Positions 1 through 62,344 of a stretch of 62,344 nucleotides of DNA are shown here, one piece after another; positions within the stretch are counted from its first letter, which is position 1; every line of letters begins with the position of its first letter. Below the pieces are notes generated by a model. The model saw only the letters and a list, made by a program, of their open reading frames with translations. It did not search any database and was not told where the DNA came from. The position numbers and the translations under genes are program-made. The stretch comes from an uncultured Gammaproteobacteria bacterium. Lineage in GTDB: Bacteria; Pseudomonadota; Gammaproteobacteria; Magnimaribacterales; Magnimaribacteraceae. The stretch lies in the NCBI GenBank assembly GCA_913045055.1, contig CAJWPI010000007.1:1-62344 (forward strand), in the 5' to 3' direction.

Positions 1-1000
1 TAGTTCTGTCATAGATGGCATAAGCTTGCCTTCTAGCAGAGCTTATAGCACCCCCGGCAAATAAAGGAAAAGTCACTTGAATACCATATTGACGATTATC
101 TTGCTCTAAGCCAGAGATGGGATTTTTTATAAACCCTCCAAATTGTCCAGATTGACTTGTACTTTTTGTTACCCTTCCTACTATATCTATATTTGGTAAG
201 TGAGATGCCCCGGAAGCTCTAGCGCTATTTTTGGCTGCTACCTGATTCAGCCTTGCTGCTTTTAGTTGGTAGTTATTTTCTAATGCCAACTTAACCCATA
301 ATTCTCTTTCCATGGGATCAGGCAATGTTATAGGAAACTCATCTGATAAGGGACTTAATAAAGGAGTACTGGCACCGATGATTGCTGCCAAAACCTCTTT
401 AGCAGTATCTAACTGTCCTTCTCTAGCTATCCTTGAAACTACACTTAAATCATAAGCAGCTTGAGTCTCATGCACCTCTGTTATAGCAGCTAATCCAACT
501 TCAAATCTTTTCTTTGCCATATCCTTTTGTCTACCAATAGCCTCTTCTTCAGCCTTAGCAGCATTTAAACTATCAATAGCGTTCAACACATTGAAATAGC
601 TTGAAGCAACCCTAATCATTGTTTCTTGTTGTTGGAAAGCGAATTCAGCAACCGCACCTTCGGATAAAGCTTTACCTTGTTTAAATTTGAACCACTTATC
701 CAATCTAAAAAGAGGCTGAGATATAGTCCCTGAATAATTATTTGAATTGTATTCGTCTATTAAAGTCTCCTCTATCCTAGACTCATTCCAATTAGTACTG
801 CCTGAAACACTTAAAGAAGGCAGTAAAGCAGCTATTCCTTGTCTTTTAGATTCTTTCCCTGCTCTAAAACTGGCCTCAGCAGACTTTAATAAAGGGTCGT
901 TGTTAAGAGCTAGTTCGTAAATATCTTCAAGATCTTCTGAAAAAATAACAGAAGGAACTGCAAAAAATAGAAGAATAAAAAGCTTAATTTTTTTAAACAT
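1..1000 (-). CDS. tolC: TolC-family outer membrane efflux protein (C-terminal part beyond the window)
   Basis: The reverse-strand frame is open from an ATG at 1000 to the window edge, giving about 333 residues without a stop. It begins with a signal peptide (basic MFKKIK, then a hydrophobic stretch ending near ...SVIFSE). The mature start, DLEDIYELALNNDPLLKSAE, is the classic first helix of TolC. Later come an Ala/Gln-rich coiled-coil stretch and QVTFPLFAGGAISSARRQA, which matches the second-repeat strand and helix. TolC trimers form the exit duct for tripartite pumps and type I secretion. The start is supported by AGAGGA (reverse of 1007-1012), 6 nt upstream. The upstream region holds a long near-palindrome. 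Only the C-terminal part is missing. Confidence 0.9.
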   Translation of the reverse strand, partial: MFKKIKLFILLFFAVPSVIFSEDLEDIYELALNNDPLLKSAEASFRAGKESKRQGIAALLPSLSVSGSTNWNESRIEETLIDEYNSNNYSGTISQPLFRLDKWFKFKQGKALSEGAVAEFAFQQQETMIRVASSYFNVLNAIDSLNAAKAEEEAIGRQKDMAKKRFEVGLAAITEVHETQAAYDLSVVSRIAREGQLDTAKEVLAAIIGASTPLLSPLSDEFPITLPDPMERELWVKLALENNYQLKAARLNQVAAKNSARASGASHLPNIDIVGRVTKSTSQSGQFGGFIKNPISGLEQDNRQYGIQVTFPLFAGGAISSARRQAYAIYDRT

Positions 1001-1018
1001 CAGAAATCCTCTTTATCT

Positions 1019-1044
1019 AGGTGTATTACTTAAGTATAACACCT
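1019..1044. promoter_or_regulatory. 26-bp near-perfect palindrome, candidate operator between tolC and the peroxiredoxin gene
   Basis: The outer arms AGGTGT/ACACCT and the 10-bp core TACTTAAGTA are each self-complementary. Only the AT/TA pairs between them break symmetry, so 22 of 26 positions are symmetric. The centre is the CTTAAG at 1029-1034. The element covers the likely tolC -10 box and lies about 100 bp upstream of the peroxiredoxin start. Length and two-fold symmetry fit a dimeric repressor site of the TetR or MarR kind. The regulator is not in the window, so this is inference. Confidence 0.5.
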
Positions 1045-1061
1045 AAAAGGAAACTTCTCTA
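1033..1061 (-). promoter_or_regulatory. Possible sigma-70 promoter of tolC
   Basis: On the reverse strand, TATACT (reverse of 1033-1038) lies 17 nt from TAGAGA (reverse of 1056-1061). The -10 matches 5 of 6 consensus bases and the -35 matches 4 of 6. Transcription would start near 1026, inside the palindrome, so a protein bound there would block it. Confidence 0.4.
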
Positions 1062-1102
1062 ATTTTTATAATAATTTCAATATTGCTTAGGTTTTTTGAA
1101 GT

Positions 1103-1108
1103 TATAAT
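1103..1108 (+). promoter_or_regulatory. Possible -10 box of the peroxiredoxin gene
   Basis: A perfect TATAAT lies 37 nt upstream of the peroxiredoxin ATG. No good -35 sits at the usual distance; TTGCTT at 1083-1088 leaves only 14 nt. The promoter may therefore need an activator, or the box may be chance in AT-rich DNA. Confidence 0.35.
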
Positions 1109-1145
1109 GAGATTCTTTAAAAACCTCAACTTATTTGGAGATATT

Positions 1146-1628
1146 ATGACAATACAAGAAGGAGACACATTACCCGCAGTAACTTTGACTACAATGACTG
1201 AAGAAGGACCTAAACCTATTGACTTACAAGAGTTGTGTGATGGAAAAAAGGTTGTTTTATTTGCTGTTCCTGGAGCTTTCACCCCAACATGTAGTGCTCA
1301 ACACTTACCAGGCTATGTTCAAAATTCTCAATCATTCAAAGAGAAGGGAGTAGATGTCGTGGCTTGTGTATCAGTAAATGACCCATTTGTTATGGGAGCA
1401 TGGGGAAAAGATAGAAATGTTTCTGACGAGGTCTTAATGTTAGCTGATGGTAATGGAGAACTTACTGCTGCAATAGGTTTAGAGATGGATGGAACAGGTT
1501 TTGGACTAGGCACAAGATCTCAAAGATATGCGATGGTAATAGACTCTGGAGTGGTTGCTACTTTAAAAGTAGAACCAGGTCCTAGTTTAGATGTTAGTTC
1601 TGCTGAATCTATTTTAGAATCCCTCTAG
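1146..1628 (+). CDS. Peroxiredoxin, Prx5 / AhpC-TSA redoxin type
   Basis: This 160-residue cytoplasmic thiol peroxidase would reduce hydrogen peroxide and organic hydroperoxides. The peroxidatic cysteine is Cys49 in VPGAFTPTCS, the signature of the Prx5 subfamily. Cys31 and Cys74 are also present, and either could be a resolving partner. The fold looks complete, through WGKDR and the TRSQRYAMVID strand to the C terminus. The frame is open from 1083, but the ATG at 1146 has GGAG 5 nt upstream and matches the family N terminus (EGDTLPAVTL), so I chose it. The P450 gene starts 8 bp downstream, so the peroxidase may protect against uncoupled P450 chemistry; this is inference. Confidence 0.9.
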   Translation: MTIQEGDTLPAVTLTTMTEEGPKPIDLQELCDGKKVVLFAVPGAFTPTCSAQHLPGYVQNSQSFKEKGVDVVACVSVNDPFVMGAWGKDRNVSDEVLMLADGNGELTAAIGLEMDGTGFGLGTRSQRYAMVIDSGVVATLKVEPGPSLDVSSAESILESL

Positions 1629-1636
1629 AAACTTTT

Positions 1637-2875
1637 ATGACCCAACCTATTTATGACATAGGTCAGATATGTCAGCTAGATAAATGGGAAACCTTTATCA
1701 ATGGCCAACCTTTTGATACTTTTACAAGATTAAGAAAGGAAGCGCCTGTTTATTGGCATGAAGAGGTCTTGGAATTTGAACCTGGATTTTGGGCCTTAAC
1801 AAAGTACGAAGATATCATAATGGTATCGAAAGACCCTGAAACATTTTCTTCTGCTAAAGGAGGCCATCTAATGACTATGGGTGATCCTAAGGTAGTAGAT
1901 CCAGCAGCCGTTGCAGCCATTATAGGAAATATGATTGGAATGGATCCTCCGGAACATCAAGTGTATAGAAAAATGGTAGCTCCTAGATTTTCTCCAAAAT
2001 CAGTTCGTCTTTTAGAAGATGGCATGAGGAAAAAAGTGAAGGAACTATTAGATAAGGTCGAAGACCTTGGTGAGTTCAACTTTGTAACAGAAATAGCTGA
2101 ACAACTTCCTTTGTGGGTTCTTTGCGAAATGATGGGCATTGAAGAATCTGAACGTCCTAAAATAAGAGATCTTGTAAATAATCTTACAGATGCATCTATT
2201 AATCAAGACCCTGAACAATCTATGCAAGTATGGCTCAATTACATGGAACTATTCAAGATGGGTAGGGATATGATTGAAGAAAGAAGAAAAAATCCTACTG
2301 ATGATTTAATGAGTGTAGTTGCAAATACTCAAGTAGAAGGAGATGAGTTGCCACCTGAACTTCTCGATGGTTTTTTCTTACTTATGGTAATAGCTGGTAA
2401 TGAAACTACACGAAATACTATAACCGGTGGTTTATTGGCTTTAACAGAAAATCCTAAAGAAAGAGAAAAACTTATTAAGGATCCTTCACTTATTTCTAAT
2501 GCTACTGATGAAATGCTTCGATGGGTTACCTCAGTTATCTACTTTAGAAGAACTGCTACCAAGGATACAGTTATTAGAGGTCAAGAAATAAAAGAAGGTG
2601 ACAAAGTTGTTATGTGGTATGGGTCTGCAAACAGGGATGAAGACATATTTAATGATGGACACTTGTTTAAAGTAGATAGATTTAATGCTAAGAAACATTT
2701 AGCTTTTGGAGCAGGGGAGCATCTTTGTCTTGGCAATAGATTAGGCCATATGCAAATAAAGGTTTTATTTGAAGAGTTATTAAAACGTTATCCTGAAATT
2801 AGATCAGTTGCTGATCCTATCAGAGTTCCTTCTAACTTTTTAGCTGGAATTTCTGAATTAAAAGTAAAGATTTAA
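1637..2875 (+). CDS. Cytochrome P450, bacterial soluble class
   Basis: This 412-residue heme monooxygenase has no membrane anchor. The I-helix oxygen-activating motif is AGNETT (253-258), with Glu in place of the commoner Asp. The ExxR pair is Glu292/Arg295. The heme loop FGAGEHLCLG runs 357-366, with Cys364 as thiolate ligand. WYGSANRDEDIF before the heme loop is typical of bacterial P450s that act on terpenoids, fatty acids or sterol side chains. The substrate cannot be read from sequence. It needs ferredoxin and a reductase, and neither is encoded here. The next gene begins 2 bp after the stop, so it heads a tight operon with the DUF7064-like protein, the kinase and a small protein. Confidence 0.95.
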   Translation: MTQPIYDIGQICQLDKWETFINGQPFDTFTRLRKEAPVYWHEEVLEFEPGFWALTKYEDIIMVSKDPETFSSAKGGHLMTMGDPKVVDPAAVAAIIGNMIGMDPPEHQVYRKMVAPRFSPKSVRLLEDGMRKKVKELLDKVEDLGEFNFVTEIAEQLPLWVLCEMMGIEESERPKIRDLVNNLTDASINQDPEQSMQVWLNYMELFKMGRDMIEERRKNPTDDLMSVVANTQVEGDELPPELLDGFFLLMVIAGNETTRNTITGGLLALTENPKEREKLIKDPSLISNATDEMLRWVTSVIYFRRTATKDTVIRGQEIKEGDKVVMWYGSANRDEDIFNDGHLFKVDRFNAKKHLAFGAGEHLCLGNRLGHMQIKVLFEELLKRYPEIRSVADPIRVPSNFLAGISELKVKI

Positions 2876-2877
2876 TT

Positions 2878-3978
2878 ATGCTAACTAAAGGAGACGACTA
2901 TCCAATTCATCAGTTACCTCTTCCAGTGTCTGAAGTAGGTTCAGAAAGAAACTTTTACGATCGCTATTTTTTCAATGGTTATAACAAGGAGGGGGATGTA
3001 TTTTTTGCAGCAGCTCTTTGTGTATATCCTAATTTAAATATTATGGATGGCTCTTTTGTTGTTGTAAGAAATAATATGCAACACAATTGCAGGTACTCCA
3101 GAGTAATGGGTTTAGAAAGGCTAGATACAAGAGTAGGGGCTTTAGAAATTGAGGTATTAGAACCTTTAAAAAGATTAAAAGTAGAAGTCTCCGATAAGGA
3201 AGCAAATATCTCCGCTAAACTTACCTTTGAAGGTAGATTTGAGGCTGTGGAAGAACCAAAAATGATCTTAAGTAATGGTCCTAGATTAGTCATGGATTCA
3301 ACTCGCTTGACTCAACAAGGCAGCTGGTCTGGATACATAAATTTATTAGATGAGGAAATAAAAATAGACTCTAAGAATTTTTATGGGACTAGAGATCGAT
3401 CATGGGGAATACGTCCCGTAGGTGCACCAGACAGTCAACCTACAATTCCTTTAGAAATTCCACAGTTTTATTGGTTATGGTGTCCTGCTAATTTTGATTC
3501 TTTCAGTACCCATATGTTCTTTGTTGACGATGACAAGGGGAAGTTATTAACTGGACATTCTGTTAAGCAAGGAGAAGATTATTCTGCAACTTCACTTCTA
3601 GAAAATTTAAAGAAGAATGTGCATTATGTTTCCAATACAAGACGAGTATCTAAGGCTGAATTCTTTTCAGATACTCCAGAGGGTAAGGAAATAAAAGTAT
3701 CAATAGAACCACAATATAACGTTTTTATGTGTGGATTAGGCTATATGCATCCAGAATGGGGCCATGGACATTTTAAAGGCGAAGAAGCAAGCTCCTATGA
3801 TACTTATAAACTTGAAGAAGATTTACATGATCCGCCTTTTCTGCATATTCAAGCCTTTTGTAATATTTCTTGTGACACTGGAGGATCTCAGTTTTCTGGA
3901 GTAGGGGTCTTGGAGCAATTATTCCTTGGTCCACATGAACCGAGTGGTTTTAAAGATCTTCTTGATCGACCTCAGTGA
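2878..3978 (+). CDS. DUF7064-like protein, calycin/CrtC-type fold (function unknown)
   Basis: This 366-residue protein has no signal peptide or membrane segment. It has the look of the DUF7064/DUF7065 proteins: an N-terminal FYDRYFFNGY block, a beta-rich middle, and GTRDRSWGIRPVG followed by FYWLWCPANFD. The block with paired R and W in DRSWG recurs in AttH/CrtC-type calycin proteins, some of which hydrate or bind isoprenoids. I recognise the pattern from memory; the family has no firm function that I know of. It is translationally packed between the P450 and the kinase, so it may bind or transform a hydrophobic P450 substrate or product. Lipocalin-like binding and hydratase activity are both possible. 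Confidence 0.6.
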   Translation: MLTKGDDYPIHQLPLPVSEVGSERNFYDRYFFNGYNKEGDVFFAAALCVYPNLNIMDGSFVVVRNNMQHNCRYSRVMGLERLDTRVGALEIEVLEPLKRLKVEVSDKEANISAKLTFEGRFEAVEEPKMILSNGPRLVMDSTRLTQQGSWSGYINLLDEEIKIDSKNFYGTRDRSWGIRPVGAPDSQPTIPLEIPQFYWLWCPANFDSFSTHMFFVDDDKGKLLTGHSVKQGEDYSATSLLENLKKNVHYVSNTRRVSKAEFFSDTPEGKEIKVSIEPQYNVFMCGLGYMHPEWGHGHFKGEEASSYDTYKLEEDLHDPPFLHIQAFCNISCDTGGSQFSGVGVLEQLFLGPHEPSGFKDLLDRPQ

Positions 3979-3995
3979 ATCAAATTAAGGAAAAT

Positions 3996-5012
3996 ATGCC
4001 GCAAAACTTAGGTGTAGAGTTTGCTGAATATCTTTCCAGAAAACTAAATAAGAAATTTGAATGCCAAGAAATAAGGAGAATTTTTGGTGGAGCTTCAAGA
4101 GAAACTTATCGAGTAAGGCTTATTGAAAAAAATAAAAGAGATTCCGTAAATGTTATTTATCGGAGGTCTCAAAAGAATTCTTTAATTGAAACAAAGCAAG
4201 AAACTGAATATCTAGCTTATTCATTATTCCAGGGTACCGGTGTACCTGTACCAAAACTTATATCGTTTGAAGGCTCTTCACAATCATTAGGAGCTCCTTT
4301 TTTAGTAATGGAAGAATTAGAAGGAGAGGCTGCTAGCCCTTTTGATAGTGACGTGTATAAGCCTTTTGAGGAAGAAATAGGTAAGCAATTTTGGACAATT
4401 TTAGGAAAAATAGCTTCTTTAGAAGTTCCAAAAAATAGATTAACTAAGTCCTTTAAGAATCCTTCTAATGATACCACATGGAAGAATGAATTAGATTATT
4501 GGGTCGGTGTTATAAGAAACGATTCTTTGGGAATAGAGCCTATTTTGGAGGCCGCCATAAGATGGCTATATAGATGTCCTCCAAAGCAGGCTGAAAAGAT
4601 ATGTCTTGTACATGGAGATTATAGGAATGGAAATTTCTTAGTAAAAAAAAATAAAATTACCGGTATTCTAGACTGGGAAATGGCTCATTTAGGAGATCCT
4701 TTAGAAGATCTTGCTTGGGCTCTATCCCCTATATGGTGTTGGGAGCTTTTATCAAGACCCGCATATTTAATTAGTCGAGAAAAAGGGCTGGCTATATGGA
4801 AAAAAGAAAGCGGGCTAAGAATAGACGAAACCTCACTAAATTGGTGGGAATTATTTGCCTGCGTAAAGGGTTTAGCAATTTGGATTTCAGCTGGTAATGA
4901 ATTTATTTCTAGTAGAAATACTGATCCAGTAAATCTATTTTCAGCTTGGATTCCAGGAGACATTCATAAAGAAGTAATATTGGATAAGATGGAGGCACTC
5001 ATCTATCTATGA
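3996..5012 (+). CDS. APH-like phosphotransferase, ACAD10/11-N or LvaA-type (possible hydroxyacyl-CoA kinase)
   Basis: About 338 residues with a protein-kinase-like fold. The N-terminal FGGASRETYRV is the nucleotide loop. The catalytic loop HGDYRNGN begins at His206, with Asp208 as base and Asn213 as metal ligand. DWE at Asp226 is the second metal site, followed by GDPLEDLAW. This full pattern is typical of the ACAD10/11 N-terminal domain and of LvaA, which phosphorylates 4-hydroxyacyl-CoA, rather than of antibiotic-resistance enzymes. The frame runs back to a GTG at 3975 overlapping the previous stop, but the ATG at 3996 has AAGGA 4 nt upstream. The downstream small gene overlaps it by 4 bp. 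The substrate assignment is inference. Confidence 0.8.
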   Translation: MPQNLGVEFAEYLSRKLNKKFECQEIRRIFGGASRETYRVRLIEKNKRDSVNVIYRRSQKNSLIETKQETEYLAYSLFQGTGVPVPKLISFEGSSQSLGAPFLVMEELEGEAASPFDSDVYKPFEEEIGKQFWTILGKIASLEVPKNRLTKSFKNPSNDTTWKNELDYWVGVIRNDSLGIEPILEAAIRWLYRCPPKQAEKICLVHGDYRNGNFLVKKNKITGILDWEMAHLGDPLEDLAWALSPIWCWELLSRPAYLISREKGLAIWKKESGLRIDETSLNWWELFACVKGLAIWISAGNEFISSRNTDPVNLFSAWIPGDIHKEVILDKMEALIYL

Positions 5013-5458
5013 AACCAGACATAAACCAAAGTCTAATGATTCTAGCTCAAGAGCTTATTCAAAGATTTTCTCCTTTATTGCATGAAGAATACGAGCAGTC
5101 TAGACTTAATTCTTTAGCAGCTTTAATTATCTTAGGATCAATTAATTTAGATAAAGAGATAGCGAACCTTTCTGATCATAATAAGCTTATTGAAAAGTGG
5201 CTTTCTAAGTCTCTTGTACAAATACATGACAGTGAGCTTAAAGAAGAATTAGTTAAAGTATTGTCTTCTGGAGAAGATAGTATTACTCATGCAGCTCTTG
5301 ATTCACGTAATCAGCTTCTTAAAAAGAATCTAGTTCGGGTTCAAGCTTATTTTGAAGATATCAAGGAAAAGGATTCTTTAATAGAATCTTGGGAAATCTT
5401 AAGAAAAATACATAACGACAGTAAGATTAATCACTTACTCCCTATGTTAAAGGAATAA
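5009..5458 (+). CDS. Small protein coupled to the APH-like kinase, possibly LvaB / DUF6285-like
   Basis: The predicted 149-residue, mostly alpha-helical protein has no signal peptide, membrane helix, cysteine pair or obvious catalytic motif. Helical heptads run across residues 10-45 and 95-140. The start ATG overlaps the kinase stop (ATGA, 4 bp), showing tight co-translation. In several bacteria, APH-like acyl-CoA kinases are followed by a small DUF6285 protein, and LvaB beside LvaA boosts kinase activity. I place this protein there by position, size and helicity; residue similarity is weak by eye. It otherwise counts as unknown. The 167-bp gap after it separates this operon from parE. Confidence 0.55.
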   Translation: MKPDINQSLMILAQELIQRFSPLLHEEYEQSRLNSLAALIILGSINLDKEIANLSDHNKLIEKWLSKSLVQIHDSELKEELVKVLSSGEDSITHAALDSRNQLLKKNLVRVQAYFEDIKEKDSLIESWEILRKIHNDSKINHLLPMLKE

Positions 5459-5605
5459 CTTATAGATCAGCAATTGTTGTCTGCTAGAAAGACATTAATT
5501 TCTAAATCTTAATCCTCTTTCAACATCGTCGTAATAATTTTACCAATAAAAATAAAAAAAATTCTTCAATGGTTATTTCTTTCAAATTACTTTTTCCAGA
5601 AACTG

Positions 5606-5611
5606 TATAAT
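5606..5611 (+). promoter_or_regulatory. -10 box of parE, implying a very short leader
   Basis: A perfect TATAAT ends 14 nt before the parE ATG at 5626. Transcription would begin near 5618, leaving about 8 nt of leader and no Shine-Dalgarno. No strong -35 stands at 16-18 nt; the best, TTCAAA at 5581-5586, leaves 19 nt. The rest of the 167-bp spacer (5459-5625) holds no ORF or clear hairpin that I can support. Confidence 0.45.
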
Positions 5612-5625
5612 ACGCTAAAACCTTA

Positions 5626-7512
5626 ATGGTTAGAGAATATAACGCAGAGTCTATCGAAGTCCTTACAGGATTAGAACCTGTTCGAAAACGTCCGGGTATG
5701 TACACAGACACTGCTCGACCAAATCATCTTGTACTTGAAGTTGTAGACAATAGTGTTGATGAAGCACTTTCAGGATATGCCACAGAAATTTTAGTAGAGT
5801 TACATAAAGATAGCTCTGTAAGTGTTGCAGATAATGGAAGAGGAATGCCTGTAGATGTCCATCCCGAAGAAGGCATTCCAGGAGTTGAATTAATTTTTAG
5901 CAGACTACATGCCGGTGCTAAATTTTCTAATGTAGATTACAAATTCTCAGGAGGTCTACATGGAGTAGGAGTTTCAGTTGTTAATGCTTTATCTAAAAAG
6001 TTAAGTGCTGAAATAAAACGTGGAGGTAAAAAATATCTCATTGAATTTCAAGATAGTGAAAAGGAAAAAGAATTAAAGACAATTGATTCAGTAGGAAAGA
6101 AAAATACGGGCACAAAGGTTACTTTTTTACCTGATCCAAGTTATTTTGATACTCCAAAGATTTCAATTTCCCAGCTTATGGCAACTTTGAAGGCAAAAGC
6201 CGTTCTTTCTCCAGGACTGACTATTATTTTCAAAGATGAGAACTCAGGAACTTCAGAGACTTGGTGTTTTAGAGAAGGTTTAGCTTCTTACTTAAGTGAC
6301 AGCAATAAAGGGGGGGATCTTGTTCCTGCAGAACCTTTTGAAGGAGAGTACATATCTGATGAAGGAGGGCTAACTTGGGCTCTTCAGTGGGTTCAGGGTT
6401 TAAATGATCCGATTTCAGAGAGTTATGTTAATTTAATTCCTACACCTCAAGGAGGAACTCATGTAAATGGTCTTAAGGGAGGGTTAACTGAAGCATTAAA
6501 AGAATTCTGTGAATTTAGAAATCTAATACCAAGAGGAGTGAAATTAATATCAGAAGATGTTTGGTTAAATTGTAGTTGGATACTTTCTGCTAAAGCAAAA
6601 AACCCTCAATTTACTGGGCAAACAAAGGAAAAACTTTCATCTAAAGAATTTTCAAATTTTGCTTCTGCCATTATTAAAGATGCTTTCAGTCTTTGGCTTA
6701 ATAAACACACAAACGAAGGAGAAGAAATAGCTCTAATCTCTATTGCCAATGCTCAGGAAAGACAGAAAGCAAGTAAGAAAGTCAAAAGAAAAAAATTAAC
6801 TGCTGGTCCAGCACTGCCAGGTAAACTTGCTGATTGCACTATAGACGATGTTGAATCAGGTGAACTATTCCTAGTTGAGGGTGAATCAGCTGGAGGTTCA
6901 GCTAAGCAAGCAAGAGATAAAAGCTTTCAAGCTGTAATGCCTTTAAGAGGAAAAATTCTCAATACTTGGGAAGTTGAAACCAGTGAGGTCTTAGGATCTC
7001 AAGAAGTACATGATATTTCTGTTGCTCTAGGCGTTGAGCCCGGAAGCAGAGATCTCGACGGTTTAAGATACGGGAAAATTTGTATCTTAGCTGATGCAGA
7101 CCCAGATGGTTTACATATAGCAACTCTACTATCAGCTCTTTTTTTAAGACACTTCAGGCCTTTAGTAGAAGATGGAAGAGTTTATGTAGCTATGCCTCCT
7201 CTATACAGAATTGATCAAGGAAAAGATGTTTATTATGTTCAAGATGATAAAGAGCGTGACAAACTTATCCCTAAACTACAAAAGTCTAATAAGAGAGCAA
7301 AGATAGATATACAAAGATTTAAGGGCCTTGGGGAGATGAATGCATCTCAATTAAGAGAATCAACAATGCAAACCAAATCAAGAAGGTTAATCAAACTGAC
7401 AGTTAAATCTGGAGACAAGTCTTCTGGTGTTCTCGACATGTTGCTTTCTAAAAAGAAGGCACATGAACGAAAAGTATGGTTAGAAGATAAAGGAAACTTA
7501 GCTAATGTCTAA
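5626..7512 (+). CDS. parE: DNA topoisomerase IV subunit B
   Basis: The ATPase subunit of topoisomerase IV, which decatenates daughter chromosomes together with ParC. It has 628 residues, near the E. coli 630, and aligns from the first residues ([22 protein letters not shown]). The GHKL ATPase parts are Asn42 in [17 protein letters not shown] (69-75) and GGLHGVG (109-115). The TOPRIM metal site is EGES (418-421) with DADPDG (490-495). [11 protein letters not shown] and FKGLGEMN mark it as ParE, and the insertion seen in GyrB is absent. It overlaps parC by 8 bp. There is no Shine-Dalgarno, so translation may start from a nearly leaderless mRNA. Confidence 0.97.
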
Positions 7513-9769
7513 AGAAACTGAACAGGTACCTTTAAAGCAATTCACTGAACAAGCTTATTTAGATTACTCCATGTATGTAATCTTAGATAGAGCTTTGCCA
7601 AGTTTAGGAGATGGCTTAAAACCTGTGCAAAGAAGAATTATTTATGCGATGTCAGAACTTGGATTGAACGCAGCCGCAAAATATAAAAAAAGTGTTAGAA
7701 CTGTAGGTAATGTTATTGGTCAGTTTCATCCACACGGAGATTCGGCTGTTTATGAAGCTATGGTGCTTTTATCTCAATCTTTCAGTACACGATATCCTCT
7801 AATAGACCCCCAAGGAAACTGGGGATCAATTGATGACCCTAAATCATTTGCTGCTATGCGATACACCGAATGTAGATTATCTAGATATTCACAGATTCTT
7901 TTAAAAGAACTTGGTCAAGGTACCGTTGATTGGGTTAGTAATTTTGATGGGACCTTGCTTGAACCCCAGATGTTACCTTCAAAACTCCCCAATCTACTTT
8001 TAAATGGATCTATGGGCATTGCTATAGGTATGGCAACAGACGTACCTCCACACAACTTACAAGAAGTAGTGAAGGCATGCATTAAGTTATTAGATCATCC
8101 TAAATCGACTGTAGAAGAAATTTGTTCAATTATATTAGGACCAGACTATCCAACTGGAGCAGAAATTACTACTTCTAAAGATGAGATGCTCAACATCTAC
8201 AAAACAGGAAAAGGATCTATAAGAATGCGTTCCACATACGATATAGAGAAAGGAGAAATAGTGATTACTTCACTTCCCCATCAAACCTCAAGTTCTAAAA
8301 TCTTAGAACAGATTGCAGCACAGATGGATTTAAAAAAATTACCAATGTTAGTTGATATAAGAGATGAAGGAGATGAAGAAAACCCAACTCGACTAGTGCT
8401 GGTTCCTAAATCAAATAGGGTGGACAAAGAGGCTTTAATGAATCATCTATTTGCAACAACAGACTTACAAAAAAACCTCAGAGTTAATATGAACGTGATT
8501 GGTTTAAACGGTAAACCACAAGTCATGGATATTAGGTCTCTATTAAAGGATTGGTTGAAGTTTAGATCCCAAACTGTCACGAGGAGACTCGAACACAGAC
8601 TAGATTGGGTGATGGACAGATTACATATATTAGAAGGCTTAATGATTGTTTATCTTAATTTAGATGCTGTTATAAAAATAATCAGGAATGAAGAAAACCC
8701 AAAAAAATCTCTACAAAAGAAATTTAAACTTAGCTTAATACAGGTTGAAGCTATACTTGAAATTCGCTTGAGACAGTTAGCAAAACTAGAAGAAGTAAAA
8801 ATAAAAGAAGAGCAGACAACTTTAGAAAAGGAAAAGAAAGATTTAGAGAAGACCTTAAAATCAAAATCTCGTTTAAAAACTCTAATAAAAAAAGAATTAA
8901 AAAACGATGCAGAAGTTCACGGCGATGAAAGAAAAAGTCTAATTGTTGAAAGGGCTGAAGCAACTGCATTTGATGAGTCAGAATTAATCTCTTCTGACCC
9001 TGTTACTATAATACTTTCCAAATTGGGTTGGATTAGAGCAGCAAAAGGGCATGATGTTGATGTTGAAAATATGAATTATCGAGAAGGTGATAAGTTTTTA
9101 ACTAGTTCTACAGGCAGAAATAATCAAAATGCTGTTTTCTTTGATTCTAAAGGAAAAGCTTATACTTTGCCCTGTCACTCTCTTCCTTCTGCTAGAGGTC
9201 AGGGAGAGCCTCTTACAGGAAGATTAAATGTTGAATCAGGTGAAACCTTTTTAGGAGTAGTTTCTGGGAATAAAGAAGACAAAGTTATTTTGGCTACTGA
9301 TGCCGGTTATGGATTCATAGCTAGATTAGGAGATATAGAAACAAAAAATAAGTCTGGCAAAGGTGTCTTAAAAGTACAAGAAGATGGAAAGGTTTTATTT
9401 CCTCAAAAAATAAAAACTGATCAAGATAAAATCGTTGCTATAAGTAATGAAGGAAGAATGTTGGTATTTAATATTTCTGAATTACCTGAACTTACAAAAG
9501 GAAGAGGAAATAAAATAATTGGAATACCAAAAGAAAGGTATAAGTCTGGTCAAGAAAAACTTCATTCTTTGGTGGTTATTAGTGAAGGAAATGAGCTTAA
9601 GCTAATTAATGGAAAAAGACATTTTACTGTTAAGGAAAAAGATATAAGTAATTTTGAAGGATCTAGAGGAAGGAGGGGAAGTTTATTACCTAAAGTTTTT
9701 AGAAAAATTGATTCTGTTGAGGTAATAAATCTAAAGGAAGATATAAAAATAGCTTCTGAAGAAAGGTAA
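7505..9769 (+). CDS. parC: DNA topoisomerase IV subunit A
   Basis: The DNA-cleaving subunit of topoisomerase IV, 754 residues against 752 in E. coli. The active-site tyrosine is Tyr120 in AAMRYTE, at the same number as in E. coli. The quinolone-determining region [11 protein letters not shown] carries Ser80 and Glu84, the drug-sensitive residues. A Lys/Glu-rich coiled-coil follows at about 410-480, then the C-terminal beta-pinwheel with repeated GxG strands. It overlaps parE by 8 bp and the pair is surely co-expressed. rmuC follows after 5 bp, so the unit extends to a DNA-recombination protein. Confidence 0.97.
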
Positions 9770-9774
9770 ATGGA

Positions 9775-10692
9775 ATGTTTGAATATTTCATTTTATCTTC
9801 TTTAATATTTCTAATAATTCTTTCTTCAACTGTAATTATTCTTCTTTTGAGGTCAAGAAAAAAGAAAGAAGAGAACTCAATAAGAAATTTGCTTGAGGAT
9901 TATGAAAAAACTCAGCTTCTTCAAGGAGAGTCTTTAAAGCGTCAGGAGGATTCTTTAACAAGACTTAATAATGATATTCAATCATTTCAAGAACCTTTAA
10001 ATAAATTAAGAAATTACCTTTCAGGAGGAACTAAAGCTGGTCAGTTTGGTGAGTGGTCCCTAGAAGCAATAATTGGAGATGTCTTTCCTGAAAATTTATT
10101 TATGAAGAATGCTGAAATAGTTTCTGGTTCTGGAGAGAGAGTAGAATTTGCAATAAAACTTCCTGAAGGATTGTTAATGCCTATAGATGCTAAGTTCTCT
10201 TCAGGTCTCTTCGACAATTACCTAGAAGCTTCTAAGAGTGGAGATAAAGATAAAGTTGATAAAATCAAAAACGAAATTAAAAGAAGAGCTATTCAAAATG
10301 CTAAAGATATAAGTGAAAAATATATACAAACAGGAGTAACAACAGACTTGGCAGTGATGTTTATTCCTAGCGAAAATATTCAGCAATTAATTGATTCACT
10401 GGGTATAAGAGAGCAACTATTTAGAGATTTTAGGGTTCTTATGTTAGGTCCAAACTCTTTAGCAGCATATCTTATAAGTTTGCATATGGGTTTTAGAAAT
10501 ATAGCACTTAATGACAGAGCAAAAGAAATAATAATAGAATTTGGTAAATTAAAGAAAGAGTTTGAAAATTTTAGTCATTCTACTGAGGACCTTAGAAAGA
10601 AAGCTGAAGCTATGTTAAAGGCTATAGATAGCCACGAGACTCGAGAAAGGCAAATGTCTAGATCCATAGATCGAATAGATTCTTTAGACTAA
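9775..10692 (+). CDS. rmuC: DNA recombination protein RmuC
   Basis: A 305-residue inner-membrane-anchored protein. Residues 3-27 form one hydrophobic helix followed by RSRKKKEE, then a coiled-coil to about residue 75. The conserved RmuC domain starts at GQFGEWSLEAIIGDVFPE and includes MPIDAKFSSGLFDNY and DLAVMFIPSE, resembling a PD-(D/E)XK nuclease core with Asp and Lys in place. It is much shorter than E. coli RmuC (475), mainly in the coiled coil and tail. RmuC lowers inversion at short inverted repeats. The ATG at 9770 is out of frame, so 9775 is the start. Confidence 0.9.
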   Translation: MFEYFILSSLIFLIILSSTVIILLLRSRKKKEENSIRNLLEDYEKTQLLQGESLKRQEDSLTRLNNDIQSFQEPLNKLRNYLSGGTKAGQFGEWSLEAIIGDVFPENLFMKNAEIVSGSGERVEFAIKLPEGLLMPIDAKFSSGLFDNYLEASKSGDKDKVDKIKNEIKRRAIQNAKDISEKYIQTGVTTDLAVMFIPSENIQQLIDSLGIREQLFRDFRVLMLGPNSLAAYLISLHMGFRNIALNDRAKEIIIEFGKLKKEFENFSHSTEDLRKKAEAMLKAIDSHETRERQMSRSIDRIDSLD

Positions 10693-10717
10693 TAAAGCCT
10701 CCCAAAAAGAGCTTTAT
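10692..10717 (+). terminator. AT-rich hairpin after rmuC, at best a weak terminator
   Basis: ATAAAGC (10692-10698) pairs with GCTTTAT (10711-10717) around a 12-nt loop. There is no T-run after the stem, so it is not a standard intrinsic terminator. It may only stabilise the 3' end of the mRNA. Confidence 0.25.
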
Positions 10718-10789
10718 CTATAAAAGATGTACTGGCATTAGTAAAAAGAAGTGCTAAGCTAATCATGTTGTATATTTAGGAGAATTATA

Positions 10790-10891
10790 ATGACTGAACT
10801 TAGTTTAATGATTGGTTCAAATCCAATTCTGTGGGTTATTGTATCAATACCATTGCTTGTTTGGCTTTGGGAAGAAAGCAACAAAAATTAA
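10790..10891 (+). CDS. 33-residue single-pass membrane microprotein
   Basis: A short gene between rmuC and the MBL hydrolase. It reads MTELSLMIGSNPILWVIVSI, then PLLVWLWEESNKN and a stop. One hydrophobic helix covers about residues 12-27, rich in Trp, Val, Ile and Leu, followed by an acidic-then-basic polar tail. AGGAG at 10778-10782 lies 7 nt before the ATG, among the best Shine-Dalgarno sites in the window, which argues for real translation. I do not recognise the family. Single-helix microproteins often adjust membrane enzymes or transporters; no partner can be named. The start of the next gene lies 18 bp downstream. Confidence 0.6.
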   Translation: MTELSLMIGSNPILWVIVSIPLLVWLWEESNKN

Positions 10892-10909
10892 ATTTTTTAC
10901 TCTTTTCTT

Positions 10910-11965
10910 ATGAAAATATTTAAAGTTTTCTTTGTTCTTATTATCTTAGGAATTCTAGGCTTTGTTCTTTTTAGTTTTCCTCCCGTTCAAGATCGATTAG
11001 TTAGGAATATCTTCCAACAAATGACTCTTGAAGAATCTCTTCCTTCAGAAGATTCACTAAGTGCAATAGTTTGTGGTTCTAGGTCTCCTCTTCCTCATCC
11101 CTCAAGAGATGGGACTTGCATACTGGTTATTGCTGGAGATGATCTTTATGTAGTTGATACAGGAGTTGGTTCAGCTAATAACTTACTTCAGTGGAGAATT
11201 CCTTTTAACAAGATAAAAGCAGTTCTTTTAACCCACTTACATTCTGATCATATTAGTGATCTACCAAACTTCAACCTGCAGACATGGATCAATCAAAATA
11301 GATCTTCCAAACTTACTGTATGGGGTCCTGAGGGTGTTGAGACAGTGGTTAAAGGCTTTAATGAAGCTTTTTCACCAGATAATTTTTTTAGAAATGCCCA
11401 TCATGGAGATGAGTTAGCACCTTTAAAGGTAGCTGGAATGAAACCTAATATCATTAACCTTAACAAACCAAGAATAGTTCAAACGGAGGACCTAACTGTA
11501 ACTGCTTTTAAAGTTAAGCATGACCCGGTAAAGCCTTCTTTGGGTTACAGATTTGACTACAAGGGTAGGTCATTAGTTATTAGTGGTGACACATCACCTA
11601 GTCAAAATCTGATTGATAACTCCATGGGAGTAGATGTTTTATTTCATGAGGCACAAGCGAATCATATTCTCTTACCTATGAAGGAAATAATGATTAAAGC
11701 AGGCAGTATAGGAACTGCTAAGATTTTAGATGATATAACCACCTACCATACTACTCCTGAAGAAGCAGCTGAAATAGCTAACAAAGCTAATGTTGGACAT
11801 CTTGTTTTTTATCATCTAACTCCTGCACCGCGTAACTCTACTATGGAAACAATATTTGTAAGAGGGGTGAATAAGATAAGAAGAGAATGGACTTTATCTA
11901 ATGATGGAACGATGATAACTCTTCCTATAGGCTCAAAAGAAATTAAGATAGTTAATATTGATTAA
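10910..11965 (+). CDS. Membrane-anchored MBL-fold metal-dependent hydrolase (RNase Z/arylsulfatase-like)
   Basis: A 351-residue metallo-beta-lactamase-fold protein with an N-terminal hydrophobic helix (about 3-24), so exported or membrane-tethered. The metal motif is THLHSDH, with His109, His111, Asp113 and His114. Later ligands are Asp in LVISGDTSPS, His in DVLFHEA and His in LVFYHLTP. The layout matches the AtsA/ElaC group, whose members include lactonases, phosphodiesterases and arylsulfatases. The substrate is unknown, and an export helix makes a tRNA-processing role unlikely. Its 3' end overlaps the convergent argD by 4 bp, leaving no terminator. Confidence 0.8.
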   Translation: MKIFKVFFVLIILGILGFVLFSFPPVQDRLVRNIFQQMTLEESLPSEDSLSAIVCGSRSPLPHPSRDGTCILVIAGDDLYVVDTGVGSANNLLQWRIPFNKIKAVLLTHLHSDHISDLPNFNLQTWINQNRSSKLTVWGPEGVETVVKGFNEAFSPDNFFRNAHHGDELAPLKVAGMKPNIINLNKPRIVQTEDLTVTAFKVKHDPVKPSLGYRFDYKGRSLVISGDTSPSQNLIDNSMGVDVLFHEAQANHILLPMKEIMIKAGSIGTAKILDDITTYHTTPEEAAEIANKANVGHLVFYHLTPAPRNSTMETIFVRGVNKIRREWTLSNDGTMITLPIGSKEIKIVNID

Positions 11966-13176
11966 CTTTCAAATTTATTTATAGCTTTTTCTAACCTTTC
12001 TAAAGCTGTTGTTATTTCTTCTTCTGCAATATTCAGTGCAGGGGCAATTCTTAGCGTAGAACTGCCTGCTGAAACAGCTATAACTCCTTCTTTATAACAA
12101 AAATCTAGTAAGGTTTTTACTTCTCCAACTCTTTTCAGGTCACATCCAATCCATAAACCTGCAGACCTTATTTCACTAAAACATTTGTATTTCGAAGATA
12201 TTTTTTCCAGCCCATTAACTAATATTTTTTCTTTTCTTATTATCTTTTCTAATAGTTCTGGATTATTAACTTTTTCTAATACTTTATTCGCAACTGCACA
12301 AACTAATGGGTTACCGCCAAAGGTACTTCCATGAGTTCCCGTCTCTAATGATTCCGCTAACTTATTTGTAACTAATGTAGCTCCAATAGGGAGACCCCCT
12401 CCAAGTCCCTTAGCGGTAGTAAGGATATCGGGTATTACTCCGTATTTCATATAGGCATAAAGACTGCCCGTTCTTCCAATTCCACTCTGAATTTCATCAA
12501 ATATCAGTAATACGCTATGTTTATTACAAATTTCTTTCAAACCTTTCAGAAAAGATTTAGTAGCAGGCTGAATCCCTGACTCTCCCTGAATGGGTTCAAT
12601 GATAATGGCAGCTGTATTTTTAGAGATAATTTCTTTTACTGAGCTAAGATCATTAAATTTGGCCTTTAAGATTAATTCTGGTAGCGGGCCAAATCCTTCT
12701 TTAAATGTTTCTGAATCACCCAGTGCAATGTTTAGTAATGATCTCCCATGAAAAGAATTCGTAAAGCTTACTATTTCTGTCTTTTTAATATTTGTTTTGA
12801 AATAAAACCTTCTGGCTATCTTTATAGCCGTTTCATTTGCTTCAGATCCTGAATTAGAAAAAAATACTTTGTCAGCAAAAGTAGAATCGGTGAGACTCTT
12901 TGCAAGTTCAATTGCAGGTTTATTGATAAAGAAATTACTTGTGTGCCATATCTTCTTACTTTGATCGTGTAAAACAGAGAGTAAATCAGGATTAGAATGG
13001 CCGAGGCAATTTACAGCTATTCCTCCCCCTAGATCAATGTAATGTTTATTATTTTGATCCCAAACCTCAGATCCTAAAGCTTTTTTAGGAACAAAGTTTG
13101 CTGGAGCATAAGTGGGGATTATTACTCTTTCATAATCTTTTTTTAGAATGGCATTTTTATTCTTATCTTTACTCAT
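11962..13176 (-). CDS. argD: Acetylornithine aminotransferase
   Basis: A 404-residue PLP-dependent class-III aminotransferase. It converts N-acetylglutamate semialdehyde and glutamate to N-acetylornithine in arginine synthesis, and ArgD enzymes often also serve lysine/DAP synthesis. The PLP lysine is Lys256 in TTAKGLGG. FFSNSGSEANE (105-115) binds the phosphate and Asp227 in IFDEIQSG pairs with the pyridine nitrogen. Length and the N-terminal YAPANFVPKKALGSEVWD fit ArgD/AstC rather than the longer GABA or ornithine transaminases. No other arg or ast gene is nearby, so biosynthesis is favoured over arginine breakdown. It is convergent with the MBL gene, overlapping by 4 bp. Confidence 0.88.
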   Translation of the reverse strand: MSKDKNKNAILKKDYERVIIPTYAPANFVPKKALGSEVWDQNNKHYIDLGGGIAVNCLGHSNPDLLSVLHDQSKKIWHTSNFFINKPAIELAKSLTDSTFADKVFFSNSGSEANETAIKIARRFYFKTNIKKTEIVSFTNSFHGRSLLNIALGDSETFKEGFGPLPELILKAKFNDLSSVKEIISKNTAAIIIEPIQGESGIQPATKSFLKGLKEICNKHSVLLIFDEIQSGIGRTGSLYAYMKYGVIPDILTTAKGLGGGLPIGATLVTNKLAESLETGTHGSTFGGNPLVCAVANKVLEKVNNPELLEKIIRKEKILVNGLEKISSKYKCFSEIRSAGLWIGCDLKRVGEVKTLLDFCYKEGVIAVSAGSSTLRIAPALNIAEEEITTALERLEKAINKFES

Positions 13177-13224
13177 CTAAATAATTCTCTTTTGAAGGCG
13201 CGGTATTGTATGTACTATTTCTAT

Positions 13225-13707
13225 ATGGTCCAAATAGAAAGTAACTCAGAAAATAAATCTTTTAGAATTCTATTGAGTCCTAATCGATCATTATCATGGA
13301 AATCAACCTGCATTTTTTTATTATTTATCTCAATTACTTGCTTAACTATAGGGATAGGATTTAGTTTAGTAGGAGCTCAATTAATTCTTCCTTTTGCAGG
13401 CCTTGAAGTAATTTTAGTTAGCGTCTGTGTTTATTTAGTTTTTAGAAAGACATCATCTAGGGAAGTAATATATCTAAGTCCCAACAGACTGAAGATAGAG
13501 AAGGGGATTAATAAACCAAAACATGTTTGGGAATTTTTTAGACTCTGGTCTTCAATAATTGTAGAGAAACCGTTACATCCTTGGTATCCAGCTTATATAG
13601 TTGTAAGTTCAAAAGGAGAAAGAATTCCTATAGGTAATTTCCTATCTGAAGAAGAAAAGTTACAGCTAGTAAGGCATCTTGAGAAGATTATCTATTCGTA
13701 TCGATAA
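13225..13707 (+). CDS. DUF2244 integral membrane protein
   Basis: About 160 residues. It opens with the family signature FRILLSPNRSLSW, then two membrane helices (roughly 30-50 and 55-75). A cytosolic domain follows, with VIYLSPNRLKIEKG, a WEFFRLWSSI block and a final EEEKLQLVRHLEKII helix. DUF2244 proteins are conserved beside cytochrome-oxidase and housekeeping genes in proteobacteria, but their function is not established. The frame is open from a TTG at 13192, with ATGs at 13210 and 13225. I chose 13225 because homologues begin shortly before this signature and a TACTAT box lies 6 nt upstream. No Shine-Dalgarno is seen. Confidence 0.75.
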   Translation: MVQIESNSENKSFRILLSPNRSLSWKSTCIFLLFISITCLTIGIGFSLVGAQLILPFAGLEVILVSVCVYLVFRKTSSREVIYLSPNRLKIEKGINKPKHVWEFFRLWSSIIVEKPLHPWYPAYIVVSSKGERIPIGNFLSEEEKLQLVRHLEKIIYSYR

Positions 13708-13709
13708 AA

Positions 13710-14873
13710 CTATTTTCTTTGGTTAAAGCGTCTTCCTACCATTGCGGAAGCAATATTAATTTTTTGGATATCAATAGTTCCTCCAGCTATTCCCCAGCCC
13801 CAGGCATCTCTTAACCTTCGTTCCATTTGATATTCTTTATTGAAACCATATCCACCCATTAACTGGACAGCTGCTCCAGTTACTTCACGGGCCATTTCAT
13901 TAGAGAAACACTTACCTACACTAGACTCAAAGATACTTGGCAATCCTTCAGCAGCATTATGAGCTGCTCTATGTATTAATAATCGTGCTGCTTCAGTTTG
14001 CATTGCCATTTCAGCAAGCTTAATTTGAACAGCTTGAAATTCCACTATAGGTTTACCGAACTGCTCCCTTTCTTGGACATATTGAAGAACTTCTTCCAAA
14101 GCACCTGAAGCTTGACCTAAGGACATTGTGGCGTTACCACATCTTTCTAGATCAAAAGCTTCCATTAACTTTTTAAAGCCTCCATTAGCTTCTACTACAA
14201 TATTCTCTTTAGGAATTTCAACATTATCAAAAAATATATCTGCAGAAGGAATGCCATTCCAACCCATAAGTTGCTCAGGTTCTCCAAAGCTTATTCCGCT
14301 AGTTTCTTTTTCTACATACACTGCCCCTATCCCCTTAGATCCAGGTTCATCAGACATACGACAATAGACTACATAACCTCCGGCATGACCAGCTCCTGAA
14401 CACCATCTTTTTGTTCCATTTAAAACTACTTTTTCACCTTTAATTTCTGCTTTAGTAATTAGATCGGTTAAAGCGGAACCAGCATTTGGTTCTGACATTG
14501 AGACTGCAACAAAGAGATTTCCTTTACAAACATCAGGAATAATTTTTTCTTTAAGTTTTTCGTTTGCAAAATGTTCAACAGCTTTAATTGGACCAACATT
14601 ACTTTCGAAGATAGGCCAAGCAACTGCTGAAGATACTTTAGCAAATTCTTCTAAAACTAATAGAGCATCTATATTAGATAAACCTAAGCCCCCATACTGA
14701 GAATCTATATTGATACCAAGAAAACCCATTTCAGCATATTTTTTCATCCATTTTTCAGGAAGAGGTGATCTATTTTGTTCCATCTCTTTAGCAACAGGAG
14801 TCATTTCTTTTTGTGAAAATTCTCGAGCAACTTTTTGAAGTTCTTTCTGTTCAGATGTTAATGAAAAATCCAT
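13710..14873 (-). CDS. Acyl-CoA dehydrogenase
   Basis: A 387-residue FAD flavoenzyme that oxidises an acyl-CoA to the 2,3-enoyl-CoA. N-terminal helices (MDFSLTSEQKELQKVAREF) are followed by the middle-domain strand FVAVSMSEPNAGSALTDL. The C-terminal helices include REQFGKPIVEFQ and VQLMGGYGFNKEYQMERRLRDA, the FAD-contact signature. The length fits a single-domain, short/medium or branched-chain class; chain-length preference cannot be read. AAGGAG upstream of the ATG is a strong ribosome site. It lies 14 bp downstream of a class-III CoA-transferase on the same strand, so CoA activation and oxidation are probably coupled. The 3' end faces DUF2244 across 2 bp. Confidence 0.93.
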   Translation of the reverse strand: MDFSLTSEQKELQKVAREFSQKEMTPVAKEMEQNRSPLPEKWMKKYAEMGFLGINIDSQYGGLGLSNIDALLVLEEFAKVSSAVAWPIFESNVGPIKAVEHFANEKLKEKIIPDVCKGNLFVAVSMSEPNAGSALTDLITKAEIKGEKVVLNGTKRWCSGAGHAGGYVVYCRMSDEPGSKGIGAVYVEKETSGISFGEPEQLMGWNGIPSADIFFDNVEIPKENIVVEANGGFKKLMEAFDLERCGNATMSLGQASGALEEVLQYVQEREQFGKPIVEFQAVQIKLAEMAMQTEAARLLIHRAAHNAAEGLPSIFESSVGKCFSNEMAREVTGAAVQLMGGYGFNKEYQMERRLRDAWGWGIAGGTIDIQKINIASAMVGRRFNQRK

Positions 14874-14887
14874 AATTTCTCCTTTTT

Positions 14888-16081
14888 TTAAATAATTCTA
14901 TTATTTTTTAGGTCTTCAATTTGTTTTTTAGTATAGCCAATTTCAATCATTATTTGTTCGGTATGTTCCCCCAATAAAGGTGCGGAACTTCTTACACTCC
15001 CAGAGTTTTGAGATAATTCTATAGGAGGAACCATTACAGGAGCTGATTCTTGCAAGTTTTTATATTCAAGATCAAGAAACAATTTTCTTGCAATTATATG
15101 TGGCTCTTCTAAGACTTCTTCGGCTTTTAATACCTCACCACCAGGGATCCTGGCTTTATCAAGCTCTGTTAATACTTCCTTACTAGTTCTACTCTTACAC
15201 CATTCAGCCATTCTCTTGCTTATTAATTCCCCATTATCTCCTCTGCTAATATCATCTTTAAATCTCGGATCGTCAACCCATTCAGGTTCGTTCATTAATT
15301 TTACCCATCTTTCGAATAGAGGTTGGCCTACGGTATGCACTAATATCCAGCCATCTTTAGTTTGAAAAGTATCTGCAGGTGCTGAAGTTTGAGCCCTGTT
15401 ATTAGAAGCTATTCTATTTTTGTTTAGCAATTTTTGTTCCATAACTAAATTATTTGTCATAGTTAGAGCTGTTGTTAATAGAGATGTTTCAACCCTTTGC
15501 CCTTTTCCTGTTTTTTCTCTTTCTAAAATAGCTAACAAAGTACCAAAAGCAGCTAAAGATGCTGTACAAAAGTCAACATAAGGAGAAAAAGCTTTAGATG
15601 GAGTTCCAGGCTCTCCTGTCATATCCATAGCACCTGACATAGCTTGAGCTACACCATCAAAACCCACCCTTTCTGAGTAGGGCCCAGTAGTTCCAAAGGC
15701 TGTGTTCGAAGTTAATATAATCTTGGGGTTGATTGACTTCAATGAATCATAATCTATATTCATAGATTTAAGAGTTGAGTCTGGAAGGTTTGCAATAACT
15801 ATATCTGCAGTTTTTACTAATTTCTCTATTATTTTCTTACCTTCAGGCTTTCTTGGGTTTAAAGTAAAGCCAAGCTTATTTCTATTTAGTTGAAGAAACA
15901 TTGAACCCTCACCTTTGTTGGTAACAGGTTGTAAATATCGATCTTCACTCCCATCAACCCTCTCTATTCTTATAACTTCTGCTCCATAGTCACTTAAGAG
16001 CATTCCACAAAACGGACCGGCTATGTATCTTCCAAAATCTAGGACTCTGTAACTTTCTAAAATTCCCTTCTTTTTATTCAT
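14888..16081 (-). CDS. Class III CoA-transferase (CaiB/BaiF family)
   Basis: About 397 residues moving CoA between carboxylic acids, or an alpha-methylacyl-CoA racemase-like enzyme. VLDFGRYIAGPFCGMLLSDY and AEVIRIERVDGSEDR are the family opening. The likely nucleophile is the Asp of SPYVDFCTA, and LLGEHTEQIMIEIGY closes the protein. The frame extends back to an ATG at 16123, but that start would overlap the upstream esterase by 50 bp. The ATG at 16081 overlaps by 8 bp and gives the family-typical N terminus. With the acyl-CoA dehydrogenase 14 bp downstream, it likely activates an acid for beta-oxidation. The natural acid is unknown. Confidence 0.85.
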   Translation of the reverse strand: MNKKKGILESYRVLDFGRYIAGPFCGMLLSDYGAEVIRIERVDGSEDRYLQPVTNKGEGSMFLQLNRNKLGFTLNPRKPEGKKIIEKLVKTADIVIANLPDSTLKSMNIDYDSLKSINPKIILTSNTAFGTTGPYSERVGFDGVAQAMSGAMDMTGEPGTPSKAFSPYVDFCTASLAAFGTLLAILEREKTGKGQRVETSLLTTALTMTNNLVMEQKLLNKNRIASNNRAQTSAPADTFQTKDGWILVHTVGQPLFERWVKLMNEPEWVDDPRFKDDISRGDNGELISKRMAEWCKSRTSKEVLTELDKARIPGGEVLKAEEVLEEPHIIARKLFLDLEYKNLQESAPVMVPPIELSQNSGSVRSSAPLLGEHTEQIMIEIGYTKKQIEDLKNNRII

Positions 16082-17168
16082 TATCTTTACGGTGTTTGGA
16101 TAGAAATTGCCAAATAATTTCATTTCCCCAGTTCAATTCTTCTAGATCACTCTCTTGGCATTGCGAATATCTTGGTATGCTAGCTTTTTGTTCTGTTGTT
16201 ATACAATATCCTTTACCTTCAGTTTGACCAGGCCAGGCATGTTTACCTCCAGGTATTAAACAATTTACCACCTCATGTGAGCTTATTTCAGAACAACTTC
16301 TTCTGGCTAAACAAATTAACCCCCTTTCCTTTGCAATGGATAGGTTTGCATCTTTCATTTCCTTCTTGCATCCAAGAGCGTTTGCCCATTTTTCAAAAGA
16401 GATATCTGGTTTCTCATAGTACCAGCCATCTATAGATAACTCGCCATTAATTGGAGTAGTCTCATCTTTATCACCGAATACTTGCATATAGGGAAGAGGT
16501 TGATTAGGTGTACAACTCCTGTCTCTAGGTATTGATCCACTTACTGAAACAACTGCTGCTAACAATTCAGGGTGCAAGCAACCAAACCTATGAGCCATAG
16601 CCCCACCATTACTCATACCCACCAAGTACCTTCTTGATTTATCTACCTTATATTCTTTAGTAACTTGGTTTAACACTTCTTTAATAAAACCTACATCGTC
16701 ATGACAGCTAGTCCATGCACAATGACTATATTTTTTGCATTCCTCTGGTTTGGGGTACTCTTCTCTTTTATTACTACAAATCTGCCTTTCCCCTTCTCTA
16801 GGCTCAGCATTACTTTCTATATCATTCCAAGAACTTACAAAGAAGGGATAATTCCCCTTTTTCCCCCAAAAATAACTTCCTTGAGGATAAACTGCAATAA
16901 ATTGATGTTTTTCTGCATGGTGATTCATTCCCTTTGTGGTTTCTTTTTCAAAACCTGAAGCTGTACCTGTGTAACCATGTAAACCCATCAGTAGGGGAAA
17001 TAGTTCTTTTGTATTGTATCTAGAGGGTAAATAGATTAGATATTCCCTTTCCAAGCCCTTCCAAATTATGGAATTTTCTATATATTCACCTTTATATTTT
17101 TCCGTGGAACAAGAGGTAAGAATAATTGCTAAATTTATCAAAATTAATAGTCTTAGTAATTCTTTCAT
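16074..17168 (-). CDS. Cysteine-rich lipoprotein esterase, PHB-depolymerase/feruloyl-esterase (LpqC-like) type
   Basis: A 364-residue exported alpha/beta hydrolase. The signal peptide ends in the lipobox LTSC (Cys20), so the mature protein is lipidated. The nucleophile is Ser186 in GMSNGG; the oxyanion region is LMGLHGYTGTA (60-70), and GGKHAWPG near the end supplies the His. Twelve further cysteines, four of them clustered at 131-155 just before DDVGFI, suggest multiple disulfides and a family-unusual insertion. The relatives hydrolyse polyhydroxyalkanoates or feruloyl polysaccharide esters outside the cytoplasm. A TTG at 17174 is also in frame, but the ATG at 17168 is preferred. It overlaps the CoA-transferase by 8 bp, hinting that released acids are fed straight into CoA activation. 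Confidence 0.75.
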   Translation of the reverse strand: MKELLRLLILINLAIILTSCSTEKYKGEYIENSIIWKGLEREYLIYLPSRYNTKELFPLLMGLHGYTGTASGFEKETTKGMNHHAEKHQFIAVYPQGSYFWGKKGNYPFFVSSWNDIESNAEPREGERQICSNKREEYPKPEECKKYSHCAWTSCHDDVGFIKEVLNQVTKEYKVDKSRRYLVGMSNGGAMAHRFGCLHPELLAAVVSVSGSIPRDRSCTPNQPLPYMQVFGDKDETTPINGELSIDGWYYEKPDISFEKWANALGCKKEMKDANLSIAKERGLICLARRSCSEISSHEVVNCLIPGGKHAWPGQTEGKGYCITTEQKASIPRYSQCQESDLEELNWGNEIIWQFLSKHRKDNE

Positions 17169-17191
17169 AATCAATAGTTGCTAATGATGAT

Positions 17192-17197
17192 TATAAT
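17192..17197 (+). promoter_or_regulatory. -10 box placed directly before the thioesterase start
   Basis: A perfect TATAAT ends 10 nt before the ATG at 17207, so transcription would begin about 3 nt before the start codon. There is no Shine-Dalgarno and no good -35. This fits leaderless or near-leaderless expression, as for parE and mpl. Confidence 0.4.
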
Positions 17198-17206
17198 GGC
17201 ACACCT

Positions 17207-17608
17207 ATGACTAAGACAGACATACCTACAGGCTACAAAGAATTAAATATAACTCAGCCTCATATAGCCGAGTTAGGTCCAGGCTATTTCAAATATGAAG
17301 ATAATAAACTGGTTCTGGCTTTTTATGTAGACAAAGAAAACTGTAATGCAGGGGGAACAGCACATGGTGGCATGCTTATGGCAATAGCTGATTATGCTCT
17401 TTGTACTACAACAATGAAAAATCCTAAGAGCCCAGTGATCACAGTAAGTTTTCACTCAGAATTTATTCAGTCAGCTGAATTAGGAGAGCTTCTAGAAATA
17501 AGGGCTAGTTTAGTCAAAGAAGGAAAATCCTTGGGGTTTGCTAGAGGACAGATAAAAGTAGACGAAACTATTATTTTGAATTTTGGTGGAATAGTTAAAA
17601 AGCTATAA
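17207..17608 (+). CDS. Hotdog-fold acyl-CoA thioesterase (PaaI/4HBT type)
   Basis: A 133-residue single-domain hotdog protein. The core is GGTAHGGMLMAIADYALC, where the HGG turn before the long helix positions the substrate thioester. SFHSEFIQSAELGELLEIRA is the central strand pair. PaaI-type enzymes release CoA from acyl- or aryl-CoAs, often to clear dead-end intermediates. The start ATG is supported by the -10 box just upstream. The saccharopine-dehydrogenase-like gene follows after 5 bp, so the two are one unit, divergent from the esterase/CoA-transferase genes. Confidence 0.85.
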   Translation: MTKTDIPTGYKELNITQPHIAELGPGYFKYEDNKLVLAFYVDKENCNAGGTAHGGMLMAIADYALCTTTMKNPKSPVITVSFHSEFIQSAELGELLEIRASLVKEGKSLGFARGQIKVDETIILNFGGIVKKL

Positions 17609-17613
17609 GAGAT

Positions 17614-18801
17614 ATGCAAAAAGATTTCGATATAGTTATTTATGGAGCAACAGGGTTTACTGGAAGATTGTGTTTTGAATACTTACTAAATCATTCAGAC
17701 GGTATAAAGATTGCTATAGCTGGTAGGAATGAAGAAAAGTTAAAAACTCTTCAAGGAGAAGGTAATCATTCAGAAATTTTAGTTGCAGACGGAGACGACA
17801 AAGAAGCTCTTGATAGAATCACGAGCCGAAGTAGGGTAATTATTTCTACAGCTGGACCCTTTCATAGATACAGCTCTAAGTTGGTGGCTTCTTGTGTGGA
17901 GAATCAATGCCATTATGTAGATATTACGGGGGAGAATTTCTGGGTTAGAGAGTTAATTGATAAACATCACCTTAAAGCTTCTGAAAGAGGTATAAGGATA
18001 ATTCCCTCATGTGGTTATGATTCTTTACCCTCAGATTTGGGGACTTACTTTGCGGTAAAAGAGATGGGTAAATCTGTGAAAAGAGTTCAATCATTCCACA
18101 CAGGAAAGGGTGGTATTTCAGGAGGAACTAGCGAGACAATGTTTTCCATGGGAGATTTAAAACTAGGTAAAGAAATGACAGATCCTTTTCTATTAAACCC
18201 TAAAGATTCAGTCACAAATACTCAGAGAGAGCAGAGTACAGATAAGATAAGCATTAAAAAGAATGTAGATATCAATGCTTGGAGTGGACCTTTTATTATG
18301 GCTTTTGCTAACACTAGGGTTGTTAGAAGAAGTGCTGCATTATTCTCTCAAAAACAAGAATCTTATGGTGTAAACTTTGTTTATCAAGAGAACGGTTTTT
18401 TTAAAAGCTTTATTTCAGCTTTTCTAGTATCTACAGGAACTATTTTTGCTGGATTAATTCTTTATACCCCTCTACGAAAACTTTTTAGACCTTTATTACC
18501 CAAGCCTGGTGAAGGTCCAAGTCAATCAGTCATGGATAACGGTTTTTTTGAGTGTCTCTTTCTGGTAGAAACAGAAGATGGAGATAAAGGTTTATTCCGT
18601 ATGTATGGTAGAGGAGATCCAGGATATAGAGTAACTTCTAAGTTAGTTTGCGAGAGCGCTTTAACATTATCTAAAGATGAAGAGTCTCTCCCTGGGGGAG
18701 AAGGCTATGGAGGGGTTCTAACTCCCTCTACGGGCTTAGGAGAACCCTTAATAAAAAGGCTTCTTTCTTCGGGTATCAGTTTTGAAAATCTAGAATTGTA
18801 A
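17614..18801 (+). CDS. Saccharopine-dehydrogenase-like NAD(P)-binding protein, trans-acting enoyl reductase type
   Basis: A 395-residue oxidoreductase with an N-terminal Rossmann fold: FDIVIYGATGFTGRLC (5-20). A block of HYVDITGENFWVRELI and IIPSCGYDSLPSDLGTY follows. The middle holds a hydrophobic helix near SFISAFLVSTGTIFAGLIL, which could dock it to the membrane. The closest known group includes mycobacterial trans-acting enoyl reductases, which reduce double bonds in complex lipids. True saccharopine dehydrogenase is less likely given the lineage and the neighbouring thioesterase. The substrate is unknown, but a role in acyl or isoprenoid lipid reduction is reasonable. The gene ends exactly where the convergent PDZ gene ends. 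Confidence 0.75.
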   Translation: MQKDFDIVIYGATGFTGRLCFEYLLNHSDGIKIAIAGRNEEKLKTLQGEGNHSEILVADGDDKEALDRITSRSRVIISTAGPFHRYSSKLVASCVENQCHYVDITGENFWVRELIDKHHLKASERGIRIIPSCGYDSLPSDLGTYFAVKEMGKSVKRVQSFHTGKGGISGGTSETMFSMGDLKLGKEMTDPFLLNPKDSVTNTQREQSTDKISIKKNVDINAWSGPFIMAFANTRVVRRSAALFSQKQESYGVNFVYQENGFFKSFISAFLVSTGTIFAGLILYTPLRKLFRPLLPKPGEGPSQSVMDNGFFECLFLVETEDGDKGLFRMYGRGDPGYRVTSKLVCESALTLSKDEESLPGGEGYGGVLTPSTGLGEPLIKRLLSSGISFENLEL

Positions 18802-19608
18802 TTATCTAGAAATTTTATAGCCCTGTTGTTCTAGTATAAATCTATCTTCACCCAAAGAACCATAAGCTTGAATCTTACCCTCTTCATTAAAAGTAAATCT
18901 AGTTATTCCATAAGCTTCATAAGGGAGTTTAGATGTATCATCTATCCTTTTAGCCCAATGCAAAACATAGACTATATTTTCTTTACTTAACGTTTCAATT
19001 ATATTTGATTCTATTGGAGACCAATCTTCTGCTTCCTGTAACTGAATGTTATTTAGAATCTGTTCTTTAGAGTAGCTCCCGCTTATCACCCCTCGAGATA
19101 CATTAATCTTAATATTTTTACCATCTCTCTTAATAAGCGCTCTTACATTCTCGCCTGGTTTCCCTCTAAAAGGCAACCTATCAAGATTTGCTTTATTAAC
19201 TCTCATCCCATTTACTGTAAGGAACTCATCACCTACTTTTAGTACTTCTGAAGCTGGACTATTAGGAACAATCGAAGTTACTAACATTCTTCCAGTTTCT
19301 TGATTGGGGTCAAATCCAAATCCAAATCCCACGTATCTTGATGCTACTGACTCACCGCTCTCATCTAAATGAAATTTGACAGCTGAAGACCAAGCTTCTT
19401 TACTTGTGTAGTAAGCTTCCATCCAAGATCTCGCTATTCCTTCAAGTTTATTATTAGGCTCTTGCGTAACTGCGTGTTCTTTTGTTACTTCAGGAGTTTC
19501 TTCGGGGTTAAGTTCTATTGGATCAATCGCTTCCATATGACCTGTAGCAAAAAGCCCATAGGAAGAAGCTACAATAATGCCAATTAAGGTGAATTTTCTA
19601 TTTATCAT
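18802..19608 (-). CDS. Exported PDZ-domain protein
   Basis: A 268-residue protein with a signal peptide (INRKFTLIGIIVASSYGLFA). An acidic/Pro-rich linker follows, then a region with ARSWMEAYYTSKEAWSSAV. The PDZ domain spans about 110-180, with carboxylate-binding loop YVGFGFGF and GDEFLTVNGMRVN. No protease domain is present, so it is probably a periplasmic adaptor or binding protein. The C-terminal half resembles a SnoaL/NTF2-like fold only loosely. TAGGAG 5-7 nt before the ATG is a strong ribosome site. It is transcribed alone, convergent with the enoyl-reductase-like gene, with no gap. No partner can be named. Confidence 0.7.
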   Translation of the reverse strand: MINRKFTLIGIIVASSYGLFATGHMEAIDPIELNPEETPEVTKEHAVTQEPNNKLEGIARSWMEAYYTSKEAWSSAVKFHLDESGESVASRYVGFGFGFDPNQETGRMLVTSIVPNSPASEVLKVGDEFLTVNGMRVNKANLDRLPFRGKPGENVRALIKRDGKNIKINVSRGVISGSYSKEQILNNIQLQEAEDWSPIESNIIETLSKENIVYVLHWAKRIDDTSKLPYEAYGITRFTFNEEGKIQAYGSLGEDRFILEQQGYKISR

Positions 19609-19668
19609 TTTTTCTCCTAGATATTTCAGTTAATGCTCTCACATTTAAGAAAACTATTAAAGACGTAA

Positions 19669-20931
19669 TTAGTTCTTAATGGGAAATTTTTTAAGTCTCT
19701 TTTTTACCAGAATATTCTTGAGTCTAGCTATGTCAGGTACACCATCTTTGTAAGGAGGAAATGCTTCACCTTGAATTAAAGGAAGCATGTAATTATTACA
19801 AGCTTTAGTTATGCCAAGGCCGTCTTTAGATATATATCGCATAGGAAGAAACTTCTCTACATTTGCAACTTTTGAAAGAGCAACCTTTCCTATTCTCCAT
19901 TTATATTTTTTTTCTTTTATTCTGACTATGCTTGGCATAACAGCATTCTCTCCTGAAAGAGCAAAATTTACAGCTGCTTTTCCCACTGTATATGCTTGTT
20001 TTAAATCCACTGCAGATGCTATATGTCTGGCAGATCTCTGAAGGTAGTCCGATACTGCCCAATGACATTTATACCCTAGGTTTTCTTGTATTAATCTAGC
20101 AATTATAGGAGCTACCCCTCCTAATTGCTTATGACCAAAAGCATCAGATGATCCAGAATCAGAAAGAAAAGTACCATCTTTATTCCGCGTTCCTTCAGAA
20201 ACAGCCAAAACACAATAACCGTATTTTTTTACTGTTGATCTAACTTTTTTAAGTACCTTAGTTTTTTGGAAAGGAACTTCAGGAAATAGAATGATATGGG
20301 GAGGGTCTTCTTTATTTGTTTTTCCTAATGCAGAAGAGGCTGCTATCCAACCAGAATGTCTACCCATAACTTCTAAGATAAAAACTTTTGTGGAAGTTTC
20401 AGACATACTCTTCACGTCAAGACCAGCCTCACTGATAGATGTAGCGACATATTTAGCAACTGACCCAAAGCCAGGGCAATTATCAGTTAATGGCAGATCG
20501 TTATCTACTGTCTTTGGAATTCCTATACATTTTATTGAAAGACCAAGATCAGAAGTCAATTTAGCTATTTTGTTGGTTGTGTCTTGTGAATCACCACCTC
20601 CGTTATAGAAGAAATAACCTATGTTATGTGCTTTAAAAACATCGAGCAGTCTTTTATATTCTCTTTGTTGGTTTGAATAATCTTGAAGTTTATACCTACA
20701 AGACCCAAAAACTCCTCCAGGAGTATAAAGTAACTTTTTTAACTCAGTTTTTTTCTCTAGACTTGTATCTATTAAATCTTCTTTAAGAATACCTAAAATA
20801 CCATTCTTTCCTGCCAGAAGTTTCCCTATTTTTTTGGACTTACTGGCAGTTTCTATAACTGCTAAAGCTGTAGCGTTTATAACTGAAGTCACACCTCCAG
20901 ACTGGGCATACAATGCATTTAACTTTTTCAT
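19669..20931 (-). CDS. Phosphofructokinase, PPi-dependent type
   Basis: A 420-residue PfkA-family enzyme converting fructose-6-phosphate to the 1,6-bisphosphate. The nucleotide/PPi loop is GGGDSQDT (111-118) and the catalytic block is PKTVDND (139-145). Lys140 in place of the Gly of ATP-dependent enzymes, together with the Asp in the first loop, marks the pyrophosphate-using group. EVMGRHSGWIAASSAL binds the sugar phosphate. PPi enzymes work reversibly and save ATP. No other glycolytic gene adjoins it. The gene is divergent from mpl across 62 bp. Confidence 0.9.
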   Translation of the reverse strand: MKKLNALYAQSGGVTSVINATALAVIETASKSKKIGKLLAGKNGILGILKEDLIDTSLEKKTELKKLLYTPGGVFGSCRYKLQDYSNQQREYKRLLDVFKAHNIGYFFYNGGGDSQDTTNKIAKLTSDLGLSIKCIGIPKTVDNDLPLTDNCPGFGSVAKYVATSISEAGLDVKSMSETSTKVFILEVMGRHSGWIAASSALGKTNKEDPPHIILFPEVPFQKTKVLKKVRSTVKKYGYCVLAVSEGTRNKDGTFLSDSGSSDAFGHKQLGGVAPIIARLIQENLGYKCHWAVSDYLQRSARHIASAVDLKQAYTVGKAAVNFALSGENAVMPSIVRIKEKKYKWRIGKVALSKVANVEKFLPMRYISKDGLGITKACNNYMLPLIQGEAFPPYKDGVPDIARLKNILVKKRLKKFPIKN

Positions 20932-20981
20932 AAGTCGGATGTTACTTAAAAGTTGAACAAGTTGGAATTAAACTTGATATG

Positions 20982-20987
20982 TATAAT
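20982..20987 (+). promoter_or_regulatory. -10 box of mpl, implying a leaderless transcript
   Basis: A perfect TATAAT ends 6 nt before the mpl ATG at 20994. A normal start site would fall on the ATG itself. There is no Shine-Dalgarno. The candidate -35 boxes (TTGAAC at 20953, TTGGAA at 20962) are not at 16-18 nt. Confidence 0.4.
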
Positions 20988-20993
20988 TAAAAA

Positions 20994-22352
20994 ATGTTTA
21001 AGGAAAAAATCCATATTTTAGGTATATGTGGGACCTTTATGGGAGGCATAGCCCTTCTTGCCAGGGAGTTAGGTTTTGAAGTTACAGGATCCGATCAAAA
21101 TATCTACCCACCCATGTCAAAACATTTAGCCGATCAGGGAATAGAAATTATCGAAGGATTCAAAAAGGAGGATTTACCTGCAGCCAATGAATTTATAATT
21201 GGTAATGCACTTTCAAGAGGAAATGAAGCTGTAGAGCATATACTTAATAATAAGCTAGAATTTTCTTCAGGGCCTTCTTGGTTAGCTAAGAACGTTTTAA
21301 AGAAAAGGAAAGTAATTGCTGTTTCAGGAACTCATGGAAAAACTACAACAACAGCTATGATAGCCTCAATCTTAAATGCTCAAAGCATAGATGCAGGTTA
21401 TTTAATAGCTGGTAAGCCGAAGGGTTTCACAACTTCATCCCACTTAGGTTCGAGTGATATTTTTGTTATAGAAGCTGATGAATATGACACAGCATTTTTT
21501 GATAAAAGAGCGAAATTTATTCACTATCTTCCTGAGACTTTAGTTATTAATAATTTAGAATTTGACCACGGAGATATTTATGCAGATATTTCTGATATAC
21601 AAAAACAGTTTCATCATCTCATAAGAACTATGAGTTCAAAGAGCACAATAGTTTGTCCTATATCAGATAAAGAGATAAAAGAGGTATTGGATATGGGGCT
21701 TTGGAGTGAATTGCTTCAATATGGTAAAAAAGATTCCTTATCAAATTATTATAAAAAGATTAAATCTGACTATTCTTCTACATTATTTAGTATTGAAGGA
21801 GAGGAAGTCATTTTAGAGTGGGACATGTTTGGAGAACACAACATTCAGAATGCAATGTCATCAATTCTAAGTACTAAGAATCTTGGAATATCTCCCACTT
21901 TATCAATTGAAGCCCTAAAGAATTTCTCAGGTGTTTCTAGAAGGCAAGAGGTCTTATTTAATAAAAAAGGGATTTTATTTATAGATGATTTTGCTCACCA
22001 CCCCTCTGCTATAGAAACAACATTAAGGGGACTAAGAGAGAAGAAAAAAAGCATGAGAATAATAGCATTAATAGAATTACGTTCTAATACAATGCAATCT
22101 GGCATGCACGATAAACATTTAAAAGAATCTGTAAAAAATGCAGATCTAATTTATTGGAAAGGAAATAATAAGGATCAAATAAAAAGTTTAATAAGCAGTC
22201 AACCTTCAAAAGCTCAACAGATAACTTCAGTTAATGAAACTGCTATGCATATTAATAAAATTATAAAAAAAGGAGATGTAATTATCTCTATGTCCAATGG
22301 AAATTTCGAAGGTCTTACTGATAAAATTTTGAAGGATTTAAGAAAATTATGA
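20994..22352 (+). CDS. mpl: UDP-N-acetylmuramate:L-alanyl-gamma-D-glutamyl-meso-diaminopimelate ligase
   Basis: A 452-residue Mur-ligase-family enzyme that attaches recycled murein tripeptide to UDP-MurNAc. It opens with HILGICGTFMGGIALLAREL, the Mpl signature where MurC differs. The ATP loop is SGTHGKTTTTAM, followed by FVIEADEYDTAFFDKR and the C-terminal DDFAHHPSAIETTL. Length is as usual for Mpl. It overlaps the M19 dipeptidase by 4 bp, so both genes deal with wall peptides. The gene seems to be expressed from a leaderless transcript. Confidence 0.95.
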   Translation: MFKEKIHILGICGTFMGGIALLARELGFEVTGSDQNIYPPMSKHLADQGIEIIEGFKKEDLPAANEFIIGNALSRGNEAVEHILNNKLEFSSGPSWLAKNVLKKRKVIAVSGTHGKTTTTAMIASILNAQSIDAGYLIAGKPKGFTTSSHLGSSDIFVIEADEYDTAFFDKRAKFIHYLPETLVINNLEFDHGDIYADISDIQKQFHHLIRTMSSKSTIVCPISDKEIKEVLDMGLWSELLQYGKKDSLSNYYKKIKSDYSSTLFSIEGEEVILEWDMFGEHNIQNAMSSILSTKNLGISPTLSIEALKNFSGVSRRQEVLFNKKGILFIDDFAHHPSAIETTLRGLREKKKSMRIIALIELRSNTMQSGMHDKHLKESVKNADLIYWKGNNKDQIKSLISSQPSKAQQITSVNETAMHINKIIKKGDVIISMSNGNFEGLTDKILKDLRKL

Positions 22353-23560
22353 AGAGCTTAAAATTAATTTTGTTATTTTCGATATTGTCTTGTTCCCAAC
22401 CTAAAGAAGATATTTATGATGCAAATTTCGCCCAAGATATCCTAGTAATAGATACCCATATAGATGTTCCATATAGACTGTGGAGGCAGGATCTGGCGGG
22501 TAACCAGATAGAGGATATCTCTAGTTCTACTTTAGGTGATTTTGACTATGAAAGAGCAGTTAAGGGGGGTTTAGACATTCCCTTCTTTTCTATTTACCTT
22601 CCAGCTGAAACTGAAGAATTAGGAACTTCTTTTGATATGGCAAATAAACTAATAGATATGATGGAAGATATAGTCAGTCAGTCTCCAGATAAGTTCTACC
22701 TTGTAAAGTCAGTTAAAGAAGCTAAAACTTTTCCTAAGAAAGGATTTATAGGTATAGCTCTTGGGATGGAGAACGGATCACCACTCCAAGGAGACCTCTC
22801 CAGAGTAGAATATTTTTATAAGAGAGGAATACGCTATATAACCCTGACCCATTCAAAGAGCAATCATATTAGTGACTCTTCCTACGATGACAAAATTCAG
22901 TGGGGAGGCTTAAGTAATTTTGGTAAAAGCGTTATAAAAGAAATGAACAAAGTAGGAATAATAGTAGATATTTCTCATGTTAATGATGATGCTTTTTTTC
23001 AAGCGATAGAAATAAGTGATGTTCCTGTAATAGCAAGTCATTCTTCATTAAGGCATTTTACTCCTGGATTTGAAAGAAATGTCAGTGATGAGATGCTAAT
23101 CAAGTTAGCTGAAAAAGGAGGAGTAATACAGATAAATTTTGGAAGTGACTTTTTAAATCAAGATTCTCGTGAACACAGCAGCAAATTAAGATCTAATGTC
23201 ATCAACTTTTCAAAGAGTCAAGAAATACCTCAAGTAGACAAGCTATCAGAGCAAGAAAGGCTAGAGCTTAAAGAAAGTTATTTAAAATCAAATCCCTATC
23301 CTTATGCTTCTATAGATGATGTGATTGATCATATTGATAGAGTTGTTCAACTTGTAGGTATTAATCATGTCGGATTAGGCTCTGATTTTGATGGGGTAGG
23401 GGATACCCTTCCGGTTAATTTAAAAGATGTTTCTATGTATCCAAATCTTATAAAGAAATTATTTCAAAGGGGTTATAGCAAATCAGATATAAACAAGATT
23501 CTAAATGATAATTTTTTAAGAGTTTGGCAAGAGGTTGAAGCTTATGCAGAAGGAAAATAG
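22349..23560 (+). CDS. Membrane dipeptidase, peptidase family M19 (lipoprotein)
   Basis: A 403-residue zinc dipeptidase related to renal dipeptidase. The signal peptide ends in a lipobox-like ILSC (Cys15), so it is probably lipid-anchored in the envelope. VIDTHIDVP (His37, Asp39) is the first metal site. Later ligands appear in ALGMENG, DISHVNDDAF, VIASHSS and GLGSDFDGV. Family members cleave dipeptides with L- or D-C-terminal residues. The 4-bp overlap with mpl suggests processing of murein or peptide fragments near the recycling step. A role in scavenging dissolved dipeptides is equally possible. Confidence 0.88.
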   Translation: MKSLKLILLFSILSCSQPKEDIYDANFAQDILVIDTHIDVPYRLWRQDLAGNQIEDISSSTLGDFDYERAVKGGLDIPFFSIYLPAETEELGTSFDMANKLIDMMEDIVSQSPDKFYLVKSVKEAKTFPKKGFIGIALGMENGSPLQGDLSRVEYFYKRGIRYITLTHSKSNHISDSSYDDKIQWGGLSNFGKSVIKEMNKVGIIVDISHVNDDAFFQAIEISDVPVIASHSSLRHFTPGFERNVSDEMLIKLAEKGGVIQINFGSDFLNQDSREHSSKLRSNVINFSKSQEIPQVDKLSEQERLELKESYLKSNPYPYASIDDVIDHIDRVVQLVGINHVGLGSDFDGVGDTLPVNLKDVSMYPNLIKKLFQRGYSKSDINKILNDNFLRVWQEVEAYAEGK

Positions 23561-24155
23561 TCTTTCTATGGAATGTCCTTTATTTCCTCTTAATGTAAAC
23601 GTTTTACCAGGAGGTTTCTTACCACTGCAAATCTTTGAACCTAGGTACATAGACATGGTTAAGGACAGGCTTAATAAGGAAAGCGGTTTTTGCATAGTTC
23701 TTTTACATCCCAAAAAAAAAGTTTCTTCTAAAGAATCTGATTTATCTTATTATTTGATCGGTACTTTTGTTGAAATAATTGATTTTAATAAACTAGAGAA
23801 TGGACTGTTAGGTATTACTGTTCAAGGAAAATATAGAGTAGAAGTTTTGGATACTTGGAAAAAAAAAGATGGATTGATTATAGGTAATATCATTGAAACA
23901 GGAGAAGAAGATGAATCAGTTTCATTGGAACCAGAATATAAGAATATTTGGTCAACGCTTAAGCAGATTTGTGACCATCCTGAGATTAAAAAACTTAACC
24001 TGGAAATTGATTTTAGCTGCTCAACAAGTGTTGTATATAACTTAGCAAGCTTACTTCCTCTAACCGCACCTGAACGTCAGACACTTTTAGAGTCTAGATC
24101 AAATATCAAAAGGCTTGATAATTTAAACCAAATTGTAAAAAAACTAGGAGGCTGA
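23544..24155 (+). CDS. Lon protease N-terminal (substrate-binding) domain protein
   Basis: About 203 residues made of the Lon N-terminal (LON/PUA-like) domain alone: FPLNVNVLPGGFLPLQIFEPRY, then FCIVLL and GTFVEIIDF. The helical end (NLASLLPLTAPERQTLLE) is the usual cap. No AAA+ or Ser-Lys protease domain follows, so it is an adaptor or binder rather than a protease. The frame opens at a TTG (23535); the ATG at 23544 has AGAGG 9 nt upstream and is preferred. It overlaps the dipeptidase by 17 bp and converges on the reductase gene across 10 bp. Confidence 0.82.
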   Translation: MQKENSLSMECPLFPLNVNVLPGGFLPLQIFEPRYIDMVKDRLNKESGFCIVLLHPKKKVSSKESDLSYYLIGTFVEIIDFNKLENGLLGITVQGKYRVEVLDTWKKKDGLIIGNIIETGEEDESVSLEPEYKNIWSTLKQICDHPEIKKLNLEIDFSCSTSVVYNLASLLPLTAPERQTLLESRSNIKRLDNLNQIVKKLGG

Positions 24156-24165
24156 TAGAAATCTT

Positions 24166-25194
24166 TTATTCAGGGTCAGAAACCTTAAGCAGCTGTTTTC
24201 CAACATTTTGTCCAGTATAAAGTCTTACAAGGGTAGCTGGTGCGTTCTCTAGGCCTTCTTGAATGTCTTCTTTGTAGACAATTTTTCCTTCTTTTACCCA
24301 ACCTTTTAATTCTTCTACAGCTTCAGGAAATTTAGAGACATAATCAAGAACTATAAAACCTTCCATTCTTGCTCTCATAATTATCAAAGCCATGTAATTA
24401 GTAGGTCCTGGAGGCAACACTTCTTCGTTGTATCTTGATATTGCTCCACAAACAACAATTCTTCCTTTTTGAGCTATTTGGGCAAGACTCACATCAAGAA
24501 ACTCTCCTCCTACATTATCAAAGACTACATTGATTCCATCTGGACATAATTCTCTAATAGATTTGGAAAGATTTGCTGATTTGTAGTCTATAGCAGCATC
24601 AAAGTTTGCTTCCTCAGTAAGCCATCTACATTTTTCTGCTCCTCCCGCAGTTCCTATAACTTTGCATCCCTTAATCTTGGCAATTTGACCTGCAATTGAT
24701 CCCGTAGCTCCAGCAGCTCCTGAAACTACTACAGTCTCTCCCTCAGAAGGTTTTCCAATATCAAGTAAACCAAAATATGCAGTTAGTCCAGTTACACCAA
24801 AAACACTAAGTGGCGATGTAATAGGCACATCTGCAGGTACTTTCGAAGCACTCATCATCCCTGAACCATCTGTAACAGCATAATCTTGCCAGCCGAAGGT
24901 ACCTTGAACTATATCACCTTCCTCAAAGTCAGGGTTTCTGGATTCAACTACCTGAGCTACTGATCCTGCTCTCATCACCTCACCTATTTGGACTGGAGGC
25001 ACATAGCTTTTTCTGTCTTCCATCCAACCTCTTTGTGCAGGATCAAAACTTAAATATAGATTCTTTAAAAGCATTTCTCCTTCCTCAGGAGATTGAACTT
25101 CTGATTCTATCCATTCAAAATTTTTCTCCCCTACCATCCCTTCAGGTCTTTTAGCTAGAACCCATTGTCTATTTTTGAAATTTTTTACAGACAT
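24166..25194 (-). CDS. NADP-dependent zinc-free medium-chain reductase (CurA / alkenal-reductase type)
   Basis: A 342-residue MDR-superfamily enzyme of the prostaglandin-reductase/CurA group. It starts with NRQWVLAKRPEG and has LYLSFDPAQRGWM, lacks structural-zinc cysteines, and binds NADPH through VVSGAAGATGSIAGQIAKIKG. VFDNVGGEFLDVSL and VVCGAISRYN follow. These enzymes reduce the C=C bond of enals and enones. GGAGA upstream of the ATG is a strong ribosome site. It lies 15 bp behind the carotenoid oxygenase, whose cleavage product would be an aldehyde conjugated to a polyene, exactly the substrate kind this family reduces. Confidence 0.88.
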   Translation of the reverse strand: MSVKNFKNRQWVLAKRPEGMVGEKNFEWIESEVQSPEEGEMLLKNLYLSFDPAQRGWMEDRKSYVPPVQIGEVMRAGSVAQVVESRNPDFEEGDIVQGTFGWQDYAVTDGSGMMSASKVPADVPITSPLSVFGVTGLTAYFGLLDIGKPSEGETVVVSGAAGATGSIAGQIAKIKGCKVIGTAGGAEKCRWLTEEANFDAAIDYKSANLSKSIRELCPDGINVVFDNVGGEFLDVSLAQIAQKGRIVVCGAISRYNEEVLPPGPTNYMALIIMRARMEGFIVLDYVSKFPEAVEELKGWVKEGKIVYKEDIQEGLENAPATLVRLYTGQNVGKQLLKVSDPE

Positions 25195-25209
25195 TTTTTC
25201 TCCTATTTT

Positions 25210-26622
25210 TTAATTACCAGATCGCCAATTTCCATGAAAGCCAAATGGAATTCTGTGAGGAAGTTTTGCTGTAGCTAGCGGACCTGACTCCACATTCTGT
25301 GCATCAAGGATTAATAAATCAGATCTGTTCTCTTCACCTCTATAAGCAGTAACTATTAGGTAACCTTCTCCTTCCTCAGAATCTTCTTTTTTTGGTATAA
25401 ATACTGGTTCTCCTACAGCATCATTTTCCGAAAGTTTAAAGAACTGTTTCTTTCCTGAGGTATGATCAAAATGAGCTATAGAATTAAAACTAGTTCCTGG
25501 TATATGGTCTCCTATACCGGCAGCATAATAGCCATGTCGGTATTTCATCATTGCATATCTTTCATCTACTTTTGGAAATTCTCCCAAATCACCATCTAAA
25601 TAATTCTTTTTGATATTACTAGAATTTGACGATAGATCTATTTCCCAGCGATTTAGTTTTGCTTCAGCTTTTTTTGGGTCGCCCATACTTCCATCAGCAT
25701 GAGGAAAAAGAGGCGCTTCTTCAAACTGCATTACATCAGCTATTATTTTATTATCCTCTGTATAAGCATTCATTGGGTGAAAAACAAAACATGGATCATC
25801 TGTATACCACTTTATATCTTCAACACTACCATCTTTGGGCATTACACCTATATGTGTCCCTTTATCTGGTTCCCATGCTATAGGAGGTTTACCTTCCATA
25901 GCTCTTTGCATATCCATAGAAAGTGGGAAGATAGGAAAAATTACATGTTCTGAAGTTACCATAAAGTCATGGACCATACTTGAATAAGGAGCATCAAACT
26001 CTTCATACTTCACCAAAGAACCTTTTGCGTCTATAACGAAGTAACTCATTCTAGTACTAAAGAAGTCTCCAACGGTATAACTAAAGCCATGCATATGACC
26101 TGTCAAAGGATCTATTTTTGGATGCGCCGTCATTGGAGACAGGAGTTTATTGTCAAAGTTTTGAGAACCTTTAGATTCAAGAGAAATAGGATCTAATTCA
26201 AAAGGAAGATGCCCTTCTTCCAAAGCTAATAGCTTGCCTGCGTGGAATATTATGCTAGTGTTTGCAGTACCATCCTCGTTTTCAGGATCCCAATCAGGAT
26301 CAACATCCATGGGATTTAGAGGATTAATCAAAGACCTTCCAGATTTTCTTTCTTGTTTCCATTTAGAGGTTTGAACCCATCTGTTTTTATAAGAGACTTT
26401 TCCATTTTCGAAGTGAAAAGCATGAATCATCCCATCCCCAGCAAACCAGTGGTATTCATTCCCCATAGGAGGAAACTGCGGATCTGGACCATTTCTGTAA
26501 TAACTTCCAAAAATTTCTTTAGGTATTTCTCCTTCCACTACTAGGTCATTTAAATCACATTCCATTCTTATTGGAGCGTAATTGCCATTTAGAAAATCAT
26601 GATTAGGATATGGTTTAGTCAT
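25210..26622 (-). CDS. Carotenoid cleavage oxygenase (RPE65 family)
   Basis: A 470-residue non-heme iron dioxygenase. The four iron-binding histidines are visible: His167 (TAHPK), His218 (MVHDF), His282 (FHPMNAY) and His463 (GFHGNW). The N-terminal YYRNGPDPQFPP and WFAGDGMIHAFHFENG are hallmarks of the apocarotenoid/lignostilbene/NCED-like branch. No signal peptide is seen. The enzyme cleaves a central alkene to two aldehydes; whether the substrate is a carotenoid, an apocarotenal or a stilbene cannot be told. This is not the blh beta-carotene dioxygenase type, which has no such histidine pattern. CAGGAGA 5-6 nt before the ATG is a strong ribosome site. The reductase follows directly and DedA precedes it by 52 bp. 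Confidence 0.93.
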   Translation of the reverse strand: MTKPYPNHDFLNGNYAPIRMECDLNDLVVEGEIPKEIFGSYYRNGPDPQFPPMGNEYHWFAGDGMIHAFHFENGKVSYKNRWVQTSKWKQERKSGRSLINPLNPMDVDPDWDPENEDGTANTSIIFHAGKLLALEEGHLPFELDPISLESKGSQNFDNKLLSPMTAHPKIDPLTGHMHGFSYTVGDFFSTRMSYFVIDAKGSLVKYEEFDAPYSSMVHDFMVTSEHVIFPIFPLSMDMQRAMEGKPPIAWEPDKGTHIGVMPKDGSVEDIKWYTDDPCFVFHPMNAYTEDNKIIADVMQFEEAPLFPHADGSMGDPKKAEAKLNRWEIDLSSNSSNIKKNYLDGDLGEFPKVDERYAMMKYRHGYYAAGIGDHIPGTSFNSIAHFDHTSGKKQFFKLSENDAVGEPVFIPKKEDSEEGEGYLIVTAYRGEENRSDLLILDAQNVESGPLATAKLPHRIPFGFHGNWRSGN

Positions 26623-26674
26623 TAATTTCTCCTGTAAACACTTTCGAAAACTTATTAATTATATTTTCTAGGGT

Positions 26675-27277
26675 TTAAACTTTTTTATTAAGCCTATACC
26701 TAGAAGCTAATAATACAGCTACTGTTGCTGCAATTATACTTAATACCATAGCTATTATGTTAGTTTCACTTGAAATAGCTTTCCCAGCAAAGTAACCAGG
26801 TAATACATAAATACAAGCCCAAAAAACTCCTGAAATTAAGTCAACTAATAAAAATTTTTTTATTTGCATTCCTAAAGAGCCAGCTATTAAAGGTAATAAA
26901 GCCCTTACAGGACCTATGAAGCGTCCTATAAATATTCCTGATACACCATATAATCTAATAAATTCCCTTCCTTCTCTTAACCAGTTTGGATGTTTAAGAA
27001 AAGGCCAAGTATTATCAAGTCTACCTTTGAAATATGTTCCTATCATAAAACTCAAAACATCTGCTAAACATGCACCAAAGTAAGCTAGAAAAAGAACATA
27101 CCAAATTGGAAGTCCTAATGATCCAGCCATTCCTGAAATTAGAGCAAGTAAAGCCACTCCGGGAACTATTAATCCAATAACTGCAAAAGACTCTATAAAG
27201 GCTGCAATGAAGATAGAAGTAATTAACCATTCAGGGTTATTTTGTAACCAAAGTAATACGATAGCCGGGTCAATCAT
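26675..27277 (-). CDS. DedA-family inner-membrane protein
   Basis: About 200 residues with four or five hydrophobic segments. The DedA signature is split over FAVIGLIVPGVALL, FGACLADVLSFMIG and SGIFIGRFIGPVRALLPLIAG, the last with the conserved arginine-containing FxGRFxxxxR pattern. DedA proteins help recycle polyprenyl phosphate or phospholipids across the membrane and support proton homeostasis. The frame opens at a TTG (27289); the ATG at 27277 is preferred, although neither has a clear Shine-Dalgarno. It is divergent from proA across 48 bp. Confidence 0.88.
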   Translation of the reverse strand: MIDPAIVLLWLQNNPEWLITSIFIAAFIESFAVIGLIVPGVALLALISGMAGSLGLPIWYVLFLAYFGACLADVLSFMIGTYFKGRLDNTWPFLKHPNWLREGREFIRLYGVSGIFIGRFIGPVRALLPLIAGSLGMQIKKFLLVDLISGVFWACIYVLPGYFAGKAISSETNIIAMVLSIIAATVAVLLASRYRLNKKV

Positions 27278-27325
27278 TCTATAATGCAAAATTTTATAAG
27301 AAATAGTCCTATAGAATATTGAAAA

Positions 27326-28597
27326 ATGCTTGATAGTAAAGACATAAATAAATACGTAGAAGGTCTAGGCTCTTCATCAAAGAAAGCCAGTGAGGTTCTT
27401 GCTAGTATAAGTACAAAGGATAAAAACTCTGCTATAGGATTTATAGCTGACGAAATTAATATTAGAAAGAAAGAAATCTTAAAAGCTAACAGTCAAGACC
27501 TTGTTGAAGCTTCTAAAAAGGGAATAAGTGACTCTTTAGTTGACCGTTTAGAGCTAAACGACGAAAGAATAGACACAATCCTTCTTGGTTTATCAAGAAT
27601 CAAAGAGCTACCTGATCCTGTAGGAGAAATTACTACATTACCTCCCACCCCTTCTGGTATCAGAGTTAGTCAGATCAGAGTTCCTTTAGGAGTAATTGGA
27701 ATTATTTATGAATCAAGACCTAATGTAACTGTAGATGCATCCGCTTTATGCTTAAAAGCAGGTAATGCTTGCATACTCAAAGGAGGTGCTGAGTCTATTA
27801 AATCTAATATTGAACTAATGAAGTGTATTAAAGAGGGCTTAAGTAAAGCAGATATTCCAGAAGACTCTATAAACTTAATAGAAACTGTTAATAGAAAAGC
27901 TGTGAATTACCTTTTATCTTTAGAGGATCACATAGACCTGATAATTCCAAGAGGAGGAAAGAGCTTGGTAGAGATAATAAATAAAACTACAAACATCTCT
28001 GTTCTAAAGCATCTTGAAGGAATATGCCACGTTTTCGTAGATAAGGAAGCAGATTTAGTAAAGGCTAGAAGTATAGCTTTTAATGCAAAAACATACCGTT
28101 ATGGTATTTGTGGATCTATGGAAACTTTACTATTACATGAGACTATAGCAAATCAGTTTTTACCTGAAATATCATTAAAGTTTCAAGAAAAGGGCGTTGA
28201 ACTAAGAGGTTGTAAAAAAACATCCCAAATTGTTGATGTTAAAAGAGCTTCTCAGGAAGATTGGTCTACCGAGTACTTAGGGCCAATATTATCTATCAGG
28301 GTAGTTAAAAGTATTGATTCAGCCATTGATCATATTAATGCTTTTGGTTCATCTCATTCTGATTCTATAGTCACTGAAGACAAGGGAAGAGCTAAGCTCT
28401 TTATAAATAAAGTTGACTCCTCTTCTGTTATGCACAATTTACCAACTTGTTGGGCTGACGGCTTTGAATATGGATTGGGAGCTGAAATAGGAATTTCTAC
28501 TGATAAATTACATGCAAGAGGACCTGTTGCTTTAAAGGGATTAACTTGTCAGAAATATATAGTAGAAGGGGATGCTGAGTTAAGAGGAGTTAAATAA
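27326..28597 (+). CDS. proA: Gamma-glutamyl phosphate reductase
   Basis: A 423-residue NADPH enzyme of proline synthesis, reducing gamma-glutamyl phosphate to the semialdehyde. The catalytic cysteine is Cys262 in RYGICGSMETLL. Other landmarks are PLGVIGIIYESRPNVTVDA, IIPRGGKSLVEII and the C-terminal ADGFEYGLGAEIGISTDKLHARGPV. The length is normal. proB is not here. It heads a forward run; nadD follows after 8 bp. TAGAAT lies 8 nt before the ATG and may be another close -10 box. Confidence 0.96.
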   Translation: MLDSKDINKYVEGLGSSSKKASEVLASISTKDKNSAIGFIADEINIRKKEILKANSQDLVEASKKGISDSLVDRLELNDERIDTILLGLSRIKELPDPVGEITTLPPTPSGIRVSQIRVPLGVIGIIYESRPNVTVDASALCLKAGNACILKGGAESIKSNIELMKCIKEGLSKADIPEDSINLIETVNRKAVNYLLSLEDHIDLIIPRGGKSLVEIINKTTNISVLKHLEGICHVFVDKEADLVKARSIAFNAKTYRYGICGSMETLLLHETIANQFLPEISLKFQEKGVELRGCKKTSQIVDVKRASQEDWSTEYLGPILSIRVVKSIDSAIDHINAFGSSHSDSIVTEDKGRAKLFINKVDSSSVMHNLPTCWADGFEYGLGAEIGISTDKLHARGPVALKGLTCQKYIVEGDAELRGVK

Positions 28598-28605
28598 GGA
28601 TTTTT

Positions 28606-29268
28606 ATGCCTAATTTAGTAGGTATTTTCGGCGGAACATTTGACCCTGTGCACAATGGCCATACTGAGACAATAAGAAGTTTATTAAATCTTATAACTTT
28701 TAAAGAAATTAGAGTTATACCCAATGGTATACCCCCTCACAGACCATCTGTTATAGCCTCTACATCAGAAAGGTTACAAATGGTTTCTATGGCTTTTAAT
28801 TCCTTAAATAATATAGTTGTTGATGATAGAGAAATAAAGAGGAGAGGACCCTCTTATGCAATCGATACAGCAAAAGAAGTTATTAATTTATATGATAGCT
28901 GTTCTTCTATATGCTGGATAATGGGTACAGATGCTTTTTCTTCAATAGATTCATGGCATAGATGGGAAGAATTTTTAGATCTGGTCAATATTATAGTTAT
29001 GAGTAGACCAGATAAGACAATTGATAAAAACACTATCTCTTACAAGATTTTAAAAGAAAGACAGATAGATAATAAAGAAGATTTTATTTCTTCAAAAAAA
29101 GGAAAGGTTTTATCTATCAAAGTTAGACCAGTGAAAGTTTCTTCTTCGAAAATAAGACACAATATATTTTCAGGTAAACCCGTAGATGAGATGATATTTC
29201 AAGAAGTTGCAGGCTTTATTGAAAGAACAAAATTGTATATTGAGAAGAATGACTCCTTTAAAGATTAA
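28606..29268 (+). CDS. nadD: Nicotinate-nucleotide adenylyltransferase
   Basis: A 220-residue enzyme making nicotinic acid adenine dinucleotide from NaMN and ATP, a step in NAD synthesis. GIFGGTFDPVHNGH at the N terminus contains the HxGH-type ATP motif. MGTDAFSSIDSWHRWEE is the substrate-binding part, and VKVSSSKIRHNIFSG is the second nucleotidyltransferase motif (SSTxIR type). It is joined to rsfS by a 20-bp overlap, the common nadD-rsfS-rlmH order. Confidence 0.95.
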   Translation: MPNLVGIFGGTFDPVHNGHTETIRSLLNLITFKEIRVIPNGIPPHRPSVIASTSERLQMVSMAFNSLNNIVVDDREIKRRGPSYAIDTAKEVINLYDSCSSICWIMGTDAFSSIDSWHRWEEFLDLVNIIVMSRPDKTIDKNTISYKILKERQIDNKEDFISSKKGKVLSIKVRPVKVSSSKIRHNIFSGKPVDEMIFQEVAGFIERTKLYIEKNDSFKD

Positions 29269-29575
29269 AAACATAGTTTTTTCTAGCCTTGATGAACTAA
29301 AGGCAGAAGACCCTGTCTCAATTAATGTAAAAAAGACAAGCTCCTTTACTGATTACATGGTGATAGCTACTGGAAATTCTAATAGACACATTAAAGCAAT
29401 TAGTGACAAAGTTCTTTCAAGTTTAAAAGAAAATAAGGTTGAGCTCTTGGGGATTGAAGGACAAGGAGATGAGGGATGGATTTTGATTGATACAGGGGAT
29501 GTAGTTCTTCATCTTATGTCAGATAAAGCTAGAAATTTTTATGATTTAGAAAGCCTTTGGGATTCAGATCTTTAG
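29249..29575 (+). CDS. rsfS: Ribosomal silencing factor RsfS
   Basis: About 108 residues. RsfS binds L14 on the large subunit and keeps it from joining the small subunit in stationary phase. Conserved blocks are VKKTSSFTDYMVIATGNSNRHIKAI, then GIEGQGDEGWILIDTGDVVLHLMS, and a final FYDLESLW. The frame extends back to 29207, but the ATG at 29249 with GAGAAG just before it gives the family length. It sits between nadD (20-bp overlap) and rlmH (3 bp apart). Confidence 0.93.
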   Translation: MTPLKIKNIVFSSLDELKAEDPVSINVKKTSSFTDYMVIATGNSNRHIKAISDKVLSSLKENKVELLGIEGQGDEGWILIDTGDVVLHLMSDKARNFYDLESLWDSDL

Positions 29576-29578
29576 TTG

Positions 29579-30046
29579 ATGAATATCAAAATTATTAGCA
29601 TAGAGAAAAGAAGACCTTCTTGGGCAATAGAAGCTTTTAAAGAATATGAGAAAAGGTTTAATAATTCTGTTTTTGTAGAGTGGCAGGGATATAAGCCAAT
29701 AAGAAAAGCAGGTAATCTAAATAAAAAGGAAGTTTTAAGAAAGGAAGGAGTTAAAATTCTTTCTGGGATTAAGAAAAGAGGAATAATTATTTCTTTAGAT
29801 AGAAAAGGGGAGGTTTGGGATACAGAAAAGCTAAAGAAGGAAATGGATAAGTGGCAAATGAAATCAAAGAATCTTTTTTTCTTAATAGGCGGACCAAATG
29901 GTTTGAGCAAAGAATGTATTGAAAAGTCCGATGTGAGTTGGTCTCTTTCTGCCCTAACCTTCCCTCACTCTTTTGTTCCATTATTAGTTTTAGAGCAGAT
30001 ATATAGAGTATGGTCCATTAATCAAAAACATCCATATCATAAATAA
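29579..30046 (+). CDS. rlmH: 23S rRNA (pseudouridine1915-N3)-methyltransferase
   Basis: 155 residues, the same length as E. coli RlmH. This SPOUT-fold dimer methylates pseudouridine 1915 of helix 69. The SAM-binding knot is visible as IIISLDRKGEVWDTEKL, FLIGGPNGLSKECI and SLSALTFPHSFVPLLVLEQIYRVW, ending in the characteristic HPYHK. A TTG lies one codon upstream of the chosen ATG. It is part of the nadD-rsfS-rlmH-mrdA-rodA run, 6 bp before mrdA. Confidence 0.95.
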   Translation: MNIKIISIEKRRPSWAIEAFKEYEKRFNNSVFVEWQGYKPIRKAGNLNKKEVLRKEGVKILSGIKKRGIIISLDRKGEVWDTEKLKKEMDKWQMKSKNLFFLIGGPNGLSKECIEKSDVSWSLSALTFPHSFVPLLVLEQIYRVWSINQKHPYHK

Positions 30047-30052
30047 AAATAA

Positions 30053-31897
30053 ATGTTTGATAGCTCAGAATTTTCTAAAGAGGCAGAAAGTAAAAAAGTT
30101 CTCAAGAATAGATCATCTATTTTATTAATTATATTGCTCTTGATAGGATTTATTTCTTTAAGTCAGATTTTTAAGTTAACGATTTTTGATCAGGAAAGAT
30201 ACCTTACTGGATCCGAAGAAAATAGGATTACAATAATCCCCATCAACAACTCTAGAGGCTTAATAAAACTTAGTACTGGTGAACTCGTTGTTGAAAATGT
30301 TGTTTTTCAGAATTTGATTTTAGAACTAGGAGATGAAAAGGAGTTATTTATCATATCTTCCGTAAAGGACTTAGGAAAAACTTTAGAATTAGATACAGAA
30401 CAGATACAAAATATTATTAAGAAAATTGATTTCAATAAGAGATATAGAAAGGTAACCCTTCTTGAGAATCTTTCAAATAAGCATATAGAGAAGTATTTAT
30501 TGGATGAAAAAAAATGGCCATTTATTTCGTTACAAGCTGAACTAAGAAGGTTCTTGATTGATGGACCTTTGTTTTCTCATTTAGTTGGCTATTTAGGTTA
30601 TGCAGATTCAGAAGATGAAGAGATTAAAAATAAAGGTTTTGAAACTAATCCTTGGGTAGGTAAAACAGGATTAGAAAAAGAATATGAAGAGATATTGAGA
30701 GGATCTTTTGGATTTAAGACCGTAGAAGTTGATGTTCATGGAGAAGTAATTAGAGAAATAAGTAGAATTAAACCTTCTGAAGCAAACACTATTTATCTTT
30801 CCCTTGATAGAAATTTACAAATGTTAGCAAGAGAAGAGCTTAATGGAAGAAGGGGTGCAATTGTTGCATTAGATCCCAATAACGGCCTAATTAAGGCCTT
30901 TGTGAGTTCTCCTGATTTTGATCCTAATATCCTAAATAGAACAGAAAAAGGAAGATTTGAAGATATCGCGAAGAATGATCAAGGTCCGTTCTTTAATAGA
31001 GTAATTTCTGGCAAGTATCCTCCTGCATCCACGCTTAAGCCCTTTATTGGACTGTTGGGTTTACAAGAGGGAATTATAGAATGGCCTACCACAGTAGAAG
31101 ATCCTGGCTTTTTCCAAGTAAATGGTGAAGGAAGGAAGTACAGGGGTTGGAAAGAAGACGGACATGGTACTGTAAATTTAAAAAAAGCCATCGTTGAATC
31201 GTCTGATGTATATTTCTATGAGTTATCTACTCAAATATCAGTAGATAAGATTTCATCTTTTCTGGAGTCTTTTGGTTTTGCTTCAATTTCAGGTATAGAT
31301 ATGTTTGGTGAGGGTTTTGGCGTGTTGCCAGACAGGAAATGGAAGCTTGGAAATATTGGAGAAACTTGGTTTGTCGGAGATACAGTTAATCTCGGTATAG
31401 GACAAGGATATATAACAACTACCCCTATTCAACTGGCAGTTGCAGTTTCAGCTTTAGCAAATAAAGGTAAAGTAATTCGTCCAAGAGTTGTAGAGAGAAT
31501 CAACGATGTTTATACATCCCCTGAAGTATTAGAAGAGGTAATTTTAAGCGATAAGAGTAATTGGATAAAAATGGAAAAAGCAATGGTTGATGTTATTGAA
31601 TCTTGGCAAGGTACTGCACATAATTTATTTGTTGAAGGAGATATCAGATTAGCAGGAAAAACAGGTACCGCTCAAATAAAAAGTCTTTTTGAAGATGATT
31701 TGAGTGTAAAAGAAGAATACTCGGATATAAGGAAAGACAAAGAAAAAAGAGATCATGCTCTTTTTGTAGGTTATGGTCCAGTCCCTGATCCTCAATTAAC
31801 TGTAGTCATAGTAGTCGAGAATGGAGAATCAGCCAGCACCGTTGCGGCACCCATAGCGAAGAAGATGATTAATTTATATATAAAGTCTAGAAGTTAA
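30053..31897 (+). CDS. mrdA: Penicillin-binding protein 2
   Basis: A 614-residue class-B transpeptidase of the elongasome. It crosslinks side-wall peptidoglycan with RodA. One N-terminal membrane helix covers about 21-38. The pedestal domain is followed by the transpeptidase, with nucleophile Ser326 in STLK (326-329), SSD in IVESSDVYFYE, and KTG at 536-538. The WxGDTVNLGIGQG motif is present. The rodA ATG follows the mrdA stop without a spacer, the usual coupling. Confidence 0.96.
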   Translation: MFDSSEFSKEAESKKVLKNRSSILLIILLLIGFISLSQIFKLTIFDQERYLTGSEENRITIIPINNSRGLIKLSTGELVVENVVFQNLILELGDEKELFIISSVKDLGKTLELDTEQIQNIIKKIDFNKRYRKVTLLENLSNKHIEKYLLDEKKWPFISLQAELRRFLIDGPLFSHLVGYLGYADSEDEEIKNKGFETNPWVGKTGLEKEYEEILRGSFGFKTVEVDVHGEVIREISRIKPSEANTIYLSLDRNLQMLAREELNGRRGAIVALDPNNGLIKAFVSSPDFDPNILNRTEKGRFEDIAKNDQGPFFNRVISGKYPPASTLKPFIGLLGLQEGIIEWPTTVEDPGFFQVNGEGRKYRGWKEDGHGTVNLKKAIVESSDVYFYELSTQISVDKISSFLESFGFASISGIDMFGEGFGVLPDRKWKLGNIGETWFVGDTVNLGIGQGYITTTPIQLAVAVSALANKGKVIRPRVVERINDVYTSPEVLEEVILSDKSNWIKMEKAMVDVIESWQGTAHNLFVEGDIRLAGKTGTAQIKSLFEDDLSVKEEYSDIRKDKEKRDHALFVGYGPVPDPQLTVVIVVENGESASTVAAPIAKKMINLYIKSRS

Positions 31898-33025
31898 ATG
31901 TCTAATAGACCTTTAGATTACTCTCTTAATAAGCCGTTCAGAAGATCAAAATTTAGTGCAGGAAATCTTTTTAAAGATTTCACTCTAGTTTTATCCATTG
32001 CAGTTCTTTTAGTTTTCGGTTTTTTTATGCTTTATAGCGCCAGTGGGCAATCAGAATTTATGGTAAAGAGACAAATTATTTACTCTATATTAGGGTTAAT
32101 AATGATGTTCATAGTAGCGCAATTTCAACCAAGGTCTTATAAACCACTCTTTATGCATTTATTCTGGGTTGGCATAGCTTTATTAATCTATGTTTTAATT
32201 TTTCCTAGTCAAGATTTCTCAACTAATAGATGGATAGACCTTGGATTTATAAGCTTTCAGCCTTCAGAGGCTTTAAGGTTAATATTGCCCTTATCTGTTG
32301 CGTCTTTTTTAACTAGGAAAGAATTAAGGCCTACAATTAAAGATTGGGTTACAGTATTTTCTGCAGTATTTTTATGTTTCTTTCTAGTAGCTAAACAACC
32401 AGATTTAGGTACAGCATTGGTAGTTGCAACTGCAGGCCTACTGCCGATTTTTTTATCAGGATTTCCTTTTTCTTTTATTGCTATATCTACTCTTATTCTT
32501 ATATCTTTATACCCTTTTTATTGGGCAAGTTTAAAAGAATACCAACAACAAAGGATCTTAACTCTTTTTAATCCAGACGCTGATCCCTTAGGTACTGGAT
32601 GGAATATAGCACAATCTAAAATGGCTATAGGGTCTGGAGGTTTGTTTGGTAAGGGTTATCTAACTGGAACACAAAGTCAGTTAAATTTTATTCCTGAAAG
32701 CCATTCAGATTTCATTTTTGCTGTAATAGCTGAGGAATTAGGTTTAGTTGGTATCTTATTCTTAATCACTTTATATGCAATTATTCTTTGGAGAATTTTT
32801 ATTATCTCTTTTAATGCCGAGACTGAATTTAATAGATTAGTTGCTAGCTCTATAGGGTTCATATTTTTTATATATGTGGTTATAAATATTTCCATGGTTG
32901 TTGGTGTTCTTCCAGTTGTTGGAGTTCCTTTACCTCTTGTAAGTCAGGGTGGGACTTCATTGATTGTACATTTATTAGCATTTGGATTTGTTTTATCAAT
33001 CAAAAAGAGACAAACTTGGTCATAA
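31898..33025 (+). CDS. rodA: Peptidoglycan glycosyltransferase RodA
   Basis: A 375-residue SEDS polymerase with about ten membrane helices. Family signatures are LFGFGLFML-type helices near VFGFFMLYSASGQ, WIDLGFISFQPSEALRL, KQPDLGTALVVA, PESHSDFIFAVIAEELG and the final GVPLPLVSQGGTSL. It partners with PBP2 (mrdA, immediately upstream). The mltB ATG follows 1 bp after the stop. Confidence 0.96.
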   Translation: MSNRPLDYSLNKPFRRSKFSAGNLFKDFTLVLSIAVLLVFGFFMLYSASGQSEFMVKRQIIYSILGLIMMFIVAQFQPRSYKPLFMHLFWVGIALLIYVLIFPSQDFSTNRWIDLGFISFQPSEALRLILPLSVASFLTRKELRPTIKDWVTVFSAVFLCFFLVAKQPDLGTALVVATAGLLPIFLSGFPFSFIAISTLILISLYPFYWASLKEYQQQRILTLFNPDADPLGTGWNIAQSKMAIGSGGLFGKGYLTGTQSQLNFIPESHSDFIFAVIAEELGLVGILFLITLYAIILWRIFIISFNAETEFNRLVASSIGFIFFIYVVINISMVVGVLPVVGVPLPLVSQGGTSLIVHLLAFGFVLSIKKRQTWS

Positions 33026-33026
33026 C

Positions 33027-34016
33027 ATGATATTCGTTAGATTAATTATTTGTATTTTCTTTCTTTCTTTAGTAACTAATTTACCTTCAGAAGACAAAAA
33101 TAATTATTTAGATAACCCTGAGGTTCTAAGCTTCATTGAATTTATGCAAAAAAAGCATGGTTTTTTGAAGAAAGAGCTTACGGAGTTATTTTCGTCAGCT
33201 AGATTTCAAGAGAAAGTAATTAGAATAATGAATAGGCAGCCAGAGGGCACAATGACCTGGTATCAGTATAAGGAAATGATGGTAACTAAGGAAAGAGCAA
33301 ATTCAGGAGAATTTTTTATAAACTCCTATAGAGAAGATTTAAAAAGAGCAGAAGATATTTACGGAGTGCCTGCAGAAGTAATAGCCTCCATAATAGGCAT
33401 TGAGACTCGTTATGGAAAAATAACAGGAAACATAAGAGTTATAGATTCCTTAGCTACCCTATCTTTTAATTATCCTAGAAGAGAAAAATTTTTTCGTAAG
33501 CAACTTGAAGAGTTTATCTTATTAGGGAGAGAAGAAAGTCTAGATATAAAAAAGATTAAAGGCTCAATAGCAGGGGCTATGGGGTATGGTCAATTTATGC
33601 CTGATAGTTATAGAAAATATGCAGTAGATTTTGATTTTGATGGAAGAAGAGATATCTTAAATAATCCTATAGATGCCATTGGCAGTGTAGCAAATTTTTT
33701 GAGTAAAAAAGGTAAATGGGAGCCAAATACAGAAATAGTTCTTAAAGCAAAAGTATTAAAAAATCAATCTCCTACCTTTCCTTCTTCTTTTAAACCTCAC
33801 ATGACTGTTAGAGAGTTGAAAAAGATTGGGTTAGAACCTTTTTCTAGATTATCTAGAAATACTCTAGTTGTGCCAATAGAGTTAGAAGGAGAAAAGGGAA
33901 AAGAATATTGGCTTGGACTGAAGAACTATCATGCTTTATCAAGATATAATAGAAGCAAGCTTTATATTATGGCTGTTGCTGAGTTTAGTTACTCATTAGA
34001 GAACTTCTTTTATTAA
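33027..34016 (+). CDS. mltB: Membrane-bound lytic murein transglycosylase B
   Basis: About 329 residues, exported by an N-terminal signal peptide without a lipobox, so soluble in the periplasm. The catalytic Glu is Glu126 in IGIETRYG, followed by the MltB motif SIAGAMGYGQFMPDSYRKYAVD. It cleaves the glycan strand to form 1,6-anhydroMurNAc ends. The frame extends upstream into rodA (32982), but the ATG at 33027, one base after the rodA stop, gives a proper signal sequence. The gene is in the usual mrdA-rodA-mltB-dacA context. Confidence 0.93.
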   Translation: MIFVRLIICIFFLSLVTNLPSEDKNNYLDNPEVLSFIEFMQKKHGFLKKELTELFSSARFQEKVIRIMNRQPEGTMTWYQYKEMMVTKERANSGEFFINSYREDLKRAEDIYGVPAEVIASIIGIETRYGKITGNIRVIDSLATLSFNYPRREKFFRKQLEEFILLGREESLDIKKIKGSIAGAMGYGQFMPDSYRKYAVDFDFDGRRDILNNPIDAIGSVANFLSKKGKWEPNTEIVLKAKVLKNQSPTFPSSFKPHMTVRELKKIGLEPFSRLSRNTLVVPIELEGEKGKEYWLGLKNYHALSRYNRSKLYIMAVAEFSYSLENFFY

Positions 34017-34029
34017 GTTGTGTGGGCAC

Positions 34030-35211
34030 ATGAAAAAGCGTAAAAATTTCTTAAACTTGTTACATATTTATATTGCAATATTCCTTGTAATACAAAGCGC
34101 TTCACTTTTTTCAGAAGTCTTTATTCCTGAACCACCGTCTCTTAATGCTTCAAGTTATATTTTAATAGAGGCTAATACAGGAAAAGTTATTGCTGAAAAA
34201 GATGCAGACCTTCAGATTGAACCGGCTAGTTTGACCAAGATTATGACTGGCTACATTGCAGCTGACCAGGCATCTAGAGGATTTGTTAATCAAGAAGATA
34301 AGGTTTATATAAGTGTAAATTGTTGGAAAAAAGGTGGATCTAAGATGTATATTCGAGAAGGAACTTACGTTTTATTTTCAGATCTTATTAAGGGAATGGT
34401 TATTCAATCAGGTAACGATGCTAGTTGTGCTATAGCTGAACATATTGCAGGTTCAGAAGAAGGCTTTGTACAGCTTATGATGAAGTATGCTTCTGAGATG
34501 GAGTTAAATGATACTAATTATACTAACCCGCATGGTTGGCCTGACGAGAATCATTATTCTACAGCTAGAGATTTAGCTAAATTATCTCAAAGACTCATTT
34601 CCAATTTTCCAGATCACTACTCTCTTTATAGAGAGAAATGGTTTACCTATAGTGATATAAAACAAAGAAACAGGAATAGTCTGCTATGGCAAGATGAATC
34701 TGTAGATGGAATAAAGACAGGTCATACAGAGAATGCAGGATACTGTTTGGTTTCTTCTGCTAAAAAAAATGATACAAGATTTATAGCAGTAACTCTAAAC
34801 AGCAGTTCTGAGAGAACAAGGATTACAGACAATAGAAGGGTTTTAGATTATGGCTTCAGGTATTTTGTAACTAAAATCATTCTAGCTGCTGATGAAACTT
34901 TACAAACGGAAACAGTTTGGGGTGGTGAAAAAGAGGTAGTAGGACTTGCTCCCTCTTCAGATATTTTTTTAACTCTTACGCCCAAAACATTTAAACAGGT
35001 TGATACTTTTATTTCTTTAGATAAACACCTTCAGGCCCCTTTAGAAAAAGGTCAAATCGTTGGTAGGGTAATTCTTGAATTAGAAGGAAAAAAAGTAGCT
35101 GAATCTCAATTAATAACAACCGAAGAGGTTATAGCTAAAGGGTTTTTAGGGAGAGTCTGGTCAAATATCAAGCTTCTTGTTTATAAATTCTTAATGGAAG
35201 AAGAAGCTTAG
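34030..35211 (+). CDS. dacA: D-alanyl-D-alanine carboxypeptidase (PBP5/6 type)
   Basis: About 393 residues. It trims the terminal D-Ala from stem peptides at the outer face of the inner membrane. The signal peptide spans about 1-29. Catalytic motifs are SLTK (67-70), SGN in VIQSGNDAS, and KTG in GIKTGHTENAG. A C-terminal all-beta domain and amphipathic tail (LGRVWSNIKLLVYKFL) act as membrane anchor. The reading frame is open from a TTG at 34018; the ATG at 34030 is chosen. The D-amino-acid transaminase follows after 7 bp. Confidence 0.95.
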   Translation: MKKRKNFLNLLHIYIAIFLVIQSASLFSEVFIPEPPSLNASSYILIEANTGKVIAEKDADLQIEPASLTKIMTGYIAADQASRGFVNQEDKVYISVNCWKKGGSKMYIREGTYVLFSDLIKGMVIQSGNDASCAIAEHIAGSEEGFVQLMMKYASEMELNDTNYTNPHGWPDENHYSTARDLAKLSQRLISNFPDHYSLYREKWFTYSDIKQRNRNSLLWQDESVDGIKTGHTENAGYCLVSSAKKNDTRFIAVTLNSSSERTRITDNRRVLDYGFRYFVTKIILAADETLQTETVWGGEKEVVGLAPSSDIFLTLTPKTFKQVDTFISLDKHLQAPLEKGQIVGRVILELEGKKVAESQLITTEEVIAKGFLGRVWSNIKLLVYKFLMEEEA

Positions 35212-35218
35212 CTTTCTT

Positions 35219-36058
35219 ATGACTTATGCCTACTTTAACGAGACCTTCCTTCCTATAGAAGAAGTTAGAATTTCTCCCTTAGACAGGGGGTTCTTATTCG
35301 GAGATTCAGTCTATGAAGTTATACCAGTCTATGAAAAGAAACCTTTCTTATTTGAAGAACATATTTTACGGTTAAAAAGATCTTTAGAAGAAACAAGAAT
35401 ATCTAGACCTAAGCAATGGGAAAATCTTGAAGAAATTATAGGTAAATTAGTTGAACTGAACAGAGCTATAAATCAATCTATTTATGCACAGATTTCTAGG
35501 GGAGTTGATATAAATAGAAGCCATATAGCTGAAGAAGATATTGAACCAACTTTATTTATAATGTCTAGCGATCTAACTTTAAATCCCTATAGATGTGAGA
35601 ACAATATCGAGGGAATAAAGGTTTCTTTACAAGAAGATCCTCGTTGGAAGAGATGTGATATTAAAGCCACAACTCTTTTACCCAATATTATTGCTTTAAA
35701 TGAAGCTGTTTCTTCTGGATCACAAGATGTAATTTTTTATCGCAATCAAGAGGTTACTGAAGGAGCTAGTTCAAATATCTTTTTAGTCTTTCAGGGAGAA
35801 GTTTTTACACCCCCTCAATCTAAAAACATCCTAACAGGGGTAACCAGAAACCATGTTATTAACCTTCTGAAAGATCTTAACTTAACGATTAGTGAAAGGG
35901 TTATTTATATAGAAGATTTATTTAAAGCAGAAGAAATTTGGTTAACCAGTTCCACTAAAGAAATACAACCTGTATCTGAGATAAACAAGAAGAAATTATC
36001 CGTAAGATCTCCTGAAAAAGCTTTATGGAGAAGAGTTCTAGAGAATTTTCACAATTAG
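35219..36058 (+). CDS. dat: D-amino acid (D-alanine) aminotransferase, class IV
   Basis: A 279-residue fold-type IV PLP enzyme. The PLP lysine is Lys149 in CDIKATTLLPNI. RGFLFGDSVYEVI starts the small domain, and the RxH motif (Arg100, His102), which clamps the alpha-carboxylate in D-amino-acid transaminase, is present. EGASSNIFLVF and LTGVTRNHVINL complete the PLP site. This favours D-specificity over IlvE or PabC. Its position after dacA fits use of released D-alanine. In other Gammaproteobacteria ybeD and lipB often follow; here holA comes in from the other strand at 4 bp. Confidence 0.88.
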   Translation: MTYAYFNETFLPIEEVRISPLDRGFLFGDSVYEVIPVYEKKPFLFEEHILRLKRSLEETRISRPKQWENLEEIIGKLVELNRAINQSIYAQISRGVDINRSHIAEEDIEPTLFIMSSDLTLNPYRCENNIEGIKVSLQEDPRWKRCDIKATTLLPNIIALNEAVSSGSQDVIFYRNQEVTEGASSNIFLVFQGEVFTPPQSKNILTGVTRNHVINLLKDLNLTISERVIYIEDLFKAEEIWLTSSTKEIQPVSEINKKKLSVRSPEKALWRRVLENFHN

Positions 36059-36062
36059 GTTT

Positions 36063-37034
36063 TTAAAAAGATAAACACAAATCTCTTAAGGCCTGCCAAG
36101 AATCAGTTTTGGTTCCCCCTTTAATACAAGAATCTATAAAGGCTATTTGTTTTAATGACGAAGAAATTTTCTTCTTGGTTATATCCTTTGAAGTGATTTC
36201 TACTGCAGATAGGTAAGATCTAGGTCCCCACACCCCCCTTGTTGAACCAGATAGCTTCACTTTAAATAAATTACTTATATCCCTTGCCAAAGCCCATAGA
36301 ATTAAGCTTTCTGGTATTCCTTCTACTTTAAGGGATTCTAAAATAGTTAGTGTTTTTTTCTTGTTCTTTAGAACAAAATTTCTAGAAAGATCGAAAATAT
36401 CATACTTACTTGAATTAGAAATAAATTTAGCCATCTCCTTTAAGCTAATATTGTTATTAGGCAAAACTAGAGATAATTTTTTTATTTCTTGAAAAGTGGC
36501 TTCTAAATTCCCTTCAGTTTTTTCTGATAAAAGAATAGCAGCATCTTTTTCAATCTCAATTTGACATTCTTTACCTTTAGAGATGATCCACTGAGGTAAT
36601 TGATTTAAAGATATAGGGGGTATGTCTATAGCTTTACCAGATTTTTTTAGTGATCTTATCCACGATGATGATCTGGATTTTCGATCTAAGCCTTCCGCTG
36701 TAATTAACAAAATCTTATCTTTATTGTCAGAACTTACATAATTGGTAATGGCCTTTGCCCCTTCTCTACCTGGACCACTACCAACTAATTTTATTTCAAT
36801 TATTTTTTTTGAACTAAATAAATCAAAGTTTTCTTCCGAAGAACTTAGGAATGACCAATCAGTTTTATTATTAATAATGTGAACTTCCTTTGTTTCATAA
36901 GCATCATTCTTGGCAAGCTCATAAAATTCCTCAGTTAACTCTTGAATCTGAAAAGAGTTTTCACCAAATATACAGTAGGACTTAGAGAGCTCTTCTCCTA
37001 GCTTACTAGAAAATTTGCTTAACTTATCGCTCAC
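36063..37034 (-). CDS. holA: DNA polymerase III delta subunit
   Basis: A 323-residue AAA-like clamp-loader subunit that opens the beta clamp. The N-terminal part has YCIFGENSFQIQELTEEFY, the middle has SSWIRSLKKSGKAID, and the C-terminal domain begins near NFVLKNKKKTLTILESL and LILWALARDISNLF. It is the last gene of the reverse operon, 3 bp after lptE. The convergent dat gene is 4 bp away, with no terminator. Confidence 0.9.
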   Translation of the reverse strand: MSDKLSKFSSKLGEELSKSYCIFGENSFQIQELTEEFYELAKNDAYETKEVHIINNKTDWSFLSSSEENFDLFSSKKIIEIKLVGSGPGREGAKAITNYVSSDNKDKILLITAEGLDRKSRSSSWIRSLKKSGKAIDIPPISLNQLPQWIISKGKECQIEIEKDAAILLSEKTEGNLEATFQEIKKLSLVLPNNNISLKEMAKFISNSSKYDIFDLSRNFVLKNKKKTLTILESLKVEGIPESLILWALARDISNLFKVKLSGSTRGVWGPRSYLSAVEITSKDITKKKISSSLKQIAFIDSCIKGGTKTDSWQALRDLCLSF

Positions 37035-37037
37035 ACT

Positions 37038-37544
37038 TTACCTTAGTCTCAAAGATAATGACTTTATCTCATTCAAGGCGAAGTTAATAAAATCAGATGT
37101 AATTTCTTCTTCTTCTTGTTCAAGTGCAAGAATATTAGATTCATTAAAAGAGTAGCTTTTATTATTTCTTATTTGATATTTCATATCTTTATCACTATTT
37201 TTTAGTTTTAGACTTATCTCTAATAAATATTCTAGTCTAGCTTCTTTTGTTCTCGCGCCACTTCCTAAAGCAGCAGAATATCTTGTTATGTTATGTTTAA
37301 TTATCTTTATGATTACTTCAGAATCATCAGCTATATTGTTAAGGTAAACTTTATTCTTATTAGAAACTTTGAGGGCATCTATAAGTTTAGAATTTAAAAA
37401 ACTCTCAGAGAAGAAAATAGAGTAAGTAACATTTTGATTTAAATCTGAATTAGTTCTTAGACTATAACCACAACTTATAAGAAAAAGTATTAAAGAAAAA
37501 TTAAGTAACTTTAGTAAACTGAAGGAAGGTTTTTCTTTACTCAT
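37038..37544 (-). CDS. lptE: LPS-assembly lipoprotein LptE
   Basis: A 168-residue outer-membrane lipoprotein. LptE plugs the LptD barrel that delivers LPS to the surface. The signal peptide ends in LISC (Cys25), followed by GYSLR as in other LptE/RlpB proteins. The body is poorly conserved across the family, but its length and position directly after leuS and before holA are the standard leuS-lptE-holA order. It overlaps leuS by 4 bp. Confidence 0.9.
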   Translation of the reverse strand: MSKEKPSFSLLKLLNFSLILFLISCGYSLRTNSDLNQNVTYSIFFSESFLNSKLIDALKVSNKNKVYLNNIADDSEVIIKIIKHNITRYSAALGSGARTKEARLEYLLEISLKLKNSDKDMKYQIRNNKSYSFNESNILALEQEEEEITSDFINFALNEIKSLSLRLR

Positions 37545-39991
37545 AAGACGAAATTAACAAGTCTTCCTTCCACGTGGATTATTTTTTTAACCTTTTTGTT
37601 CTTTAGATGATTAATCATTTTCGTGTCATTTCGAACTAATTCTTCTATGTCTTTTTTTGCAAGGTTACGATCAACTTTTAAGGTAGTTCTTAGTTTTCCA
37701 TTTACTTGTACAGCCAATTCTATAATTTCTTCTATTAATAAATCTTCCATAACATCTGGCCAAGGCTCATCAATAATAGCTTGGGTATTTCCAAGGTTTC
37801 TCCACAGAATATGAGTTATATGAGGGACAATTGGAGATAGCATAATTAATATACTTCTAATAGCTTCGTCTGCTGAGGCCCTTTCTTCATCTGTAGCTTC
37901 TTTAGAAAGGAATTCTTTGGGTATAGTGTTGGTTAATTCCATAATTGCAGCTATTGCAGTATTAAAAGAATGTCTTCTTATGTAATCATCCTTAACTTTC
38001 AATATTGTTCTATGTGTTTTTCCGCGTAAAGATTTAACTTTGGGATTCAAATCTTCGTAGATATGATCTTTTACAATACCCTTAGATATGTGAAGTTGCA
38101 CAAGCTTCCAGAGTCTTTTAAGGAATCTTGAAGCGCCTTGAAGACCTTGTTCAGACCACTCAAAAGATTGTTCAGGAGGCGCAGCAAATAAAACAAAGAG
38201 TCTTAAACTGTCAGCTCCATAAGCCTCTATAACATTATTTGGATCAATGGTATTACCCTTGGATTTAGACATCTTAGATCCATCTTTAAGAACCATACCT
38301 TGGCAAAGTAAATTTTTAAAAGGTTCTGATCCTTCAACTAAACCTAAGTCCCTCAAACACCTGTAAAAGAATCTAGAATAAAGTAGATGTAAAACCGCAT
38401 GCTCTATACCCCCCACATATTGATCAACAGGAAGCCAATATTTAGCTCTCTCATCCAGCATAGCCTTATCACAGTCAAAAGAAGCAAATCTAGCGTAGTA
38501 CCATGAAGATTCAAAGAAAGTATCAAAAGTATCTGTTTCTCTTACAAAAGTTTCATTTTTATAAGTAACTTGTGTGAATTCTTTCATCTCAGAAAGAGGG
38601 GACTTTACACCTGAGAATTCAATATCTGTAGGTAATAAGACCGGAATATTCTCTGCTTCTTTTATTTCTCCCTTAGAGTTTTTTAGTATAGGTATAGGAG
38701 CTCCCCAATACCTTTGTCTTGAAACACCCCAATCTCTTAGTCTGTAATTTGTTTGTTTTTCTCCACAATGTAATTCTCCAGCTTTTTTTGCTATTGCTTC
38801 TAACGCTTGTTCAAAGTCAAGGCCATCAAATTCTCCTGAATTAATAAGTATATTTTTTTCAAGAATAGCCTCCTCTTCAGTTATATTTGTAGAACCCCTT
38901 TCAATTACTTGCTTGATTTGTAAGTTATATTTTTTAGCAAACTCATAGTCTCTTTGATCATGTGCAGGAACCCCCATGAGTGCACCAGACCCATATCCTG
39001 AAAGAACAAAGTTTGCAATCCATATAGGAATTTTTTCCTTAGAAAAAGGATGAATTGCAAATAATCCAGTATTTATTCCCAATTTCTCTTGTTTAACTAT
39101 ATCTGCTTCAGACAGCTTTGTTTTATCTAAATTCTTTAAGAAATTATTAATATCTTTATTTAATTTATTTAATTCCCCAGCTATAGGGTGATCTCCTGCA
39201 ATAGCTAGAAAAGTAACTCCCATAATAGTATCTGGCCTTGTAGTAAAAACAGATATTGGTGATTTCTGATTTTCTAAAAGGAAAGAAAATTCCATACCTT
39301 CTGATTTGCCAATCCAGTTTTTTTGCATAACCCGGACTCTCTCGGGCCAACCTTCTAGGTTGTCAGTATCTTTTAATATTTCTTCAGCGTATTCAGTAAT
39401 TTTTAGGAACCATTGCTCTAATTTTTTTATTTCTATCTTTGCTCCAGACCTCCATCCTCTTCCTTCTTCAACTTGTTCATTGGCTAAAACTGTTTTTTCA
39501 ACTGGGTCCCAGTTAACTTCAGCTTCATCTTGATAAGCTATCCCCTTTTTTAACATTTCTAAGAAGAACCATTGTTCCCATTTATAGTATTGAGGATCAC
39601 AAGTTGCTAATTCCCTTTTCCAGTCATAAGCATATCCCATTCTTTGTAGCTGAGATTTCATGTTTTTAATATTCTCTATGGTCCAGTCAGAAGGTTTAAT
39701 TTTATTTTTTATTGCTGCGTTTTCAGCAGGTAAACCAAATGCATCCCAGCCCATTGGTTGTAATACATTTTTTCCTAATAGTCTCTGGAATCTACTTATT
39801 GCATCACCAATTGTATAGTTCCTGATATGACCCATATGAGCAGACCCACTAGGATAAGGGAACATACTCAGACAAAAAAACTTCTCTTTCTCCGGATCCT
39901 CGGTAACACTGAAAGACTCATTTTTTTCCCAGTAGTCCTGGGCTTCTTTTTCTATAATTTTTGGAGTATATGCTTTTTCTGTTTTTTGCAT
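37541..39991 (-). CDS. leuS: Leucyl-tRNA synthetase
   Basis: An 816-residue class-I synthetase, shorter than E. coli (860). The ATP-site motif is HMGH (52-55) in PYPSGSAHMGHIRNYTIGD, and the KMSKS loop is GSKMSKSKGNTIDP. The editing domain follows at roughly 220-410, with the conserved TTRPDTIMGVTF threonine-rich segment. The tRNA-binding C-terminal domain is complete. It stands between accC (1 bp upstream) and lptE (overlap 4 bp), so fatty-acid, translation and LPS-transport genes share one operon. Confidence 0.97.
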   Translation of the reverse strand: MQKTEKAYTPKIIEKEAQDYWEKNESFSVTEDPEKEKFFCLSMFPYPSGSAHMGHIRNYTIGDAISRFQRLLGKNVLQPMGWDAFGLPAENAAIKNKIKPSDWTIENIKNMKSQLQRMGYAYDWKRELATCDPQYYKWEQWFFLEMLKKGIAYQDEAEVNWDPVEKTVLANEQVEEGRGWRSGAKIEIKKLEQWFLKITEYAEEILKDTDNLEGWPERVRVMQKNWIGKSEGMEFSFLLENQKSPISVFTTRPDTIMGVTFLAIAGDHPIAGELNKLNKDINNFLKNLDKTKLSEADIVKQEKLGINTGLFAIHPFSKEKIPIWIANFVLSGYGSGALMGVPAHDQRDYEFAKKYNLQIKQVIERGSTNITEEEAILEKNILINSGEFDGLDFEQALEAIAKKAGELHCGEKQTNYRLRDWGVSRQRYWGAPIPILKNSKGEIKEAENIPVLLPTDIEFSGVKSPLSEMKEFTQVTYKNETFVRETDTFDTFFESSWYYARFASFDCDKAMLDERAKYWLPVDQYVGGIEHAVLHLLYSRFFYRCLRDLGLVEGSEPFKNLLCQGMVLKDGSKMSKSKGNTIDPNNVIEAYGADSLRLFVLFAAPPEQSFEWSEQGLQGASRFLKRLWKLVQLHISKGIVKDHIYEDLNPKVKSLRGKTHRTILKVKDDYIRRHSFNTAIAAIMELTNTIPKEFLSKEATDEERASADEAIRSILIMLSPIVPHITHILWRNLGNTQAIIDEPWPDVMEDLLIEEIIELAVQVNGKLRTTLKVDRNLAKKDIEELVRNDTKMINHLKNKKVKKIIHVEGRLVNFVL

Positions 39992-39992
39992 T

Positions 39993-41330
39993 CTATTGAG
40001 GAACTTTAACTTTATTTTCTACAAAATTTAAATCCGTTTTCCCTTCAACAAAATCTTGATCGACTAACAATTCACGATGCAAGTCAATATTTGTATCTAT
40101 CCCTGAAACATACATTTCATCCAATGCTCTAACCAATCTAACACGACAGTCTTCACGATCATTTGCTCTACAAATAACTTTAGCAATTAAAGAATCATAA
40201 AAAGGAGGTACTCTATAATTATTATAAATATGAGAATCTACTCTTACACCAATCCCTCCAGGAGCATGAAAACCTGTTATCAGACCAGCAGAAGGTGTAA
40301 AAGTTCTAGAGTGTTCTGCATTTATTCTACATTCTATAGAATGACCAGTTAACTCTATTTCCTCTTGTTTAATTCTTAATTCTTCATCACTAGCAATTCT
40401 AAGTTGTAATTTAACAATATCTAGGCCCGTTATGCTTTCCGTGACTGGGTGTTCAACCTGGAGCCTAGTATTCATTTCTATAAAATAAAAACCGCCATCT
40501 TGGTAAAGAAATTCAAAAGTTCCAGCACTTACATACTCCAATTTCTTACAAGCACTAATACATTTTTTGTATATCTCTTCTTTTAGTTTGATTGGTATTC
40601 CTATTGAAGGTGCCTCTTCAATTATTTTTTGATGTCTTCTTTGCATGGAACAATCTCTATCGCCTAAATGAAGAAAATTTCCAAAACGGTCAGATAAAAC
40701 CTGGATCTCTATATGCCTTGGATTAGTTAAAAACTTTTCCAGGTAAACTTCTTCATCTCCAAATGCAGCTTTCGCCTCAGTTTTAGTTAAGTCTAATTTT
40801 TTTTCTAATTCATCTTCTGAATTAACTACTCTCATACCTCTTCCACCCCCCCCTGAAGCAGCTTTAATAATAAGTGGATAGCCTATTTTTTTTGCTATCT
40901 TCTTGGGGTTGGAGTCAACAGGGCCTTCGGAATCTGGCAGAGTTGGTAAACCTGCTTCTCTTGCAAACCTTTTTGCTGAAATTTTGTTTCCCATTATTTT
41001 TATAACACTTGAACTAGGTCCTGCAAACTTATATCCAGACTTTTCAACTTGTTCAGCAAAATCACTATTTTCTGCTAAGAAACCATACCCTGGATGTACT
41101 CCATCAGCACCACTCAATTCCATAGAACTAATAATTGCTGGAATATTAAGGTAGCTCTTGTTTGCTTCGGCTGGCCCAATACATATTGATTCATCCGCCA
41201 TTTTTACATGCATTTGATCTCTATCAGCTTCAGAATAAACAGCTACTGTACTTATTTCTAGTTCCTTGCAAGCCCTTAATATACGCAGTGCTATCTCGCC
41301 CCTATTGGCAATAAGTAATTTATTTATCAT
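39993..41330 (-). CDS. accC: Biotin carboxylase subunit of acetyl-CoA carboxylase
   Basis: A 445-residue ATP-grasp enzyme that carboxylates biotin on AccB, the first committed step of fatty-acid synthesis. The N-terminal block is LIANRGEIALRILRACKEL, the ATP-grasp glycine loop is KAASGGGGRGMRVV, and catalytic residues lie in EMNTRLQVEHPVTE and ECRINAEH. The length matches E. coli AccC (449). It is 3 bp downstream of accB and 1 bp upstream of leuS. Confidence 0.97.
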   Translation of the reverse strand: MINKLLIANRGEIALRILRACKELEISTVAVYSEADRDQMHVKMADESICIGPAEANKSYLNIPAIISSMELSGADGVHPGYGFLAENSDFAEQVEKSGYKFAGPSSSVIKIMGNKISAKRFAREAGLPTLPDSEGPVDSNPKKIAKKIGYPLIIKAASGGGGRGMRVVNSEDELEKKLDLTKTEAKAAFGDEEVYLEKFLTNPRHIEIQVLSDRFGNFLHLGDRDCSMQRRHQKIIEEAPSIGIPIKLKEEIYKKCISACKKLEYVSAGTFEFLYQDGGFYFIEMNTRLQVEHPVTESITGLDIVKLQLRIASDEELRIKQEEIELTGHSIECRINAEHSRTFTPSAGLITGFHAPGGIGVRVDSHIYNNYRVPPFYDSLIAKVICRANDREDCRVRLVRALDEMYVSGIDTNIDLHRELLVDQDFVEGKTDLNFVENKVKVPQ

Positions 41331-41333
41331 TAG

Positions 41334-41768
41334 TTAAGTTATTACGAATAGACTTTGACCAAATTCAACTGGTTCAGCATTCTCTACAAGTATGGATGTA
41401 ACTTTTCCAGAAATATCTGATTTAATTTCATTCATCATCTTCATTGCTTCAACAATACATATAACATCCCCTTCTTTAATGTCATCTCCTATTGAGACAA
41501 AAGGTTTAGCTCCTGGAGATGGAGCTGAATAGAAAGTACCTACCATTGGTGATGCTACAGTATGACCTTCTTCTACTGGTAATGAGTCTATTTTTTCTTC
41601 CCCATCTTTTTTTACTTCTGATAAAGGTATTTGAGATACTTCCTGTACATAAGAGGAGGGTTTATTCTTCACCAACCTAACAGACTCTTCTCCTTCCTGT
41701 ATCTCTATCTCCTCTAGAGTAGAGTTTTCCAGCATCTCAATAAGTTTTTTTACTTTTCTTATGTCCAT
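41334..41768 (-). CDS. accB: Biotin carboxyl carrier protein
   Basis: A 144-residue carrier. The biotinylated residue is Lys110 in EAMKMMNEI. The N terminus [15 protein letters not shown] is the AccB helix that contacts AccC, followed by a short Pro/Ser linker and the thumb-bearing biotinyl domain ([20 protein letters not shown]). GGAAA lies just before the ATG. It lies 9 bp after aroQ and 3 bp before accC, the usual aroQ-accB-accC order. Confidence 0.96.
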
Positions 41769-41777
41769 TTTTTTCCT

Positions 41778-42218
41778 TTATTTCCCAAATCTTTCTATAG
41801 CTACTTCCAAAGCAAGTCTATAACCTTCTTTTCCCAATCCAGATATAACGCCTACAGCAATTTCTGACAAAACTGATTTCTTTCTAAAATCTTCTCTACT
41901 ATAGATATTTGAAATATGAACTTCAATGAAAGGGATTTCTGTTCCTAAGAGCGCATCACGCAAGGCAATACTGCTATGGGTAAAAGCTCCTGGATTAAAT
42001 ATTATGCAACCCACACCTATTTCCTTAGCTTCATGAATCTTATTCACAAGATCATGTTCAGCATTACTTTGAAAAGACTCTAAGTTTTGTCCTTTTTCTT
42101 TAGCAATTTTGGACAACTGATCTTCAATATCCTTTAGAGTTTCTTTTCCATAAATCTTAGTTTCTCTTTTTCCAAGAAGATTAAGATTTGGACCATTTAG
42201 TAGGAGGAAATTTGACAT
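41778..42218 (-). CDS. aroQ: 3-dehydroquinate dehydratase, type II
   Basis: A 146-residue dodecameric enzyme of the shikimate pathway. [15 protein letters not shown], then the tyrosine-containing lid, [17 protein letters not shown] and [14 protein letters not shown] are the type-II signature. Its neighbours accB and accC are classical. The DsbD-alpha gene begins upstream on the same strand, separated by 60 bp that hold no ORF. Confidence 0.95.
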
Positions 42219-42278
42219 AGGTTTATATAGCGAATTTTATCTGAACTTAGAAGAAAATAGGAACTTTTATGATATATT

Positions 42279-42782
42279 TTAAGGTAAGTTAATTTCTATT
42301 TTTTTTGACTCGGGCCATAAATTTAGAGACTTTTTTACCGGGGGATAGCAGTAACCTAGTTCATTGCAACCCTGGTAAGTAACTTTTAGAGGATTTTTTT
42401 CCCACTTATCAATGTCTATGTATATTTCTGCTTGAGAATAAAAGACTTCAACCTCTCCAAAATATTCATCTTTTTTTATTATGCCTTCAGAAGAATTAAA
42501 GATTTGAATTTTATTTTCTACCGAAGAACTAATAGAGAGATTATCCTTGTACAAATAGCATTTCTCTGCTATTTCCCAAACTAGCTTAATCTTTTTTTTT
42601 GATAAGAATTGAGCTTTCATAACAAAGACTTGCTCTACAGGTTTAATTTCATCTATTGTATTAAATAATTTATTTATTTGAATTTTAGAGGTATCTTGAG
42701 AAACTAAGGAGCTGGCGATAGATAAACTTAAAAATATAAGGGTATAGAAAGAATAATGTTTTTTAAGAAAAAAATTTATCAT
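42279..42782 (-). CDS. Standalone DsbD N-terminal (alpha) domain, periplasmic thiol-disulfide protein
   Basis: A 167-residue exported protein with signal peptide (KKHYSFYTLIFLSLSIASS). It is nearly the whole alpha domain of DsbD: the immunoglobulin-like core with WEIAEKCYLYKDNL and the redox pair Cys139/Cys145 in YQGCNELGYCYPP (CX5C). An extra cysteine sits at 75. The eight-helix membrane domain and the thioredoxin-like gamma domain are absent, and only 60 bp separate the stop from aroQ, so they were not merely frameshifted. In relatives full dsbD often occupies this place next to aroQ. The reductant must come from an unlinked CcdA/ScsB-like membrane protein. The start overlaps PCuAC head-to-head by 27 bp. 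Confidence 0.8.
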   Translation of the reverse strand: MINFFLKKHYSFYTLIFLSLSIASSLVSQDTSKIQINKLFNTIDEIKPVEQVFVMKAQFLSKKKIKLVWEIAEKCYLYKDNLSISSSVENKIQIFNSSEGIIKKDEYFGEVEVFYSQAEIYIDIDKWEKNPLKVTYQGCNELGYCYPPVKKSLNLWPESKKIEINLP

Positions 42783-43208
42783 TTTATTTGTTCAGTAATT
42801 TTTATAATTTATCTGAATCCTGCTTGTTCAAATTCTGATTCAAGCTTATACCTTCATTTTGATAATGCATATGTTAAATTACCTCTCATAGGTTCAGATT
42901 CTACTTCAGGTTATGCAAATATTACTAATAGGACTGATTACTTAATATCAGTTGAAGGGATAAGTTGCTCAGGTGTTAGTTTATCCTCTTTTCATGAGAC
43001 TCTTGTAGATCATATGTCCGGTTCAACAAGTATGGAAAAGATAGAACGCTTTAAGATATTTCCCAATAAAAGCATTAAATTTTCTCCTGGAGGCAAGCAC
43101 ATTATGTTGATGGGAATTTCTGAAGAATTCACAAAAGGAGATAAAATAACATGTCAAATTTTTACGGATCCAAGAGGAATAGTTAAAGTTGAATTTGAAA
43201 TTCAATAA
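42756..43208 (+). CDS. PCuAC-family periplasmic copper chaperone
   Basis: A 150-residue exported protein (hydrophobic 8-23). PCuAC proteins load copper into the CuA site of cytochrome oxidase. The core motif is H-x12-M-x21-H-x-M: His80, Met93, His115, Met117. The family norm is H-x10-M, so there is a two-residue insertion and the usual Met beside His80 is Thr. PGGKHIMLMGI is the typical end of the core. The gene is divergent from the DsbD-alpha gene and overlaps its 5' end by 27 bp, hinting at linked copper and thiol chemistry. Possible lipidation at Cys24 (NPAC) is weak. Confidence 0.75.
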   Translation: MFFKKKIYHFICSVIFIIYLNPACSNSDSSLYLHFDNAYVKLPLIGSDSTSGYANITNRTDYLISVEGISCSGVSLSSFHETLVDHMSGSTSMEKIERFKIFPNKSIKFSPGGKHIMLMGISEEFTKGDKITCQIFTDPRGIVKVEFEIQ

Positions 43209-43216
43209 AATTCAGA

Positions 43217-44227
43217 ATGAATAAGTTTATTCTTTTCCTTTTAATGATTCTTCCGGAAGTTTTTACTAAACTTCTTTTAAGATTACCTTCATCAAATGGA
43301 GTGAAAATAGATCCTAAACAATGGTTACTTTGCCAGCTAAGTCCTGCAGACATTTTAGGTGAACCGGGTATGGAACCTGAAGAGGTAAGGAGGAATATTG
43401 AAGCAGTCTCTGGATCAAGGAAATTACCTCATACTGATAAAGTTTTGTCAAAAGACCATTCCATTAAGACAAGTGGGACTTCAATAATAATTAGAGAATA
43501 TTTTTCTTCTGCCACGAAGAAATCAAAAGAAGCAATTATGTACTTTCACGGAGGAGGTTGGGTTGTTTGTAGTTTAAATACTCACGATCAACTTTGTAGG
43601 TTTTTAAGTTATTATTTAGGAGTTAGGGTATTCTCTGTAGCTTATAGACTGGCTCCTGAACATAAATATCCTATTCCTCTACAGGATTGCCAAGATGCAT
43701 GGGATTGGCTTTGTAACAATTCTAAAGAATTAGATCTGAAAATTGAAAAAGTTTCTGTAGGAGGAGATAGTGCAGGTGGTCACTTAGCCACAACTCTTTG
43801 TCACAAACTTTTGAGAGATAACCATAACTTTCTTCCTTATTCTCAACTATTAATATGTCCAGTCATCGAACCTTTTGCAACGTTTTCTTCTTATAAAAAA
43901 TACAGGGAAGGTTTTTATCTAACTTCTAGAGCCATGGCTTGGTTTAGTGAATGTTATATTCCAAAAGAAGTAGATAGAAATGATTGTTGTGTTTGGCCTC
44001 TTAAAGCAAAAGAATGGAAAGGATTCCCTAAGGTATTCATGATTTCTGCTGGATTTGATGTGCTGAGTGAAGAGGCATCTAATTACTCAAATAAATTAAA
44101 AGAAAATGGAGTGAGGGTATCCCACAAAGTATACAAGAATTGCATACATGATTTCCCAATGTTTTCTTTCTTGCCCAGACCAAAGAGATATTTTGAAGAG
44201 TGTTTAGACTTATATAAATCCTTTTAA
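43217..44227 (+). CDS. HSL-family alpha/beta hydrolase (esterase/lipase)
   Basis: A 336-residue esterase of the hormone-sensitive-lipase group. The oxyanion motif is HGGGW (111-115) and the nucleophile is Ser185 in GGDSAGG. The acid is the Asp in ISAGFDVLSEE and the base is His in NCIHDFPMF. An N-terminal hydrophobic stretch (3-22) may anchor it. These enzymes hydrolyse short- to medium-chain esters. It starts 8 bp after the copper chaperone, which may be only a neighbour. The YejF-like ATPase follows after 11 bp. Confidence 0.88.
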   Translation: MNKFILFLLMILPEVFTKLLLRLPSSNGVKIDPKQWLLCQLSPADILGEPGMEPEEVRRNIEAVSGSRKLPHTDKVLSKDHSIKTSGTSIIIREYFSSATKKSKEAIMYFHGGGWVVCSLNTHDQLCRFLSYYLGVRVFSVAYRLAPEHKYPIPLQDCQDAWDWLCNNSKELDLKIEKVSVGGDSAGGHLATTLCHKLLRDNHNFLPYSQLLICPVIEPFATFSSYKKYREGFYLTSRAMAWFSECYIPKEVDRNDCCVWPLKAKEWKGFPKVFMISAGFDVLSEEASNYSNKLKENGVRVSHKVYKNCIHDFPMFSFLPRPKRYFEECLDLYKSF

Positions 44228-44238
44228 TTTAGTTTTTT

Positions 44239-45828
44239 ATGAATTCGCTCTTAGAAATTAAAAACCTAGATGTTGATTTTATTGATGGTAATAAAAAATT
44301 AAGGGCTGTGAATACCATTTCTTTTTCTATTGAAAAAGGAAAAACACATGCACTTGTGGGTGAGTCAGGATCAGGAAAATCAGTTACTGCTCTTTCTATA
44401 ATGCAACTTCTCCCTTATCCCAAAGCAGAACATTCAACTGCTTCTAGAATAAGCCTGGAGGGCAGGGAAATCATTTCGATGAGCAGTAATGAACTCAGGG
44501 GTTTAAGAGGAAAAAAAATATCTATGATCTTTCAGGAACCTATGACCTCTTTAAACCCTTTCAAGAAAGTAGGTAACCAGATTATTGAAGTAATAAGAAC
44601 GCATAGTAATCTGACTGTAAAAGAAGCAAGGGATGAAGCAATTTCACTTCTTAGCAAGGTAAGAATCAGTGCTTTTGAAGAAAAAATGAATTCTTTTCCT
44701 CATCAATTATCTGGAGGTCAGAGGCAAAGAGTTATGATAGCTATTGCTTTAGCGAACAAACCAGATCTTCTGATAGCTGATGAGCCGACTACAGCACTGG
44801 ACGTTACCACTGAAGGTAGACTCTTAGATCTTCTCAAGGAGCTTCAAGATGAGTATGGGATGTCCATTTTATTTGTTACTCATGATTTGAATATAGTAAG
44901 AAAGTTTGCAGAAAAAGTTTTTGTTATGAAAAGAGGTGAAATCGTAGAGCAAGGAGAAGTTAAAGAGGTTTTCTCTCAACCCAAGCATGATTACACAAAA
45001 GAACTGATTAACTCTTTACCACCTCCGAAACTCAAGCTTAACAAGAGTAAAGACATCATTTTAAAAACTAAAAAATTAAAAGTGACATATCTTGTTAAGA
45101 AAAATCTCTTAAAAAAGAATAAGTATCTTGAAGCAGTTAAAGAGGTTGATATAAAAGTATATTCTGGTGCAACTACTGGTTTAGTGGGAGAGTCAGGTTC
45201 AGGAAAATCATCTTTAGCGAGAGCACTCTTAGGTTTAGAAAGGTATGAAGGACATATATATTTTGATAACAAAGATCTCAGAGATTTGAGTAAAGATGCT
45301 TATAAAGACATCAAAAAGGATTTTCAAATTGTATTCCAAGATCCATTCGGCTCCTTATCACCAAGATTAACCATTGGAGAGATTATTGGAGAAGGCTTAA
45401 AAGTACATCTTTCCAGTTTAAAAGGACAAGAACTCAAGTCTAGGATAATAGAATCTTTAGAAGATGTAGAGATAGATAAATCATATTTTAATAGATTTCC
45501 ACATGAACTATCAGGTGGACAAAGACAGAGAATTGCTATCGCAAGGGCCATAATTTTAAGACCTAAGTTATTGCTATTGGACGAACCCACATCAGCTTTA
45601 GATGTTTCTATCCAAATTCAGATTCTCAATCTGTTAAAGGACCTACAAGCGAAACTAGGTCTCTCATACCTATGTATTAGTCATGATTTAAGGGTTATAA
45701 GGGCTCTTTCTGATCACGTTTATATTATGAAAGAAGGTTGTATTATTGAACATGGCTATGCCGATAAAATCTTTCAAGAACCCCAAAATGAGTATACTGA
45801 GGAACTATTATCCTCAGTTGAAACATGA
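44239..45828 (+). CDS. ABC transporter ATPase with two nucleotide-binding domains (YejF-like), no permease nearby
   Basis: A 529-residue fused ATPase, the same length as E. coli YejF. Each half has Walker A (GESGSGKS at 41-48 and about 317-324), the signature LSGGQRQR and Walker B (LLIADEPTTALD; LLLDEPTSALD). The linkage resembles the dipeptide/oligopeptide or microcin-C uptake ATPases (DppD+DppF fused). The usual partners, a substrate-binding lipoprotein and two permeases, are absent on either side; ilvD follows after a 39-bp gap. They may lie elsewhere, or the ATPase serves an unlinked permease. Confidence 0.85.
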   Translation: MNSLLEIKNLDVDFIDGNKKLRAVNTISFSIEKGKTHALVGESGSGKSVTALSIMQLLPYPKAEHSTASRISLEGREIISMSSNELRGLRGKKISMIFQEPMTSLNPFKKVGNQIIEVIRTHSNLTVKEARDEAISLLSKVRISAFEEKMNSFPHQLSGGQRQRVMIAIALANKPDLLIADEPTTALDVTTEGRLLDLLKELQDEYGMSILFVTHDLNIVRKFAEKVFVMKRGEIVEQGEVKEVFSQPKHDYTKELINSLPPPKLKLNKSKDIILKTKKLKVTYLVKKNLLKKNKYLEAVKEVDIKVYSGATTGLVGESGSGKSSLARALLGLERYEGHIYFDNKDLRDLSKDAYKDIKKDFQIVFQDPFGSLSPRLTIGEIIGEGLKVHLSSLKGQELKSRIIESLEDVEIDKSYFNRFPHELSGGQRQRIAIARAIILRPKLLLLDEPTSALDVSIQIQILNLLKDLQAKLGLSYLCISHDLRVIRALSDHVYIMKEGCIIEHGYADKIFQEPQNEYTEELLSSVET

Positions 45829-45867
45829 AATCATGATCTCAATGCTGATAATTTGAAATAAGTAAAT

Positions 45868-47538
45868 ATGACCAAAGCTAAAAGAAAATATTCATCGAGA
45901 ATAGTTGATGGACTTCAACAAGCACCTTCAAGAGCTATGTTAAGAGCAGTAGGTTTTGAAGATGATGATTTTAAAAAGTCTCAAGTTGGAATAGCTTCCA
46001 CTTGGAGCATGGTTACGCCTTGTAATATGCATATCAATAAATTAGCTGAGAAAGCAGCTGAAGGAGTGGATAAAGGTGGAGCCAAATCTATAATCTTCAA
46101 TACAATTACAGTTTCTGATGGAATTTCTATGGGGACTAAAGGAATGCGTTATTCCCTAGTTTCTAGAGAAGTAATAGCCGATTCAATTGAAACTGTTGCA
46201 CAAGCTCAAGGGTTCGATGGAATAGTAGCGATAGGTGGCTGCGATAAGAATATGCCAGCTTGCTTAATGGCTCTTGCGAGATTAAACCGACCTTCAGTCT
46301 TTGTTTATGGAGGAAGTATTAAACCTGGAAAAGAAAGGACAGATATAATTTCAGTTTTTGAAGCTATAGGCTCTCATTCCAAGGGAGAGATAACTATCAG
46401 TAGATTAGAAGAAATTGAAAAAAATGCTATCCCCGGTCCAGGTTCTTGTGGAGGAATGTATACAGCAAATAGCATGGCATCTGCTATAGAAGCTTTAGGA
46501 ATGAGTCTCCCCAATAGCTCTGCTAGAGAAGCTATTTCCTTAGATAAAGAGGAAGATACATATATAGCAGGTAAACTAATGAACGAATTAATATCTAACG
46601 ATCTAAAACCACGAGATATTCTTACAAAAAAAGCATTTGAGAATGCAATAACAGTTTCGATTGCTTTAGGAGGTTCTACCAATGTTGTTTTGCATTTAAT
46701 GGCAATAGCACATGAAGCTAAAGTCAAACTGTCCCTTAGAGACTTCGCTAGAATTGGTGAGAAGGTTCCTGTATTAGCGGACTTAAAACCTAGTGGAAAA
46801 TATTTAATGTCCGAATTTATTTCAATAGGTGGAGTTGCTCCTCTAATGAAGCAGCTATTAGATGAAGGTTTACTTCATGGAGATGTCTTGACTATAACTG
46901 GAAGGTCATTAAAAGAGAACCTTGATTCTTGTGAACTATTTGCCAAAGATCAAGATATCGTGAAATCGTTCGACGATCCTTTAAAGAAGGACAGTCATAT
47001 AAGAATCCTTTATGGAAATCTAGCTTCTGAAGGTGCAGTTGCAAAAATTTCTGGTAAAGAGGGCACTTCTTTTAGGGGGAAAGCAAAGACATTTAATTCT
47101 GAAGAAGAGGCTATGAAGAGCATCCTTTCAGATGAAGTTAAGGAAGGTGATGTTTTAGTGATTAGGTATGAGGGACCAAGAGGGGGTCCAGGAATGAGAG
47201 AGATGTTATCTCCCACCTCTGCAATCATGGGGAAAGGGTTGGGAGGAAAAGTAGCTTTTTTAACTGATGGAAGATTTTCAGGAGGAACCCATGGTTTTGT
47301 GGTAGGCCATATAACACCTGAAGCTCATAATGGTGGAGCTATTGCTCTGGTAAGAGATGGAGATGAAATATTTATAGATGCGGTCAAAAATGAAATTAAT
47401 TTAGTTGTATCAGAACAAGAAATCGAAAGGAGAACTAAAGAATGGAAAGTTCCTGATAGAAAGGATGTTAATGGAGTACTTAAAAAGTATTCGAAGATAG
47501 TGTCATCTGCTTCTGAAGGAGCAGTAACTACCTCTTAA
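45868..47538 (+). CDS. ilvD: Dihydroxy-acid dehydratase
   Basis: A 556-residue iron-sulfur dehydratase of branched-chain amino-acid synthesis, converting dihydroxyisovalerate to ketoisovalerate. Cluster cysteines are Cys52, Cys125 ([10 protein letters not shown]) and Cys194 ([16 protein letters not shown]). The three-cysteine spacing suits the [2Fe-2S] branch rather than the oxygen-labile [4Fe-4S] type. Two lysine/acidic metal regions ([26 protein letters not shown]) are complete. The rest of the pathway, ilvBNC, lies about 11 kb downstream as a separate operon. Confidence 0.95.
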
Positions 47539-47557
47539 CATTTTTTTCTTAAATATC

Positions 47558-47585
47558 TTGAAAAATTTTTATAAGTCACAATAAT
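47558..47585 (+). promoter_or_regulatory. Likely sigma-70 promoter of trxA
   Basis: TTGAAA (47558-47563) and AATAAT (47580-47585) are 16 nt apart; each matches the consensus at 5 of 6 positions. This lies in the 128-bp spacer (47539-47666) between ilvD and trxA and leaves about a 75-nt leader. I see no ORF or stable hairpin in the rest of the spacer. Confidence 0.45.
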
Positions 47586-47666
47586 TAAGTATAAGGTTAA
47601 AATTATTTGTAAATTCATTCATTTCTCCCAACCAATTTTATTTAAAAAATCTTTTAAAGATAAGTT

Positions 47667-47987
47667 ATGACTGTAGTCGTATTAAATGAAGAGAACTTCA
47701 AAGAAGAAATCAATTCTTCAAGTTTACCTTTTCTTGTAGATTATTGGGCTGAGTGGTGTGGTCCTTGCAAGATGATATCTCCTTTAGTGGAAGAGATGGC
47801 TTCTGAGTATGCTGACCGACTTAGAGTGGGAAAAGTAGATGTAGACCAGAACCAAATTTTAGCTTCTGAACAGAATGTTGCCAGCATTCCAACTCTCTTA
47901 ATTTTTAAAGATGGTGAAGTAGTAGCTCAACAAGTTGGTGCAGTAAATAAGAGTCAGCTTGCTAATTTTATAGAATCAAACCTTTAA
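47667..47987 (+). CDS. trxA: Thioredoxin 1
   Basis: A 106-residue cytoplasmic disulfide reductase. The active site is WCGPC with Cys31 and Cys34, and the cis-proline is in VASIPTLLIF. The length and the C-terminal KSQLANFIESNL match thioredoxin 1. The pairing with rho is common in Gammaproteobacteria. The 94-bp gap to rho contains two GC-rich hairpins. Confidence 0.96.
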   Translation: MTVVVLNEENFKEEINSSSLPFLVDYWAEWCGPCKMISPLVEEMASEYADRLRVGKVDVDQNQILASEQNVASIPTLLIFKDGEVVAQQVGAVNKSQLANFIESNL

Positions 47988-48003
47988 AGAAAAAGTAGAC
48001 GTC

Positions 48004-48046
48004 TCACCCTAAGGGTGATAGATTTATATAAGTCCCTGTCTGGGAC
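48004..48046 (+). promoter_or_regulatory. Tandem hairpins in the trxA-rho leader
   Basis: TCACCC (48004-48009) pairs with GGGTGA (48013-48018) around TAA, and GTCCC (48032-48036) pairs with GGGAC (48042-48046) around a 5-nt loop. They are GC-rich islands in an AT-rich spacer and have no T-run, so they are not plain terminators. The rho leader of E. coli is autoregulated by Rho; these stems may form part of such control. The function is inference. Confidence 0.4.
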
Positions 48047-48081
48047 GACGTTATCCCGGTTTAAAATAAGATCTAAATGTT

Positions 48082-49341
48082 ATGAACCTATCAGAATTAA
48101 AAACTATGCCAGTGGAAGATCTAATCTCTTTAGGAGAGGATTGTGGTGTAGAAAATGCAGCTCGTTCAAAGAGACAACATATTATTTTTAATATCCTAAA
48201 AAACAAATCTAATGAAGGTGAGGACATTGAAGGTGGGGGAGTTTTAGAGATTCTTCAAGATGGTTTTGGCTTCTTAAGATCACCGGACTCATCATATCTA
48301 GCAGGTCCTGATGATATATATGTTTCCCCAAGCCAAATTAGAAGATTTGGTTTGAGAACAGGAGACACTATTCAGGGTAAGATTAGACCCCCTAAAGAAG
48401 GAGAGAGATACTTTGCTATCTTAAAAATAGACAACATAAACTTTGATTCTCCAGATAAATCAAAGAATAAAGTATCCTTTGAGAACTTAACTCCACTTTT
48501 TCCTGATCAAAGGATGGTTTTTGAATCAGGTAGTGGAAGCACAGAAGACCTTTCCGCTAGAGTTATAGATCTTACTGCCCCTACTGGCAAAGGACAAAGA
48601 TCACTGATAGTTTCCCCCCCAAAGGCCGGTAAAACTTTGTTGCTACAAAGTATTGCTCACTCCATCGAAAAGAATAATCCAGAATGCAAAATTATGGTTC
48701 TCCTAGTTGATGAGAGACCAGAAGAGGTGACTGAAATGGTTCGTTCTGTAAAAGGTGAAGTAATTGCGAGTACCTTTGATGAACCTCCAACTAGACATGT
48801 TCAAGTAGCTGATATGGTAATAAATAAAGCTAAGCGTCTAGTTGAACATAAAGAAGATGTAGTTATTCTTTTAGATTCAATTACAAGGTTAGCAAGAGCT
48901 TACAATGCTACCCAAGCAGCTTCTGGAAAGATTTTAACTGGAGGAGTAGATGCTAACGCTTTAGAGAAACCAAAAAGATTCTTCGGAGCTGCAAGAAATA
49001 TAGAGGGAGGAGGGAGTTTAACCATTATAGCTACTGCATTAATAGATACAGGTTCACGAATGGATGAGGTGATATTTGAAGAGTTTAAAGGAACAGGAAA
49101 CTCTGAGATTAACTTGGATAGAAAAATAGCTGAAAAAAGAGTATTCCCGGCCATAAACATTCGAAGGACGGGTACGAGAAGAGAAGATCTTCTTACAACT
49201 GATGCTGAGCTGCGCCACATCACAATACTTAGAAAGTTACTTAACGAAATGGAGGATACAGCTGCAATGGAATGGGTTTTGGACAAGCTAAAAGATTTTA
49301 AGACCAATTCAGAATTCTTTGAATCTATGAAAAGAAAATAG
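48082..49341 (+). CDS. rho: Transcription termination factor Rho
   Basis: A 419-residue hexameric RNA helicase (E. coli 419). The N-terminal domain has [17 protein letters not shown], and the OB fold has [16 protein letters not shown]. Walker A is [12 protein letters not shown] and Walker B is [16 protein letters not shown]. The Q-loop [29 protein letters not shown] is intact. With the window's convergent pairs lacking hairpin terminators, Rho is likely important. It ends 4 bp before the convergent 87-aa gene. Confidence 0.97.
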
Positions 49342-49345
49342 ATAT

Positions 49346-49609
49346 TTATTTCTTCTCAGCCATTTGCTTCTTTTTATCATTTCTTAAGCCCTTAGAAACA
49401 AATCCGAATATTCTATCTACTATCCCTAAAATCAAGATAGAGAAAATACTTAAAGCTGCTATTACTGTGACTATTAAAACATCATTAATTTCAACTTCTC
49501 TATCAAGTATTTCTACTAACCTACTGCCAGACCACAAATAACCATCGCCAATTATTATTGAGAAACTTATAGCAAGGATAATAGAAACTAGAAAGAATCT
49601 AATTTTCAT
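49346..49609 (-). CDS. Small two-helix inner-membrane protein, unknown family
   Basis: An 87-residue protein with two hydrophobic helices (about 3-22 and 43-65), joined by an acidic loop with RLVEILDREVEIND, and a Lys/Arg-rich tail. It is probably an inner-membrane protein with both ends in the cytoplasm. I do not recognise the family. It overlaps rsmD by 4 bp (ATG inside the rsmD stop region), so both are translated together, and it faces rho at 4 bp. No catalytic residues are evident. Confidence 0.6.
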   Translation of the reverse strand: MKIRFFLVSIILAISFSIIIGDGYLWSGSRLVEILDREVEINDVLIVTVIAALSIFSILILGIVDRIFGFVSKGLRNDKKKQMAEKK

Positions 49610-50178
49610 TTTAGTTTAAACAAACCAAAGTTAGTTTGATCAGTTATCTTAGATTTAAGCATTTTCCACTTTTCAAAGACCTTTTCTATTTGCAAATCTT
49701 TTTCTGCTTCTACATAGATAAGAGTTTCTTTGTAAATTAGATCTTCTTCCATCAACTTATTATAAGTTCTTTTTAAGATATTTTTTTTAAAAGGAGGATC
49801 CAAAAAAATAATATCGTATTTAGTCTCATTAGATGCTTTTAAAGGAATTTTTAAAGCATCTCCATTCATAATTTTTGTCTGCTTTAATGCATTGAGTTTT
49901 TTAAGATTCAGATGCAGTTGTTTATAGAGCATTTTATCTTCTTCTATAAAAAAAACTGATTTAGCACCCCTAGAAATAGCTTCAATTCCCAAAGCCCCAG
50001 TTCCCGAAAATAAATCTAGACAATTTGCATTAGTTACATCATGCATAAGCCAGTTAAAAAGTATTTCTCTTGTCTTATTAGATGTAGGTCTTAGTCTTGA
50101 AGAAAAATCAAAAGGAATATTAGAACCACGAAACTTTCCTCCAACAATTCTAACTTTAGGTGTCCTTTTTTTTATCAT
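49606..50178 (-). CDS. rsmD: 16S rRNA (guanine966-N2)-methyltransferase
   Basis: A 190-residue Rossmann-fold methyltransferase acting on the assembled 30S subunit. SAM binding is through LDLFSGTGALGIEAISRGA, and the catalytic motif is DPPF in DIIFLDPPFKK. The N-terminal VRIVGGKFRGSNIPF and RPTSNKTREILFNWL are the family start. It is divergent from the flavin reductase across 77 bp and overlaps the 87-aa membrane protein by 4 bp. Confidence 0.93.
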   Translation of the reverse strand: MIKKRTPKVRIVGGKFRGSNIPFDFSSRLRPTSNKTREILFNWLMHDVTNANCLDLFSGTGALGIEAISRGAKSVFFIEEDKMLYKQLHLNLKKLNALKQTKIMNGDALKIPLKASNETKYDIIFLDPPFKKNILKRTYNKLMEEDLIYKETLIYVEAEKDLQIEKVFEKWKMLKSKITDQTNFGLFKLK

Positions 50179-50255
50179 TTTTTAAGTATTATGCTCTTAA
50201 TTTAACCGATTTAACTAGAAACGTGAAAGAAGACATGATAGGTTGCCGGTTTTAA

Positions 50256-50729
50256 ATGACTTTGCATTCTTTACAAGAAGAGTTTGTTGACGCAATGCGT
50301 TCTTACACTGCAACTGTGAACGTAATCTCTGCTCAACACTCAGGAAAAAAACAAGCCATGACAGCTACTTCAGTTGCATCTTTATCTTTAGACCCTCCTT
50401 CTATGCTCATTAGCGTAAATAAAGAGGCTTCTATACATAATATACTAGGGAAAAACAGAGCATTTTGTATCAATGTCCTTTCCCCTACACAAATAGATTT
50501 AGCAGAACTCTGTAGTAATGAAGAGGAAGAAGAGAGGTTTGAAAAGGGAAACTGGGGGTCTTATAAAGATATTCCCTATAATGAAGATTCAGTCATAAAC
50601 ATTTTTTGTAATTGTTTTGATTTGTTCAATCAAAGCACCCATTCAGTCTTTTTTGGTGAGGTTACCAAAATTATCAAATCTGGAGATTCAGTTCCTTTAA
50701 TTTACCATGATGGCAAATATATAAAATGA
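50256..50729 (+). CDS. Flavin reductase-domain protein (HpaC/RutF type)
   Basis: A 157-residue flavin reductase fold. It supplies reduced FMN or FAD to a two-component oxygenase. The N-terminal half shows the core: FVDAMRSYTATVNVISA, MTATSVASLSLDPPSMLISV, HNILGKNRAFCINVLS and ELCS. The C-terminal half ends in SVFFGEVTKIIKSGDSVPLIYHDGKY. No partner monooxygenase adjoins it in the operon; the window's P450 is 48 kb away and uses a different electron route. The DUF4399 protein overlaps its 3' end by 4 bp. Confidence 0.85.
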   Translation: MTLHSLQEEFVDAMRSYTATVNVISAQHSGKKQAMTATSVASLSLDPPSMLISVNKEASIHNILGKNRAFCINVLSPTQIDLAELCSNEEEEERFEKGNWGSYKDIPYNEDSVINIFCNCFDLFNQSTHSVFFGEVTKIIKSGDSVPLIYHDGKYIK

Positions 50730-51136
50730 AAAAATTCTTGTTAGTAAGCTTATTAATTTTCAATTCTGTAAATTTTTATGGACAAAACAAAGAACTGTAT
50801 TTTATAGAACCTCAAGACGGAGAAAAATTAACAAACCCTATAAGGGTAAAGTTTGGCTTAAGTGGCTTTGGTGTTGCTCCTGCTGGTGTACTTAAAGAAA
50901 ATACAGGCCACCATCATTTGCTTATTGATGTTGCGAATTTACCAGATTTTGATAAACCTATACCAGCTACTGAGAATCATATACATTTTGGAGGAGGTCA
51001 AACAGAGACTGTTATTTCCTTAGCGAAAGGTCCTCATACACTCCAGCTTCTTTTAGGAGATGCCTATCACATTCCACTAAACCCTGTTCTCTTGTCTGAA
51101 AAGATAACCATTTATGTCATAGAGCAAAATAACTAG
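50726..51136 (+). CDS. DUF4399 periplasmic protein
   Basis: A 136-residue exported protein (signal peptide about 1-19). It is the DUF4399 domain: FIEPQDGEKLTNPIRVKFGLSGFGVAP, GHHHLLIDV with a cluster of three histidines, and HIHFGGGQTETVISLAKGPHTLQLLL. The clustered HHH and later HxH could bind metal. DUF4399 is widespread in marine bacteria but its function is not known to me. It is co-translated with the flavin reductase (4-bp overlap) and followed, after 8 bp, by the DUF5916 barrel. Confidence 0.85.
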   Translation: MKKFLLVSLLIFNSVNFYGQNKELYFIEPQDGEKLTNPIRVKFGLSGFGVAPAGVLKENTGHHHLLIDVANLPDFDKPIPATENHIHFGGGQTETVISLAKGPHTLQLLLGDAYHIPLNPVLLSEKITIYVIEQNN

Positions 51137-51144
51137 AGCAAAAC

Positions 51145-53439
51145 ATGTCAAGGAAGAAAGGGTTTAGGTTAATTGTATTCATTTTAGGTTCTTTAATGAG
51201 CAACTTGGTGCTATCTTCCATAGAAATAGATGGTTTATTGGATGAAGAAGAATGGAAGGAAGCAAGAAAAATATCTGGCTTTCTTGAAGTCGCCCCATTT
51301 ACTTTAAAAGAAACAAAATACAAAACAGAAGTTTTAGTTCATGAAAATGAAGAGGGCATTTTTTTAGGTTTTAAAAGTTTCCAACCAAAAGAAACTATGA
51401 GAGTCCAAAATCATGAAAGAGATGCTTGGATGACTAATGCTGATAGGGTTGGAACAATAATTGATTTTGATGGAGACAGTTTAACGGCTTATGAATTTTC
51501 TGTGTCTCTGGGAGACTCATTAAGAGATGTAATTTTTAGAAATGAAAATGATCAAAAAGCAGATTGGGACGCTGATTGGAGTGCTAAAACTAGTTCTTAT
51601 AATACCTATTGGATAGCTGAGATCCATATACCATGGTCTATTATTCCTATGAAAGCTCAGGAAGGAGAGTATAGAAAAGTAAAATTAGGTTTCTTTAGAC
51701 AATCAATGGCTGAAGGAAAAGTTTATTCAACAGTTAGATCAAATCCTATGAGACAGCGTTTTTTATCTTTACTTAATGACTTTACATTGAGGAATTACTC
51801 TTCTTCTAAGTTAGTTTTCTTTCCTTACTTAACTTTAAGCGAAGATAGAATTTCAGGAGACTTGGAAAATAAAGTAGGGGCAGAATTATTTTGGAAAATA
51901 GATTCAGCAAGACAATTAAATATTACAGCCAATCCAGATTTTGGTCAGATTGAAAGCGATGATGTTGTTGTCAATTTTTCTGCCATGGAGACATATTACT
52001 CTGATAAACGCCCTTTTTTTTCAGAAAATCAAACTATGTTCGATGTTTCAGGTTACAGGTTCTTTTATGTTGTTAACACTAGAAGGATTGGGGGTTCGCC
52101 CGATTATGATTGTTCAAAATATTTTCCAGATGTTGAACAAGAATGTAATTTAAGAAAAAAAGGTAACAATGATATAGATCTAGCTTTTAGATACACTCAT
52201 CAAGGAGAGAGTTTTGATACAGGTATTTTAGGAGCTTTTGAAGCTGATGAAGATTTTAGCAAAGGTAAAGACTTCTTAGCAGCGAGATTTAGAACTAAAT
52301 GGAAAGATTTATCTATAGGATACCTGGGTACTTATGTAGAAAGTCCTTTTTTCAACAGAGAAGCAAAAGTCCATTCAATCGATTTTGATTATCTTCACTC
52401 TCAATCCTTTAGGCTTACAGGAATTCTTCTTAATTCTCTTGTTAACAATGAAGAAGGGAAAGGCCTCAGGTTGGGAATGGAAAGCATGCCACAAAAGAAT
52501 ATATCTCATTATTTAGGTTTTTATTATTTTGATGATGATTTAGATATAAATGATATGGGGTATTTAGCAAGAAATGGTTGGATGCTCTTAGGAGGTAGAT
52601 CATCGTTTAGGGTTACTGACTTTGGAGAAGAATCTCCTTTTATGAGAAGGGAATACACAATTCAATATGGTGGAGATAGTAATACCAGAGGAGATGTAGA
52701 GCCTTCCAGAATAAGATTAGAAATAGAAAACTACTTTAAAAATACTTCAGAAATAGAAGCAGGGATTTTTTATAGAATCAAGGGTAAAGATACCATGATA
52801 ACTCGGAATTATGAATTGGCGCCCTATGTATCTATGCCGGAAGGATATGGAGTAAGTTTCGAATATGATAGTCCTATGTCTGCTAAAAGGACTTATGGTT
52901 TTAGATTATCTTATGGTAAAGGGGATAATTATTCCCCCGGCCTTGATTGGTTAAGCAAATTTTCTGTTAATTATGGTTTATACCCTACGGATAATTTAAA
53001 TATAGACTTTAAATACAGTCATGAGGATGAAGCACAATGGCTTAATTGGATATCAGAAAATAAATTGGCTACTTTTGATAAAAAACAAAGGAGAACAAAT
53101 GTTTCCTTAAAATGGTTTAAAGCTAATAAGCATGAGTTAAGGGTTAAGGCACAGATGGTAGCTTTTACAGCAAGAAAACCGAAACCCTATCTTGCAACTT
53201 TTAATGGGAAGTTGCTCAAGTCAAATCATCAAGTTTCTCCATTTACCTTAAGTGAACTTGCTTTCCAGGTTCGATATCGATATGAGATTATGCCTCTTGC
53301 TTATTTCTATTTAGTTTATACAAAAGGTGGACGTGTATACGAAGAAGATGAAGAAGACGACCTGGGAAAGATCTACAAGAGACCTTGGGAAGACCCAACT
53401 AGTGATACTTTTACAATAAAAGTTAGATATAAATTTTAG
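51145..53439 (+). CDS. DUF5916 outer-membrane barrel with N-terminal CBM9-like domain
   Basis: A 764-residue outer-membrane protein. After an export helix (about 9-25), the CBM9-like domain follows: EIDGLLDEEEWKEARKISGF, then TNADRVGTIIDFDGDS and AEIHIPWSIIPM. From about residue 230 come alternating beta strands of a large barrel, ending in the aromatic-terminated strand TFTIKVRYKF, the outer-membrane insertion signal. Residues FSAMETYYSDKRPFFSENQTMF, typical of DUF5916, are present. These proteins are thought to handle glycans or other ligands at the surface, though evidence is thin. Three genes (flavin reductase, DUF4399, barrel) form one tight unit. Confidence 0.8.
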   Translation: MSRKKGFRLIVFILGSLMSNLVLSSIEIDGLLDEEEWKEARKISGFLEVAPFTLKETKYKTEVLVHENEEGIFLGFKSFQPKETMRVQNHERDAWMTNADRVGTIIDFDGDSLTAYEFSVSLGDSLRDVIFRNENDQKADWDADWSAKTSSYNTYWIAEIHIPWSIIPMKAQEGEYRKVKLGFFRQSMAEGKVYSTVRSNPMRQRFLSLLNDFTLRNYSSSKLVFFPYLTLSEDRISGDLENKVGAELFWKIDSARQLNITANPDFGQIESDDVVVNFSAMETYYSDKRPFFSENQTMFDVSGYRFFYVVNTRRIGGSPDYDCSKYFPDVEQECNLRKKGNNDIDLAFRYTHQGESFDTGILGAFEADEDFSKGKDFLAARFRTKWKDLSIGYLGTYVESPFFNREAKVHSIDFDYLHSQSFRLTGILLNSLVNNEEGKGLRLGMESMPQKNISHYLGFYYFDDDLDINDMGYLARNGWMLLGGRSSFRVTDFGEESPFMRREYTIQYGGDSNTRGDVEPSRIRLEIENYFKNTSEIEAGIFYRIKGKDTMITRNYELAPYVSMPEGYGVSFEYDSPMSAKRTYGFRLSYGKGDNYSPGLDWLSKFSVNYGLYPTDNLNIDFKYSHEDEAQWLNWISENKLATFDKKQRRTNVSLKWFKANKHELRVKAQMVAFTARKPKPYLATFNGKLLKSNHQVSPFTLSELAFQVRYRYEIMPLAYFYLVYTKGGRVYEEDEEDDLGKIYKRPWEDPTSDTFTIKVRYKF

Positions 53440-53633
53440 CTGGCATGTTCTTTAGAACAATACCACTTACCTTGTTGATTGAAAGCTTCAGACTTAGGTA
53501 AATTTAAGTTACATTTTTTGCACCTTACCATTTGAAGAGAATTGTATGAGGAACTTTTATCTGGAAGTTGTAGTGACCTGCTTAAAAGGAATACAAGAAA
53601 GATTATTCCTATAAGAATAAGAAATTGAAGCAT
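53436..53633 (-). CDS. PP0621-type small membrane protein with a C-terminal zinc-binding motif
   Basis: About 65 residues: one N-terminal membrane helix (LQFLILIGIIFLVFLL) and a C-terminal metal knuckle with CKKC (Cys38, Cys41), Cys59 and His63 in WYCSKEH. This matches the PP0621 family, whose role is unknown. The frame runs back to 53675, but the ATG at 53633 begins 1 nt after the bamD stop and gives the family length. It overlaps the 3' end of the DUF5916 gene by 4 bp. Confidence 0.75.
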   Translation of the reverse strand: MLQFLILIGIIFLVFLLSRSLQLPDKSSSYNSLQMVRCKKCNLNLPKSEAFNQQGKWYCSKEHAS

Positions 53634-53634
53634 T

Positions 53635-54510
53635 CTATTCCAGTCTAGATGGAGGAGGGACTTCTTCCTTATCAAGAACCCCCAAACTCAATCTATTCAG
53701 CCATGATTTCTTATTGTTATAAAGGTTGTAGTTAGAAATGAAATCAGGGAAATTAAGCTCAAGAATTCTTTTGTTTTCTAGTGAAAGGTCTGCATATCCT
53801 AAAGTTTCATAAGCTCTAACTAAAATAGCCAGTGCATAAGGGGTTTGGGGAGTATTAGGAAGGTGTTCAAGAACATATTTAGCTCTACCTATAGAAGCCA
53901 CATAAGCCCCTCTTTCCATATAAAAATTGGCTATTCCTATTTCACTTTTAGCTATCAAGTTCCTTAGATAGACCATTCTTTTTCTTGCGTGAGGAGCATA
54001 TTCGCTTTCCGGGTATCTTGATAGAAAATCACTTAAATAATCGAAGGAAGCTTGAGCTGGCTCTATATCTCTTTTAGAAAGATCAGAACTTAAATAACGA
54101 GTTAAAAGGCTTGAGTCATCAGTAAATGCAGATAAGCCTTTTAAATAAAAAGCATAGTCCGTATGTGGGTGACGGGGATGTAGATTGGTAAATCTCTCTG
54201 CGGAGGAAATGGCTGCTTCATATTCATAATTTTTATAGTAAGCATATATTAGTTCAGCTTGGGCTTGTTCAGCATATCTTCCAAAAGGAAATCTAGCTTC
54301 AAGAGCTTCAAGACTTGCAATAGCAGATGCAAAATTTCCGCCCTTTAGTCTCACCTGACTTTGATCGTAAAGCTCTTTTTCCAACAATCTAGCTTCCAGA
54401 GGCTCTTCATTAGAAGAACACCCAGTAATTAATAAAAAAAGCATCGAAATAAAAAAAATAACACTTTTTATATTTAACTTATAGGATGAAAAAAAACTAT
54501 CTCTTATCAT
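53635..54510 (-). CDS. bamD: Outer membrane assembly lipoprotein BamD
   Basis: A lipoprotein of about 291 residues. BamD is the essential lipoprotein of the BAM complex that folds outer-membrane barrels with BamA. The lipobox is LITGC (Cys31), and TPR-like helix pairs follow (ASIASLEALEARFPFGRYAEQAQAEL, etc.). HPRHPHTDYAFYLKGL is a family mark. The frame opens from a TTG (54540), but the ATG at 54510 precedes a good signal peptide. It is divergent from rluD across 98 bp; PP0621 follows after 1 bp. Confidence 0.93.
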   Translation of the reverse strand: MIRDSFFSSYKLNIKSVIFFISMLFLLITGCSSNEEPLEARLLEKELYDQSQVRLKGGNFASAIASLEALEARFPFGRYAEQAQAELIYAYYKNYEYEAAISSAERFTNLHPRHPHTDYAFYLKGLSAFTDDSSLLTRYLSSDLSKRDIEPAQASFDYLSDFLSRYPESEYAPHARKRMVYLRNLIAKSEIGIANFYMERGAYVASIGRAKYVLEHLPNTPQTPYALAILVRAYETLGYADLSLENKRILELNFPDFISNYNLYNNKKSWLNRLSLGVLDKEEVPPPSRLE

Positions 54511-54608
54511 TTTGTCGCAAATTCTACATATGCGTAGCAAGATTTGACAGAAAAAGAAGTATTCGGTTCCATTACAATAACTTCTCCTTTATTCTTTAAT
54601 ACAACTTT

Positions 54609-55550
54609 ATGGCTGCAAAGATATCAATAAGTAAGAAATTATCTTCAAATCATTCTGGATTAAGAATAGACGTTTTGATAGCAAAAGAATATCCACAATA
54701 TTCTAGAACTCATATCAAGCGTTGGATTGAAAAAGGATGGCTTACCTTAGACGGTAATACTGTGAGACCTAGTACCAAGGTTAAAGGAAATGAAATAGTA
54801 AAAATAAAAGCAGAGAAAGAAGAATTAACTAAAGATTCTCCAGAAAAAATCCCTTTAGATATCATTTTTGAAGATAAAGATTTAATAATCTTAGATAAGC
54901 CATCGAACTTAGTTGTGCATCCAGGGGCAGGAAATAAAACTGGAACATTAGTTAATGGGTTATTGGGATATAACGAAGATTTAGTATCCCTTCCTAGGGC
55001 AGGGATAGTCCATCGTTTAGATAAGAATACTTCGGGATTACTAATTACAGCAAAGAATGAAATTACTTACTTAGATTTAGTTAAGCAGATACAACAGAGA
55101 TCAGTGATAAAGAAATATTTAGCCTTGGTTGTAGGTGAACCAATTTCTGGAGGAAGAATAAATACCAATATTGGGAGACACCCAAAATTTAGAACTAAAC
55201 AAGCAGTTGTTGAGAAAGGAAAAGAGGCTATTACTTCTTATAAGATAGTAAAAAAATATAAGGGGTATAGTTTACTTAAAGTCTCAATACTTACTGGAAG
55301 AACTCATCAAATTCGTGTGCATTTTTCTCATATGGGTTATCCAATTGTTGGAGATAAGACTTACGGAGGAAAAAGCAAATATCCTAAAGGAATATCTGCT
55401 TTACTGAGAGAAAAGATAGATCAATTTCCTAGGCAAGCGCTTCATGCAAGTGAACTTGAATTTATTCACCCTAGAACAAAACAGAAAGTTAATTTTAAAA
55501 TTTCTTTACCGAAGGATATCTTAGAACTAATAACTTTTTTAAAAAGATGA
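54609..55550 (+). CDS. rluD: 23S rRNA pseudouridine synthase RluD
   Basis: A 313-residue RluA-family synthase that makes pseudouridines 1911, 1915 and 1917. The catalytic Asp is Asp138 in HRLDKNTSG. An N-terminal S4 domain (LRIDVLIAKEYPQYSRTHIKRWI) precedes it. IILDKPSNLVVHPG, TGRTHQIRVHF and VGDKTYGG complete the motifs. Length and order (bamD divergent, pgeF downstream with 4-bp overlap) are those of E. coli. RlmH in this window methylates the 1915 pseudouridine that RluD creates. Confidence 0.95.
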   Translation: MAAKISISKKLSSNHSGLRIDVLIAKEYPQYSRTHIKRWIEKGWLTLDGNTVRPSTKVKGNEIVKIKAEKEELTKDSPEKIPLDIIFEDKDLIILDKPSNLVVHPGAGNKTGTLVNGLLGYNEDLVSLPRAGIVHRLDKNTSGLLITAKNEITYLDLVKQIQQRSVIKKYLALVVGEPISGGRINTNIGRHPKFRTKQAVVEKGKEAITSYKIVKKYKGYSLLKVSILTGRTHQIRVHFSHMGYPIVGDKTYGGKSKYPKGISALLREKIDQFPRQALHASELEFIHPRTKQKVNFKISLPKDILELITFLKR

Positions 55551-56257
55551 TTAAATCTAGAGATATTCTTTATCCCCCAAGGTCTCTTGGAAAAAAAATA
55601 AACGCCTGTATGTTCACAAAGGGATTTTTCAAAAGACAGAATATCCATCTTAAAAATAAACAAGAATATCTAAAAATAATTAGTTCCCACTTAGGCGTTC
55701 CATTGATTCAACTTGAGCAAGTTCATGGAATTAAGATTAAAGAGGTTGATGAGCAAGATAATGAATTAATTCCTAATACGGACGGGATTTATACTAGGGC
55801 AAGTAATGTAGCTCTCTCTATTCAGACAGCAGATTGTATGCCTATCATCTTGTCTAGCCAAAACGGAAAAGAGATTTCAGCTTTACATGTTGGATGGAGA
55901 GGTCTGAGCAAAGGAATACTAGAAGAAAGTTTTAAATATTTTCACTCTCCTCTAGAAACTATATCTGCATGGATAGCTCCATCAATCTCTAGAGAAAAGT
56001 ATGAAGTAGGCGAGGATGTTTTAGAAATTTTTCTTGAGAGTGATAAGGAAAGTGAAACAAATCTAATAAAAAAGAACAATTCTAGGAAATGGCTCCTTGA
56101 TCTAAGGTTAGAAGCAAAAAGGAGGATGCAAAAATTTGGAATTACTGTTTTTATAGATAATTATTGCACTTTTGGGGAGAAGGAATTATTTTTTTCATTT
56201 AGAAGAAATCAATCACCTAGAAGAATGGTAACTGTAGTGTGGAGGAAAAATGGATAA
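55547..56257 (+). CDS. pgeF: Purine nucleoside phosphorylase/laccase-domain protein PgeF (YfiH)
   Basis: A 236-residue member of the YfiH/multicopper-laccase-domain family, which has purine nucleoside phosphorylase activity and edits peptidoglycan muramyl precursors. Zn ligands are His in QVHGIKI, Cys in TADCMPI and His in ALHVGWRG, the signature of this family. It overlaps rluD by 4 bp and the next oxidoreductase by 8 bp. Confidence 0.92.
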   Translation: MIKSRDILYPPRSLGKKINACMFTKGFFKRQNIHLKNKQEYLKIISSHLGVPLIQLEQVHGIKIKEVDEQDNELIPNTDGIYTRASNVALSIQTADCMPIILSSQNGKEISALHVGWRGLSKGILEESFKYFHSPLETISAWIAPSISREKYEVGEDVLEIFLESDKESETNLIKKNNSRKWLLDLRLEAKRRMQKFGITVFIDNYCTFGEKELFFSFRRNQSPRRMVTVVWRKNG

Positions 56258-57119
56258 CAAATGTTTTATAGGTTTAGGGGTGATGGGGTCACAGATAGCT
56301 AAACATATTGCAAAGAGTGGCTTTAATATTAGAGTTTTTAATAGAACTCAAGAGAAAGCAAAAGCATGGGTAGAAATGTATGGAGGTTCTTTTTTTAATT
56401 CGCCTAAAGAAGCAGCTCGAGAATCAGATATGGTTTTTTTATGTGTTGGGAATGATGAAGATGTAAGGTCGGTAATAACTAGAAATGATGGAGTCCTTCA
56501 ATCTTTAACAAAAGGAAGCATAATCATTGATCACACAACAACTTCAGCTGATTTATCTCTTGAAATGAGTCAGATCTGTCTATCTAAGGGAATTGATTTT
56601 ATAGATGCTCCAGTCTCCGGAGGTCAAGTAGGAGCAGAAAAAGGTGAATTGACTGTTATGGCAGGAGGCAGAAATAAGGCTTTCAAATCCGCAAAAGAGT
56701 TTATGGATCTTTATTCTAAAAGTTGCGTAAGAATGGGCAAATCAGGATCTGGTCAATTAACTAAAATGGTAAATCAAATCTGTCTAGCAGGTCTTATACA
56801 AAGCTTAGCAGAAGGAATAAATTTTTCTAAGAAAGTAGGTTTAAATACAAAGGAAGTTATCAGAGTTATCTCTCAAGGAGCAGCACAATCATGGCAAATG
56901 GATAATAGATGGAAAACTATGCTTAATGATGAATACAATCATGGGTTCGCTGTAGATTTTATGCGAAAGGATTTAGGTATTGCTATAAGTGAAGCTAAAA
57001 AGAAAAAAATTACTTTAGAAGTAGTAGAAATGGTTGATGGTTTCTATAAAGATATTCAGAGTATGGAGGGCAATAGATGGGATACATCTAGTTTACTCAG
57101 ACGGTTAGAGAATTTATGA
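56250..57119 (+). CDS. 3-hydroxyisobutyrate/tartronate-semialdehyde-reductase-type dehydrogenase
   Basis: A 289-residue beta-hydroxyacid dehydrogenase. The NAD(P) fold begins FIGLGVMGSQIAKHI. Substrate binding is in DAPVSGGQVGAEKGELTVMAGG (119-140), and the catalytic Lys172 lies in QLTKMVNQIC, with Asn175. The family includes 3-hydroxyisobutyrate dehydrogenase, tartronate semialdehyde reductase (GlxR/GarR) and glyoxylate reductases. Arg after the first strand (FNRT) favours NADPH. It overlaps pgeF by 8 bp and the kinase by 4 bp. The kinase neighbour makes a glycerate-forming role plausible. Confidence 0.88.
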   Translation: MDNKCFIGLGVMGSQIAKHIAKSGFNIRVFNRTQEKAKAWVEMYGGSFFNSPKEAARESDMVFLCVGNDEDVRSVITRNDGVLQSLTKGSIIIDHTTTSADLSLEMSQICLSKGIDFIDAPVSGGQVGAEKGELTVMAGGRNKAFKSAKEFMDLYSKSCVRMGKSGSGQLTKMVNQICLAGLIQSLAEGINFSKKVGLNTKEVIRVISQGAAQSWQMDNRWKTMLNDEYNHGFAVDFMRKDLGIAISEAKKKKITLEVVEMVDGFYKDIQSMEGNRWDTSSLLRRLENL

Positions 57120-58057
57120 CAAAATCTTTTCCAACTAACACTAAATTCTGCGAAGATCTTTATACAAAATCTGCTTCCTTCTTAGCTGATGAAGCTAATA
57201 AAATGAAAATAGACAAGGTTGACGAAAATTTTTTTGAAAACATTGTTATTCCTTTAGTTGCCTACCTCGATTCTTTACCAAAAAGAGATAAACCTTATTT
57301 TATTTGTTTATCAGGAGGCCAGGGATCGGGCAAGACTACCTTGTCTGAATTTATTCAGATTGTTCTTTCAAAAGTACAAACTAGAAAGGTTGCAGGGTTT
57401 TCTATAGATGATATTTATAAAACAAGAGAAGAAAGAGAAGAGCTAGCCAATACGGTGCATCCTTTATGTAAAGTAAGAGGAGTGCCTGGTACACACGATA
57501 TTCAATTAGGTCTTAATACGGTTAAATCACTGTTCGAAGCTGATGACTCTTCTTTTACACCCATACCTTCTTTTTCTAAACCTCTAGACAGGCATAACCC
57601 TAAAGAAACTTGGAAAAGGTTTAAGGGAAGACCAGAGTTTGTCTTCTTTGATGCTTGGTGCGGAGGAGCCAGACCCGTTAGCGAAGAAAATTGGCAGGGT
57701 CCAATGAATCCTCTTGAAAAGGAGGAAGATCCTGATGGAACCTGGTCTAAATGGAGTAACAAGGAATTAGCAGGAGATTACCAAGAACTTTTTGCTATGT
57801 TTGATTTGTTAATTCTTATAACCGTACCAGATATAGATTTTGTTTATAGAAGTAGGTGGCTTCAAGAACAAACTCTCTATAAAACTCTAGAAGATAAAGA
57901 GCTAAGAAAAAAAATAATGACAGAAGAAGAGGTATATAGGTTTGTTATGCATTACGAAAGACTCACTCATTATATTTTAGAAGAAATGCCTAATTTTTCT
58001 GACATTGTATTAACTAGAGATGAGAAATTTGATTTTCATTTTGTTAAGACTCCATAA
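57116..58057 (+). CDS. Glycerate-kinase-like P-loop kinase (GLYK/YGR205W-type)
   Basis: A 313-residue phosphotransferase. The Walker A is GGQGSGKTT (67-75), followed by VAGFSIDDIYKTREEREEL, where an Asp and a Lys line the active site. GVPGTHDIQLG and FFDAWCGGARPV are characteristic of the eukaryotic-type GLYK and yeast YGR205W group, which phosphorylate D-glycerate. It overlaps the dehydrogenase by 4 bp. Together they can carry tartronate semialdehyde to glycerate and on to phosphoglycerate. Uridine-kinase-like function is a less likely alternative. Confidence 0.85.
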   Translation: MTKSFPTNTKFCEDLYTKSASFLADEANKMKIDKVDENFFENIVIPLVAYLDSLPKRDKPYFICLSGGQGSGKTTLSEFIQIVLSKVQTRKVAGFSIDDIYKTREEREELANTVHPLCKVRGVPGTHDIQLGLNTVKSLFEADDSSFTPIPSFSKPLDRHNPKETWKRFKGRPEFVFFDAWCGGARPVSEENWQGPMNPLEKEEDPDGTWSKWSNKELAGDYQELFAMFDLLILITVPDIDFVYRSRWLQEQTLYKTLEDKELRKKIMTEEEVYRFVMHYERLTHYILEEMPNFSDIVLTRDEKFDFHFVKTP

Positions 58058-58079
58058 TAAGCTATTAAAAGAGGATTTC

Positions 58080-58107
58080 TTGACTTAGATAGATGTGATG
58101 TCAAAAT
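58080..58107 (+). promoter_or_regulatory. Likely sigma-70 promoter of the ilvBNC-pssA operon
   Basis: TTGACT (58080-58085) and CAAAAT (58102-58107) are 16 nt apart; they match 5 and 4 of 6 consensus bases. The leader would run about 45 nt to the ilvB ATG. I see no leader peptide with clustered branched-chain codons in the 102-bp spacer (58058-58159). Confidence 0.5.
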
Positions 58108-58159
58108 GCGCCACCTTTAGCCAACAAGCATCATTTAGATGTTTTAATATTAATAGGAA

Positions 58160-59908
58160 ATGAATAAACAAGAAGTATCTGGAGGAGAGGCTTTAATGCT
58201 TTCTCTACAAGAAGAGGCAGTAGACCTGGTATTTGGTTATCCTGGGGGTGCCTCTCTGCATATCTATGATGCTTTGTTTCAACAGCAAGCTGTTCAGCAT
58301 GTATTAGTAAGACATGAACAAGGAGCTGTTCATGCTGCAGATGGCTATGCACGTGCGACCGGTAAGCCGGGAGTAATTTTTGTAACATCAGGACCTGGTG
58401 CGACAAATGCTATTACTGGTTTGGCAACGGCTTTTATGGATTCTACTCCTGTCGTTGTAATTTCCAGTCAAGTTAAGTCTCATTTGATAGGCACTGACTC
58501 TTTTCAAGAAACCGATATGATAGGAGTCTCCCGACCTGTTGTTAAACACAGTTATTTAGTAAAAAAACCTGAAGAAATACCAAAAGTCGTTAAGGAGGCC
58601 TTTCATGTTGCTACCACTGGAAGACCAGGTCCAGTAGTAATTGATATACCAAAAGACTTAACAGATGCATCGTATAATTTTAAGTTTTCTTATCCTAAAG
58701 AAATAGATATACGATCCTATAAACCTGTAGATGAAGGACATAGCGGTCAAATAAAAAAAGCAGTTAAGGCCTTATTAAGATCTAAAAGACCAATTATTTA
58801 TTCTGGAGGAGGTGTTATTCAAGGTAATGCCTCAGAAGAATTAACCAAATTAGTTAGGTTATTAAACTTCCCCGTAACCAATACTCTAATGGGATTGGGA
58901 GCATATCCAGGAACCGATCCACTGTTTGTGGGAATGTTGGGTATGCATGGTACTTATGAGGCCAATATGGCCATGCATAATTCTGATCTTATTCTTGCTG
59001 TTGGGGCTAGGTTTGATGACCGGATAACGAATAGTCCAGATTTGTTTGCCTTAGATGCTAAAAAGATTCATATAGATGTAGATCCTGCTTCTCTATCAAA
59101 AATCATAGCTGTGGATATCCCAATAGTAGGCTCTGCAAAAACCTGTTTAAGTCAATTAATAGAAGAGCTTGAAAAGGAGAAATATGAAATTGACAAGGAC
59201 TCTTTGGAACCCTGGTGGGATCAGATAAATAATTGGAAGAAAGAACATGGTTTAGACCACAATTTAGTTGATAAAGCTCCTCCAAAAGGAAAAATACTGC
59301 CTCAACAAGTAGTGCAAAGCTTATATAGAGAAACTAAGGGAGATGCTTTTATTACTTCAGATGTAGGTCAACACCAAATGTTTGCTGCCCAGTACTATCA
59401 TTTTGATAAGCCTAGGAGATGGATCAATTCAGGTGGTCTCGGGACTATGGGATTTGGCTTACCAGCAGCTATAGGAGTTCAGTTAGCACACCCTGGTTCA
59501 GTTGTTGCCTGTATTACAGGGGAGGGTAGTATTCAGATGTGTATCCAAGAATTATCTACTTGCCTTCAATATGGACTTCCTTTGAAGATTATTAATATAA
59601 ATAATCAATCTTTAGGAATGGTAAAACAATGGCAAGACATGCAGTATGGAGGCAGGTTATCTGAGAGTACTTATCAAGGTTCATTGCCTGACTTTATTGC
59701 TTTAACTGAGTCTTTTGGTCATGTAGGAATGAAAGTTGAAAAGTATGAAGATTTACAAAAATCTATGGAAGAATGTTTCAAGATGACAGATAAATTAGTT
59801 TTTATGGATATATATGTAGATCCTGATGAACATGTTTATCCTATGTTAGAGGCCGGCAAGTCAATGCAAGACATGTGGCTTGATAAAGATAAAAAAACTT
59901 GGGAATGA
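58160..59908 (+). CDS. ilvB: Acetolactate synthase large subunit
   Basis: A 582-residue thiamine-diphosphate enzyme condensing pyruvate in branched-chain amino-acid synthesis. The catalytic Glu is Glu53 in VRHEQGAVHAADGYA. TPP/Mg binding is at GEGSIQMCIQELSTC ... NNQSLGMVKQWQ, where GEGS replaces the textbook GDGS, as in many proteobacteria. FAD-binding elements and FDDRITNSPDLFA are intact. By sequence it is closest to IlvI. It overlaps ilvN by 4 bp (ATGA). Confidence 0.96.
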   Translation: MNKQEVSGGEALMLSLQEEAVDLVFGYPGGASLHIYDALFQQQAVQHVLVRHEQGAVHAADGYARATGKPGVIFVTSGPGATNAITGLATAFMDSTPVVVISSQVKSHLIGTDSFQETDMIGVSRPVVKHSYLVKKPEEIPKVVKEAFHVATTGRPGPVVIDIPKDLTDASYNFKFSYPKEIDIRSYKPVDEGHSGQIKKAVKALLRSKRPIIYSGGGVIQGNASEELTKLVRLLNFPVTNTLMGLGAYPGTDPLFVGMLGMHGTYEANMAMHNSDLILAVGARFDDRITNSPDLFALDAKKIHIDVDPASLSKIIAVDIPIVGSAKTCLSQLIEELEKEKYEIDKDSLEPWWDQINNWKKEHGLDHNLVDKAPPKGKILPQQVVQSLYRETKGDAFITSDVGQHQMFAAQYYHFDKPRRWINSGGLGTMGFGLPAAIGVQLAHPGSVVACITGEGSIQMCIQELSTCLQYGLPLKIININNQSLGMVKQWQDMQYGGRLSESTYQGSLPDFIALTESFGHVGMKVEKYEDLQKSMEECFKMTDKLVFMDIYVDPDEHVYPMLEAGKSMQDMWLDKDKKTWE

Positions 59909-60384
59909 AAAGAGTTTTAGCTGTTTTAATGGAAAACCAAGCGGGTGCTCTCTCAAGAGTAGTGGGGCTATTCTCGCAAAGAGGGTATAACATAGAATCT
60001 TTGATAGTTGCTCCGACTGAGGATCCAACTTTATCGAGATTAACCATGACCACCATAGGTGATGAAAAGGTTATTCAACAAATAACAAAACAACTCAATA
60101 AACTTATAGACGTAGTAAAAGTTATAGATTTATCAGCTTCAGATTATTCTGAGAGTGAATTAATGATAATAAAACTGTCCAACCATAAAGATACAATAAA
60201 AAAGATTGAAGAGTTAGGGGGCTCAATCATTTACCAGGATGAAACAATTCTCAATGCAGAATTTATAGGAACTTCAAGTGCTATGGATAAGGTCTTATCT
60301 ACTTGGGATGATAAGAATCTTTTGGAGGTTGTAAGAACAGGTATTTTAGGTCTTTCTTCGAATGCCAAGACCCTCACAATATAG
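59905..60384 (+). CDS. ilvN: Acetolactate synthase small (regulatory) subunit
   Basis: A 159-residue regulatory subunit that confers valine feedback inhibition. It has an N-terminal ACT domain (RVLAVLMENQAGALSRVVGLFSQRGYNIESL) and an IlvH-type C-terminal domain. The size and composition are closer to IlvH than to short IlvN of E. coli. The frame opens at a TTG (59899), but the ATG at 59905 overlaps the ilvB stop as ATGA. ilvC follows after 15 bp. Confidence 0.95.
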   Translation: MKRVLAVLMENQAGALSRVVGLFSQRGYNIESLIVAPTEDPTLSRLTMTTIGDEKVIQQITKQLNKLIDVVKVIDLSASDYSESELMIIKLSNHKDTIKKIEELGGSIIYQDETILNAEFIGTSSAMDKVLSTWDDKNLLEVVRTGILGLSSNAKTLTI

Positions 60385-60387
60385 TAG

Positions 60388-61431
<1,044 letters not shown>

Positions 61432-61441
61432 CTTTACTTAA

Positions 61442-62224
61442 GTGCCTAAAGACTCAGAAAAACTAGACCTTTATGATGAACATGAAGAGATCGTCTCTGT
61501 TAGGGGTAAAAGAGTAAAACGTAGGGGAATCTTTTTACTTCCTAATTTACTCACTACAGCATCTTTATTTTCAGGGTTTTATTCTATTATTTCTGCTATT
61601 CAAGGAGATTTTATTGCTGCCGGAATGGCTATATTTGCTGCACAATTTTTTGATGGTCTTGATGGAAGGGTAGCACGATTGACTAATTCCCAAAGTAAGT
61701 TTGGTGCCCAATATGACAGTTTATGTGATGTAGTTTCTTTCGGACTTGCTCCTGCAATTTCTATCTTTTTATGGGGACTTGATTCTTTAGGACAAGTTGG
61801 TTGGATATTTTCTTTTCTTTATGTAGCTGCTGCAGCCTTACGTTTAGCAAGATTTAATACAAATTTGGGTTCAGAAGACACCTTCTTCAAAGGTTTACCG
61901 AGTCCAGTAGCAGGAGCAACTTTAGCCTATTATGTATGGGCACTTAGCTCAGTTGGGATTCAAGGAGAGAATCTAGGGTTTCTATTAACCTTAGTCTCAG
62001 CTTCTTTAACCGGCCTGTTAGCTATCTTGATGGTTATTAATATTCCTTACTACAGTTTTAAAGAGATTGAATTGAAAAGAAGAGTTCCATTTTTTGCTAT
62101 ATTAGTAGTAGTTTTTGTTTTTGCTTTAATTGCTATTGACCCCCCTTTAGTCCTGGTAAGTTGCGCTATGCTTTATACCTTATCGGGTCCAGCAATTTGG
62201 GTTATAAAGAGCTTAAGGAATTGA
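61442..62224 (+). CDS. pssA: CDP-diacylglycerol-serine O-phosphatidyltransferase
   Basis: A 260-residue integral membrane enzyme that makes phosphatidylserine, the precursor of phosphatidylethanolamine. The CDP-alcohol phosphotransferase motif is complete and exactly spaced: Asp71, Asp74, Gly75, Ala78, Arg79, Gly88, Asp92 and Asp96. Several membrane helices follow. A basic N-terminal extension (KRVKRRG) suggests membrane contact. The start is a GTG at 61442. The ilvBNC-pssA order recurs in related bacteria. Confidence 0.95.
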   Translation: MPKDSEKLDLYDEHEEIVSVRGKRVKRRGIFLLPNLLTTASLFSGFYSIISAIQGDFIAAGMAIFAAQFFDGLDGRVARLTNSQSKFGAQYDSLCDVVSFGLAPAISIFLWGLDSLGQVGWIFSFLYVAAAALRLARFNTNLGSEDTFFKGLPSPVAGATLAYYVWALSSVGIQGENLGFLLTLVSASLTGLLAILMVINIPYYSFKEIELKRRVPFFAILVVVFVFALIAIDPPLVLVSCAMLYTLSGPAIWVIKSLRN

Positions 62225-62244
62225 TATTTAATAGTTATTTACGA

Positions 62245-62273
62245 TTGAGAATTACCTATGCCAAAGGTAATAT
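62245..62273 (+). promoter_or_regulatory. Strong sigma-70 promoter of the tRNA-Ile unit
   Basis: TTGAGA (62245-62250) and TAATAT (62268-62273) are separated by exactly 17 nt; the boxes match 5/6 and 4/6. Transcription would begin near 62280, about 10 nt before the tRNA. It is the best promoter spacing I see in the window. Confidence 0.7.
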
Positions 62274-62290
62274 GCAACTTCCCATTTTAT

Positions 62291-62344
<54 letters not shown>

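Follow-up and report, generated by a model that had tools for sequence, protein, structure and literature searches.

SAR86 bacteria are among the most abundant bacteria of the surface ocean, and their use of lipids and sterols is an open question (PMC11582366). Proteobacteria with steroid-ring pathways have been reported to lack orthologues of CYP125 and CYP142, and hence any known entry into the sterol side chain (PMC4810484). We analyzed a stretch of 62,344 nucleotides (the window) from a SAR86-type genome, in which genes for a P450, a hypothetical protein, an APH-fold kinase and a small helical protein follow one another (Table 1). What could these four proteins do together? A sequence-only reading had noted their tight packing, which we confirm, with a gap of 2 bp after the P450 gene and an overlap of 4 bp at each of the next two junctions. 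It had also proposed that a P450-made hydroxyl is phosphorylated for elimination of the phosphate, an idea that our analysis supports as an interpretation of the sequences.

Table 1 Coordinates of the four-gene unit and of the gene preceding it
Feature	Position	Strand	ORF	Remarks
Peroxiredoxin (Redoxin)	1146-1628	+		PF08534, E 3.7e-39
P450	1637-2875	+	412 aa	
Rv3169-family / 25-phosphosteroid-lyase-family protein (hypothetical)	2878-3978	+	366 aa	
APH-fold kinase, type I	3975-5012	+	345 aa	GTG start
Small helical protein	5009-5458	+	149 aa	

The grouping is not due to chance, given that the identical gene order recurs in approximately 23 complete SAR86 loci and is kept in all 18 loci (18/18) of the organism's own family that were fetched separately. 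Conserved linkage, which the sequence-only reading had presumed, extends beyond SAR86 to an alphaproteobacterium in which all four parts are present but rearranged. Rhodococcus plasmids carry P450, lyase-family and kinase genes, with a gene for a small protein after the kinase, and P450 linkage is also seen in two deltaproteobacterial MAGs. The peroxiredoxin gene ends 8 bp upstream of the P450 gene and is part of the conserved block in the SAR86 copies; its role in the unit is uncertain. A promoter scan was uninformative, with fewer sites than in shuffled sequences.

The second protein had been labelled DUF7064-like and given a binding or hydrating role, but it matches no Pfam family at E ≤ 1, DUF7064 included. 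Instead, residues 2-349 match the NCBIfam family NF053593 (Rv3169_fam, named after Rv3169) with 348.7 bits (E 3.3e-104) against a curated cut-off of 150. The only relatives with a solved structure are 25-phosphosteroid lyases (25-PSL; PDB 9fzn, E 2.3e-43), which also make up all of the top five Foldseek matches of its model (TM 0.81-0.82, with 29% identity at TM 0.82). One of these matches, 9g4c, has phosphate and the alkene product bound, and there the wild-type motif RDRSWG reads RNRSWG. This Asn substitution points to the corresponding Asp of the window protein, D173, as the putative catalytic residue, and D173 is invariant in two sets of relatives (45/45 and 40/40). By whole-chain sequence and fold similarity and the conserved site Asp, the protein belongs to the 25-phosphosteroid-lyase family. 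Given this relatedness and the invariant Asp, it most likely removes phosphate as a predicted C-O lyase, which replaces the role first assigned to it. A carotenoid or terpene hydratase was rejected, given that the fold likeness to kievitone hydratase and Diels-Alderases is far weaker than that to 25-PSL. Within the family the window protein is not on the branch nearest to 25-PSL, so its substrate may differ.

The kinase (PF01636, E 2.6e-31), a predicted ATP-dependent alcohol kinase, carries the motifs GGASR, HGDYRNGN at 213 and DWEM at 233. An antibiotic kinase was rejected on weak scores against resistance equivalogs and on the grouping of the window kinase with other kinases. It is sister to kinases whose genes are followed by DUF6285 (LvaB-type) genes, in a superclade with 100/98 support. 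The LvaA-like character proposed earlier therefore holds as superclade membership only, in a tree that does not include LvaA of Pseudomonas putida. The kinase falls outside the superclade of Rv3168 and PDB 9fsg, the latter probably being the 25-hydroxysteroid kinase of Sterolibacterium denitrificans.

Lyases closely related to the window lyase adjoin two other kinase classes: Rv3168/9fsg-type kinases in other SAR86, PS1 and Spongiibacteraceae, and ecdysteroid-kinase-like (EcKL-like) kinases in Sphingomonadaceae, Myxococcota, an Ilumatobacteraceae MAG and Rhodococcus. In SAR86, the lyases of type I and type II group in a single clade (100/100) and their kinases lie in different superclades, which indicates that the partner kinase was swapped. 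Such swapping in turn argues for a single phosphorylated intermediate common to kinase and lyase.

The small protein is predicted to be all-helical (AF2 model, pLDDT 86.7), and its gene lies directly 3' of the type I kinase gene in the examined loci, which suggests a partner subunit of the kinase. Neither Pfam nor NCBIfam gave it a convincing match, and a fold search returned nothing at E < 0.7. With the DUF6285 HMM (PF19802, cut-off 28.1) the window protein gave no match, unlike LvaB-type proteins; one homologue reached 10.3 bits and the others gave none. In hhalign comparisons with DUF6285, a profile of alphaproteobacterial members scored 84-88% (score 38 against a shuffle maximum of 20, with 0/200 as high), one of all members 34% and one of SAR86 members alone 0.1%, that is, no signal. 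The proposed likeness to LvaB therefore holds as a small helical partner that is probably, and at best, a distant relative of DUF6285. A literature search found no paper that names DUF6285.

The P450 (PF00067, E 9.5e-31) has the heme motif FGAGEHLCLG at residue 357 and the I-helix motif AGNETT at 253. Its closest PDB match is a reconstructed ancestral CYP125 (42.9% identity), followed by CYP126, CYP153, CYP268 and CYP124, with extant CYP125 chains ranking below these. Assignment to CYP125 (steroid C26 monooxygenase) calls for sterol C26 hydroxylation as well as an identity of 40% or more with members of the family; by sequence, the window P450 is a relative of the CYP125/126/124/153/268 group and a predicted hydroxylase of unactivated C-H bonds. 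Its best relatives with known activity, CYP125, CYP124 and CYP153, hydroxylate terminal carbons.

We consider it probable that the four genes encode an O2- and ATP-dependent dehydration module, with net desaturation, that acts on an isoprenoid or sterol side chain. The P450 would first insert oxygen at a carbon that lacks activation; a tertiary or subterminal position in a side chain of the isoprenoid or sterol type is the most likely site. The kinase and its small helical partner would phosphorylate the resulting hydroxyl with ATP, and the 25-phosphosteroid-lyase-family protein would expel the phosphate to leave an alkene, making an unreactive chain accessible to further oxidation. Family membership, linkage, the conserved putative catalytic Asp and kinase swapping are based on sequence, fold and gene order, and from these we infer the sequence of the reactions, the small protein's role as kinase partner and the type of substrate. 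Terminal hydroxylation as in CYP125, CYP124 and CYP153 would counter this proposal, given that the phosphate of the primary alcohol so formed would be eliminated less readily.

In the anaerobic route of S. denitrificans, a 25-hydroxysteroid is phosphorylated and the phosphate is then eliminated (PMC8449060, PMC11061730; PDB 9fzn, 9g2i, 9g4c); the module would be a variant of this route that a P450 initiates. Both have the same lyase family and fold and the same putative catalytic Asp, and they share the predicted logic of a kinase followed by phosphate elimination. However, in S. denitrificans the hydroxyl comes from water through a Mo enzyme, whereas in the window it is proposed to come from O2 through the P450. 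The kinase superclades differ (9fsg), and the S. denitrificans system has no known small partner, whereas the window kinase adjoins a candidate for one. No lyase candidate lies near the S. denitrificans kinase gene (PMC8449060), which we count against the proposal. In the Rv3168-Rv3169 operon of Mycobacterium tuberculosis (PMC5340868; PDB 3ats) kinase and lyase-family genes are adjacent, as in the window, but Rv3168 belongs to the 9fsg-type superclade and neither a small partner nor a P450 is reported for the operon, whereas the window unit has a P450 and a candidate small partner. More tentatively, and at somewhat less than even confidence, Rv3169-family lyases may form a general, kinase-swappable system of ATP-dependent dehydratases in several phyla, including Rv3168-Rv3169. 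In SAR86, some alphaproteobacteria and rhodococci a P450 would drive this system, so that aerobic bacteria could desaturate side chains of sterols or isoprenoids with O2 plus ATP, and the kinase would depend on its small helical partner.

The strongest rival, though an unlikely one, takes the lva operon of P. putida as its model, in which an APH-fold kinase with a small partner (LvaA/LvaB) phosphorylates 4-hydroxyvaleryl-CoA and the phosphate is then lost (PMC6692424). Kinase and small protein would here phosphorylate a hydroxyacyl-CoA derived from a P450-hydroxylated acid, the lyase would replace the acyl-CoA dehydrogenase (LvaC/ACAD11) and beta-oxidation would continue. The DUF6285-linked superclade of the window kinase fits this, as do its Sulfitobacter members, flanked by a CoA ligase and an acyl-CoA dehydrogenase, and the Rhodococcus copies near AMP-dependent ligases and acyl-CoA dehydrogenases. 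However, phosphate elimination in lva is attributed to an acyl-CoA dehydrogenase acting on a CoA ester, and no such enzyme (LvaC/ACAD11 type) is encoded in 1083-5458 or directly downstream, nor is a CoA ligase in the four-gene unit. The solved lyase binds a free steroid product and not a CoA ester, and a separate kinase-DUF6285 pair, adjoining an acyl-CoA dehydrogenase, already exists elsewhere in the genome. Mammalian ACAD10/ACAD11 (PMC12440821) likewise use an APH-fold kinase to phosphorylate a hydroxyl that is later eliminated, but that kinase is fused to an acyl-CoA dehydrogenase, acts on a CoA ester and belongs to a superclade other than that of the window kinase.

The genome context includes sterol-type genes, which favours the proposed module: the host genome encodes HsaC-like, IpdA/IpdB-like, KshA-like and KstD-like proteins, and all 12 SAR86-order genomes with IpdA (12/12) carry a lyase-family gene. 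In the organism's own family, however, 31 of 34 genomes have a lyase gene above the cut-off and only 2 of 34 the steroid-ring marker IpdA, so ring degradation is not required. A strict tie to it was rejected, given that most lyase carriers of the family lack IpdA and KshA was not found in the four family genomes checked. This near-universal presence whatever the steroid-ring gene content, together with the fixed housekeeping site of the SAR86 unit beside a type II topoisomerase gene, would suit a role in biosynthesis or tailoring, in which one of the cell's own isoprenoids or membrane lipids is desaturated. We regard this as improbable, given that the relatives of known function are catabolic (PMC8449060, PMC11061730) and several copies in other phyla lie amid degradation-type genes. 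Also improbable is that the P450 is a mere neighbour and the other three proteins use an alcohol made elsewhere, as alphaproteobacterial and other SAR86 kinase-lyase copies without an adjoining P450 might suggest, in view of the 2-bp spacing, the linkage in every own-family locus examined and the independent P450 linkage in the alphaproteobacterium, the deltaproteobacterial MAGs and Rhodococcus.

The desaturation module thus remains the preferred reading, and the four-gene unit is best read as a variant of a known kinase/phosphate-lyase route that differs in its proposed P450-supplied hydroxyl and in a kinase of another clade. It predicts that hypothetical-annotated proteins adjoining phosphotransferases would be phosphate lyases, and offers a hypothesis, open to biochemical testing, for an unexplained family that ranges from SAR86 to M. 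tuberculosis. For Proteobacteria with steroid-ring pathways and no known means of entering the sterol side chain, the unit is a concrete candidate for that entry.

The four genes form a real and conserved unit, in which the open reading frames are spaced by +2, -4 and -4 bp in order. A peroxiredoxin gene ends 8 bp upstream of the P450 frame, and topoisomerase IV-like ParE/ParC genes lie downstream. The window is in contig 7 of a 1.49-Mb source genome (84% complete), which the lyase gene places closest to SAR86-cluster bacteria.

Genes of the conserved unit in the window
Feature	Position	Strand	Family
P450	1637-2875	+	PF00067
Lyase-family protein	2878-3978	+	no Pfam match
APH-fold kinase	3975-5012	+	PF01636
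Small protein	5009-5458	+	no assigned family

The order peroxiredoxin-P450-lyase-kinase-small protein is kept in about 23 complete SAR86 loci, and the four-gene order in 18/18 separately fetched own-family loci, a set whose organisms may overlap with the first. All four parts occur rearranged in an alphaproteobacterium (L152), with the lyase on one strand and P450-kinase-small protein on the other, and lyase-kinase-small protein is found in other alphaproteobacteria (loci L044-L046, L053, L057, L059, L150 and L151). Rhodococcus plasmids pRB98 and pDK3 each group a P450, a lyase, a small protein and a kinase from the window kinase's superclade in a single cluster. On R. oxybenzonivorans pRB98 (L159:4124-9647) a single run encodes P450, OB-fold protein, lyase, kinase and small protein, with a CoA-ligase-type gene on one side and an aldehyde dehydrogenase gene on the other.

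The second protein had been read from the sequence alone as a DUF7064-like protein that binds or hydrates the intermediate. HMM search gave no support for DUF7064; instead, the protein matches the NCBIfam Rv3169 family (348.7 bits, cut-off 150), and the only relatives with a solved structure are 25-phosphosteroid lyases (PDB 9fzn, 9g2i and 9g4c; E about 1e-43). With an AlphaFold2 model (pLDDT 88), the top five Foldseek matches are again 25-phosphosteroid lyases (TM 0.81-0.82), far ahead of kievitone hydratase and Diels-Alderases (TM about 0.5). Family and fold thus point to removal of phosphate. Entry 9g4c, whose record names phosphate and desmost-1,4-diene-3-one as bound partners, carries RNRSWG in place of the wild-type RDRSWG; the window lyase has RDRSWG, and its D173, which does not vary among sets of 45 and 40 diverse relatives, is probably catalytic. 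A second, very divergent Rv3169-family-like protein (G000:C12:32530-32793 of the source genome, 340-aa frame, 22.6 bits) is also weakly seen in many own-family genomes.

In kinase trees, which solved kinases entered as aligned stretches only, the window kinase falls into a single clade with its counterparts from SAR86 and alphaproteobacteria (support 99/99 to 100/99). This clade groups with kinases whose genes stand immediately before DUF6285 genes (100/98). The other superclade holds Rv3168, 9fsg, 9o56, 3dxp and ACAD11. The deposition title of 9fsg is only 'aminoglycoside phosphotransferase-like protein'; neighbouring entries and its size suggest the S. denitrificans 25-hydroxysteroid kinase. 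We take DUF6285 to be LvaB, an equation helped by the Sulfitobacter gene order kinase-DUF6285-acyl-CoA dehydrogenase. Since its clade joins the DUF6285-linked kinases, the window kinase may be called LvaA-like only as a member of their superclade, in trees that do not include P. putida LvaA itself. A kinase gene precedes all ten fetched separate-frame DUF6285 genes; two more DUF6285 domains are fused to an APH-fold kinase (L098:337-1797 and L099:1441-2802), and these natural fusions favour a physical kinase-partner complex. Apart from the window operon, the source genome has an lva-like unit of its own, in which an acyl-CoA dehydrogenase gene is followed immediately by a kinase-DUF6285 pair (L113:5263-7825; G000:C9:33263-35825).

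The small protein fails against the DUF6285 model; its own structural model is all-helical and has no match in the PDB. When the alphaproteobacterial small proteins are compared with DUF6285 profile to profile, the probability is 84-88% across about 98 collinear columns, and the score exceeds all 200 column shuffles; SAR86 small proteins alone give no signal. Small-protein genes also follow the corresponding kinase genes on the Rhodococcus plasmids, where one protein is weakly similar (E 0.0015, small search). Because it is seen in SAR86, alphaproteobacteria, DUF6285-linked kinases and these plasmids, a small partner gene after the kinase maps to the window-kinase superclade. A common origin of the partners is likely, though not proven.

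Rv3168/9fsg-type kinases adjoin lyase-family genes in other SAR86, PS1, Spongiibacteraceae and Tsukamurella, and ecdysteroid-kinase-like proteins do so in Sphingomonadaceae, Myxococcota, an Ilumatobacteraceae MAG and Rhodococcus. By manual tally, a kinase adjoins the lyase gene in about 22/42 non-SAR86 loci, several others being cut by contig ends. SAR86 lyases beside window-type (type I) and Rv3168/9fsg-type (type II) kinases form one clade (100/100), while their kinases fall in different superclades. The strongest indication that kinase and lyase share a phosphorylated intermediate is this exchange of kinases next to an almost unchanged lyase. SAR86 genera with steroid-ring genes carry a third lyase-family type alone, next to leuS in a housekeeping block and without a neighbouring kinase (L153, L154, L155, L157 and L158).

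For S. denitrificans the chemistry is established: ATP-dependent phosphorylation of tertiary 25-hydroxysteroids (PMC8449060) is followed by elimination of the phosphate to a delta-24 alkene, through a lyase that the paper still called putative (PMC11061730). Phosphorylation followed by elimination would be common to both systems, whereas the P450 start would belong to the window unit; by this analogy the unit appears to be a P450-initiated variant of the known kinase-lyase dehydration system. The P450 would hydroxylate the substrate, as linkage alone suggests; from family and linkage, the kinase and its small partner would phosphorylate the hydroxyl and the lyase would eliminate the phosphate. 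The general hydroxylate-phosphorylate-eliminate logic of the sequence-only reading therefore stands, with its supposed binder or hydratase as the probable eliminator; no CoA-ester step is indicated.

The nearest relative of the P450 is a reconstructed ancestral CYP125 (42.9% identity), followed by CYP126, CYP153, CYP268 and CYP124. The streamlined marine source genome has a steroid-ring degradation-type cluster (L116:5626-10138 and L110; G000:C11) with HsaC-like, IpdA/IpdB-like, enoyl-CoA hydratase, EchA20-like, thiolase, hydratase/aldolase, acyl-CoA dehydrogenase and KshA-like genes, and KstD-like genes elsewhere; IpdA/IpdB are named by no model but from our reading of sequences and gene order. 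Across 121 SAR86-order genomes, kinship ignored, a lyase-family gene exceeds the cut-off in 12/12 IpdA-positive versus 55/109 IpdA-negative genomes, and KshA agrees with IpdA in 20/20 genomes checked. Dependence of the unit on ring degradation is ruled out, because the lyase gene is present in 31 of the 34 own-family genomes but IpdA in only two. Side-chain-only attack on sterols, or on another isoprenoid, fits better as the role of the unit. For SAR86, a widespread potential to degrade steroid side chains has been reported, along with cyp125-like genes (PMC11582366).
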